IMG/VR virus record: IMGVR_UViG_3300032144_000031
Location: 1 to 38,694 of that record
DNA from: a virus
Length of the DNA stretch: 38,694 nucleotides
Strand: one strand, 5' to 3'
The notes under the pieces are model-generated. The model saw only the letters and a program-made list of their open reading frames with translations. It was not told the DNA's origin and searched no databases. Both the position numbers and the translations under genes were made by a program. Shown in pieces: positions 1 to 38,694 of this stretch (its first letter is position 1; each line of letters begins with the position of its first letter).

Positions 1-44
1 TGGGCAGTATTGTAATCCCTATTCACCAATAGGTATTGTGCCCA
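1..44. other. Hairpin at left edge
   Basis: Outer arms TGGGCA (1-6) and TGCCCA (39-44) enclose an inner hairpin CCTATT-CACC-AATAGG (18-33). It lies just beyond the terminator of the leftward gene at 89-448. It may terminate a transcript entering from outside the window, but no clear T-run follows on either strand, so the role is open. Confidence 0.4.
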
Positions 45-45
45 A

Positions 46-80
46 AGAAATACCCCCACCTTTCGGCAGGGGCATTCTTT
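46..80 (-). terminator. Rho-independent terminator of the leftward gene
   Basis: Imperfect inverted repeat whose arms AAAGAAATACCCC and GGGGCATTCTTT close a short loop. Read on the minus strand it begins 8 bases after the stop codon of the gene at 89-448 and ends in a T-rich tract (TTTCTTT), as expected of an intrinsic terminator. Confidence 0.65.
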
Positions 81-88
81 GGATCAGG

Positions 89-448
89 TTACCGGAGATC
101 TTCATATGTTACCGGGCATTTGCAGTCACCCGTCTGGTGATCCCAATGGATGCAGCCTGCCCGGCCGTGCTCAGTCCGGAGGTGCCCACACCTAGGGCAG
201 GAAGTCATTCCCATGTTAGCCGCCTCAGCTTGCCTCACAGCGACCAGAAACTCTGTGACCACTCCCACCCATGCCCCATAGGCTTCCGTGGCCTTAGCGT
301 CGCTCTCAGCCTGTCGAACGGTCGGCGCATCGGTCCATCCGGCACTCCGAGCCATCCACTCAGCGCCGAGCATTCGGCCATAGTTGATTGCGTAGGTGTC
401 GCTGCGCACACTCGGCGGGAATTCCGGAATAACATTCACTACCTGCAT
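89..448 (-). CDS. Hypothetical zinc-ribbon protein
   Basis: 119-residue protein. The N-terminal two thirds look alpha-helical and alanine-rich. The C-terminal third carries CPRCGH (C-x2-C) followed by GCIHW and CKCPV, a plausible zinc-binding set. The start is supported by the purine-rich AGAGAGTGAGG just upstream on the minus strand. It is one of only two leftward genes in the window and has its own terminator. It is divergent from the gene at 654, and the shared intergenic region is full of operator-like repeats, so it may be regulated separately from the lytic operons. The longer rightward reading frame over the same bases lacks a good ribosome site and looks like a shadow. I do not recognise the family. 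Confidence 0.65.
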   Translation of the reverse strand: MQVVNVIPEFPPSVRSDTYAINYGRMLGAEWMARSAGWTDAPTVRQAESDAKATEAYGAWVGVVTEFLVAVRQAEAANMGMTSCPRCGHLRTEHGRAGCIHWDHQTGDCKCPVTYEDLR

Positions 449-463
449 CGGAGCCTCACTCTC

Positions 464-531
464 TAGGTAACTTGCTTACTGCGTAAGCCTACCACGCGTG
501 TCAAGAGAATCCAATAGGTAAGCGCTTACCT
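464..531. promoter_or_regulatory. Divergent operator region with GTAAGC half-sites
   Basis: Holds a perfect 16-bp palindrome AGGTAAGCGCTTACCT (516-531) and a second palindrome GCTTAC-TGC-GTAAGC (474-488). Further partial sites (AGGTAA at 464-469 and GCCTACC at 487-493) flank them. On the minus strand a -35 box TTGACA (499-504) is followed after 17 bases by CAGTAA (476-481), so one palindrome covers the presumed -10 of the leftward gene and the other lies just upstream of its -35. This looks like the operator of a dimeric repressor; no repressor gene is recognised in the window. Confidence 0.55.
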
Positions 532-617
532 GCCCCTAATGGGTGAACCACTTCACAAAACAATTCCAAAAAATCATTTAGAAAGGGTAGCGAGAATGGC
601 TTTCAGCGACTAAGCTA

Positions 618-627
618 TTGGTATAAG
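618..627 (+). promoter_or_regulatory. Candidate extended -10 promoter for the gene at 654
   Basis: TTGGTATAAG contains an extended -10 pattern (TGn followed by TATAAG at 622-627), 26 bases upstream of the ATG at 654. No convincing -35 box is seen. A five-codon frame with its own AAAGGG ribosome site (596-613) sits just upstream and may be chance. Confidence 0.35.
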
Positions 628-653
628 CAAACGGGAACAACCTAGGAGTGAGA

Positions 654-1136
654 ATGCGAAAGGTCACCGCAGTCAAGGTTATCGCTAAGGCCTACTTCTT
701 CGGAGCGATCCTGATCAGCTTCCTCCACCTAGTTACTGCAGCTAGGAAGGGTGGCCTTAGCGGATATGAGGCTTACACCGTTCCGGTAATGATCGACGGA
801 ATTGCAATCGTTGGTCTGATCATGCGGGGAACTGAATTCAGCGTAGCCACCCGTAAGATTGGCTTCCGCGTTCAGATCGGTGCTGGCGCATTCAGCCTGA
901 TGGGTAATGTATTCGCTGCTGAGAACATGGGCGGGGCGGTCTACGGGGTAGCGATCGTGGCGCTCTTCCTTCTGACCGAATGGCTTTCCGACAACATCAA
1001 GAGCGCTCAGGTGGACGTTGATGCAGCTAAGGCGGAAGCTCGCAAGGCCACCGCAGCGAAGGCAGCCGCTACCCGCAAGCGGAACGCTCGCCAGGGCGCG
1101 AAGGTAGTCAAGGCGGCTGAGGCACTGATCAGCTAG
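654..1136 (+). CDS. DUF2637/SpdB-like membrane protein
   Basis: 160-residue protein with about four hydrophobic segments, including residues near 10-30, 43-56 and 80-110, followed by a long alanine/lysine/arginine-rich helical tail. The segment PVMIDGIAIVGLIMRG matches the pattern of DUF2637 proteins, a family that includes the SpdB spread proteins of Streptomyces conjugative plasmids; assignment is by pattern only. ATG 654 is preferred over GTG 648 because AGGAG (644-648) sits 5 bases before it and would be inside the longer version. The gene stands alone between an operator region and a strong terminator. The basic C-terminus could face nucleic acid or membrane phospholipids; function in a phage is unknown. 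Confidence 0.65.
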   Translation: MRKVTAVKVIAKAYFFGAILISFLHLVTAARKGGLSGYEAYTVPVMIDGIAIVGLIMRGTEFSVATRKIGFRVQIGAGAFSLMGNVFAAENMGGAVYGVAIVALFLLTEWLSDNIKSAQVDVDAAKAEARKATAAKAAATRKRNARQGAKVVKAAEALIS

Positions 1137-1150
1137 ACAGACCAATAGGG

Positions 1151-1179
1151 TAAGGGCCTCCTAGGAGGCCCTTACTTTT
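1151..1179 (+). terminator. Strong intrinsic terminator
   Basis: TAAGGGCCTCC and GGAGGCCCTTA (1151-1174) form an 11-bp perfect stem with almost no loop, followed by CTTTT on the plus strand. It lies 15 bases after the stop of the gene at 654. The leftward gene ends at 1203, so the stem could also act on the converging transcript, though that strand has no T-run. Confidence 0.85.
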
Positions 1180-1188
1180 GCAGCGTTT

Positions 1189-1202
1189 TTGAAACGTTTC
1201 AA
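1189..1202. repeat. 14-bp perfect palindrome
   Basis: TTGAAACGTTTCAA lies directly after the stop codon of the leftward gene. It is AT-rich and has no loop, so as DNA it resembles a dimeric operator more than a terminator. Confidence 0.4.
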
Positions 1203-1775
1203 TCAGTAGGCGAACACCAGGATAGCCGCACCACTCAATTGCAGCGCTCCGCTATTGGTCACGTTAACGCGTACCTGTGAACCTGATAGCCGCTGTGCAG
1301 CCTTAAGCGTGCCGTCCGCATTCAGCGTGCTGGCGGTAATAGACAGCGACCCTAGCAAGCTAGCACCACCTGTGAGGCACGCTACCGCTGTGTACTCCGT
1401 GCCGACCTTAGGCGGAAAGATATCAATATCAAAGTTGGCATTGCTAAGCCCGTTCACCACGATTGATGGATCGGTGCCGAACGCCACACTGCTCACCCTA
1501 TGGCGTGCGTCTAGCTCACTCTGATTGAGTGACTGAAACGATGGACCGACGTTCACCCAGTAGCTACCGTTGATGACGGCGGAAGAATCAACTATCTCTT
1601 CAGACTCATTCTTGTAATCGATAATGCATATCGAGCTGTCACTGTCGCCGTTGATCTCGGCGGTATGGTAGGGGTTTACTCCCGTTATCTCCTGTGCGAG
1701 CGTCAATACTTCTGCGGCATTACCTCCGGTGAACTGGACGGCGCGGACCTTTGGCACTAGATCGATGATTGCCAC
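1203..1775 (-). CDS. Hypothetical beta-rich protein, possibly virion-associated
   Basis: 190 residues from the GTG at 1775, chosen because AGAAAGG (minus strand, 1782-1788) is 7 bases upstream; the ATG at 1793 has no ribosome site and would include it. Composition is rich in Val, Ser, Thr, Asn and Gly, typical of beta-sandwich domains of phage fibres, decoration proteins or Ig-like domains. No cysteine cluster, signal peptide or membrane segment is evident. It is transcribed away from the terminase operon and faces the DUF2637-like gene across a terminator. A virion or host-surface role is inference from composition only. Confidence 0.65.
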   Translation of the reverse strand: MAIIDLVPKVRAVQFTGGNAAEVLTLAQEITGVNPYHTAEINGDSDSSICIIDYKNESEEIVDSSAVINGSYWVNVGPSFQSLNQSELDARHRVSSVAFGTDPSIVVNGLSNANFDIDIFPPKVGTEYTAVACLTGGASLLGSLSITASTLNADGTLKAAQRLSGSQVRVNVTNSGALQLSGAAILVFAY

Positions 1776-1887
1776 TGTGCAACCTTTCTCCATAGTGGAT
1801 GGTTACTCGCACCATGCATGATCAACCAGACATAGACAATGTCGGATTAGTGTCAGGTTTGGAAACTCTCTGCTATCCTGCCTCGCC

Positions 1888-2364
1888 ATGAGGATTGAGG
1901 GAATGAGTGACAGTGACCATCGAGAGCTAATTAGCGAGATAGCCTCTCGCGAGTACACGGGTAGCCAGCTAGCCGTAAGGTGGAGTGTGGCAGTACCCAC
2001 GCTTAGGGAATTTGTAGCTAGTAATCAGGAAGCTATAGAGGCTGAGCGGCGTAGACTAGACACTCCTGAGAGCGCTCTCTCGGAAACGGTCAGCCCCACC
2101 CAGCTTGATGACTTGTGGATTACCAATAAGTTTCAACGGCTTAGACGCCTGCAAGCGGTGGCTGATGAGACCTATGACACCATTATCAACGGGCAGGCGA
2201 TGAATCCTGCTGAGCAGGCAACAGTGATCAGAGAATTCCGTTCGTACCTGATGCTAGCGGCTAACGAATTGGGCCAGCTACTTCACCGGGGATCGGGTGA
2301 CAACGCAACTGACGCAACCCTCAGCGTGGAAATTGCAGGAGTGGACATGGAGCAATTGCGATGA
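1888..2364 (+). CDS. terS: Putative terminase small subunit
   Basis: 158-residue protein with an N-terminal helix-turn-helix-like region (REYTGSQLAVRWSVAVPTLREFV, about residues 22-44), a helical middle and a polar C-terminus. That architecture fits small terminase subunits, which recognise the packaging site and stimulate the large subunit. The position, one tiny gene ahead of the large terminase, supports this; there is no signature motif. An alternative start is ATG 1903, with GAGGGA very close before it. ATG 1888 has no clear ribosome site, so the start is uncertain. It opens the rightward late operon. Confidence 0.65.
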   Translation: MRIEGMSDSDHRELISEIASREYTGSQLAVRWSVAVPTLREFVASNQEAIEAERRRLDTPESALSETVSPTQLDDLWITNKFQRLRRLQAVADETYDTIINGQAMNPAEQATVIREFRSYLMLAANELGQLLHRGSGDNATDATLSVEIAGVDMEQLR

Positions 2365-2495
2365 AGATTAGAAAGAAAGCGCATTGCACAGTTCCTAGAC
2401 ATGGAATGAAGTGTGAAGTAGCACACGAAAAAGCACAGAGATATCCGCGATGCACTGAAAAGAAAATAGTCTTTAAAATTGAGGCACAGTCATGA
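2361..2495 (+). CDS. Small Cys/His basic protein
   Basis: 44-residue, strongly basic protein (MKIRKKAHCTVPRHGMKCEV at the start) with Cys9, His14, Cys18, His22 and Cys33, spaced so that a small zinc site is possible. It overlaps the preceding stop by ATGA and its own stop overlaps the large terminase start by ATGA, so it appears translationally coupled to both. An HNH nuclease often sits next to terminases, but this protein is too short and lacks an HNH core. Function unknown. Confidence 0.6.
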   Translation: MKIRKKAHCTVPRHGMKCEVAHEKAQRYPRCTEKKIVFKIEAQS

Positions 2496-3901
2496 GCACG
2501 GGAACGATCGTAAAGCATGAATATAATCCCCGTGGTGGCTGCAAAGAGGTATTCGAATCAAGGGCTGAGGAAGTTCTAGTCAGCGGCCCGGCGGGAACAG
2601 GCAAGAGTCGGGCCTGCTTGGAAAAGCTATTCAGTATGTGCCTGCTGACTAGGGATACTCGCGCTCTAATCGTGCGTAAGACACAACGGTCACTCGGTTC
2701 TACCGCACTGGTCACGTGGCGAAACTTTGTCATCAAGGAAGCGCTAGAGACTGGCGAGGTTGTTTACTATGGCGGAAGCCAGCAAGAGGCACCACAGTAC
2801 CGATTCAAGAATGGATCTACCGTCACCATTGGTGGATTGGATAATCCAACACGCATCATGTCGTCCGAATACGATGTTGTGTACGTGCAGGAAGCAACAG
2901 AAATTACCATTACGGACCTTGAATTTATTAAGACTCGACTCCGAAACTGGCGAACTTCTTTCCAGCAATTGATTATGGACTGCAACCCGGCAGGCGATAA
3001 GCATTGGCTAAAGCTGAGGTGTAATGATGGAATCTGCAAACTCATTGAGTCCCGGCACGAGGATAACCCTAGACTCTTTGACGCCGATGGAAACGTTACT
3101 GAGCGAGGCGCTGCATACATTACAATTCTCGACAACCTCACTGGTGTGCGATACAAGCGTCTTAGATTGGGCCTATGGGTTTCCGCAGAGGGAATTGTCT
3201 ATGAGGAATTCGACCCCGCCGTGCATGTGTTGCCCTGGGAATACGACGAGGATGGGAACAGATTGCCATTGCCGGAAGACTGGCCACGCTACTGGACTAT
3301 CGACTTCGGGTACCGTCACCCGTTCGTGCTGAAATGCTATGCGGAAGGTCCTGACGGAGAGCTTTACATGTACCGCGAGATTCACTACACACAGCGGATC
3401 GTGGAAGAGCACGCTAGTCAAATTATGTCGATCGTTACCAAAGAGGTCGAGACCAAATGGTATGACCATTTCAATAAGGTTGAGCGCACGAAAACTGAAA
3501 CCGTGTGGATCGAACCTAAGCCGCAGGCAATCATTTGTGACCATGATGCGGAAGGCAGAAAGACATTTGAGAAACACACAGGACTAGGTACGCAGCCTGC
3601 TATCAAATTTGTTAATGATGGTATCGATCTGCACAAAGCAAGGCTAAAGGGCGACGAAACCGGGCCGCTATTCTATCTAATGCAGGATGCATTGGTAGAG
3701 AAAGACCCGTGGTTGGTAGAGAACCTACGGCCTACGTGCACAGAGGAAGAATACGCATCGTACGTATGGAAGGTAAGTCCTGATGGTCGCATCAAGGATG
3801 AACCTGTGAAAGACGACGATGACGGCATGGATGCCGATAGATATATGACGATGTTCAAGGACTACAAGGGCAAGGCTCGCGTCACACTCATCGATGCTTG
3901 A
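2492..3901 (+). CDS. terL: Terminase large subunit
   Basis: 469-residue packaging motor ATPase and nuclease that translocates phage DNA into the prohead. Walker A is GPAGTGKS (residues 32-39). Walker B is within YDVVYVQEAT (about 125-135), where a Gln stands just before the Glu. The coupling segment MDCNPAG follows. The C-terminal RNase H-like nuclease shows TIDFGYRH, IICDHDAEG and the acidic run DDDDGMDAD, matching the three acidic clusters of terminase nucleases. Length is normal for the family. The ATG overlaps the upstream small gene by ATGA. Confidence 0.95.
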   Translation: MSTGTIVKHEYNPRGGCKEVFESRAEEVLVSGPAGTGKSRACLEKLFSMCLLTRDTRALIVRKTQRSLGSTALVTWRNFVIKEALETGEVVYYGGSQQEAPQYRFKNGSTVTIGGLDNPTRIMSSEYDVVYVQEATEITITDLEFIKTRLRNWRTSFQQLIMDCNPAGDKHWLKLRCNDGICKLIESRHEDNPRLFDADGNVTERGAAYITILDNLTGVRYKRLRLGLWVSAEGIVYEEFDPAVHVLPWEYDEDGNRLPLPEDWPRYWTIDFGYRHPFVLKCYAEGPDGELYMYREIHYTQRIVEEHASQIMSIVTKEVETKWYDHFNKVERTKTETVWIEPKPQAIICDHDAEGRKTFEKHTGLGTQPAIKFVNDGIDLHKARLKGDETGPLFYLMQDALVEKDPWLVENLRPTCTEEEYASYVWKVSPDGRIKDEPVKDDDDGMDADRYMTMFKDYKGKARVTLIDA

Positions 3902-3919
3902 TCTTAGAGAGGCTAACTA

Positions 3920-4231
3920 ATGACCGTGTATGACCTTCCTCCCACGCGCGATTTCTTTGCAGCGAAGCTACATAGCCTGCTTGTTAGTAAGCGAAAGAGC
4001 GAGGCAAGCAATCGGATCCCTATTAACACGGTACTAGGTGGAATCGTGAGGGTAGTGCTTCATCTCGCTGGATTTTCCCTATTGACATTGGCAGGCTTTC
4101 AGTTTAATACTCTCGCTGGATTGGTCGTCGCGGGAATCTCTTGTTTCGCGCTATCGACGCTAATGACTCGATCGATCGACGGTGGTGAGCATGATGTGAA
4201 GCGAGCACCGGACTTGCGGACGGGACGGTAA
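3920..4231 (+). CDS. Small membrane protein between terminase and portal
   Basis: 103 residues with two hydrophobic segments (about 40-60 and 64-82) and charged ends. GAGAGGC lies upstream of the ATG. Gene order places it where some phages carry small accessory genes, but a two-span membrane protein here has no standard role. Three bases separate its stop from the portal start. Function unknown. Confidence 0.7.
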   Translation: MTVYDLPPTRDFFAAKLHSLLVSKRKSEASNRIPINTVLGGIVRVVLHLAGFSLLTLAGFQFNTLAGLVVAGISCFALSTLMTRSIDGGEHDVKRAPDLRTGR

Positions 4232-4234
4232 TGG

Positions 4235-5485
4235 ATGAAAGATCTCATTGGTACGCTGATGAACGGAGCACGAAGGGCGGTCAATGCGGCGCCCGTGCCG
4301 TACACAGCCTCTCGTGGCGGTTCACTGTTCGGCAATAATGAATCAGACGTCGATGTCGGTCAGCGAGCGTACGATGCTCATGGCTCGGTAGGAACACTAT
4401 TCGCTATTGTCGATCAGATCAGCAGGGCGGTAAGCGCTACCGAATGGCACCTCTACCGGCGCACGTCGGTACGCGACAAAAAGCGGCGGACAGAAGTTCT
4501 CAACCATGGCTTCATGACCGTATGGGATCGCCCAAACGATTTCTTTACAGGCGGTCTGCTGCGCCGCACGGTGCAGATGCACATGGATCTTGTAGGGGAA
4601 GGCATCATCGTTCTCAATAAGATCGGGAACGTGGTAATCGAAATGTGGCCTGTACGTCCAGACCGCATGACACCGGTAAAGCATCCTACTAAGTTCCTCA
4701 CGGGATGGATTTACAACAACGGTGAAGAAGAGGTTCCGCTCACACTTGATCAAGTAATTCAGATCAAGTATCCGAATCCGGCTGACCCGTATCGCGGCAG
4801 GGGACCGGTTCAGACTGTGCTCGCAGACATCGATGCGGCACGGTATTCGGCAGAGTGGAATCGTAATTTCTTCATCAACGGTGCTCGCCCCGGCGGCATT
4901 ATCAAAGTCGATTATCGGATGTCCGATCAGGAGTTTAAGGAATTCGTCGATCGGTGGCGCGCGCAACATCAGGGTGTAGCTAATGCACACCGGGTAGCTG
5001 TGCTGGAAAATGCAGAATGGCAAGATACGAATTTCAGCATGAATGATATGCAATTCGTTGAGCTACGAAACCTCCCGCGTGAGCTTATTCGGGAGGCTTT
5101 TGCATTCCCTAAGCCAATGCTTGGCACGGTAGATGATGTCAACCGCGCTAATGCTGAGGCAGGCAAAGAGATCATGGCGGAAGGCCAGACGATCCCGCGC
5201 CTCAGGGATTGGAAGGATATTGTAAACACCTTCCTACTTCCTCAGTTTGCAAATGGTAAATCGCTAGAGCTTGACTTTGATGACCCTACCCCGGTCAATC
5301 ACGAAGCGGCCGACAGGGAGCGCAATAGTCAATCGTCTAGTGCACGGAATCTAGTTCTATCGGGATATGACCCTGATGATGTTGCGGACGCTATGGGGCT
5401 ACCGCGCATGAAGTGGGTTGGTATTCCTGCTGTCACGTCTGTTAGCCAGACTGAGGAAGTAGATACCTCAGCGCAAAACGCATAA
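4235..5485 (+). CDS. Portal protein
   Basis: 416-residue HK97-type portal. It forms the dodecameric ring at the unique capsid vertex through which DNA enters and leaves and to which the tail attaches. Family-like segments include GSVGTLFAIVDQISRAVS near residue 50, the WNRNFFINGARPGGII region near 210 and ELIREAFAFPKPMLG near 285. Position between large terminase and protease is canonical. The last 40 residues are polar and probably disordered. Spacing to the protease gene is 17 bases with GGGAGG as ribosome site. Confidence 0.92.
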   Translation: MKDLIGTLMNGARRAVNAAPVPYTASRGGSLFGNNESDVDVGQRAYDAHGSVGTLFAIVDQISRAVSATEWHLYRRTSVRDKKRRTEVLNHGFMTVWDRPNDFFTGGLLRRTVQMHMDLVGEGIIVLNKIGNVVIEMWPVRPDRMTPVKHPTKFLTGWIYNNGEEEVPLTLDQVIQIKYPNPADPYRGRGPVQTVLADIDAARYSAEWNRNFFINGARPGGIIKVDYRMSDQEFKEFVDRWRAQHQGVANAHRVAVLENAEWQDTNFSMNDMQFVELRNLPRELIREAFAFPKPMLGTVDDVNRANAEAGKEIMAEGQTIPRLRDWKDIVNTFLLPQFANGKSLELDFDDPTPVNHEAADRERNSQSSSARNLVLSGYDPDDVADAMGLPRMKWVGIPAVTSVSQTEEVDTSAQNA

Positions 5486-5502
5486 GGAAGGGAGGAACCC
5501 TG

Positions 5503-6423
5503 ATGATGCCTCAGCCCGGATTGCGGGCACTGAACCTGCAAAAGGTTCGGTTGCTCGACCGCCTAGCCGCTGTTAAGCCTGAGCTAGCCAACGAGATTCG
5601 TAATACGAAACTTGATTGGTTTAGGATGCGAACGCGTAATGCGGTCGAGGATGACGAAATGGATCTGCCGGAAATCGATACGAAAGACGCGCAGGTCGGA
5701 GAGGTTTACATTTATGATGAGATCGGGGGTTCGTTTGGTGTCGGTGCGGTTGATTTCATCAATCAGCTAAATGAAATCGATGCACCCGAAATCACCATTC
5801 GGATCAACTCCCCGGGTGGAATGCTCATCGAGGCTATCGCCATGGCGAGTGCAATCGCACAACACCCGGCGCATATCACTACGCGGGTAGATGGTATCGC
5901 GGCGAGTGCTGCCAGCATCATTGCAATCTCTGGCGATAAGTGCGAGATGATGGATGGATCGCAGATAATGATCCATCGTGTCATGTGCGGTATGCAGGGC
6001 AACGTGGATGACTGCGCGGAAACTATGGCGTGGCTCAAAGAGCAGGATATGAACGTTGCCAATATGTATGCGAAGCGTACGGGCATGGATCCGGAGGAGT
6101 GCCTAGCACTCATGAAGGCCGAAACGTGGATGTTCGCGCAAGAGGCAATTGACATTGGTCTCATGGATTCCATGTATACGCGCCTTAAGCAGGGGACAGA
6201 AATGCCGCCCGGTGAAGAGGAGGATCCGGAGGAAGAGCCTCCCGCCGATGCAGAAGACGCGGCGCCGGAAGAGGATGAGGAGGAAGTTCTTAATTCTCTA
6301 ATGCATATGCCTCACCGCCTTACCAACCGTGGGTATCGCTACCTAGGTAGGAATAAGGCACCGGCCCCTAAGCCTGTCCGGTCTACTAATAGCTTTGCCG
6401 ATCTAGTCGACGCATGGAGGTAA
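5503..6423 (+). CDS. Head maturation protease, ClpP/S14 type
   Basis: 306-residue prohead protease that cleaves scaffold and capsid N-termini during head maturation. The ClpP-like core spans about residues 65-215. It shows INSPGG (101-106, oxyanion region), the nucleophile in GIAASAAS (Ser135) and the catalytic histidine in MIHRV (His158). A Glu/Pro/Asp-rich linker (about 225-265) leads to a C-terminal segment that may act as scaffold or be removed. ATG 5506 is an alternative start. The capsid gene follows after 4 bases. Confidence 0.93.
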   Translation: MMPQPGLRALNLQKVRLLDRLAAVKPELANEIRNTKLDWFRMRTRNAVEDDEMDLPEIDTKDAQVGEVYIYDEIGGSFGVGAVDFINQLNEIDAPEITIRINSPGGMLIEAIAMASAIAQHPAHITTRVDGIAASAASIIAISGDKCEMMDGSQIMIHRVMCGMQGNVDDCAETMAWLKEQDMNVANMYAKRTGMDPEECLALMKAETWMFAQEAIDIGLMDSMYTRLKQGTEMPPGEEEDPEEEPPADAEDAAPEEDEEEVLNSLMHMPHRLTNRGYRYLGRNKAPAPKPVRSTNSFADLVDAWR

Positions 6424-6427
6424 TTCA

Positions 6428-7786
6428 ATGCCTAAAGTGATTCCTGTTCCGACCACTACTGAGGAACTGCACGAGCAGTTGACCGACCGAGCCACCATGC
6501 GTGAGCTTATGGCGGACCCTGAGAGGTTCGCCGATCACATGGAGAGTGCCGTCAACGCACGCCTTAAGGACGGCGCGATTAACGGTCAAGTCACTGAGCA
6601 GACCGAAAAGTTTATGATTGATTGGCTGCGCAATCACCAGGGAGACACGGACGGTGTTGCTCAGCGCCTCAATCTGGACAACCCAAACGCTCGCGCACGT
6701 ATTCGGCCGAACACGGTTTACAACCGTAACGCGCTAGGCGCGAAGCATGACAAGATGTTCGCCAGTTCTGCTGACTTCCTGCACGCTATCTCGGAGCACT
6801 CTTACAAGGGTGAGAATCTGTCGCGGCAGCTTGACACGCTGAAGAATGATCTTTCGTCGGTCAAGCCGTCGGATGGTGGATTCCTCATTCCGGAGATTCT
6901 TCGCGCTGAGCTACTGCGTGTGGCGCTAGAGAATTCCATTGTGCGTTCGCGTGCCCGTGTAATCCCCATGGACAGCCTTACGGTGCCGTTCCCCATGGTG
7001 GACAGCACGTCCAACGTTTCCAGCGTGTACGGCGGTGTCACGGGCTACTGGACGGAAGAGGGCGCGACCCTTACGGAGTCTCAGCCGCGATTCGGCCGGA
7101 TCGAGCTAAAGGCCAACAAGCTAGTTCTCTACACTGAGGTTCCTGACGAACTACTTCGGGACGCGCGTCCGTCCATGGAAGCGTTCATCAATGACATCTT
7201 CCCTGAGGCAATTGCTTGGTTTGAGGATGTCGCATTCATCGTTGGCGGTGGAGTGGGTGAGCCGCTTGGCTTCCTCAACTCTCCTGCTGCGATTTCGGTA
7301 ACGCGTTCCACCACTACGGCGGGTAACAATGTTGAGTGGGTTGACATCGCGGGAATGTACGCGCGAATGCTCCCTCAGTCGCTTAACCGTGCTGTCTGGG
7401 TTATCTCTCCGGACGTCATGCCTTCCCTTCTGACCGCTACCCTCCCGGGTGGTGGCCCTATCATCGTGAGCACGGGTGGCGGATTCCCTGACGGTACTAA
7501 CGCGCCTCAGCTTTCGCTGTTGGGTCGCCCGATTGTTGTTTCGGAAAAGGCGCGTGCCGTTGGTACGGCTGGTGATATCAATTTCGTTGACTTCGGTTTC
7601 TACCTGATTGGTGACCGGCAGGCAATGAGCGCGCGACAGAGTGAGGATTTCCGTTTCTCGTCTGACGTTACCGCGTTCCGGGTTATCGAGCGCCTTGACG
7701 GACGGCCCTGGCTCGCCAGTGCTATTACTCCGCAGAATGGCGGAGCGACGCTTAGCCCGTTCGTCAAGCTGACCACCGCCGCCTAA
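6428..7786 (+). CDS. Major capsid protein, HK97 fold
   Basis: 452 residues. The N-terminal 120 or so residues are helical and charged, like the delta domain that scaffolds HK97-type proheads and is removed by the protease. The HK97 core begins near residue 140 (DGGFLIPEILRAELLRVA) and includes LYTEVPDELLRD, the WFEDVAFIVGGGVGEPLGFL P-domain segment and GRPWLASAITP at the end. Codon use differs from the early genes: 3 of the first 18 leucine codons are CTA. It is presumably the most highly expressed gene here. Confidence 0.95.
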   Translation: MPKVIPVPTTTEELHEQLTDRATMRELMADPERFADHMESAVNARLKDGAINGQVTEQTEKFMIDWLRNHQGDTDGVAQRLNLDNPNARARIRPNTVYNRNALGAKHDKMFASSADFLHAISEHSYKGENLSRQLDTLKNDLSSVKPSDGGFLIPEILRAELLRVALENSIVRSRARVIPMDSLTVPFPMVDSTSNVSSVYGGVTGYWTEEGATLTESQPRFGRIELKANKLVLYTEVPDELLRDARPSMEAFINDIFPEAIAWFEDVAFIVGGGVGEPLGFLNSPAAISVTRSTTTAGNNVEWVDIAGMYARMLPQSLNRAVWVISPDVMPSLLTATLPGGGPIIVSTGGGFPDGTNAPQLSLLGRPIVVSEKARAVGTAGDINFVDFGFYLIGDRQAMSARQSEDFRFSSDVTAFRVIERLDGRPWLASAITPQNGGATLSPFVKLTTAA

Positions 7787-7808
7787 TCTAGGAAAGGGAC
7801 AGAAAACT

Positions 7809-8315
7809 ATGAAGGGTCTAGGCAACGTTTTTGATATCGGCAGTGCATTCGTGCCTGTTGATTTCAATACCTCTGACGCGGCTACGGGTCACCGTATCCA
7901 CCTACGCAATTACGAGTCTGTCGCGTGTGTGCTATTCAAGGGTGCTGGCACTGCCGGTGCTGACCCTGTTGTAACTGTGCAGGAACACACGGCGGCTACC
8001 GCAGGCACTTCCGCATCCCTCGCTGTGATCACGGAATTCTATTCCAAGACTGAGACCACTCTTGATGGTGATGAGGTGTGGGTCCGTACTACGCAAGCAG
8101 CGGCAGCCACCGCGAATATGGGTGCCACCTCTGCTGAGGAGGAGGGTATTCACGTAATCGAGGTTGAGGCTTCCTCGCTCAGCGCCGGTTACGAATGGGT
8201 TTCTTTCAATATCGCGGCTACCGTTGCTAACGCACAGCTAGTTTCCGGGCTTTACATTCTCACCGGACTTAAGATGCAGCGTGAGCCTACGCTACTCGCA
8301 CAGCTAAACGCGTAA
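7809..8315 (+). CDS. Structural protein after the capsid gene, possible decoration protein
   Basis: 168 residues, beta-rich, Ala/Thr/Val-rich, with no membrane segment or cysteine cluster. AAAGGGACAG upstream gives a good ribosome site. A gene of this type directly after the major capsid gene is often a capsid decoration or head-stabilising protein; that role is inferred from position and composition. Confidence 0.75.
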   Translation: MKGLGNVFDIGSAFVPVDFNTSDAATGHRIHLRNYESVACVLFKGAGTAGADPVVTVQEHTAATAGTSASLAVITEFYSKTETTLDGDEVWVRTTQAAAATANMGATSAEEEGIHVIEVEASSLSAGYEWVSFNIAATVANAQLVSGLYILTGLKMQREPTLLAQLNA

Positions 8316-8324
8316 GGGGCAATC

Positions 8325-8717
8325 ATGGCTCGCGCTACACGCTATGGCGGACCATCGCTCACTGCGGCGGAAACCGCCGATCCGGTATCGCCTCAACCTG
8401 TGCGTGTTCGTCGCGCTGAATTGGGTTATGTCGATCGACCGAATAAGGCAGAGGAGGTGTCGTCATCTCTAACGGATGGTGGGGACTCTACTCAATCCTC
8501 AAAGAACAGCAGTACGTCAGACAGCAAGCAGAGCGGGATCCTCCCGTCGCCTGCCCATACGACGGAGAGCCACTCCAATCAGCAGGAAACGGAATCGGAC
8601 TACACTGCCGATTCGACGGCTACCGTTGGCCGGAGAAAGCCTCAGCCGCAATCAAGTAAGCGTGCGCGTTCACGTAGTACGGTTGAGGATGAGGATGAAT
8701 TCGGCGAATTTGAATAA
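8325..8717 (+). CDS. Disordered Ser/Gln-rich head-region protein
   Basis: 130 residues of low complexity. Residues 45-100 are dominated by Ser, Thr, Asp and Gln, then a basic stretch (RRKPQPQSSKRARSRS) and an acidic tail ending DEDEFGEFE. The acidic tail resembles those of the proteins at 27042 and 24054. AAGGGG precedes the ATG. An overlapping frame at 8476-8721 is rich in Arg and Ser and looks like a shadow. Function unknown; a head-tail joining accessory is possible from position. Confidence 0.65.
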   Translation: MARATRYGGPSLTAAETADPVSPQPVRVRRAELGYVDRPNKAEEVSSSLTDGGDSTQSSKNSSTSDSKQSGILPSPAHTTESHSNQQETESDYTADSTATVGRRKPQPQSSKRARSRSTVEDEDEFGEFE

Positions 8718-8735
8718 CTAACTGAATAGGAGGCG

Positions 8736-8766
8736 GGCGCCCGATACTGGCGACGGTACGGGCGCC
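8736..8766 (+). other. GC-rich hairpin inside the head operon
   Basis: GGCGCCCG (8736-8743) and CGGGCGCC (8759-8766) form an 8-bp perfect stem with a 15-base loop in the gap between 8717 and 8794. No T-run follows, so RNA processing, mRNA stabilisation or partial attenuation between head genes is more likely than full termination. Confidence 0.5.
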
Positions 8767-8793
8767 TACCGACAATAGAATAAGGAAGGTGAC

Positions 8794-9084
8794 ATGACCC
8801 CCGCTCAGATAGCCACATTGTCACTAGCCATCGTTACTGGGTTGGTACTCCCCCTAGTCATCATCATTATTCGCGGAGCCATCAAATGGACGCGTGTTGA
8901 GGCGAAACTAGATCACGCAGTAACCGCGCTGAATTCGATCGTGGCAGATAAAGATAAAGTGCATACAGAGATATTCACGCAAATGCGTGAGGACAGGGAA
9001 GCTACCAATAAACGGTTACGGTGGCTAGAGGAACACCTTTGGCGACGCGGTGCAGGTGGTAACCCTAGAAATGCAGCTTCATAA
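8794..9084 (+). CDS. Membrane-anchored coiled-coil protein
   Basis: 96 residues with one strong membrane segment (about 7-28, LSLAIVTGLVLPLVIIII) followed by a charged amphipathic helix with heptad-like spacing (VEAKLDHAVTALNSIVADK). Similar single-span coiled-coil proteins occur in actinophages (DUF2746-like), sometimes near lysis genes. Here it sits between head and connector genes. AAGGAAG upstream is a good ribosome site. Function unknown. Confidence 0.7.
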   Translation: MTPAQIATLSLAIVTGLVLPLVIIIIRGAIKWTRVEAKLDHAVTALNSIVADKDKVHTEIFTQMREDREATNKRLRWLEEHLWRRGAGGNPRNAAS

Positions 9085-9138
9085 GTATAAGTGAATAGCC
9101 CCTGATGTTACATCCGTAGAAAGCAACCGGGAGTCAGG

Positions 9139-10200
9139 ATGGGAATCCTTTACGCGACGCGTGAGCAAGTCATGCGTGCGCCCGAAATACTGGAATCTAC
9201 GCACTCCGGTACTAAGATCGATGCGACCATTGATGCTTCCTCGCGTTCAGTTGAGGGATTTCTACATAGGCGGTTCTATCCTGAGTTGCGCACCATTCTT
9301 AAGGATTGGCCAAACAACTCAGGATCCCCCACGTGGGAGGTAGACCTAGGTGACCAGGAACTTATCTCAGTCACTGCGGTAACCTCAGGCGGCACGGATA
9401 TCACAGACGATGTGATTCTGCGTAGAGGGGATGACCTAGACGAACCGCCATATTCAAAGCTGGCTATCGACCTAACGTCGAATTCCGCTTTCTCCGCCGG
9501 TACGTCGTGGCAGCGCTCTCTGTCTATAACTGGGGTGTTCGGGTACAACGACACAGCCACCGCCCTGGCAGGGGGCGCGCTCAATGACGCAATCAACAGT
9601 TCTGTAACACTAATCCAGATCAACCCATTGGACGGCTATTACACAGCCGAAATCGGTTCGCTCATTCTGATCGACACTGAGCGAATGATTTTGGCTGATC
9701 GTCGTATGGTAACTACAGGCGAAACTACCGGGGGTGGTCTTACCGATAGGCAGAATGACAAACTCATTCTCTGTGGTGGCGCTACCGACTTTGCCGTGGG
9801 TGAGATCATTCTTATCGATGCAGAACGTATGCGAATCGAGGACACGGTTACTGGCGCTCTGATCGTTACGCGAGCGTGGGACGGTACTGTTCTCGCCACA
9901 CATTCGGGCGGAACCACCATTAACGCGCTACGGCAATTCATTGTGCAGCGTGGCGCCCTAGGCTCAACCGCAGCGGCACACGATGATGAAGCACCGGTTT
10001 ACGTGCATGCATACCCGGCCCTACTGAATCAGTTGGTAGTGGCGGAAACCATCGTGACCCTACAACAGATGTCCGCCGCATATGGGCGCACGATTGGCTC
10101 TGGCGCTGGAACGCGTGAGGCAGCAGGAATAGGCCTCGATGATTTGCGGGAGCGAGCGTGGCGTCAGCTAGGCCGTAAAGGCAGATCGGCGGCTATCTAA
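9139..10200 (+). CDS. Head-tail connector/adaptor with repeated beta modules
   Basis: 353 residues. The N-terminal 60 residues (VMRAPEILE to RRFYPE) resemble the helical core of gp6/gp15-type head-tail adaptors that bind under the portal. The remainder holds repeated beta units: EIGSLILIDTERM and VGEIILIDAERM, each followed by a strand, then VTRAWDGTVLATHSG and VQRGALGSTAAAHDD. A related unit occurs at the C-terminus of the minor tail protein at 14838. The extra modules make it much longer than usual adaptors (about 100-200 residues). The stop overlaps the next start (TAATG). Confidence 0.75.
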   Translation: MGILYATREQVMRAPEILESTHSGTKIDATIDASSRSVEGFLHRRFYPELRTILKDWPNNSGSPTWEVDLGDQELISVTAVTSGGTDITDDVILRRGDDLDEPPYSKLAIDLTSNSAFSAGTSWQRSLSITGVFGYNDTATALAGGALNDAINSSVTLIQINPLDGYYTAEIGSLILIDTERMILADRRMVTTGETTGGGLTDRQNDKLILCGGATDFAVGEIILIDAERMRIEDTVTGALIVTRAWDGTVLATHSGGTTINALRQFIVQRGALGSTAAAHDDEAPVYVHAYPALLNQLVVAETIVTLQQMSAAYGRTIGSGAGTREAAGIGLDDLRERAWRQLGRKGRSAAI

Positions 10201-10598
10201 TGCCTGCCTTCCGCGTAAATGTAAAGGTTGAGCATAAGGGTGCGGTATTCAACGCCTCAGCTACTAAGGCGGCAGGGCAACGAATGACCACGCGGATCAA
10301 TGACACTCTCGCACAAATCGGCGTGGATCGCATTAAGGATCGGCTTAGGCAAGTATTGCAGAATCCAACCGGATATTACCAATCACGCATTACGGTTGAT
10401 CGCCGGTCACAGGCTCGCTTGATTACCGATGGGGGAGTGATCTACGGAGGATGGCTAGAGGGCGTGTCCAGCCGCAACAGGGCTACGCGCTTCAAGGGAT
10501 ATCGAACGTTCCGAATCGTGCAGCAGCAACTAGCTAAGGATAAGGCAGCGCTCGCACAGCCGTACGTCGATCAGTACGTAAGGGAAATGAATTCATGA
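10200..10598 (+). CDS. Head-closure/tail-completion protein, HK97 gp10-like
   Basis: 132 residues, basic, with a long N-terminal helix and GGWLEGVSSRN, similar to the central segment of HK97 gp10-like minor structural proteins. Position after the adaptor and before the tail terminator fits a neck or tail-completion role. It is coupled to both neighbours by overlaps (TAATG upstream, ATGA at 10595 downstream). Confidence 0.65.
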   Translation: MPAFRVNVKVEHKGAVFNASATKAAGQRMTTRINDTLAQIGVDRIKDRLRQVLQNPTGYYQSRITVDRRSQARLITDGGVIYGGWLEGVSSRNRATRFKGYRTFRIVQQQLAKDKAALAQPYVDQYVREMNS

Positions 10599-11071
10599 CA
10601 ACGCCAACAGGGAATGAAGAATGGATTGATGATATTTACGATGCCGTAGTTAGCGACGTACAGCGTTCAGGCTATTTCGATAAAGTGAATAAGCATGAGC
10701 CGAAACGGGCGCAGCGTACGGGTCTCACGGCGGCTATATGGGTGCAATCCCTAGAGCCTCTAGGCACCATCAGCGGATTAGCGTCCACTAGCGGACGGCT
10801 AGTGTTCACGCTCCGCATGTACCAAAATGCATTGCTAGAACCACAAGACATGATCGATCCGATGATGATCAAAGCGGTAGCGAATTTGATGCGACGCTAT
10901 CACGATGATTTCGACTTTGAGGGCACTATCCGCAATGTCGATTTGCTAGGCGCTTTTGGAGTCGCGCTATCCGCTATTTCGGGATATCTCGATATCGACG
11001 GAACAATGTTCCGCATTATGGATATGAACATTCCATGCATCGTCAATGATATTTGGCCTCAGGTTAACTAG
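10595..11071 (+). CDS. Putative tail terminator
   Basis: 158 residues of mixed alpha/beta character, no cysteine motif. It lies directly upstream of the first tail-tube-like gene, the normal place of the tail terminator that caps the tube and joins it to the head. The size fits. Assigned by synteny rather than by a motif. Confidence 0.6.
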   Translation: MTTPTGNEEWIDDIYDAVVSDVQRSGYFDKVNKHEPKRAQRTGLTAAIWVQSLEPLGTISGLASTSGRLVFTLRMYQNALLEPQDMIDPMMIKAVANLMRRYHDDFDFEGTIRNVDLLGAFGVALSAISGYLDIDGTMFRIMDMNIPCIVNDIWPQVN

Positions 11072-11082
11072 GGGGTGAGGTA

Positions 11083-11829
11083 ATGGCTAAAGAATCAGGT
11101 CTAGGCGCACAGCTTTACATGGATGAGTGGGACCTATCCAACGACACCAATAGCATTGGAACAATCAGCAAGGCAACCAATCTATTGGAAATGACCGGCA
11201 TCGATAAGCTAGCCATGGAGCGTAAGGCGGGGCAGCTTACCGGCAAGCTGACAGCTACCACGTTCTTTAATCCAACTAACGCGCATGCCGCGTATGAAGA
11301 CTTGCCGCGTGCGGATCGGCAATTCTCATACTTTCACCGTGCCACGCTCGGCGCTCCCGTTGCGTCGTTGGTAGCTAAGCAGACCGGCTATAACCCTACC
11401 CGTGATGCGGCAGGATTGCTCACGGCAGAGGTTGACGCAGAATCTAATTCATGGTGGCTAGATTGGGGTTACGCCCTTACCGCAGGCAAGCGTACTGACG
11501 GTAGTGCTACCAACGGCACTGGCGTTGATTTCCAGATTGCAGGCATGCCAGCAAGTTTCGGATTGCAGGCGTATTTGCATGTGTTCGCATTCACTGGCAC
11601 GAGCGTAACGATCAAGATTCAGCAATCGTCTGACAATGGCGTAGGCGATGCATGGGCAGACGTTACCGGGGGAGGCTTCACAACGGTCACAGGCGTGACG
11701 AAAGAGCGTATCGCTACCGGACGCACCCTAGCTATTGAGCGATACCTCAGAGTGGTTACTACCGGCACATTCTCTGATTGCGTTTTTGCTGTGCAGGCGG
11801 CAGTAAATAGAACGGACATGACGATATGA
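11083..11829 (+). CDS. Major tail (tube) protein
   Basis: 248 residues, beta-rich. It contains MTGIDKLAMERKAGQLTGKL and FFNPTNAHAAYEDL, a pattern of actinophage tail-tube proteins. The C-terminal part (TSVTIKIQQSSDNGVGDAW onward) looks like an added carbohydrate-binding or Ig-like beta domain. A shorter paralogue lies at 12290. GGGGTGAGG upstream is a good ribosome site. Its stop overlaps the next ATG (ATGA). Confidence 0.8.
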   Translation: MAKESGLGAQLYMDEWDLSNDTNSIGTISKATNLLEMTGIDKLAMERKAGQLTGKLTATTFFNPTNAHAAYEDLPRADRQFSYFHRATLGAPVASLVAKQTGYNPTRDAAGLLTAEVDAESNSWWLDWGYALTAGKRTDGSATNGTGVDFQIAGMPASFGLQAYLHVFAFTGTSVTIKIQQSSDNGVGDAWADVTGGGFTTVTGVTKERIATGRTLAIERYLRVVTTGTFSDCVFAVQAAVNRTDMTI

Positions 11830-12287
11830 CATCCATTGGCTTTAGCGCTAACCGGTCGGTGCATCGTGTTACGCCGAATATGCCTACGGGCAATTACAAA
11901 ACTTACCGTGTGATGTCTCCGCTAGCCACGCATCACCGTAGCGCGACATGTGCTGAGGTGAATTGCCACGCATACACGGAAGGATGGACCTATAAGAAGA
12001 GCGACCTAGATGAACGCCTGTTGTACCTAGTAACACACGCAGGCAAGCGGTACCGCGAAACTGATTTCGATAATGCCACCTATCTAGTGTTCGAACCCGG
12101 TCAAGCCTGCTTTCAGGCATCGACGCATACTGTCCCGCTTGATCGACCGGAATTCTATTATGCAGGGCAGGGTGATTACCGGTCGTTCAGCACTAGGCGA
12201 GCACAGAAGTTCACGCGCCCTGATGACTGGGTAGACAGCTTTGCCAACCACATTGACAAGATCAACACTGTAATTGAAAGGGGTTAG
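11826..12287 (+). CDS. Tail-region hypothetical protein
   Basis: 153 residues, polar and aromatic-rich, with CAEVNCHAYTEGWTYKK and CFQAS. It overlaps the upstream tail-tube gene by 4 bases and is followed after 2 bases by the second tube-like gene. It therefore lies between two paralogues, which suggests a structural partner of the tail. Two cysteines and a histidine in CAEVNCHA could bind metal. Family not recognised. Confidence 0.75.
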   Translation: MTSIGFSANRSVHRVTPNMPTGNYKTYRVMSPLATHHRSATCAEVNCHAYTEGWTYKKSDLDERLLYLVTHAGKRYRETDFDNATYLVFEPGQACFQASTHTVPLDRPEFYYAGQGDYRSFSTRRAQKFTRPDDWVDSFANHIDKINTVIERG

Positions 12288-12289
12288 CC

Positions 12290-12691
12290 ATGGCTAAGGA
12301 AACCGGTCTAGGTTGGACTACGTGCAGTGTCGACAATGACGCTAGCTCACTCAAGGATGTCAAGAACGATGTAACTAACCTAGAGTTTGCTACGCCGTAC
12401 GCGTTGCAGGAAGTGACCGGCATCGACAAGTCTGCAATGGAGCGCCTAGCCCTGCTTGCGGACTGCACCGGCACGCTCAATGGCGTGTTCAACCCTGCTG
12501 CTGACCGCATGCACGCGGTTATGTCTGGAGACCTGCGAGTGGTGCGTACGCTCACGCTCGCTATTAGTTCTCAGACACTATCCAATGAGGTGCTATTCAG
12601 TGACTACTCCCTGACGCGTGCAGCCGGGGGTGAATTCACTACTGCGCACCCATTCTCGCTAGCGGACGGAACTGTACCTAACTGGTCATAG
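12290..12691 (+). CDS. Second tail-tube-like protein
   Basis: 133 residues. It begins MAKETGLG, and VTGIDKSAMERLALLADCTG followed by GVFNPAADRMHAVM aligns with the major tail protein at 11083 (MAKESGLG, MTGIDKLAMERKAGQLTG, FFNPTNAHAAYEDL). It lacks the C-terminal beta domain of that paralogue. Two tube proteins might mix in one tube, or one might form a specialised distal or proximal ring. AAAGGGG precedes the ATG. Confidence 0.75.
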   Translation: MAKETGLGWTTCSVDNDASSLKDVKNDVTNLEFATPYALQEVTGIDKSAMERLALLADCTGTLNGVFNPAADRMHAVMSGDLRVVRTLTLAISSQTLSNEVLFSDYSLTRAAGGEFTTAHPFSLADGTVPNWS

Positions 12692-12723
12692 CACTACGCG
12701 TTACAGAGAGAGGATGAGGGAGA

Positions 12724-13212
12724 ATGGGATACAAGCCAGCTAAGAAGGTCTATAACCTCGAATTCGTCGATCACCCGGGACTAGAGGTTTCCTGCAAGGG
12801 TGCGACGCTAGGCGAGATTACTGATGTTCAGAAAATGAATGTCAATGTGCACGAGAAAGACGACGAAAAGCGAATGGAAGTTTTCCGGTTCTTTGCCGGG
12901 AAACTACTCACATGGAACCTAGAGCATCCTGATACTGATCTAGGTGGACCCTGCCCGCTGTGTGGCCTAGAGGCGGGGATGTCTATGCCTACCACATTGG
13001 ACGGAATGCTCTGCCTAGAGCTAGATCTGATTATCGCAATCATTACAGGATGGGTGTTTGCCGTCGCCCGTGTGTCGCTCCCAAAAGAGTTGAGTTTGAA
13101 CGCTGGCGGGAGGAATGGCCCCGCGTCGCTCCTGCCGGATGGGATGACAGCAGAGATTACGAAGAGGCTAGAGGAAATTCAAAACCCAGGGACATTGCCA
13201 ATGCTGAGCTAA
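12724..13212 (+). CDS. Tail assembly chaperone, short (G-type) product
   Basis: 162 residues read in the zero frame. Lambda gpG-like chaperones of this kind keep the tape measure soluble during tail assembly; the role comes from position between tube and tape-measure genes and from the frameshift arrangement. An unexpected CPLCG element (about residues 77-81) is a possible half of a zinc site. After the slippery site at 13080-13086 the zero-frame continuation is short and low in complexity, as expected of the default terminating product. AGAGAGGATGAGGGAGA provides the ribosome site. Confidence 0.8.
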   Translation: MGYKPAKKVYNLEFVDHPGLEVSCKGATLGEITDVQKMNVNVHEKDDEKRMEVFRFFAGKLLTWNLEHPDTDLGGPCPLCGLEAGMSMPTTLDGMLCLELDLIIAIITGWVFAVARVSLPKELSLNAGGRNGPASLLPDGMTAEITKRLEEIQNPGTLPMLS

Positions 13213-13400
13213 TTCTAGGGCTAATGGAGAGGTTCAATTATCCGAGCCTCTCCGCCCTAGCTAAAGAGAGCGCCGACATACTGTGGCTTTTGGAATGTGA
13301 GAGCTACGGAAAACGCCGCGATGATGATGAGGAATTGGCCGAACGAATGGCGGAAGCTGAGGCACAAGAACAGGAAGCGAGGTTAGCCGGTGGCGAATGA
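12724..13400 (+). CDS. Tail assembly chaperone, -1 frameshift fusion (GT-type)
   Basis: Predicted fusion of about 225 residues, join(12724..13086,13086..13400). In the zero frame the heptamer is read C CCA AAA; a -1 slip gives CCC AAA AGA. The -1 frame then continues with VEFERWREEW and an acidic, helical C-terminus (RRDDDEELAERMAEAEAQEQ) to the stop at 13400. This is the standard long chaperone made by a minority of ribosomes. The T-frame has no good start of its own, which supports the frameshift. Its end overlaps the tape-measure start at 13390. Confidence 0.85.
13080..13086 (+). promoter_or_regulatory. Slippery heptamer CCCAAAA for -1 frameshifting
   Basis: Fits the X-XXY-YYZ rule in the right frame (C CCA AAA). 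A possible stimulatory hairpin, GCGGG (13106-13110) with CCCGC (13120-13124), starts 19 bases downstream, which is rather far. Confidence 0.8.
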
Positions 13401-14838
13401 GATCAATATTACCGTTGGCGCTAATGAAACCGCCTCAGATGTCATTTCGGGAGTTGGGAAGGCTACCCAGCGAACCGAACGTGTCATTGTGCAATCTATG
13501 GGATCCACCGAAGAGGCGTTCGATACCGCCGTACGTGGCGCTAGCAAATTCGGTTCAGTCATGGATACCACTCAGGGCGCCGCAGGGCAGCTATCAGAGG
13601 GTATTGATGGAGTAGGGCAGGCCTCACAGGCTATTAGCGACATCATGAGCCATAGTGCCCGTAAGGCAGAAGATCTAGCGCGGGCACAGACGGACGTGGA
13701 ACAGGCAGCACAGGATGCCTCTCAGGCTGTTGAAGATATGAATCAGGCAATGCGGGATCAGGCGCAGTCCGCGATTGATGCAGAGCAGGCAGACCAGGAT
13801 GCGGAACAGGCCATTTTGGATAAGGCCAAAGCGCAAAAGGATCTCAATGCTGCAATCAAGGAATTTGGTCCCAATTCTGATGAGGCACGGCAGGCGCGTT
13901 TGGATATGGCACAGGCGGAAATCGACCACACACAAGCGGTAGAGGATGGCCTACAGGCGGAGCGAGACGCGCAACAGGCAGCGCTAGATAGTAAGCAGGC
14001 ACTCATTGATCAGAAATCGGCAGCGACCGAACTAACCGCCTCACAGCGAGAGCTAGCGAGCCAAAGCTCAATTCTCACGCAGATGTCGGATTGGGCTGGA
14101 ATGCTATCCGGTGTGCTTTCCGGTCTAGTCGGCATCATCGGCGCGGTTACCGCCGTGCAATGGCTATGGAATGTCGCCATGACGGCTAACCCTATTGGCC
14201 TGATCATCGTGGCTATCGGCGCTCTAATTGCGATTATCGTCCTGATCGCTACCAAGACTGATTGGTTCCAGCGCCTGTGGAAAGCGATTTGGAGCAAGAT
14301 TGGCGATCCCGTTAAGGCTACGTGGAATTGGATCAAGAATACGACTAGTTCATTCATCAAGTGGATTACTAATGTATTCAAGAATCTACCTAAGTCAATC
14401 GCTGGCGCATTCAAGAGCCTAGCAAAGATCATTACCGCGCCATACCGTGCTGCGTTCAACGGCATTGCGTGGGCATGGAACAATACCATTGGGCGTATCA
14501 GTTTCTCGGTTCCGTCGTGGGTGCCTGGTATCGGTGGCGCATCATTCAGCGTGCCTAGAATTCCGTCGCTAGACGTAGGTACCGATGAGGTTCTTAAAAC
14601 TGGTCTAGCAATGATCCACAAGGGTGAACGTATTACGCCCGCTAAAGCGAGTGCTTTCACAGGGCGGGACTCTGGCCGTATGGGTGGTCATGCCGAACCG
14701 CTAGAGATTGTTGTTCGACTAGAGATGGACGCGACGGATAGCAAGATCATGGAACCGATTCATGAGAATATCCGTGCCTACGTGAAGCGGGCAGGCGGGA
14801 ATAAGGTACAGGTTGCTTACGGCAGGGGGCCTGCATAA
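13390..14838 (+). CDS. Tape measure protein
   Basis: 482 residues, short for a tape measure. Residues about 75-210 are a nearly continuous Ala/Gln/Asp-rich coiled coil. Residues about 228-294 hold hydrophobic segments (GMLSGVLSGLVGIIGAVTAV and GLIIVAIGALIAIIVLI) typical of the part that may enter the host membrane. Trp-rich WNWIKNTTSSFIKWI repeats follow. The GTG at 13390 lies inside the chaperone gene and follows GAGG. By the rule of about 1.5 Angstrom per residue, a tail near 70 nm would be expected. Confidence 0.88.
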   Translation: MANEINITVGANETASDVISGVGKATQRTERVIVQSMGSTEEAFDTAVRGASKFGSVMDTTQGAAGQLSEGIDGVGQASQAISDIMSHSARKAEDLARAQTDVEQAAQDASQAVEDMNQAMRDQAQSAIDAEQADQDAEQAILDKAKAQKDLNAAIKEFGPNSDEARQARLDMAQAEIDHTQAVEDGLQAERDAQQAALDSKQALIDQKSAATELTASQRELASQSSILTQMSDWAGMLSGVLSGLVGIIGAVTAVQWLWNVAMTANPIGLIIVAIGALIAIIVLIATKTDWFQRLWKAIWSKIGDPVKATWNWIKNTTSSFIKWITNVFKNLPKSIAGAFKSLAKIITAPYRAAFNGIAWAWNNTIGRISFSVPSWVPGIGGASFSVPRIPSLDVGTDEVLKTGLAMIHKGERITPAKASAFTGRDSGRMGGHAEPLEIVVRLEMDATDSKIMEPIHENIRAYVKRAGGNKVQVAYGRGPA

Positions 14839-17720
14839 TGGCATTCCCTAGTGATGTCCTTGGTACGCATGTGCAATTGCAGATCGACGGCACATGGACT
14901 GATGTCATGCGCTACGACGATGACACCAAAATTCTGCAAAGAGATGGAATCAGTATCAAGCGAGGGGCTAGCGGGCTACAAGACCGCACACCGCCTGGTA
15001 TCTGCACATGGAAATGGCAGGACCCTAACGGCATCTACAATAACGAAAACCCACGCTCGCCGTACTACGGCCTGCTGCCACGTAACACCCCCGTGCGTGT
15101 CTACGTGCCGCGTGAAGCGCCGAGCCTATACATGCTCAGGCGTGACGATGGTTCGCGGGCGCAGACGACGGATAAGGCTGCCCTAGACATCACTGGCGAT
15201 ATCGAAATTCGTATAGATTTCGAACCTCGCCGCTTCACTCGCTGGATTAGCGGTCAGAATCGTGGAATGCTGCTAGCCAGCAAATATAACGATACCACGC
15301 AACGATCGTGGTACGTCCGCTTTGGTGAGTCGGCACTCAATGCTAGCTTGACGCATCTAGCATTCATTTGGTCTACCAACGGCACGAATAGTGTTCTTGC
15401 GGACTGTACCGAGTATCTGCCGACAACGGGCAGAATTGCTATTAAAATCACGATGGATGTTGATAACGGGGCAGGCTCGCGGGAAGTCAAATTTTGGACG
15501 TCGACAACAGGCATTGACGGCACCTATACACAGCTAGGCACTACGGTTACCGGGAGCACGACGAGTATTAATTCAGGTTCCGCCAACCTAGAACTAGGTA
15601 CTATGAATGGGGGAATGGATCAACACGAACTAACAAGTAGCTATATCAATTATGAGGGACGGATCCATCATTTCCGCCTATATAACGGGATCGGCGGCTC
15701 ACTAGTAGCTGATGCTGATTTCGGAGCGCAAGACATCGGCGATACATCATTCTCTGATGGCCTAGGTAACACATGGACCATTGAGGGCACAGCGGAAATC
15801 ACGGATGCAGATTACCGCTTCCATGGGGAATTGAGTGCTCCGGTACTAAAGCCTAAGCAGAGTGCCGACGGCGTAGGCACTGATATTGTGATTGAGGCTG
15901 AGGCAGGCGGTATTCTTCGCAGGCTGAGTACGAATGAGACCCCACTACAGTCACCCATCTATTTGACGTTCAGCACGTACGGTCCTAGTGGGTGGTGGAC
16001 AGGCGAGGAATCTGACACGGCCGACTCGACTACCACCGCTAGTAGCGGCTCACCGGGCGGTAATCCTGCACGCATTTCTGATATCGAATTCGTAGGGTTT
16101 GATTCAGAAATCCCCGGTTCAGCTGGTGTAATGGAATTGGGCGCTGCCGGATCATTCACGGGGATAGCTACAAACGTAACCGCAACTAGTGAATCACATT
16201 TTTATATGTTCTTTAAGTTCCCGTCTGTGCCAGTTGCCGATCAATATCTAGTCAACTGGTATAGCACAGGGACGGGCAAGCGGTACAGTCTCATGATAGG
16301 TACGCTTTCGTACCATCTTCGTATCTATAGTGATACTGGAACCCTACTTGCGGAAAACAATACTTCGTTCGGTTCAGGTGCCGAGCCTGATAACTGGATC
16401 GCCTACCATTCTAGGCAGTCTCAGAATGGTGGTAATATCGATGTCACGCATGAGTGGCACGCGGTAGGTACCGACCTGTACTACACAGCGAGTGTTACGT
16501 CATTTGCTGGCACTATGGGGCGGCCGGATAAGGTAACCATCAATCCTGGCTCGGGTTGCGATGGCGTACGGTTCTGCCATGTGATGATGGCGCCTACGAT
16601 CGGTTTGGAATTCTTCGCGGGAACGCCAACGACCAATATTGTTAACTTTGCGCGTGCGTTCGCAGGAGAATACGCAGACGATCGTTTTACCCGCATATGC
16701 ACGTTGCTAGGTGTTGAACCTAATATCATTGGATTCCGTAGTGCCATTAGCCAGCAAATGGGGCCGCAACCTATTGATACAGGTATCAACATTCTGTATG
16801 AGTGCGCAGAGGTCGATGGCGGAAAGATAATAGAGGCGAATGATCGCCCTGCGTGCCTCGAATTCCGCCCTATTCGCTCGCTATACAATCAGTACGGAAT
16901 GGAGTTGGTATGGAGCGACCTAGCGGAAGGGCTAGAAGCTACGCCAGACGATACCGATATCGCTAATGATATTAGCAGTAAGCGTGCAGCGGGTGGGACC
17001 GCGCGGTCTACATTGCAGTATGGCGCAATGTCGATTCAGGCTCCGCCTGATGGTATCAATCTAGTACCTGATGGACCCACATTTAATTGCTATACCGTTG
17101 AACAATTGGTACGCCTGACGGATGCCGCACTATTCCGCCGCACGTGGCCTAGTGCACGCTACCCCGCATTGGTAGTGCATATGCATCATCCTACCTTTGC
17201 TGGTGATGCAGATAAATTTTTGCTGGCGCAAAAGACAGAAGTTTCCGACATCATTAGGGTGACTGATCTGCCGCTATTCATGGCGCCTGATGAATTGGCA
17301 TTGATGGCTACGGGCATTAGTGAAGAAATACACGGCCAGGAATGGACAATTGCATGGGCACTGACGCCATATGGCCCATTCGAGTCGTCTGAAAGTCAGA
17401 CTGTCCCGGGAGATAAATACTCTTCATACGTTGCAGCGCATACGACAATTGATGGTGTTGTTCAGCAGCAACTGAATACGGCAATTGATGCTGATGATAC
17501 AAGCATTAGCGTCAAAACGCTAAGCGGACCGATCATAGTTGAGGGTTCCGTTAGCTGGCAGATTAAAATCGGAGGTGAGGTTATGGACGTAACGAATGTT
17601 AGCGGGTCTAGCTCGCCGCAAACGTTGACAGTCGCGCGTGGGGCGGTTGGCGGTTTTGCTTCAGCGCACGCGGAGAATGACTATGTTCGGATCTTCCCTG
17701 AGCTATTTGCGAGGCTGTGA
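14838..17720 (+). CDS. Large minor tail protein with LamG-like modules
   Basis: 960 residues, the largest complete gene here. The N-terminus (VQLQIDGTWTDVM to RTPPGICTWKWQDPNG) fits the distal-tail/hub type of actinophage minor tail proteins. Two concanavalin-like beta-sandwich regions follow (about 105-320 and 430-600), suggesting sugar binding. Residues near 615-860 resemble a hub-like core. The last 80 residues carry KIGGEVMDVTNV and VARGAVGGFASAHAENDY, related to repeats in the connector at 9139. TAATG links it to the tape measure gene. Probably a baseplate hub or receptor-binding component. Confidence 0.8.
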   Translation: MAFPSDVLGTHVQLQIDGTWTDVMRYDDDTKILQRDGISIKRGASGLQDRTPPGICTWKWQDPNGIYNNENPRSPYYGLLPRNTPVRVYVPREAPSLYMLRRDDGSRAQTTDKAALDITGDIEIRIDFEPRRFTRWISGQNRGMLLASKYNDTTQRSWYVRFGESALNASLTHLAFIWSTNGTNSVLADCTEYLPTTGRIAIKITMDVDNGAGSREVKFWTSTTGIDGTYTQLGTTVTGSTTSINSGSANLELGTMNGGMDQHELTSSYINYEGRIHHFRLYNGIGGSLVADADFGAQDIGDTSFSDGLGNTWTIEGTAEITDADYRFHGELSAPVLKPKQSADGVGTDIVIEAEAGGILRRLSTNETPLQSPIYLTFSTYGPSGWWTGEESDTADSTTTASSGSPGGNPARISDIEFVGFDSEIPGSAGVMELGAAGSFTGIATNVTATSESHFYMFFKFPSVPVADQYLVNWYSTGTGKRYSLMIGTLSYHLRIYSDTGTLLAENNTSFGSGAEPDNWIAYHSRQSQNGGNIDVTHEWHAVGTDLYYTASVTSFAGTMGRPDKVTINPGSGCDGVRFCHVMMAPTIGLEFFAGTPTTNIVNFARAFAGEYADDRFTRICTLLGVEPNIIGFRSAISQQMGPQPIDTGINILYECAEVDGGKIIEANDRPACLEFRPIRSLYNQYGMELVWSDLAEGLEATPDDTDIANDISSKRAAGGTARSTLQYGAMSIQAPPDGINLVPDGPTFNCYTVEQLVRLTDAALFRRTWPSARYPALVVHMHHPTFAGDADKFLLAQKTEVSDIIRVTDLPLFMAPDELALMATGISEEIHGQEWTIAWALTPYGPFESSESQTVPGDKYSSYVAAHTTIDGVVQQQLNTAIDADDTSISVKTLSGPIIVEGSVSWQIKIGGEVMDVTNVSGSSSPQTLTVARGAVGGFASAHAENDYVRIFPELFARL

Positions 17721-18247
17721 TGGCTAAATATCCTAACTGGTTTGTTGGGCTATCTCAGTCGGCATCCAACTTCGCTGCCGGGCTTCCTGATGTCTATGTG
17801 AAGTCGACAGTAGAAACGATTTCCTCAGATAACACGCTCAGCAACGACTCTGAGCTGTCAAGCATCCCGCTAGGTGTGGGAACATTCTGGGTGCGTGCAT
17901 TCATCATGGCTACGTGTGCCACGTCGGCAACGCCTGACCTTAAAACTAGATGGGCATTCACAGGCACATGGAATAGTCCTATTCGCGGCTGTCTAGGTCC
18001 CGCACCGGGTAACACAGCGTCGAGTGATGCGGTTACCCCTTCGAAAATGCGTGGGGTCGCGACTAGCTCAGATGCTATCTATGGATTTCCCGCCAGCACT
18101 GCATACAACCTCATTACCGAAGAGGCGTTTAATGTGACTGTGACTGTGGCAGGAAATCTATCACTCCAATGGGCACAGAATACCTCTGACGCATCGAATA
18201 CAGCGGTACAAGCGGGATCGGCCATGGTAATTAGGCAGCTAGCTTAG
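17720..18247 (+). CDS. Minor tail protein
   Basis: 175 residues from the ATG overlapping the previous stop (TGATG); GTG 17717 is also possible. Ser/Thr/Ala-rich, beta-type sequence with no enzymatic motif. Located between the large tail protein and endolysin, where receptor-binding or tip proteins are usual. Function by position only. Confidence 0.75.
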   Translation: MAKYPNWFVGLSQSASNFAAGLPDVYVKSTVETISSDNTLSNDSELSSIPLGVGTFWVRAFIMATCATSATPDLKTRWAFTGTWNSPIRGCLGPAPGNTASSDAVTPSKMRGVATSSDAIYGFPASTAYNLITEEAFNVTVTVAGNLSLQWAQNTSDASNTAVQAGSAMVIRQLA

Positions 18248-18261
18248 AAAGGGGTAAGTAG

Positions 18262-19071
18262 GTGGCGCGTCTAGTTGCTTGTCTTGTCGCGCTACGCGAG
18301 GAATTCAATCGCATAGCGCCAACTCGCGATAAGGAATCAGATGGATGGATTGGAGATGAGGCACACCAGAGCGGAAATTCAGACCACAACCCAGATGCCA
18401 ACGGCAATGTTCACGCAATCGACGTAGACAAAGATCTCAATACTGATTTTGATATGCAAGATTGCGTTGATTACATTATCAGTGAATGTCGTAAGTCGGG
18501 CGAGAGCGGAAAAGATAAGGGCCGCCTCAAATACGTCATTTACAATCGCGTAATTTGGGAGGCATCTAACGGGTGGAATTCTCGCCCGTACACCGGCAGC
18601 AACCCCCACGACAAACATGCGCACTTTAGCTGCGAGTACGCAGAGAAGTATGCGGAAGATGACAGCCCATGGGGTCTAGTAGAGAGGTTCGGAGATATGG
18701 CTAATCAATTTCTAGTTAAGCAGAATCCGAATGCGGGACCAACGGAAGAGGTTAAATTCTGGCAATATCAATTGGAATGGGCAGGCTATGACCCTGGCGA
18801 AATTGATGGCATATTCGGAAGCAAGATGCGCGCCGCGCTAGATAAATGGCGCAAGGACCGGGGACAGGCGGTAGTGGATAACATTACCGGTTGGACTGCG
18901 GCAACGATGCTAAAGGAAATGGCTCAGCGTTACGCGGGTAAGCCGGGAACGAATGGAAAGGACGGTGCTCCCGGCGCACCGGGCAAGGATGGGAAAGACG
19001 GCGCGGACGGAACATTCAGCGGCACTCTCAATGTAGTTAGTGGAACCCTAGTAGCAGAGGACGCAAGCTAA
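18262..19071 (+). CDS. Endolysin: M15-like peptidase, PG-binding domain, collagen-like tail
   Basis: 269-residue cell-wall hydrolase for host lysis. Residues 1-150 show the M15-like zinc set: SDHNP with His42, HAIDVD with His51 and Asp54, and DKHAHFS with His119 and His121. Residues about 161-222 are a peptidoglycan-binding domain (VKFWQYQLEWAGYDPGEIDG). Residues 228-250 are collagen-like Gly-X-Y repeats (GTNGKDGAPGAPGKDGKDG). The last 18 residues are beta-type. The collagen-like tail is odd for an endolysin and raises the alternative of a virion-associated lysin. The GTG start follows AAAGGGG. A holin-like gene overlaps the end. Confidence 0.88.
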   Translation: MARLVACLVALREEFNRIAPTRDKESDGWIGDEAHQSGNSDHNPDANGNVHAIDVDKDLNTDFDMQDCVDYIISECRKSGESGKDKGRLKYVIYNRVIWEASNGWNSRPYTGSNPHDKHAHFSCEYAEKYAEDDSPWGLVERFGDMANQFLVKQNPNAGPTEEVKFWQYQLEWAGYDPGEIDGIFGSKMRAALDKWRKDRGQAVVDNITGWTAATMLKEMAQRYAGKPGTNGKDGAPGAPGKDGKDGADGTFSGTLNVVSGTLVAEDAS

Positions 19072-19313
19072 TGAGTACACATGTAACTACTTCCGCCAAA
19101 GCCGTTGCGGCGGCTATCGGTACCACGCTCACGGCGGTTACTACCGCACTGGCGACGGTGCAACTAGTTCTTTCTGATGATGCAATTGACCTAGCTGAGG
19201 TGAGCACGCTGGCGACGGCGGCTGTCTCGCTCGCGGGCACTGTCTACGCCGTGTGGCGTACAGAGAATAAGCCTAAGTATGCAGGACAGAGCCGCAGTAC
19301 GTGGAATGACTGA
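19071..19313 (+). CDS. Putative holin
   Basis: 80 residues with two hydrophobic segments (about 9-32 and 42-62) separated by an acidic turn (LSDDAIDLAEVS), and a basic polar C-terminus. Size, topology and overlap with the endolysin gene (TAATG) fit a holin that opens the membrane. It is the last gene of the rightward late operon. Confidence 0.75.
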   Translation: MSTHVTTSAKAVAAAIGTTLTAVTTALATVQLVLSDDAIDLAEVSTLATAAVSLAGTVYAVWRTENKPKYAGQSRSTWND

Positions 19314-19328
19314 AACGGACAAATTGGA

Positions 19329-19344
19329 TGTGACGCAAGTCACA
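19329..19344. promoter_or_regulatory. CRP/GlxR-type palindrome
   Basis: TGTGACGCAAGTCACA is an exact TGTGA-N6-TCACA site, the consensus of CRP-family regulators including actinobacterial Crp and GlxR. It starts 15 bases after the holin stop. A second copy lies at 35642. Confidence 0.6.
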
Positions 19345-19362
19345 CTGTAGGGGGTAGCGCTG

Positions 19363-19417
19363 AGGCGGTTGGGCCAACTAGGTTGGTGGCACAACTTGAT
19401 GAACGGTTCAACCGCCT
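19363..19417. repeat. Nested inverted repeat I
   Basis: AGGCGGTT (19363-19370) and AACCGCCT (19410-19417) form an 8-bp perfect outer stem. Inside is the hairpin CCAAC-TAG-GTTGG (19374-19386). There is no T-run, so it is not a simple terminator; it may still cap the 3' end of the late transcript. Confidence 0.5.
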
Positions 19418-19472
19418 AGCAGGGCCTAGCGACCTAGAGTCAGCCTGTAAGCCTAGACACGGAAAGCCAGGG

Positions 19473-19504
19473 GTAGTTACCTCCCGCCGAACCAAGTAGT
19501 TACC
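19473..19504. repeat. Direct repeat GTAGTTACC x2
   Basis: GTAGTTACC occurs at 19473-19481 and 19496-19504, start to start 23 bases, about two helical turns. This looks like a tandem operator, but chance is possible. Confidence 0.3.
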
Positions 19505-19659
19505 GAATAGGATTCAACGCAGCACCTACACAGCGTTCACGCCAACACCACGAACACGGTGGCCTAGATCTACACAGCGATTCGCTCGCTTGACGACTAG
19601 ATAGGTATCACGCTTGATCGGCGTACGGTGTGAATCCTTTTGTAACTACTTTGACTTTA

Positions 19660-19729
19660 GAACCGGCAGACACGCTATGCGATACACAGCAATTAGCTTG
19701 CTTGATTCGCATTAACAGTCTGCCGGTTC
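19660..19729. repeat. Nested inverted repeat II (70 bp)
   Basis: GAACCGGCAGAC (19660-19671) and GTCTGCCGGTTC (19718-19729) are 12-bp perfect arms. Inside, ATGCGA (19677-19682) pairs with TCGCAT (19707-19712), and GCAA pairs with TTGC around a TTAGC loop. One long interrupted hairpin results, able to form as RNA or as a DNA cruciform. A TTGACT hexamer lies just upstream. Confidence 0.6.
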
Positions 19730-19866
19730 GGTCATTCACATGTGTGCATACTGGGTGGGTCCGACTGAACCTAAGTTGGCTAAGGCTTTCTACAGACACC
19801 GGAATCCCGGTGTGCACACTTGTGAGTGACTTTGGAGAGGGTTACTCATTTAAGAGAGGAAATGGG

Positions 19867-20184
19867 ATGTTGGAAATCGGAAAGCCGTACCTGTGGAAGT
19901 CTCTCAGCTACGGTAACGTTGCTGTGCATTTCACGGGACTTTCCCCGAACGGGAAGGTTGCCAATTTCACCATCGACGGCGGCGAGGCTAGCACTCCCGC
20001 ACAGCGATTCCCGGAACTGTCCGACGGAATCTACTTCGCTACGGCAGGCCAACTGGTGCGGCGTCCGTCGCGTCGTCCCGGTATCCTGCACAACCGTCCG
20101 GAAATCGCCGTGAAGCCTACGGCGGCACGCCGCAAAACTACAGCGAAGATGACGGAAACTATGAATAGTGAGGTCAAGTTCTAG
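19867..20184 (+). CDS. Hypothetical early protein with basic tail
   Basis: 105 residues starting MLEIGKPYLW. ATG 19867 is chosen because AAGAGAGGA ends 6 bases upstream; longer forms back to 19630 run through the inverted repeat and lack a ribosome site. The N-terminal 70 residues look like a small beta fold. The C-terminus is basic (RRPSRRPGILHNRP, TAARRKTTAK) and may bind nucleic acid. The next gene starts inside its stop codon. Not recognised. Confidence 0.65.
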   Translation: MLEIGKPYLWKSLSYGNVAVHFTGLSPNGKVANFTIDGGEASTPAQRFPELSDGIYFATAGQLVRRPSRRPGILHNRPEIAVKPTAARRKTTAKMTETMNSEVKF

Positions 20185-20375
20185 TGCGGCGCAATCAATG
20201 GCTTAACCAGACGCGGCGTGAATCCATGGTTGTTATCGTTCGTCCGGATATCAATCGTGGTCGCCCAATGCGGGATATGCTGCTTAGTGACTACGTTGAG
20301 GTTCCCCGACTCAGCCTGTACGGGACCTATTCGCTAGAGAGCATGGTCCGCTTCACCCGTGGAAGTAATTCCTAA
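20184..20375 (+). CDS. Hypothetical small protein
   Basis: 63 residues from a GTG that shares a base with the preceding stop (TAGTG), so probably translated by coupling. Basic N-terminus (RRNQWLNQTRRES), then VVIVRPDINRGRPMRDM and a hydrophobic C-terminal half. ATG 20226 is an alternative start. Function unknown. It is followed by a structured non-coding region. Confidence 0.5.
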   Translation: MRRNQWLNQTRRESMVVIVRPDINRGRPMRDMLLSDYVEVPRLSLYGTYSLESMVRFTRGSNS

Positions 20376-20382
20376 GTAGCTT

Positions 20383-20417
20383 TGCGCATATGCATTCTTC
20401 CCCGATACATATGCGCA
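20383..20417 (+). other. Hairpin with 10-bp stem
   Basis: TGCGCATATG (20383-20392) and CATATGCGCA (20408-20417) pair perfectly around a 15-base loop containing TTCTTCCCC. It starts 8 bases after the stop at 20375. No T-run follows; it may protect or process the upstream mRNA. Confidence 0.55.
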
Positions 20418-20447
20418 TGATCTTAATTCGGCAGTGAGTTAAGAGGG

Positions 20448-20477
20448 GCGCCACGTGCTATCTACGCGCCGTGGCGC
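20448..20477 (+). other. GC-rich hairpin just upstream of the tRNA
   Basis: GCGCCACG (20448-20455) and CGTGGCGC (20470-20477) pair perfectly around a 14-base loop, 5 bases before the tRNA acceptor stem. It may guide 5' processing of the tRNA precursor. Confidence 0.5.
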
Positions 20478-20481
20478 TCTG

Positions 20482-20554
20482 GTCGCTATAGCCCAATGGC
20501 AGAGGCAACGGCTTTAGGTGCCGTATAGTGAGGGTTCGAATCCCTCTAGCGACA
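20482..20554 (+). tRNA. tRNA-Leu(UAG)-type tRNA
   Basis: 73 bases fold as a cloverleaf. The acceptor GTCGCTA pairs with TAGCGAC; there is a short D arm (GCC/GGC). The anticodon stem ACGGC/GCCGT holds loop TTTAGGT with anticodon TAG (20515-20517). The T arm GAGGG-TTCGAAT-CCCTC is canonical. The discriminator is A and CCA is not encoded. The anticodon reads CTA, hence leucine; G37 and A73 agree with leucine identity. The variable loop is only five bases (ATAGT), whereas bacterial tRNA-Leu normally has a long class II arm, so charging may be unusual. CTA is heavily used in the early genes. Confidence 0.88.
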
Positions 20555-20556
20555 CG

Positions 20557-20704
20557 GTTCCGCTGGCATACCGGAACGCCAAACGCTATTAAGCGTGTAT
20601 GCAAGTCCTAGGGTGAGTGCATGCACCCCGGGCGTAACGCTGGCACGGCAGCGTATACCGTCTCGCAAACGGTCAAGGTTCGCGATCTATTGCCCCCAAT
20701 AGAT
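20557..20704 (+). ncRNA. Run of six consecutive hairpins, possible structured RNA
   Basis: Perfect stems follow one another: GTTCCG/CGGAAC (20557-20577), ACGCT/AGCGT (20583-20596), GGGTG/CACCC (20611-20628), ACGCTG/CAGCGT (20637-20654), ACCGT/ACGGT (20657-20673) and ATCTATTG/CAATAGAT around CCCC (20685-20704). There is no credible reading frame. The fourth and fifth have the size of a D arm and an anticodon arm (loop CTCGCAA), so part may be a decayed tRNA. It lies between the tRNA-Leu and a tRNA-like element. Confidence 0.5.
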
Positions 20705-20721
20705 AGAATCCCGTGCACTAT

Positions 20722-20805
20722 GCGGCGGTTGGTACAATGGGCACGGGTTTCAATGGAGCATTCTCACGCCCGTGTTACAGGGTGGTTCGATTCCCCCTCG
20801 TCGCG
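20722..20805 (+). ncRNA. tRNA-like element with a 21-base anticodon loop
   Basis: Acceptor GCGGCGG pairs with TCGTCGC (with two G-T pairs), and the T loop TTCGATT between GGTGG and CCCCC (one mismatch) is canonical. Where an anticodon arm belongs, CACGGG (20742-20747) pairs with CCCGTG (20769-20774), but the loop is 21 bases instead of 7 and itself contains AATG-GAG-CATT. The D arm is weak. It could be a pseudo-tRNA, a tRNA with a small insertion, or a tRNA mimic. Confidence 0.5.
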
Positions 20806-20834
20806 CTTGGTAATACAAAGAGAGTGAGAATGGA

Positions 20835-21524
20835 ATGGCTGCAACGAAGCGGTTTATATGCCGCACTCACCCCGGCGGAGTATTCGAAAAGGTGGCTGCT
20901 CGCGGAAGGCAGCCTGTACGTTGCACGGCGGATTACCCATGCGATAAGTCTGCGGAAGTCAGCAATACAATTCGCGACGTTCCGGGGGTCGGTAAGGTTG
21001 CTATCGTAACTGCTGCTGAGGCGCCCAAAGCGGATAACATTAGCCTGCCTCTCGCCATGGCGGCTAAAGAGCGCCTAATCGCTCGTGAATGGGTAGTCAA
21101 GGGACGTGCGTGGATTGATGACACGGACGACGAGACTAACGGCCCGTGGGCAGAGATTACCGCCTCACGCGATGAAGAGACTTTGGTCATGAAATGGCAT
21201 GGCGGGTATCTAGTCGAACAGAATTACTCGATGGAATTCCTTAAGCCTAGCCAGAATGGCGTGCCTGGTCGGCAACTGAGTTTCGATCCTGACGAATTGA
21301 CTGACTCTGAGCTAGTCAAGATGATCAAAGGAATGCGCGTAACGTGGTGGAATACGATCGGGGGATCGTACGATTCTGCTGTGATCGGCGATAAGGTCAC
21401 CATCGAACACATTTTCTTTTCCAACGGCGATGAGGACAACACTAAGCGGATCGTTAAATTCGTTGATCGGAATGCAGGAGGCTTCCGGGCGTTTCATGTC
21501 ACTGCTCTAGTGAAGGTTGGATAA
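20835..21524 (+). CDS. Hypothetical early protein
   Basis: 229 residues. The N-terminus has FICRTHPGGVFEKV and CTADYPCDK, a possible C-H/C-C metal site. The rest is mixed alpha/beta with tryptophans (WVVKGRAWIDD, MRVTWWNTIGG) and ends in a domain with TIEHIFFSNG. AGAGAGTGAG upstream may serve as ribosome site; ATG 20830 is out of frame. First gene of the early operon after the tRNA region. Family not recognised; a small-molecule- or nucleic-acid-binding role cannot be told. Confidence 0.75.
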   Translation: MAATKRFICRTHPGGVFEKVAARGRQPVRCTADYPCDKSAEVSNTIRDVPGVGKVAIVTAAEAPKADNISLPLAMAAKERLIAREWVVKGRAWIDDTDDETNGPWAEITASRDEETLVMKWHGGYLVEQNYSMEFLKPSQNGVPGRQLSFDPDELTDSELVKMIKGMRVTWWNTIGGSYDSAVIGDKVTIEHIFFSNGDEDNTKRIVKFVDRNAGGFRAFHVTALVKVG

Positions 21525-21599
21525 GTGTCAACGCTGGTGTGCACGGCAGTAACGCTGCTTTGTTGCTGGCTTTATCTGAGGTGGTGGAGTAAGCGTTAA
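21525..21599 (+). CDS. 24-residue membrane peptide
   Basis: GTG-started frame encoding MSTLVCTAVTLLCCWLYLRW plus WSKR, a single hydrophobic helix with a basic end. Directly follows the stop at 21524, and its stop overlaps the next ATG (TAATG). The tight chain suggests real translation, but so short a frame is uncertain. Confidence 0.4.
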   Translation: MSTLVCTAVTLLCCWLYLRWWSKR

Positions 21600-21700
21600 T
21601 GGCTGATCGAGTCAACACGCTAATGCTGCTGATCCTGTTCGGATCATGGGCTATGGGGCATGTCGGAATCGCATGGGCGGTACACGACCACAAGGATTGA
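21599..21700 (+). CDS. 33-residue membrane protein
   Basis: MADRVNTLMLLILFGSWAMG continues to HVGIAWAVHDHKD: one membrane helix (about 7-28) and a charged His/Asp-rich end. The start overlaps the preceding stop (TAATG). A terminator follows 10 bases after the stop, supporting it as the last gene of this unit. Confidence 0.5.
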   Translation: MADRVNTLMLLILFGSWAMGHVGIAWAVHDHKD

Positions 21701-21709
21701 ATACACGGA

Positions 21710-21740
21710 ACCCTCACGGTTTATGATCGTGGGGGTTTTT
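21710..21740 (+). terminator. Intrinsic terminator
   Basis: CCCTCACG (21711-21718) pairs with CGTGGGGG (21728-21735, one G-U pair), followed by five T residues. It ends the unit carrying the small membrane genes and precedes a zinc-finger gene. Confidence 0.85.
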
Positions 21741-21752
21741 GTGTCAGGAGAG

Positions 21753-21971
21753 ATGATGACGAGACCTAGCGTAGAAAGGGCACTGCCGTTCAACTGTCCG
21801 CGTTGCGGAGCGCGCATAGGTGAGCTATGCCGGTCGGCTAGCAAAAAGCCTATGGCTAAATACGTCCACCCAGAGAGAGAACCGAGCGACGCTACTAAGA
21901 GCCCGTTTATATCAATGCAACTGAGGAACTGGCTACGCGCTAACGCACACATTCTGCTAGGTGATGAATGA
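21753..21971 (+). CDS. Zinc-finger protein
   Basis: 72 residues from ATG 21753, with AGGAGAG just upstream. FNCPRCGARIGELC gives Cys-x2-Cys and a third Cys, and YVHPERE supplies a histidine: the common actinophage finger CPxCGA..G..C...HPeR. Probably binds nucleic acid or a protein partner. It overlaps the SNF2-type helicase start by ATGA, so the two are co-expressed. ATG 21756 is also possible. Confidence 0.75.
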   Translation: MMTRPSVERALPFNCPRCGARIGELCRSASKKPMAKYVHPEREPSDATKSPFISMQLRNWLRANAHILLGDE

Positions 21972-23953
21972 GCAAGATTGGAATAGATAAACGAGGCAGA
22001 CGCATTGTGTTGTATTCCTCGGTACCTATCGGGGGCCTAAAGACGACGATACCGGGTGCCTATCAGTCTGTTTCCGGCAACTGGACGGTTCCGCTAAGCA
22101 TTGAGTCGTGTAAGTTGCTGCGGCAGAAATTCGGTACCCGCCTAGAGGTTGGAAACGAATTACGCCGTTGGGCTCACGGAGTACAGCAGTCCCGCCGGTA
22201 TATGGCTGAGCTAGGCAAGCGTTCTGACGCTAAGCTAGAGAACCTAGCAAGACGTGCGCCTAAGCTAGCTAAGGCTATGCGACGCCGGAAATACCAGCGT
22301 GTAGGCGCTAGATTCATTGCAGACAACCACGCAAGTCTAATTGCCGACGATCCGGGCCTAGGTAAGACCCTGATCTGTATGGGCGGCATCCTAGAGGCTG
22401 AGGTACCCGGGCCGTATCTGATTGTGGCGCCTAGAACCGCCTCAGAGAGCGTCTGGCGTCGTGAGATAGAGCGTTGGCTGCCTAGGGAACACCGGGCGGT
22501 TACGATGCCTCAGTTTCGCTATCAGCGGGAGAAAGCGCTACGCCTGACGCGATTCGGTGAGCACACGTGGTTGATCGTGCACCCGGAAATGGCACAAGTA
22601 CAGTCCTATCTAACATGCGCTGAGTGCGGCGGTAGGTCAGTACTTAAGCAGAAACAGGCGTTGATTCTCGACTGTGGTCACCAAAAGAACCGTAAAACGC
22701 AGAGAATCGATGAACCTAGTTACCCTGCTTTGTTCGAAATTTCGTGGGGTGCCATCGTTGTTGATGAATCGCACGAGAGTCTGATTCGCCGCACTGGTGT
22801 TCCTACACAGCGTCGACGTGGGCTAGACATGCTGGCTACCCGGAATGACGGAATGCGTATCGCCATGAGCGGAACGCCGTTCGACTCTAAACCTCATCAG
22901 CTATGGGGAACACTCAATTGGCTAGACCCACAGCAGTATTCCGCCTTTCATAGGTGGGCTGAACTGTACTGGCAGAAAGGCGGGTATACCGGCTTTGAAA
23001 TCGGGGAATTCCGTAAAGATCGGGAGAGTATGCTATGGGATAGCCTTTCTGCTATTTCATTGCGACGCACTAAGGCAGAGGTTGCGCCAGACCTTCCACC
23101 GAAAATGGAAATCGGCACGCCACTAAACCCACGCGAGCCTGATTCACCAATCGGTATATGGCTCGAAATGGATGGCAAGCAAGAGCGCGCCTACGCGGAA
23201 ATGGAAAAGCTCAGCGAGACGGACTTAGAGTCCGGCCAGCTATCCGCGACTACCGCCCTAGCTGAGCTAACCCGGCTTAAGCAACTGGCGTGCGCATACG
23301 GTGATATTGATAAACGTGTAATCCGTGCACGCTGCGAGCGTGATAACCAATGTCAGGACTGCGCAAAGCAGGGTTGGCACCTAGAGGATAAATTCTTTTA
23401 CACGCCAACGCTGCCGAGCAATAAGTTTGATTGGATTGTGGAAAGCCTAGAAGAGTGGGGCTATCCCAAGGATCCGCTAACTAAGATAGTCATCGTTAGT
23501 TTCTACACTGGCATTCTCGAAATCATGTCGAAAGGCATAGAAAAGCATTTCAAGAGAAAGCCGAATAATCCGCTGTGTACCGCCATCACAGGGCGCACGC
23601 CTAGTAGTGATCGTCGGACCATTATCGACAGATTCAATACGGGGGATGGTCCGGATATCATGATGTTGAATGTCAAGGCGGGAGGTACCGCCATCACGCT
23701 AGATACAGCGGATAAAATGATCTTCATTAGTGAGACACGGATTCCTGATCAGCAATTGCAGGCTGAAGATCGTATCCACCGTGTAAGTAATCCACGGACG
23801 TGCATGTACTACTATCTCCGGTCGCTAGGTACCGTCGACGTAGGCACGGCTATTGTGAATGCAGAGATGCGGCGTGACTCACACAGGCTGCTAGACCAAC
23901 GCCGTGGCGTGGAATACATGCGGCATGTAATGGATCTCAGTCATGGGAGATGA
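21968..23953 (+). CDS. SNF2-family DNA-dependent ATPase/helicase
   Basis: 661 residues. Residues 1-60 are a small beta region (GAYQSVSGNWTVPL). Walker A is DPGLGKT (128-134), motif Ia LIVAPRTASESVW, motif II VVDESHES (a DESH variant of DEAH), motif III IAMSGTPF. The C-terminal lobe has VSFYTG, LNVKAGGTAITLDTA and the arginine motif QAEDRIHR. A zinc-binding insert CAECGG...CGHQ lies between motifs Ia and II, and CERDNQCQDCAKQGWH is a second Cys-rich insert. SNF2 proteins translocate on duplex DNA; in phages they may remodel replication or repair complexes. Confidence 0.93.
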   Translation: MSKIGIDKRGRRIVLYSSVPIGGLKTTIPGAYQSVSGNWTVPLSIESCKLLRQKFGTRLEVGNELRRWAHGVQQSRRYMAELGKRSDAKLENLARRAPKLAKAMRRRKYQRVGARFIADNHASLIADDPGLGKTLICMGGILEAEVPGPYLIVAPRTASESVWRREIERWLPREHRAVTMPQFRYQREKALRLTRFGEHTWLIVHPEMAQVQSYLTCAECGGRSVLKQKQALILDCGHQKNRKTQRIDEPSYPALFEISWGAIVVDESHESLIRRTGVPTQRRRGLDMLATRNDGMRIAMSGTPFDSKPHQLWGTLNWLDPQQYSAFHRWAELYWQKGGYTGFEIGEFRKDRESMLWDSLSAISLRRTKAEVAPDLPPKMEIGTPLNPREPDSPIGIWLEMDGKQERAYAEMEKLSETDLESGQLSATTALAELTRLKQLACAYGDIDKRVIRARCERDNQCQDCAKQGWHLEDKFFYTPTLPSNKFDWIVESLEEWGYPKDPLTKIVIVSFYTGILEIMSKGIEKHFKRKPNNPLCTAITGRTPSSDRRTIIDRFNTGDGPDIMMLNVKAGGTAITLDTADKMIFISETRIPDQQLQAEDRIHRVSNPRTCMYYYLRSLGTVDVGTAIVNAEMRRDSHRLLDQRRGVEYMRHVMDLSHGR

Positions 23954-23975
23954 AGCGGAGCGCTAAATTGCCCGC

Positions 23976-24004
23976 TTGACATCAATTCCGACACGGGTTA
24001 GGTT
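23976..24004 (+). promoter_or_regulatory. Sigma-70-type promoter
   Basis: TTGACA (23976-23981), a 17-base spacer and TAGGTT (23999-24004). It lies between the helicase stop and the gene at 24054, giving a leader of about 40 bases. Best -35/-10 match seen on the plus strand. Confidence 0.65.
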
Positions 24005-24053
24005 GCAACTTCCGGCTAAAAATAGTCCGGAGACAGAGGAAAGGGAATTTGTA

Positions 24054-24785
24054 ATGGCTGTACGTAGGGGAACTACCTCACGGACCGGAACGCAGCGACG
24101 GAGCGCCAGCAAGACGGCGGCTGCACCGGCCGCCCGTAAGCGTGCTGCGGCGCCTGCTAAGGCTACGCCTGCTGCTGCCCGGCGGGACGTTACGGAGTAC
24201 GCGGAAAAGCCTGCCACGCCGTATCACAAGGCATTCGCAAAGTGGATCGTGCAGGAGGTTGGATACGATCCGGACACTGCCACGAGCAAGCGCGCCGCAT
24301 TCCTTAAGGGCGTTAGCATCGCTACTGCCGCGCGGCCTTCGTTCAACGAATCGGATTTCATCGCTGAGTGGCGGGAGAAGACCGGCGAGACTAAGCGCGG
24401 TCCTAAGCCTAAGACTGAGGAAGCGGCGCCTAAGGCGCGGGCTACCAAGCGTCGTCAGCCCGAACCGGAGCCTGAGGAGGATGACGATTTCGAGGATGAG
24501 GACGAGGAATTCGCCGAGGAAGAGGATTCCGATTCGGATGACGATTTCGACGAGGATGAGTCAGACGACGATGACGATTCCGACGAGGATGAAGACGACT
24601 TTGAGGATGAGGACGACGAGGAAGAGCCTGCACCGGCGCCTAAGGCTCGCACTTCGCGTGCTCGTAGCGGCACGGCTAAGGCAGCTAACACCCGGCGTAG
24701 CGGTACCCGTCAGCCTGCTAAGGCTGCCCCCGCTAAGCGCACCGCTAAGCCTGCGGCTGCCGACGATGACGATTTCCTGTTCTAA
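24054..24785 (+). CDS. Basic/acidic patterned protein with SSB-like C-terminal tip
   Basis: 243 residues from ATG 24054 (AGAGGAAAGGG upstream). Residues 1-45 are Ala/Arg/Lys/Pro-rich, like histone H1 or HU tails. Residues about 50-110 are a small globular region (PYHKAFAKWIVQEVGYDPDT). Residues about 140-200 are almost all Asp/Glu/Ser. A second basic tail follows, then the end DDDDFLF, resembling the DDDIPF tip by which bacterial SSB recruits partners. It has its own promoter and terminators. Likely an abundant DNA-binding or DNA-mimic protein; no family recognised. Confidence 0.75.
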   Translation: MAVRRGTTSRTGTQRRSASKTAAAPAARKRAAAPAKATPAAARRDVTEYAEKPATPYHKAFAKWIVQEVGYDPDTATSKRAAFLKGVSIATAARPSFNESDFIAEWREKTGETKRGPKPKTEEAAPKARATKRRQPEPEPEEDDDFEDEDEEFAEEEDSDSDDDFDEDESDDDDDSDEDEDDFEDEDDEEEPAPAPKARTSRARSGTAKAANTRRSGTRQPAKAAPAKRTAKPAAADDDDFLF

Positions 24786-24796
24786 TAGCTAAAGGG

Positions 24797-24830
24797 CTTT
24801 CCCACCATTTGATAGCGCTGGGCGGGAAAG
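24797..24830 (+). other. Hairpin after the acidic/basic gene
   Basis: CTTTCCC (24797-24803) pairs with GGGAAAG (24824-24830) around a 20-base loop. It precedes the stronger terminator at 24853 and may be part of a tandem transcript end. Confidence 0.5.
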
Positions 24831-24852
24831 AACCGGTCTAGTCAACCGGGGT

Positions 24853-24886
24853 GGGGTCGGCTCATGTGGCGTGAGTCGGCCCCTTT
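24853..24886 (+). terminator. Intrinsic terminator
   Basis: GGGGTCGGCTCA pairs with TGAGTCGGCCCC (12 pairs, two of them G-U) around a 7-base loop, followed by TTTAGC. The T-run is short. Ends the single-gene unit at 24054. Confidence 0.7.
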
Positions 24887-24901
24887 AGCATGGGAGTACC
24901 C

Positions 24902-25003
24902 ATGAATGTAATTACACTACTATGGATTATTCTAGGAATTACCATCACGTTCATGGTGGTTTGCGTTGTCGGTATTGTCTATGCAATTAGGGACTCACGA
25001 TGA
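24902..25003 (+). CDS. 33-residue membrane protein
   Basis: Encodes MNVITLLWIILGITITFMVV and then CVVGIVYAIRDSR: one long hydrophobic helix with a short charged end. GGGAG lies 5 bases before the ATG. Its stop overlaps a six-codon frame (25000-25020) that ends directly before the nuclease start. Function unknown; similar tiny membrane genes recur in this early region. Confidence 0.6.
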   Translation: MNVITLLWIILGITITFMVVCVVGIVYAIRDSR

Positions 25004-25020
25004 CAACATGGATTTACTAA
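25000..25020 (+). CDS. Six-codon mini-frame upstream of the nuclease gene
   Basis: ATGACAACATGGATTTACTAA encodes MTTWIY. It starts in an ATGA overlap with the preceding stop, and its TAA is immediately followed by the ATG at 25021, which has no ribosome site of its own. It therefore probably serves to hand ribosomes on to the nuclease gene. Confidence 0.35.
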   Translation: MTTWIY

Positions 25021-26046
25021 ATGGACAGGCTACCCCTGATTCGCCATTCGGAGCGCGTAGCGTATAAACGATGCCCGAAGAAATGGTTTTGGGCATGGCG
25101 CATGGGGCTAGTCCCTAAGCACAAGACTTATGGAGCGCTAGACTTAGGCACATGGGTGCATGAGGCGTTTGCCGATTGGTATCGTCACGAGGATCGAGAT
25201 AACGTCAACCTCGCAGGCATTTTCATGCAGGCGTATACAGCTACCGCGCTATTGGCTAAAGAGGCAGGCGCTCCGCAGTATGCCCTAGATAAAGCGGAAG
25301 AGCTAGCGATGCTCGGCGAGGCAATGCTTACCGCCTATCAGAAATTCTATGGTGCTGGCGATCCTGACGTTAATGTGATCGCGGCGGAGATACCCCTAGA
25401 ATTCCCGATTACAGATTCCGACGGTAAGCTAGTTGCGCTACATAAGCTAAAGCCTGATCTAGTGTACGCTGATCGTAACGGTGACGTATGGCTGATGGAG
25501 CACAAGACAGCCGCACAAATTAGGCTCGGGCATCTACCTATTGACGATCAGGCACGCCCGTATGTCGCCATGGCGGAACCGGCGCTACGTAAGGCAGGCG
25601 TTATCGGCAAACGGCAGTATTTCAAAGGGGTTATGTATAACTTCGCTCGAAAGGCGCTGCCGGACGAACGGCCGAAAGACGCTCAGGGTAGGTCACTGAA
25701 TAAGAATGGTTCGGTTAGCGCTAAGCAGCCAACCCCTACATTCATGCGACACCCGATCACACTCACACGCGCTGCACGCAGGATTGCTCTTATGCGCTTG
25801 CGTATCGAGACAATGCTAATTACTGACCTCACGCGGGCCTTGCATGAGAAAGCCATTGATCCGCGCGTGCTCACTAAGACTCCTCATAGTTCCTGCGAAA
25901 AGCTATGCCCATTCTTCACGATGTGCGTAGTGGAAGAGCAGGGTGGCGATATTAGCGAAATGCAGCGCACGATGTACGTACGGCGTGACCCGTACCTTTA
26001 CGAGGAAGAGACTACAGATATCCCACTCAGTTTCGAATTGAGCTAA
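25021..26046 (+). CDS. Cas4/RecB-type PD-(D/E)xK nuclease with Fe-S cysteines
   Basis: 341 residues. The nuclease core shows GTWVHEAF (motif I His), EIPLEFPI, KPDLVYADRNGDVWLMEHKT (Asp then Glu-x-Lys) and the following QARPYVAM. Four cysteines, Cys18 and Cys292/296/302 (C-x3-C-x5-C), match the [4Fe-4S] staple of AddB/Cas4 nucleases. Such enzymes resect DNA ends and in phages often accompany Sak4-type recombinases; that gene follows here. Twelve of its first 20 leucine codons are CTA. Confidence 0.9.
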   Translation: MDRLPLIRHSERVAYKRCPKKWFWAWRMGLVPKHKTYGALDLGTWVHEAFADWYRHEDRDNVNLAGIFMQAYTATALLAKEAGAPQYALDKAEELAMLGEAMLTAYQKFYGAGDPDVNVIAAEIPLEFPITDSDGKLVALHKLKPDLVYADRNGDVWLMEHKTAAQIRLGHLPIDDQARPYVAMAEPALRKAGVIGKRQYFKGVMYNFARKALPDERPKDAQGRSLNKNGSVSAKQPTPTFMRHPITLTRAARRIALMRLRIETMLITDLTRALHEKAIDPRVLTKTPHSSCEKLCPFFTMCVVEEQGGDISEMQRTMYVRRDPYLYEEETTDIPLSFELS

Positions 26047-26047
26047 T

Positions 26048-26176
26048 ATGATCTGTAAGAAATGCTGCAAGGGTAAGCACATCAAATGCAAGGGTGGAAC
26101 GTGGTGTGATTGCCAGCATCGTAGCGGCCCTAGAGAAAAAATGATCCGGCTTTCTGAAATCAAGTTGATTCCATGA
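26048..26176 (+). CDS. Small Cys-rich (zinc-binding) protein
   Basis: 42 residues beginning MICKKCCKGKHIKCKGGTWC, with Cys3, Cys6, Cys7, Cys14, Cys20, Cys22 and His24. The metal ligands fill the first half; the second half is helical and basic. It lies between the nuclease and the Sak4-like ATPase, overlapping the latter by ATGA. A structural zinc protein or a partner of the recombination set is plausible; not recognised. Confidence 0.6.
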   Translation: MICKKCCKGKHIKCKGGTWCDCQHRSGPREKMIRLSEIKLIP

Positions 26177-27042
26177 GTACCGCTGGCCAGCGGTCAACGC
26201 TGGTAACGACGGAACGCACGCGGCTTAGCCTCTCGGATTTCGAAAAGGAATTGATCCGCCTAGATCAGGGTGAGGACGAATCAAAGAATCTCCTGATCTA
26301 CGGAGATTCAGGGGCGGGTAAGACCGTCCTAGCAGGCACGCTGCCTGAGCGAACCTTTTGGGCCGTGTGCGAGCCAGGGTTTAAGTCTGCGGTTCGCTGG
26401 CGTCGCTCTCAGGGGCTACCGCAGCATAAGGGCGCACGACGCGTCAGCAATAGCGCTGAGGCATGGGGCCTTATTGAGTGGCTGGAATACCGCGAGCGTT
26501 ACCGTAAGCTAGATTGGCTGGTAATCGACGGAGCCACAACAATGCAGGATCGTTTCAGATTGGCGTATACGGCGGAAGCGTTTGACGCGAATCCTGCAAA
26601 GCGTGCACACCGGAATCTGCCGGATCGGCCCGACTATTTCAACACGCAGAATTTCCTAAAGTCGTGGATTCCGCGACTAGTCGATATGCCGGTTAATCTG
26701 CTGATCACGGCGCACGCTTATCGCACAGACCTTACCGAAGATGGGGAACTACTTGTGTTCCCTGGTTTTCAGGGCAAGGGAACGGAGGTATCTAACGCGA
26801 TATCCGGGCTAATGGACGCTACCGGGTACATGGAAGCACGCCGCGTTAAGGGCCGTAGAACCGATGAGGTTCGCACCATTCGACGGCTATGGTTTGAGTC
26901 GCCTATGGATCGTTCACGAAAGGACGATCAGCAAGTGCGCTACATCGTAGGCGATAAGTTCCAATCGTTGGGTGAGAAAATCGAGAATCCGACGATGCCA
27001 CAAATCGTAAGTATGATCGATGGAGAGGGAGAGCAAGAATAA
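26173..27042 (+). CDS. Sak4-like RecA-fold ATPase
   Basis: 289 residues. Walker A is YGDSGAGKT (43-51), Walker B LDWLVIDGATT (about 115-125), and NLLITAHAYR is the following strand with a sensor-like position. This is the layout of Sak4-type phage recombinases (RecA/RadA core without the DNA-binding N-domain), which anneal single strands with help from SSB. Neighbours agree: Cas4-like nuclease upstream, candidate SSB downstream. ATGA and TAATG overlaps couple all three. Confidence 0.85.
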   Translation: MSTAGQRSTLVTTERTRLSLSDFEKELIRLDQGEDESKNLLIYGDSGAGKTVLAGTLPERTFWAVCEPGFKSAVRWRRSQGLPQHKGARRVSNSAEAWGLIEWLEYRERYRKLDWLVIDGATTMQDRFRLAYTAEAFDANPAKRAHRNLPDRPDYFNTQNFLKSWIPRLVDMPVNLLITAHAYRTDLTEDGELLVFPGFQGKGTEVSNAISGLMDATGYMEARRVKGRRTDEVRTIRRLWFESPMDRSRKDDQQVRYIVGDKFQSLGEKIENPTMPQIVSMIDGEGEQE

Positions 27043-27599
27043 TGCCTAAGGTCAATTGGGGTATTCGCGCTTCCGATGTCGACAATTTCGACAGAGAATC
27101 GCAGTACACCCCTTACGACGGACCGATCCCCACAAACGGCGTTTACCAATTCCGGGTGAAGCGCCTACAGTCGATCGCCGGTACGCGGGAGAAGAATCCT
27201 CAGTTGCGTGTGGGACTAGAGCTAGTTCCGCGCAAGGGTCGCGCTGAGGAAAAGCGCATGGCCGGATACTTCCTTATGGCGTTCATTCCTGTTTCCGATA
27301 AGACGGCATTCAGGTATGTTCCGTTCCTTGACGCCATCGGAGTCAGCGGCAGGGAATTCGAGGTCGGCACCATTACCGATGAAGAGGGAAACGTTAAGAA
27401 GATCGGCCGTTGGCGGAATACAGGCAATGAGATCATCAAGGCGGAAGTCAAGGACGGGCAAGATCAGAACGGCAACACTCGCAAGGAAATCGGATGGATC
27501 GGCGCTCTAGGCGATAGCGGACCGGACGATGACGACGAGGAAGACGCGGACGATGACGATTTCGGCGACGAGGATGAGGAAGAGGACGACGATTTCTAA
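27042..27599 (+). CDS. Candidate single-stranded DNA-binding protein
   Basis: 185 residues. The first 145 are a compact beta-rich region (GVYQFRVKRLQSIAG, LRVGLELVPRKGR). The last 35 are almost all Asp/Glu and end in EDDDF, the acidic tip typical of phage SSBs. Its place after the Sak4-like gene supports an SSB partner; a DUF669-like protein is the closest pattern I can name. No classical OB-fold signature is visible by eye. Confidence 0.65.
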   Translation: MPKVNWGIRASDVDNFDRESQYTPYDGPIPTNGVYQFRVKRLQSIAGTREKNPQLRVGLELVPRKGRAEEKRMAGYFLMAFIPVSDKTAFRYVPFLDAIGVSGREFEVGTITDEEGNVKKIGRWRNTGNEIIKAEVKDGQDQNGNTRKEIGWIGALGDSGPDDDDEEDADDDDFGDEDEEEDDDF

Positions 27600-27862
27600 T
27601 GCCTACCAGTGAGGTAGAGGTAAACACTACAAATGATTTTGCCCTGCATAAGGGGCAGAACATGGATAACCACACTGCCGCGCTCCGTGGTCAGGCTGCC
27701 TACGTCAGACAGGGAATGGTGGAAATTCCTACCTTCCGCACGAGGCAGCTAGCCTATCGATACGCCGCGTGGCTTATCTCGCTCGCTGAATTGCTGCCCG
27801 ATGAAGAGGGACAGGAAGCTATCGAATTCGAAACGGTGCTAGATGCCATCCGAAACGCTTAG
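27599..27862 (+). CDS. Hypothetical helical protein
   Basis: 87 residues, helical C-terminal half (RQLAYRYAAWLISLAELLPD). It starts in the stop of the candidate SSB gene (TAATG). Predicted cytosolic. Not recognised; co-expressed with the recombination genes. Confidence 0.7.
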   Translation: MPTSEVEVNTTNDFALHKGQNMDNHTAALRGQAAYVRQGMVEIPTFRTRQLAYRYAAWLISLAELLPDEEGQEAIEFETVLDAIRNA

Positions 27863-28061
27863 CGGCGAGGTGCAAGAAAAGGATCATAACGGTGTGTGGC
27901 GCACAGTTCTAACCGCCACGGGTCACACGGTACACGATGGATGGAAGATGCCGAGGGATTGGCGCGCTACGGCCCAACGCACAGCGCCGTACATTCCTGG
28001 TAAGACCGGCCCTATTCTTCCTAACGGCCCTATTCAGGCCTTCCTATCGAGTAACCGCTAG
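27843..28061 (+). CDS. Hypothetical small protein
   Basis: 72 residues, with WRTVLTATGHTVHDGWKMPRDW and a proline-rich end. It overlaps the previous gene by 20 bases and has no clear ribosome site. GTG 27870 is an alternative start. The end falls just before a structured intergenic stretch. Moderate support only. Confidence 0.45.
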   Translation: MPSETLSGEVQEKDHNGVWRTVLTATGHTVHDGWKMPRDWRATAQRTAPYIPGKTGPILPNGPIQAFLSSNR

Positions 28062-28068
28062 CTATCAA

Positions 28069-28144
28069 GGCTACCCCGTTTCCGAATGCTATTCGGCTAA
28101 ATCGCCTAGGTCACTGTGCTATGCGAATACGGGGCGGGGTAGCC
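28069..28144 (+). ncRNA. Structured leader upstream of the NlpC/P60 gene
   Basis: GGCTACCCCG (28069-28078) pairs with CGGGGTAGCC (28135-28144), a 10-bp outer stem. Inside is CCGAAT-GCT-ATTCGG (28082-28096), a 6-bp hairpin, and further unpaired sequence. It precedes the ATG at 28163 by 18 bases. It could regulate the peptidase gene or end the upstream transcript; there is no T-run. Confidence 0.45.
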
Positions 28145-28162
28145 CTTAGCGAAGGATAATCT

Positions 28163-28777
28163 ATGTACGGGATTTATAATCTCAATGAGTCCGACGATTC
28201 GCAGGCATGGAACTACCACGAAATTCGCAGCCACCGCAAACCGCGTAAGAAGTATCCGCGTACCCGCCGTGTCTCCCTACTCCTAGCCGCTGTGATCGCC
28301 GTAGGCACGCTAACGCCGTTGTCTGAGGGGGTAACTCATCCTCTCCCACGTGCTGAGGCCTCTACAGGCATTGAACGGATTGAGCCGCGTATTGCCGCAA
28401 CCGTTAGCCGTACCGCGCGTGTAGCGTCCGTGCGAACGACTAAGATCAACAAAGTAATCAATTACGCTATGGCTCAGCGTGGGGATCGATACAGGTGGGG
28501 TGCCGCAGGACCTAACGCATGGGATTGCTCCGGTCTCGTTAGTGTGGCATTCAAAAAGGGTGCCGGAATTAAGCTACCGCATTTCACAGGCGGTATTCAG
28601 AAAAAGGGTAAGCGCGTCGCTAAGAAAGATCTAAGGCGCGGCGACATAATCTTTCCTCAGCGTGGGCACGTCGGTATCTATCTAGGCAATGGCAAAATGA
28701 TTCACGCCTCTACTAGTAAGGGCAAAATCGTTGTGGCCGATGTTTACGGATTCTATACAGCGCGGCGCATTCTGTAA
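28163..28777 (+). CDS. Membrane-anchored or secreted NlpC/P60 peptidase
   Basis: 204 residues. The basic N-terminus and hydrophobic segment at about 37-50 (RVSLLLAAVIAVGTLTPL) form a signal peptide or anchor. The NlpC/P60 domain (about 92-204) shows WDCSGL with catalytic Cys122, GHVGIYL with His169, and MIHAS with His181 as third residue. These enzymes cut peptide stems of peptidoglycan (gamma-D-Glu to diaminopimelate). It lies in the early region, far from the lysis genes. It could loosen the wall, aid release, or alter the host surface during infection. Confidence 0.9.
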   Translation: MYGIYNLNESDDSQAWNYHEIRSHRKPRKKYPRTRRVSLLLAAVIAVGTLTPLSEGVTHPLPRAEASTGIERIEPRIAATVSRTARVASVRTTKINKVINYAMAQRGDRYRWGAAGPNAWDCSGLVSVAFKKGAGIKLPHFTGGIQKKGKRVAKKDLRRGDIIFPQRGHVGIYLGNGKMIHASTSKGKIVVADVYGFYTARRIL

Positions 28778-28795
28778 TTGAGAGAGGGAGAGGGA

Positions 28796-29224
28796 ATGCT
28801 CAGTCGATTTCTAGCCAGACGAGGCAGGAAAGTAGCATCAGGAGAAGTGACGTACCTTATTAGGGAGCTTCCGCCTATCGATCAGAATGATATCCAGTAT
28901 GCCGCCATAAATACCAAGGACCTTGCGGTATGGGCTGACAGATACCTCTCTGCTATGGAAACGGAAGAGTCAAAGAACTGGTGCCGTTGTGAATGGATCG
29001 TTCATCCTGATGACACCAGAGTCAAGCCGGGCACCTGTAGGGAGTGTGGGGGTCCGCCTAGTGCAATCGTGCACCATGGCCTGCCTGAGGATTTCGAGCA
29101 GCGCCTAGCGCATCATTACAAGGGCAAGCGAATGCGGCGTGGCGATCAGGCGAGCGATTGCCCGGTGCATACCCGTGAAGGATTCCTAATCTATTTCTTT
29201 ACATGGGTATTCGAGCAGCGATGA
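28796..29224 (+). CDS. Hypothetical zinc-ribbon protein
   Basis: 142 residues from ATG 28796, chosen because AGAGGGAGAGGGA precedes it; TTG 28778 would include this site. NWCRCEWIV and GTCRECGGPPS give paired cysteines (C-x-C and C-x2-C) of a likely zinc ribbon, with SAIVHHG following. It overlaps the uracil-DNA glycosylase start by ATGA. Not recognised; probably part of the replication operon. Confidence 0.7.
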   Translation: MLSRFLARRGRKVASGEVTYLIRELPPIDQNDIQYAAINTKDLAVWADRYLSAMETEESKNWCRCEWIVHPDDTRVKPGTCRECGGPPSAIVHHGLPEDFEQRLAHHYKGKRMRRGDQASDCPVHTREGFLIYFFTWVFEQR

Positions 29225-29823
29225 GTGCAGCGAACATCTATGATGCATTGTTCCGCCTAGAAGAGGAACACACAGACGCCCGTGGCGTATTCCCGGAGTT
29301 GTCTACTAGCCGCTACGTGCCGGGGGAAGGTAACGCGACTAACTGTCAAGCGTTCATTGTTGGTGAGGCACCCGGCGCGCAAGAGGATGCAGCGAGTAGA
29401 CCGTTTGTCGGTCCTGCCGGTAGCGTGCTACGGCAACTAATGGAGTTGGCAGGGTTCTCATTTGCTGCTGAGAATTACTGGCTCACCAACGTTATTAAGT
29501 TCCGGCCACCTAGAAACAGGAATCCAACGGAAACAGAAATCCGTGCGTTCCGCCCGTTGCTACTAACGGAATGGAAGATAGTCGGATCACCTCAGCTAAT
29601 CATTCCAATTGGCGGAATCGCACTACGTGCCATCGTAGGAAGATCGATATCAATTCTCCGTGCTGCCGGTAAGTGCCATACGTACACGACACGCATGGGC
29701 CGTGAGATAAGTATCTGGCCGATGGTTCACCCGTCATTTGGTTTGCGCAATCCGGCAGCACAGCCGTTGCTAGAACAGGATTGGGAAAATCTGGCAGCGT
29801 GGCGGAGGATTCAAAGTGGGTAG
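29221..29823 (+). CDS. Family-4-like uracil-DNA glycosylase without Fe-S cysteines
   Basis: 200 residues from the ATGA-coupled start; ATG 29203 is also possible. Motif 1 is GEAPGAQED (48-56), followed by RPFVGPAG and TNVIKFRPPRNRNPT; motif 3 is MVHPS (168-172). These are signatures of family 4/5 UDGs that remove uracil from DNA. Family 4 enzymes usually bind [4Fe-4S] through four cysteines. Here the two central ones, in KCRPP and in the later C-R-P segment, are Phe94 and Phe110, and no N-terminal C-x2-C is present. The cluster is probably lost. It may repair phage DNA or act on host DNA. Confidence 0.85.
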   Translation: MSAANIYDALFRLEEEHTDARGVFPELSTSRYVPGEGNATNCQAFIVGEAPGAQEDAASRPFVGPAGSVLRQLMELAGFSFAAENYWLTNVIKFRPPRNRNPTETEIRAFRPLLLTEWKIVGSPQLIIPIGGIALRAIVGRSISILRAAGKCHTYTTRMGREISIWPMVHPSFGLRNPAAQPLLEQDWENLAAWRRIQSG

Positions 29824-29831
29824 GTTGCGTA

Positions 29832-30203
29832 ATGAAATTCACTGATGCGCGATTGCTTGTGACAGGCTCACGAGGCTGGACTGATGGCGGTACTATCTGG
29901 CACGCATTACGTATGTTCAAATCACAATGCGCTAATCAGCCAACACTAATCAGCGGTAAATGCCCAACGGGTGCTGATGCAATTGCAGAATACGCGGCTA
30001 AAGAATTAGGCTATAGACTAGAACTATACCCCGCAGACTGGGCACGATATGGTAAGCGTGCTGGATTCATACGCAATGAGGTAATGGTAAATGCAAATCC
30101 TACACACTGCTTTGCATTCATTGTTGAGAATTCACCCGGTGCTAGCCACTGCCTAGCGCTAGCTAACAAGGCTGGAATTCCTGCAAAGGATTTCCGATGC
30201 TGA
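29832..30203 (+). CDS. SLOG-family (DUF2493/YspA-like) protein
   Basis: 123 residues. LLVTGSRGWTD, ISGKCPTGADAIAEYAAKE, YPADWARYGKRAGFIRNEVM and AFIVENSPGASH are the blocks of the DUF2493/YspA branch of the SLOG fold. The GSR and GxxxGAD loops bind nucleotide-type ligands such as NAD or ADP-ribose products. Start chosen at the first ATG after the glycosylase stop. Many phages carry one near DNA metabolism genes; its substrate is unknown. Confidence 0.85.
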   Translation: MKFTDARLLVTGSRGWTDGGTIWHALRMFKSQCANQPTLISGKCPTGADAIAEYAAKELGYRLELYPADWARYGKRAGFIRNEVMVNANPTHCFAFIVENSPGASHCLALANKAGIPAKDFRC

Positions 30204-31390
30204 GGATCAAGGACACCCTAGGCGGCGACCCAATCGAATTCAATTACTGTGAGACCTATGACGACCGTATGGAAATGATAGAGTTTGCTAATGCGCACAC
30301 AGCTTTAGGCATGGATACCGAATCAACCGGCATCAATTGCTATAAGCCAGGGTGGCAGCTACGCACATTCCAAGTTGGCAACTGGAATACCGCCTATGTG
30401 GTGCCTGCTAAGTATAAGACAGTTATTGACGTCATCATTAGGCTTCCTCATGTTAGATGGATTGGTCACAATGGGCCGCATGACATTCGGTCAATTGACT
30501 GTTGGCTAGGGGAAGATACCGGCGTCACCTGTGCTGGCGAGACCTACATTCCCGCACACCATGCCGACTCACGGAAACGAGACGAGGGCGGTATTGGGCA
30601 TGGCCTCAAAGAGCAGGCAATCGCACACGTTGCTCGGGATGCTGGCAAGTGGGAGGCAGCACTTAAGAAAGCATTCAAAGAGATCGAGATACCAATCCCC
30701 GGCGCTGTCTATAAATCAGGGCCACGCAAGGGATTGCCTAAGGTACGGAAAGCGAAATTGTCTGAGGGTTGGGCACTCATCGACCCTACGCATCCTGCGT
30801 ATATAGCGTACGCGGCGGCTGACCCTGTGCTCACATATCGCCTATGGAAATTCTATCAGCCGGTAGTTCGCCAGAATCATGAAATGTATAAATTCGACAT
30901 GCGTGTGCAGGCGGTAGCGGACACCCTGCATAGGCGCGCCATCCTACTAGACGATAGGTACACGTCACGGCTCAGTGACGCGTATGAGCAGAGGGCGGCG
31001 AAGTTCATTGCTCGGGCGGCTGAGTATGGCTGCACAAATATCAATAGTGGTCAACAGGTGGCAACTACGCTCTTGGAGCTAGGGGCGGTACTTACCGCCC
31101 GCACTGAGAAAGGCGCATTCAAGACGGATAACAAAGTCTTGCGTGCCCTAGCAGCACTCTATGATGACAACCATTCGCCAGTAAAAGATTTCATTCATTG
31201 TGTGCTAGGTGCAAAGCAATTGCTTAAGCGGAGGTCTAGCTATACAGAATCGATGCTAGAGGAAATGGATTCGGATGGGCGAGTGCACCCGAGTATCAAT
31301 ACGCTCGGAGCGCGCACTACACGAATGAGTGTAAGCAGCCCACCATTGCAGCAACTACCTACGGCGAACAGAGAGGAAGATGCGGAATGA
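30197..31390 (+). CDS. polA: DNA polymerase I, N-terminal part (3'-5' exonuclease to thumb)
   Basis: 397 residues. Exo I is GMDTESTG (Asp40, Glu42), Exo II WIGHNGPHD, Exo III YIAYAAADPVLTYRLW. After the exonuclease come the thumb-type helices and the family A element INTLGARTTRMS, PPLQQLPT. The frame then ends, exactly before polymerase motif A. The missing palm and fingers are encoded at 32125 after three small genes. The following gene overlaps by ATGA. The truncated protein alone cannot polymerise, so it must pair with the other part. Confidence 0.92.
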   Translation: MLRIKDTLGGDPIEFNYCETYDDRMEMIEFANAHTALGMDTESTGINCYKPGWQLRTFQVGNWNTAYVVPAKYKTVIDVIIRLPHVRWIGHNGPHDIRSIDCWLGEDTGVTCAGETYIPAHHADSRKRDEGGIGHGLKEQAIAHVARDAGKWEAALKKAFKEIEIPIPGAVYKSGPRKGLPKVRKAKLSEGWALIDPTHPAYIAYAAADPVLTYRLWKFYQPVVRQNHEMYKFDMRVQAVADTLHRRAILLDDRYTSRLSDAYEQRAAKFIARAAEYGCTNINSGQQVATTLLELGAVLTARTEKGAFKTDNKVLRALAALYDDNHSPVKDFIHCVLGAKQLLKRRSSYTESMLEEMDSDGRVHPSINTLGARTTRMSVSSPPLQQLPTANREEDAE

Positions 31391-31758
31391 CGACACTGCC
31401 TCGCATGGCACGTGAGATCATCGACAACGGGCCGTACGTGCCCGGCCAGATGCTGCCCCCTACGATAAAGACTCCGCAGGCTGCACTAATGAATGAGATG
31501 CGAGAGTTTCTGCTAGCTAGGGGACCTAATACCGATATTACCGGATTCGCCATCATCAAGGACATGTGCAAGGAAGATCTGATTGATGAGATTCTGGCTA
31601 ATCAGAGAAAGCATTTGCTGACCTGTGAGGTTGCGGACCTTAAGGGCAGCGTTGTTGCCTACCGGGTGGAACGGTACAAGGAAAGCCTTATCTCTGAGGC
31701 GGGAATCAAGGTCACACCGGGCATCTTCGGTTCGGCCAAAGTAGAGGACGAGGATTGA
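31387..31758 (+). CDS. Inserted gene 1 within the split polymerase
   Basis: 123 residues. Proline-rich start (RMAREIIDNGPYVPGQMLPP), helical core (AALMNEMREFLLARG, KDMCKEDLIDEIL), acidic end (KVEDED). It overlaps the polymerase N-part by ATGA and the next gene by TGATG. There is no LAGLIDADG, GIY-YIG or HNH motif, so nothing marks it as a homing endonuclease. Function unknown; may be a bridging or accessory subunit. Confidence 0.75.
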   Translation: MTTLPRMAREIIDNGPYVPGQMLPPTIKTPQAALMNEMREFLLARGPNTDITGFAIIKDMCKEDLIDEILANQRKHLLTCEVADLKGSVVAYRVERYKESLISEAGIKVTPGIFGSAKVEDED

Positions 31759-31988
31759 TGGCCAGGCACAATACAGCGCTAGATAAGCGAGTCGAGGAAT
31801 ACCTAGACAGCAAGGGCATTAGTCCAGATATGGTACGCACAGATTACGTGATCAGGCGTGAGGGCGGAATGACCCTGATCGACATAACACTGTACGCCGA
31901 AGATTTCATGGACGAACCGCCGAACACTGATCCGGATCTCTTTACGCGTCGCCCAAAGTATGGTTATCCGACAGAGGACGAGGACTAA
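31758..31988 (+). CDS. Inserted gene 2 within the split polymerase
   Basis: 76 residues. Acidic, with MTLIDITLYAEDFMDEPPNT and an end rich in Asp/Glu that resembles the end of its upstream neighbour. TTG 31755 is an alternative start. Its stop overlaps the next start (TAATG). Not recognised. Confidence 0.7.
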   Translation: MARHNTALDKRVEEYLDSKGISPDMVRTDYVIRREGGMTLIDITLYAEDFMDEPPNTDPDLFTRRPKYGYPTEDED

Positions 31989-32128
31989 TGGACGAAGCGA
32001 TTAAGGCACTAGAAGAGTTGCATGAGCGTGTTAAAAAAGAATCATGGCTTGACGGCGGCACACAGCATGCGATTCTCGCAGGAATTCGTATGTCTATCCG
32101 CCACCTGCAACGCTCGGCTAAACAGTGA
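31988..32128 (+). CDS. Inserted gene 3 within the split polymerase
   Basis: 46 residues, all helical (MDEAIKALEELHERVKKESW), with a basic C-terminus. TAATG overlap upstream and GTGA overlap with the polymerase C-part downstream; the tight chain supports translation. Function unknown. Confidence 0.6.
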   Translation: MDEAIKALEELHERVKKESWLDGGTQHAILAGIRMSIRHLQRSAKQ

Positions 32129-32970
32129 GACTGCTAAGCGCAGACACCATTAGACGTTGCCTGATAGCCGACCCCGGTCACTCAATGCTCACAGCCGACT
32201 TTGACCAAATTGAGTTGCGCATCATCGCGGCTCTTGCTGGCGAACAGGTAATGATCGACGCGGCAAAACGCGGGGAAAGTCTGCATAAGACTACTGCGGC
32301 TCAGATGTTTGGGGCGGATTATACGCCTGACGAATATCGCTATTCAAAGAATCTCAATTTTGGTTGGGCGTTCGGTGGTGGTGCTAAAACGCTAGCGGAA
32401 CAAACAGGCCTACCGATGGGCAAGTGTGCTGAGCTAATTCGTTCATTCGAAAATCAGTTCCCGGCGCTTAGGGCATTCAAGCAGCGGGAACAACAGAAGA
32501 TTCTCGATCAGGCGCTTAGTAGCGGTCAGCTAAAGGCCTATAGGGAATTGCGTGGCCGAATGCGCTACCTGAGGCAAGACACAACAGAAGGGCGGCGAGC
32601 ACGGTACGCACTACAGATTCAGATCGACCGCCTGATGTACGGGAAGGTAGGTTACGCAACTACGCCATTCGGTAGGCGGCTACTAGTAGAGGCGGATAAA
32701 GCGTATAAGGTAGTGAATTACAAAGTTCAGTCAAGCGCTGCCGACGTGCTTAAGTATGCGTTGCTAGACGTTATGGCTGACCCTGAGCTAGAGCCCACGG
32801 TGTTGCTACCCATTCACGATGAGATTCTAGGGCAGGCACCTAAGGGCAAAGCGGAGTACATAGCACAGCGGTACGGCGAGGTAATGACTCGTGACTTCAT
32901 GGGCGTTCCTCTTACCGCCTCAGGCAAGGTTTATGGGAAGAGTTGGGGCCATGGGTACCGGAAAGAATAG
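32125..32970 (+). CDS. polA: DNA polymerase I, C-terminal part (palm and fingers)
   Basis: 281 residues from GTG 32125 (GTGA overlap). DTIRRCLIADPGH leads into motif A TADFDQIELRIIAALAG. Motif B is RYSKNLNFGWAFGGGAKTLA, with the NFG phenylalanine at the dNTP-selecting position. Motif C is LLPIHDEILGQAP. All catalytic acidic residues are present. It lacks exonuclease and thumb, which are encoded at 30197. The two parts join without loss at a loop before motif A, so a working polymerase could assemble from two chains. Confidence 0.93.
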   Translation: MRLLSADTIRRCLIADPGHSMLTADFDQIELRIIAALAGEQVMIDAAKRGESLHKTTAAQMFGADYTPDEYRYSKNLNFGWAFGGGAKTLAEQTGLPMGKCAELIRSFENQFPALRAFKQREQQKILDQALSSGQLKAYRELRGRMRYLRQDTTEGRRARYALQIQIDRLMYGKVGYATTPFGRRLLVEADKAYKVVNYKVQSSAADVLKYALLDVMADPELEPTVLLPIHDEILGQAPKGKAEYIAQRYGEVMTRDFMGVPLTASGKVYGKSWGHGYRKE

Positions 32971-33064
32971 GTATTGGGAATCCTTCCGTGTGGGGTTCTC
33001 TTTGACCGTCATCGCGGGAGTTATTTTCATGGCGCTAATCGGTATCGCGAAACTATTTAACTAG
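32951..33064 (+). CDS. 37-residue membrane protein
   Basis: Starts inside the polymerase C-part and overlaps its stop by 20 bases. MGTGKNRYWESFRVGFSLTV is followed by IAGVIFMALIGIAKLFN, a single membrane helix with basic N-terminus. Function unknown. Confidence 0.5.
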   Translation: MGTGKNRYWESFRVGFSLTVIAGVIFMALIGIAKLFN

Positions 33065-33072
33065 GAGAGAGC

Positions 33073-33294
33073 ATGCCTACGAATGACCGACCGACATATG
33101 TAACAGATGTGGTCTACAAGAGACAGTTGCTAGACATTCTCCGAGTTACTGATCCTGCGGACTCCGCGCACCAGGCAAGCATTCCAGCACTAGAGGGAAT
33201 GATTGTAACGCTAGGCCTAGATCTCCCGATCGTCCGCCGAATCACTCCCGAACCTATGGAGTTTACCGATGGTTCAGAAACACAGAATCCGTAA
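33073..33294 (+). CDS. Hypothetical small protein
   Basis: 73 residues with an AGGAGAG ribosome site. Mixed helices (KRQLLDILRVTDPADSAHQA), no cysteine or membrane segment. Overlaps the following gene by 26 bases. Not recognised. Confidence 0.65.
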   Translation: MPTNDRPTYVTDVVYKRQLLDILRVTDPADSAHQASIPALEGMIVTLGLDLPIVRRITPEPMEFTDGSETQNP

Positions 33295-33442
33295 ACACGG
33301 AAAGGTATGGGTGCTGCACTGTCCCGGCTGTCAGGATCCAGTAACCGGCCCCGTACATCTGATCGGCCCTAATTCATGGTATGCCAGTTCATTCCCGAAT
33401 ATGATGGAATATTATCGGGAATATCATGTCCGCAAGCCCTAA
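33269..33442 (+). CDS. Hypothetical small protein with CPGC motif
   Basis: 57 residues: basic start (VQKHRIRKHGKVW), HCPGC, then aromatic-rich helix (SSFPNMMEYYREYH). Overlaps both neighbours. One C-x2-C could bind metal with the nearby histidines. Confidence 0.5.
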   Translation: MVQKHRIRKHGKVWVLHCPGCQDPVTGPVHLIGPNSWYASSFPNMMEYYREYHVRKP

Positions 33443-34088
33443 CGAATACCACCTAGTTACGTTCGATCCGGGCGGCACTATCGGGTGGGCTCATTTCTGT
33501 TTGTCGCTAAGGGCATTCAGCAGGCCTGAGCATCGCGCATTGAAATTCGTAAAGAATTGGTCATGTGGCGAATTCAAAGGATCGGAGCACGCTCAACTAG
33601 AAGAGGCACAGCGGCTCATGCACCGGGCACGGTTCGGTGTGATGCCGTACGTGAGTGCTACGGATGTAGTTTCCTCAGGGCACGCGTTGACAGAAATCGT
33701 GTCTGAAGATTTCGAATTAACACAGACGGTTGGCGGTAACAATCTACTCAGCCCCGTACGCATCAACGCCGTACTAGCGTGGGAAGCCAGCAAGCTAGGG
33801 CTGACGCTGCGGCTGCAACGCCGGTCCATGCGTACGGGAGTGACCCCGGAACGCTTGCAGCTATATGGCTTTGATAGTCCGATGAATCGTAATGGTCAAT
33901 GGACAACTACGAGTAGCGGCAAAGATGCATTCGCAGCGATGCAGCACGCTATCGTGTGGATCAAGCGAACCAAGCAGCAATCAATGAGTAATCCATGGAA
34001 ATTGAGTGATGGGCAGACAACGAATGCAAAATGGGATTGCGCTTGCGCCAGGGGCCGACGGTGCGACATCAGGCACCGGAGAGATTAA
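33426..34088 (+). CDS. RuvC-like Holliday junction resolvase
   Basis: 220 residues of RNase H fold. FDPGGTIGWA gives the first catalytic Asp14, TEIVSEDFEL the Glu of strand 4, and SGKDAFAAMQHAIVW the last Asp with the helix. Such proteins resolve branched DNA before packaging. The C-terminal CACARGRRCDIRHRRD is basic and Cys-rich, an unusual extension possibly binding metal or DNA; it overlaps the next gene. Confidence 0.82.
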   Translation: MSASPNEYHLVTFDPGGTIGWAHFCLSLRAFSRPEHRALKFVKNWSCGEFKGSEHAQLEEAQRLMHRARFGVMPYVSATDVVSSGHALTEIVSEDFELTQTVGGNNLLSPVRINAVLAWEASKLGLTLRLQRRSMRTGVTPERLQLYGFDSPMNRNGQWTTTSSGKDAFAAMQHAIVWIKRTKQQSMSNPWKLSDGQTTNAKWDCACARGRRCDIRHRRD

Positions 34089-34275
34089 CTCTTTCGGGGA
34101 ACACATTGGGCGCGAGATTGAGCCAGTCGTGTATCATGTTTATCGGGTGTACGCATATGGGTACACCTCGCTATACGCGACGTACTGGCGTGAGGAGGTG
34201 GCTAGGCAGGAAGCGGAAGCGATTCAGGGAATCGTAACCACGTCGGCAATCATCGCGGACTACACAGAAAAGTGA
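34009..34275 (+). CDS. Hypothetical small protein
   Basis: 88 residues from ATG 34009; ATG 34024 is also possible. Tyr-rich middle (VVYHVYRVYAYGYTSLYATY) and a helical C-terminus (EEVARQEAEAIQGIV). The long overlap with the resolvase gene (80 bases) leaves the start uncertain. Not recognised. Confidence 0.55.
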   Translation: MGRQRMQNGIALAPGADGATSGTGEINSFGEHIGREIEPVVYHVYRVYAYGYTSLYATYWREEVARQEAEAIQGIVTTSAIIADYTEK

Positions 34276-34278
34276 GTA

Positions 34279-34770
34279 ATGCTTAATTGGTATTTTGGCC
34301 TAGAGGGATGGGCATGGATTGGTGTGACAGTAGGGTTTATTGGTAGCGTCATCGCTACGTTTCTCGGCATGGTGGTAGCGCTAGGACGAATGATTTTCAA
34401 TGCTGGGAACGCCAAACACCCTGAGCGTTGCGAGTGCTATGACTGCCAGCGACGGAGAGCGGCGGCATGGGATCGGCGCTATGGGATGGATCGAGAACCT
34501 AGGAGGTACCCAACAAGGCCACCACGCAAGTTGTCTACGCGGGAACTACGCTGCGGCATGACGGTAACCGCCATTAGCTCAGGGCTTACCTACCGTATTC
34601 GTGATATCGATACCTCAAAGCCGTTGGGTCATCTGATCTATCTACGGAATGTCAAGACCAGCAAAACGTCTATGGTGCTCATTCGTTCGCACATCCTAGA
34701 TATGGAAATCTGGAATTTGGATACCTCCATCTGGAATGAACCGGATCGGCCAACCAATGGTAACCAGTGA
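34279..34770 (+). CDS. Membrane protein with cytosolic Cys motif
   Basis: 163 residues. Hydrophobic segment at about 12-37 (WIGVTVGFIGSVIATFLG), then CECYDCQRRR with three cysteines, then a polar basic region and a beta-like C-terminal domain (GMTVTAISSGLTYRIRDI). Starts 3 bases after the previous stop. Not recognised; the membrane anchor and the metal site suggest tethering. Confidence 0.7.
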   Translation: MLNWYFGLEGWAWIGVTVGFIGSVIATFLGMVVALGRMIFNAGNAKHPERCECYDCQRRRAAAWDRRYGMDREPRRYPTRPPRKLSTRELRCGMTVTAISSGLTYRIRDIDTSKPLGHLIYLRNVKTSKTSMVLIRSHILDMEIWNLDTSIWNEPDRPTNGNQ

Positions 34771-35521
34771 CACACCGGGCAACACCCGACCGTGCCCATA
34801 CTACTTGTGTCAGGCGCGAGTCAAATTCCTGCCGCACGGCACAGACTCACAGCCTGGTAAGAAATTCATTATCCAACGACATGAAATCGACCATCCGATC
34901 CTCAGAGGGCAGTGCGTAGCATCGCTAATGTATTTGCCTCTAAATGAGGAAACCCTGGCGCGTTTCGAGGAACGCGAGCACGAAGATTCACGCCTAATCC
35001 ATGGTGAGGTACGCCGCAGTAAGCCGCCTAGTGGTGGCGATGCTGGCGAATCCACAACACTACGGAACCCCGGACGGATGGGACGTGAGCCGTCAAAGCA
35101 ATCCCCCGATTGGGCTCTAGGGGGAAGAGCCGATGAGGACGTGCAAGTTCAGCCAACCGGCAAAGAACGAATTCCAATGGGTGTTCTAGGAAAGGTAGTT
35201 GGTAGACCAGTGACCGGCATTGATGGACCGATTGGCGCACTCACGCAGGCTGCACTAAAGGGTGGCGAGGGAATCGCCGCGCTGCAAGCGCTTAAGGATG
35301 GGCTAGCCGTAGTGCAGGGTTCTCTGATTGAGGCGCGTGATCTAGTTGCCGCTGCACAGGGCACGGCTAGTGCCGTACTGCTAGAGGAGTATCAGGGAAT
35401 GCTCAATCAGGCATTCGACCGGGCCTTGGAGATTCTGCCCACCATCGAAGAATCAATTACCATCATCAACGCTGCTCAGGAAAAGGGAGAGGAATATATC
35501 GGCAGGCTGATGGGCGGATGA
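34757..35521 (+). CDS. Hypothetical protein with disordered middle and helical C-terminus
   Basis: 254 residues from ATG 34757. Residues 1-70 are a small domain with PCPYYLC (C-x4-C). Residues about 85-135 are polar and disordered. The C-terminal 120 are long helices (ALTQAALKGGEGIAALQALK, EEYQGMLNQAFDRALEILP) resembling phage helical multimerising domains. Overlaps both neighbours (ATGA at the end). Not recognised. Confidence 0.7.
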   Translation: MVTSDTPGNTRPCPYYLCQARVKFLPHGTDSQPGKKFIIQRHEIDHPILRGQCVASLMYLPLNEETLARFEEREHEDSRLIHGEVRRSKPPSGGDAGESTTLRNPGRMGREPSKQSPDWALGGRADEDVQVQPTGKERIPMGVLGKVVGRPVTGIDGPIGALTQAALKGGEGIAALQALKDGLAVVQGSLIEARDLVAAAQGTASAVLLEEYQGMLNQAFDRALEILPTIEESITIINAAQEKGEEYIGRLMGG

Positions 35522-35640
35522 CCCGCGTTATCTACGTTGTACCGTATGAAACATGGATTGATTCACTGTATAAGAATTCAGGTCGCAATTTCTTTTTCAT
35601 GGTAGAGCTTTGGGTACTGCTCAGCCTGCTTGGCTGCTGA
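35518..35640 (+). CDS. 40-residue hydrophobic protein
   Basis: MTRVIYVVPYETWIDSLYKN is followed by SGRNFFFMVELWVLLSLLGC, a probable membrane helix at the end. ATGA overlap with the preceding gene. Last gene before an intergenic region with a CRP-type site. Confidence 0.5.
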   Translation: MTRVIYVVPYETWIDSLYKNSGRNFFFMVELWVLLSLLGC

Positions 35641-35641
35641 G

Positions 35642-35664
35642 TGTGACCTACATCACACTTGACA
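35642..35664 (+). promoter_or_regulatory. CRP/GlxR-type palindrome abutting a -35 box
   Basis: TGTGACCTACATCACA (35642-35657) fits TGTGA-N6-TCACA, and the TA centre fits the GlxR consensus TGTGANNTANNTCACA. The flanks extend the symmetry to AGTGTGA/TCACACT. TTGACA (35659-35664) follows at once; the -10 is not clear. A regulator bound here could block or activate transcription of the gene at 35737. Confidence 0.6.
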
Positions 35665-35736
35665 GCAAATCGCAGCATAGGCAGTGTGAGCCAGCACTAG
35701 CCCCCTGAGGGCAACACAGAGAGAAGAGAGACAGTC

Positions 35737-36042
35737 ATGGCTGAGGGAACCACCACTACCACCCGTCCGGCCCGTACGCGAGCGTCTAGGGCTGCCGCTA
35801 CTAAGCCTGCGGCGGCTAAGACCACTCCCGCGAAGGCTGCGGCGGCTAAGGCAGAGCCGACCGTGACGAACGTCGATAAGTTCACTGTCGATTTCGAGTA
35901 CGTCGCGGACACTAAGCAGTACGCGAAGTTTCAGGCGCCGGACAACATGAAGGGCGTTGTCGTGGGGAACATCTACGCGCCGCTTGGTACCCGGACGCTT
36001 AAGGTTCTCGTCGTGGGTGCTACCGATGAGGCAACCGAGTAG
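35737..36042 (+). CDS. Small protein with histone-like tail
   Basis: 101 residues. Residues 1-40 are Ala/Lys/Thr/Pro-rich (RASRAAATKPAAAKTTPAKA), like H1-type tails and like the N-terminus of the protein at 24054. Residues 45-95 are a small beta domain (KFTVDFEYVADTKQYAKFQA). Own promoter region upstream, terminator downstream. Possibly an abundant DNA-binding protein. Not recognised. Confidence 0.75.
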   Translation: MAEGTTTTTRPARTRASRAAATKPAAAKTTPAKAAAAKAEPTVTNVDKFTVDFEYVADTKQYAKFQAPDNMKGVVVGNIYAPLGTRTLKVLVVGATDEATE

Positions 36043-36109
36043 CTTTACAGAATGGTCACGTAATCGGGTAACGTAGGCCATTCGGCGGAAACCCTCGTGT
36101 AGATAATCA

Positions 36110-36135
36110 CCCCCGTGTTATCGCACGGGGGTTTT
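36110..36135 (+). terminator. Intrinsic terminator
   Basis: CCCCCGTG pairs perfectly with CACGGGGG around TTATCG, followed by TTTT. It ends the single-gene unit at 35737. Confidence 0.9.
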
Positions 36136-36153
36136 CGTTTATCCGGAGGAAGC

Positions 36154-36384
36154 ATGTTCATGCTGCATAGTCTCGCTATCGGTGGTCCGCTTGATGGCGT
36201 CAAGCTAAGCGCTGACGACACGTGGAACGGGCGAGTACGGCTCAGTAACGCACCAAAGAATCAAGATGGGCCTGAGGCCTACCATCCTGGTCATTACTAT
36301 TGGCGTGAGAACGCATGGGTATGGCGCACTGCGAGCACGAAGCGACCGGCACCCGGAATATCTAAGCTACGGCGCGCTAGTTAA
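36154..36384 (+). CDS. Hypothetical small protein
   Basis: 76 residues from ATG 36154, with GGAGGA as ribosome site just after the terminator. IGGPLDGVKLSADD and HPGHYYWRENAWVWR are its clear features, a compact beta-type domain with aromatic residues. It stands between two terminators and may be read through or have its own weak promoter. Not recognised. Confidence 0.7.
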   Translation: MFMLHSLAIGGPLDGVKLSADDTWNGRVRLSNAPKNQDGPEAYHPGHYYWRENAWVWRTASTKRPAPGISKLRRAS

Positions 36385-36397
36385 ATAAGCTAAATGG

Positions 36398-36439
36398 AAA
36401 TAGCCCCCGGTGCCGACGGAAAGGCACTAGGGGCTATTT
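36398..36439 (+). terminator. Intrinsic terminator
   Basis: AAATAGCCCC (36398-36407) pairs with GGGGCTATTT (36430-36439); GGTGCC and GGCAC form an inner stem. The AAA/TTT ends could make it bidirectional. Confidence 0.8.
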
Positions 36440-36463
36440 CGTGTTACAGAGAGAGGAGAGGAA

Positions 36464-38694
36464 ATGGTGCGCCAACCACGCCGCGACAGAAAGCCGAGCC
36501 GCGACACGGAGCGTAACACAGGCCAGCGGGTAACGCCTAGTGCCGTGTCTTTAGGATGGTCCCCCTTTCATACGGCAGCTGAGGATTACTATAGAGCTGG
36601 CTTCCTCCCGATACCGCTACCTCAGGGCAAGAAATTCCCGCCACCTAAAGGCGTGCCCAATGATGTCGACTATACGGAAGGCACACTAGAGAACTGGCTA
36701 TCTAGCAATAGGGCGCACAACATTGGCAGCATCGTGCCTGACGGTGTGGTGGTGTTTGACATCGATGGAAAGCCAGGGCAGGAAACACTAAATGAATTGG
36801 AGGATAAGCTAGGCGCTCTTCCGCCAACATGGATGAGTTTTCGTGGCAACCCGGACCGATACCATTTGTGGTTCGTATGTCCAGAAGGCCTGACGTGGCC
36901 TGGTAAATTAGGGGTCGGACTAGATGTCATCTACAGACATTATAGGTATATGGTTTGCCCGCCCTCAATTCACCCCGACGGAGGTCAATATCGATGGGCA
37001 AATCTACGTGGCAATTCGCTACGGGTCAGTAATTCATATCTTCCGGGGATCGATGAATTCAGTGATCTCCCTGATAGCTGGCGGGCAGTTGGTTCCGGAA
37101 ATGGCTACGTACACCGTGAACGCGCTGCCGTAGATTCCCGCCTATGGCTTAGCGAGCACGGGCAGGGTAAACCATGCGCTGAGATAAAGCGTGTAGTCCA
37201 GTTGCATCGTAGGGAAATCAGAAAGCACGCCGATCTAGGCGGAATGCATGACGCTATGGTTAACGCTGTGTGGGCAGTATTGTCCGAAATGTCCCAGGGT
37301 CATATTGGTGGCACTGCCGCGCTTAGAGCAATTAAAAATACATTCCTAGCGCAGGCTGACGAATCCGGTAGGCGTGAGGGCAATGCAGCGGAAACCGAAT
37401 GGAAGCGCGCTATCGTTGGCGCTATTGAAAAGACAGCGATTGAACGCGTGCGTGACGGAGATCCGTGCGCGATTGAGGAGGCGGAACGTGGAAAAGATCC
37501 TGCCCGATTCTTTGACCCTAAGCATGGACTTAAGGCCCGATCACTACGAAGCGCTATTGAACTTACTGGAAAGTTGGCCGTTGGTCCGGGAAGGATTATC
37601 TATCGACACACAGATGGTCTCTGGACTCCCGATGGTGAGAGTGAAATTTACCGCCGCACAGAGTCTCTCCTCAGACAACGTTATCGTCCTAGTCATGCAA
37701 CAAATGTCCTCAGTGTTGTTGCTAATCGCATCCCGTTCATTACCGACGATAGACAAGACACCCAATACCTGAATCTACCTAACGGGATGCTTGACTGGCG
37801 TGAGGGCAAGCTTTATCCGCATAATCCTAATCTAGTTAGCACAGTACGTATCCCGATCCCATGGAATGATGAGGCAGAATGTCCGGACATTGACCGATTT
37901 TTCGGGGAGGTGTTTCCCAAAGATGCAATTGAATTGGCGTACGAAATACTCGGGTACATGTTGTACAACGATAACCCTCTGCATAAAGCCATCCTGCTAT
38001 ATGGCAGTGGACGAAATGGAAAGGGTACGTTTATTCGACTCGCACGGATGCTTGTTGGACACAACAATATTTCCGCCGTTACACCTCAGGCGCTTGATAG
38101 TTCACAGTTCTCTAGCGCACAGCTTTACGGGAAGCTTGCTAACCTGGTGGGAGATGTCGACCCGCGTATCTTCCGGAGCACGGAGCAATTCAAGCAATTG
38201 ACCGGCGGCGACTACATGCAGGGGCAGCACAAGCACAAAGACCCCTTCACGTTCCGGTGCCGCGCTCTCATGGTCGCTGCGTTCAACGCGCTACCGCGTA
38301 CCGCCGACACCACGGAAGGTTTCTTTAGCCGATGGGTCGTCATCCCGTTCACAGCCTTTTTCCCGGCCGGGGTAGCCGATCCTACCCTGATAGACCGTCT
38401 AACCTCGCAGGGAGAGCTACAGGGCCTCTTGCGGGGTGCCGTGGGTGGCTTACAGCAAGTGATGCGCCGTGGGCAATTCACATTGCCACCCAGTGTGGCT
38501 AAGGCTACTGAGCGATTCAAAATGGAAGCCGATCCGATGCGTGGATTCATTGAGGAACGCATTGCCTTCCACCATGATAATGATCCGGTATTCGCAGGGC
38601 GTACTGATTTGTATAACGGGTACGTTGCGTGGGCTGCGGTTAATGGCTTCCACCAAATGAGTGCGCAGAGGTTCTACGAATCATTCAGCACAGC
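36464..38694 (+). CDS. Primase-polymerase/D5-type helicase (3' end outside window)
   Basis: 743 residues visible, open to the right edge; AGAGGAGAGGA precedes the ATG. The N-terminal AEP primase-polymerase has VVFDIDG (Asp99, Asp101), YHLWF and MVCPPSIHPDGGQYRW. The helicase part has Walker A LYGSGRNGKGT (from about 512), Walker B LANLVGDVD, then LTGGDYMQGQHKHKDPFTFR and ALMVAAFNALPR up to FFSRWVVIPF: superfamily 3, D5/P4 type. It primes and unwinds phage DNA with Pol I. Between primase and helicase is a helical linker with D5_N-like features. Confidence 0.93.
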   Translation, partial: MVRQPRRDRKPSRDTERNTGQRVTPSAVSLGWSPFHTAAEDYYRAGFLPIPLPQGKKFPPPKGVPNDVDYTEGTLENWLSSNRAHNIGSIVPDGVVVFDIDGKPGQETLNELEDKLGALPPTWMSFRGNPDRYHLWFVCPEGLTWPGKLGVGLDVIYRHYRYMVCPPSIHPDGGQYRWANLRGNSLRVSNSYLPGIDEFSDLPDSWRAVGSGNGYVHRERAAVDSRLWLSEHGQGKPCAEIKRVVQLHRREIRKHADLGGMHDAMVNAVWAVLSEMSQGHIGGTAALRAIKNTFLAQADESGRREGNAAETEWKRAIVGAIEKTAIERVRDGDPCAIEEAERGKDPARFFDPKHGLKARSLRSAIELTGKLAVGPGRIIYRHTDGLWTPDGESEIYRRTESLLRQRYRPSHATNVLSVVANRIPFITDDRQDTQYLNLPNGMLDWREGKLYPHNPNLVSTVRIPIPWNDEAECPDIDRFFGEVFPKDAIELAYEILGYMLYNDNPLHKAILLYGSGRNGKGTFIRLARMLVGHNNISAVTPQALDSSQFSSAQLYGKLANLVGDVDPRIFRSTEQFKQLTGGDYMQGQHKHKDPFTFRCRALMVAAFNALPRTADTTEGFFSRWVVIPFTAFFPAGVADPTLIDRLTSQGELQGLLRGAVGGLQQVMRRGQFTLPPSVAKATERFKMEADPMRGFIEERIAFHHDNDPVFAGRTDLYNGYVAWAAVNGFHQMSAQRFYESFST

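Follow-up and report, generated by a model that had tools for sequence, protein, structure and literature searches.

The 38.7-kb phage record IMGVR_UViG_3300032144_000031 of IMG/VR, which was analysed over its whole length of 38,694 nt and is called the window here, contains genes for an HK97-type capsid, a portal and a terminase, and a run of five genes in which two parts of a family A DNA polymerase, PolN and PolC, enclose three small genes (Table 1). Successive genes of this run overlap by 4, 1, 1 and 4 nt, with the junction sequences ATGA, TGATG, TAATG and GTGA in that order. In agreement with the original prediction, PolN and PolC are intact genes, the three small genes lie where they had been placed, and no junction overlap falls outside 1 to 4 nt. 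The in-frame codon usage of all three small ORFs fits that of the window (+0.20 per codon), whereas their other forward frames score -0.08 to -0.31 per codon on the same scale. An NlpC/P60 peptidase gene (28163-28777) lies inside the replication module, away from the tail and lysis genes, and this placement is kept in relatives. Upstream of the split polymerase, a few genes away, is a gene of the uracil-DNA glycosylase family (29203-29823) that most relatives keep. Single tRNA genes are present in the window (tRNA-Leu, 20482-20555) and near the polymerase of the relative L088 (8549-8622).

Table 1. Genes and segments of the split polymerase locus, in window positions.
Feature	Position	Strand	Match or occurrence
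PolN: 3'-5' exonuclease, thumb and first palm segment; 397 aa	30197..31390	+	Pfam PF01612 and PF00476
PolN tail, residues 367-397: ARTTRMSVSSPPLQQLPT plus an acidic 8-residue end; contains R376	31295..31387	+	
Small gene 1: 123 aa; C-terminal ~80 residues are helical family F1	31387..31758	+	
Small gene 2: 76 aa from ATG (77 from TTG at 31755)	31758..31988	+	Homologue found in one gap only, that of L011, the nearest relative
Small gene 3: 46 aa; its stop lies in the GTGA overlap with PolC	31988..32128	+	Homologues in the gaps of L024 and L026, weakly in L018
PolC: palm and fingers, motifs A, B and C; 281 aa; GTG start	32125..32970	+	Pfam PF00476
PolC residues 122-172: lineage-specific helical insert	32488..32640	+	13/13 split, 0/70 intact polymerases

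The DNA_pol_A model (PF00476; cut-off 34.3 bits) matches PolN with its positions 5-137 (60 bits) and PolC with its positions 138-380 (144.5 bits), and the exonuclease model PF01612 matches the start of PolN (31.4 bits; cut-off 23.6). Since the PF00476 coverage of the two proteins is contiguous, no part of the polymerase is missing, and every element at the break is present in an alignment with intact actinophage polymerases, as expected from the earlier view that nothing had been lost there. The residues of all the motifs previously assigned to the two genes were found: those of the exonuclease motifs DxE, NxxxD and YxxxD on PolN (D40, E42, D96, Y205 and D209) and those of polymerase motifs A, B and C on PolC (D25, E30, K75 and H231-D232-E233). 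The counterparts on PolC of the catalytic residues D705, K758 and D882 (Klenow numbering) of motifs A, B and C are conserved. The AF2 model of PolN has a mean pLDDT of 85, and VIA-align places its residues 3-395 on residues 326-685 of Klenow (1kfs) with a Z of 17.2. The AF2 model of PolC (pLDDT 81) matches KlenTaq in Foldseek (E 4e-11), starting on the KlenTaq palm. The break lies at Klenow P680/V681, counted on the E. coli sequence, where the homologous part of PolN ends and from which PolC continues with V681. PolN R376 is the counterpart of Klenow R668, an Arg that contacts the primer, and is kept in 13/13 split and 70/70 intact polymerases. Since the R668 counterpart is on PolN and motifs A, B and C are on PolC, a mapping supported by the structural alignment, the active-site residues are divided between two chains. 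Substitution of R668 with Ala weakens matched-primer extension (PMC3347538). The motif B position that is usually Tyr (Klenow Y766) is PolC residue 83 (about 32371), and it is Phe in 8 of the 13 split and 3 of the 70 intact polymerases.

A search with the Sak4-like recombinase of the window as query gave 22 relatives, and all those with a full polymerase region share the break. A PolC profile search added two further split cases, L037 and the distant L088 (44% identity), together with about 70 intact actinophage-type polymerases, each in a single ORF, and a PolN profile search gave nine more uninterrupted ORFs and no additional split case. No relatives were found in a scan with the helicase as query, and a scan of genome contigs returned bacterial Pol I only and no prophage with a split polymerase. 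The identical break is thus present in 12 other IMG/VR metagenome contigs, giving 13 split genomes with the window. In a tree from which the junction and insert columns were excluded, all 13 split polymerases fall into a single group (SH-aLRT 100) against the 70 intact ones, which were gathered by similarity and are therefore not a random sample. Each of the 13 records holds only two DNA_pol_A pieces, PolN and PolC. Three close pairs of genomes give a pN of 0.13-0.20 against a pS of 0.66-0.80, for PolN and PolC alike, codon saturation limiting the dN/dS estimates, and no split sequence that covers the exonuclease and polymerase residues has lost them. The distances of PolN and PolC correlate with a Spearman coefficient of 0.63, calculated without a control gene, which shows co-inheritance only. 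The explanation that PolN and PolC are halves of a decaying pseudogene or the product of an assembly error is refuted by the strong constraint, by the retention of all catalytic residues and by the 12 independent contigs, because of which the break is not due to chance or to an assembly fault. The split polymerase is an old, inherited trait of the lineage and not damage. This fits the organised, translation-coupled operon originally proposed in place of recent damage.

The PolC start, which was assigned by conservation in some relatives, is conserved as M-[KR]-L-L-S in most split genomes. It overlaps the final 4-20 nt of an upstream ORF of at least 45 aa in 13/13 genomes, some of these ORFs being short and without homology support (for example, in L015 and L022), compared with 19 of 428 internal start codons (4.4%) that overlap such an ORF in the control. 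PolC is mostly without a Shine-Dalgarno site, and its leader pairs less strongly with the 16S tail than do the leaders of 26 window genes (p 4e-4). The median is no better than background, and individual leaders, such as that of L015, pair to some extent. Because the PolC start overlaps the upstream ORF and the ribosome-site pairing is weak, we infer that PolC is made by coupled translation through reinitiation. Both chains would then come from one message, on which the ribosome would terminate on the last small gene and restart on PolC. Readthrough or frameshifting that fuses PolN to PolC was rejected, as the frame offsets vary among 0, 1 and 2 and the gaps contain stops. A split intein was likewise rejected: PolN ends 8 residues past LQQLPT and PolC starts at the extein position, too tightly for intein parts to fit.

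A self-splicing group I or group II intron carrying ORFs would restore a single polymerase frame by splicing. Such elements occur in phage polymerase genes, and this possibility was raised for a similar layout by the authors who described phage MEP401 (PMC10580990). No Rfam match at gathering or permissive thresholds was found in the window, nor in the 12 split relatives, and the gap of the window folds no better than its shuffled versions (z -0.6). The gap of the window is fully coding, and among the 13 split genomes, in which gaps range from 266 to 1599 nt, the two shortest, 266 nt in L023 and 311 nt in L014, are taken up by an ORF of 85 aa and one of 113 aa, respectively. In addition, the gap content is non-homologous between genomes, a conserved PolC start is not needed for splicing, and PolN ends with a short tail and a stop in every genome. 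The intron, formerly regarded as the main alternative, is extremely improbable in view of these data. A homing endonuclease as the cause of the split, as in Aeh1 and phage 25, was also considered and rejected, no such Pfam or PHROG match being found among the gap genes of the window and seven relatives.

The genes in the gap differ between relatives. L018 and L026 carry related genes in a different order, and a homologue of small gene 3 lies directly 3' of PolN in L024. A YspA/SLOG-type gene precedes PolN in the window (29781-30203) and inside the gap in L017 (15345-15719), and a weaker relative of it is found inside the L024 gap (14741-15229). Since its position differs between genomes, genes move into and out of the gap. 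A gap gene common to L013 (15431-15820) and L014 (12609-12950) encodes a VapB-like antitoxin domain (PF23719), and no adjoining toxin gene was recognised. A tblastn search for the small genes in named phages gave no credible match. The best reading of these comparisons is that most of the small genes are cargo that can be exchanged, the gap having become, after the split, a site of small-gene gain and loss.

Only F1 recurs widely. Of the three inserts to be sought in relatives, the F1 part of small gene 1 was found in 10 of the 13 split records, each with one copy and none outside the gap, whereas genes 2 and 3 are present in few gaps. No convincing family match was obtained for F1 in Pfam or PHROG, and its assignment to Rho_N, suggested by a weak match of one member (E 8e-4), was rejected with the other eight members unmatched. 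The original prediction that the small proteins bridge the two chains is not supported for the exchanged middle genes, and for F1 as a third subunit, holding the halves together or regulating their assembly, it is unlikely. Such a role would be consistent with the restriction of F1 to the gap and with no F1 being found in the loci around the 70 intact polymerases. F1 was not found, however, in L014 (an 18-kb fragment), L024 (37.7 kb) and L088 (33.1 kb), records that may be incomplete, and it is probably not obligatory. The difference between L014, without F1, and its sister L013, with it, makes a requirement for F1 in assembly unlikely, with some doubt as L014 is a fragment. F1 also diverges faster than the polymerase, its identity between the window and L011 being 40% against 69-75%.

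In the model of PolN alone, confidence is high as far as residue 366, and residues 367-397 are disordered (pLDDT < 50). Invariant residues are enriched in this tail, with 13 of 24 in residues 367-390 against 93 of 397 overall (p 7e-4), and the simplest reading of the model is that residues 367-390 fold onto PolC. The region of the PolC insert is 46-51 residues long in the split polymerases against eight in 67 of the 70 intact ones (range 4-15) and 5 in KlenTaq, so that a helical insert of ~40 residues is present in every split polymerase and in no intact one. The insert region is helical in the AF2 model of PolC (helices 133-147 and 154-171) and could add contact surface. A three-part polymerase, in which PolN and PolC dock by means of the PolN tail and the PolC insert and F1 controls when or how the halves join, thereby switching proofreading during infection, is quite doubtful.

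There is also the explanation that PolN and PolC act apart, as a free exonuclease and a polymerase that lacks proofreading. The fold of PolN does resemble stand-alone DnaQ-like nucleases (ExnV1, Z 21.5; NrnC, Z 18.6). However, the thumb and R376, Q385 and P388 are invariant on PolN, and a free exonuclease would not need them, while PolC alone would be without a thumb and without the R668 counterpart. Separate action is therefore very unlikely. With both halves under constraint and the catalytic residues kept, the locus very probably encodes a natural two-polypeptide phage DNA polymerase of the Pol I type, assembled non-covalently and produced by coupled translation, a two-chain polymerase having also been the favoured original prediction. 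PolN would contribute the thumb, the exonuclease for proofreading and the first strand of the palm, on which the primer-contacting Arg lies; the palm and fingers with the catalytic aspartates would come from PolC. The two proteins would dock without covalent joining as the PolN tail, disordered alone, folds onto the PolC palm, and the two-chain enzyme presumably replicates the phage genome. A single split event at the P680/V681 loop in the ancestor of the lineage very probably accounts for all 13 cases, the PolC insert having arisen together with the split or after it.

Few enzymes have been studied as intensively as family A polymerases, all well-studied members of which, to our knowledge, carry the thumb, palm and fingers on a single chain. 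The two-chain layout is rare for this family. In this lineage the palm itself would have been divided naturally and for a long time, the Arg that contacts the primer being carried by one chain and the catalytic aspartates by the other, and structural studies and the design of switchable polymerases could start from an enzyme that is already split. The locus would also show cleanly how the fission of a gene can be followed by the accretion of others, the second half of an essential enzyme being translated only after unrelated genes.

No report of this split-polymerase lineage was found in the literature searched, the coverage of which was incomplete. The single-chain Pol I of actinophages, such as Curtobacterium phage Moss, Microbacterium phage Caron and Arthrobacter phage Liebe, has the same domains and motifs and is 33-38% identical over both halves, but it is encoded by one ORF with 5-6 residues separating LQQLP and IRR, and with neither the helical insert nor inner genes. 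A split family A polymerase has been described in the Methylophilales phages MEP401 and MEP402 (Zobellviridae), for which the authors left a possible intron open (PMC10580990), a question now answered for the lineage of the window. As in the window, the exonuclease and the N-terminal polymerase part form one gene and the rest another, with a small unknown gene between them. The split polymerase region of MEP401 (L193) spans 6111-8221. Its two parts are separated (SRYGE / MILNADAK) immediately in front of motif A, about 18 residues beyond the break of the window, its polymerase is only distantly related to that of the window in sequence, and its 77-aa middle protein has no significant match to F1 in a profile search. 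Because the breaks are about 18 residues apart and the middle proteins are unrelated, the two splits look independent. The T4-like Aeromonas phages 25 and 44RR have a split gene 43, the products of which, 43A and 43B, co-purify and are active on co-expression (PMC2988022). The replicative phage polymerase 43A/43B is made in two chains with an intervening sequence or gene, a layout like that of the window; it belongs to family B, however, and a homing endonuclease or an untranslated spacer separates its parts, whereas the family A halves of the window enclose several cargo genes, with no homing endonuclease found among them. In jumbo phages, a split minimal DNA polymerase III alpha is predicted to form a two-protein catalytic core (PMC7824862). 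This enzyme belongs to family C and its genes are far apart, whereas both halves of the window polymerase are encoded in one gene run.
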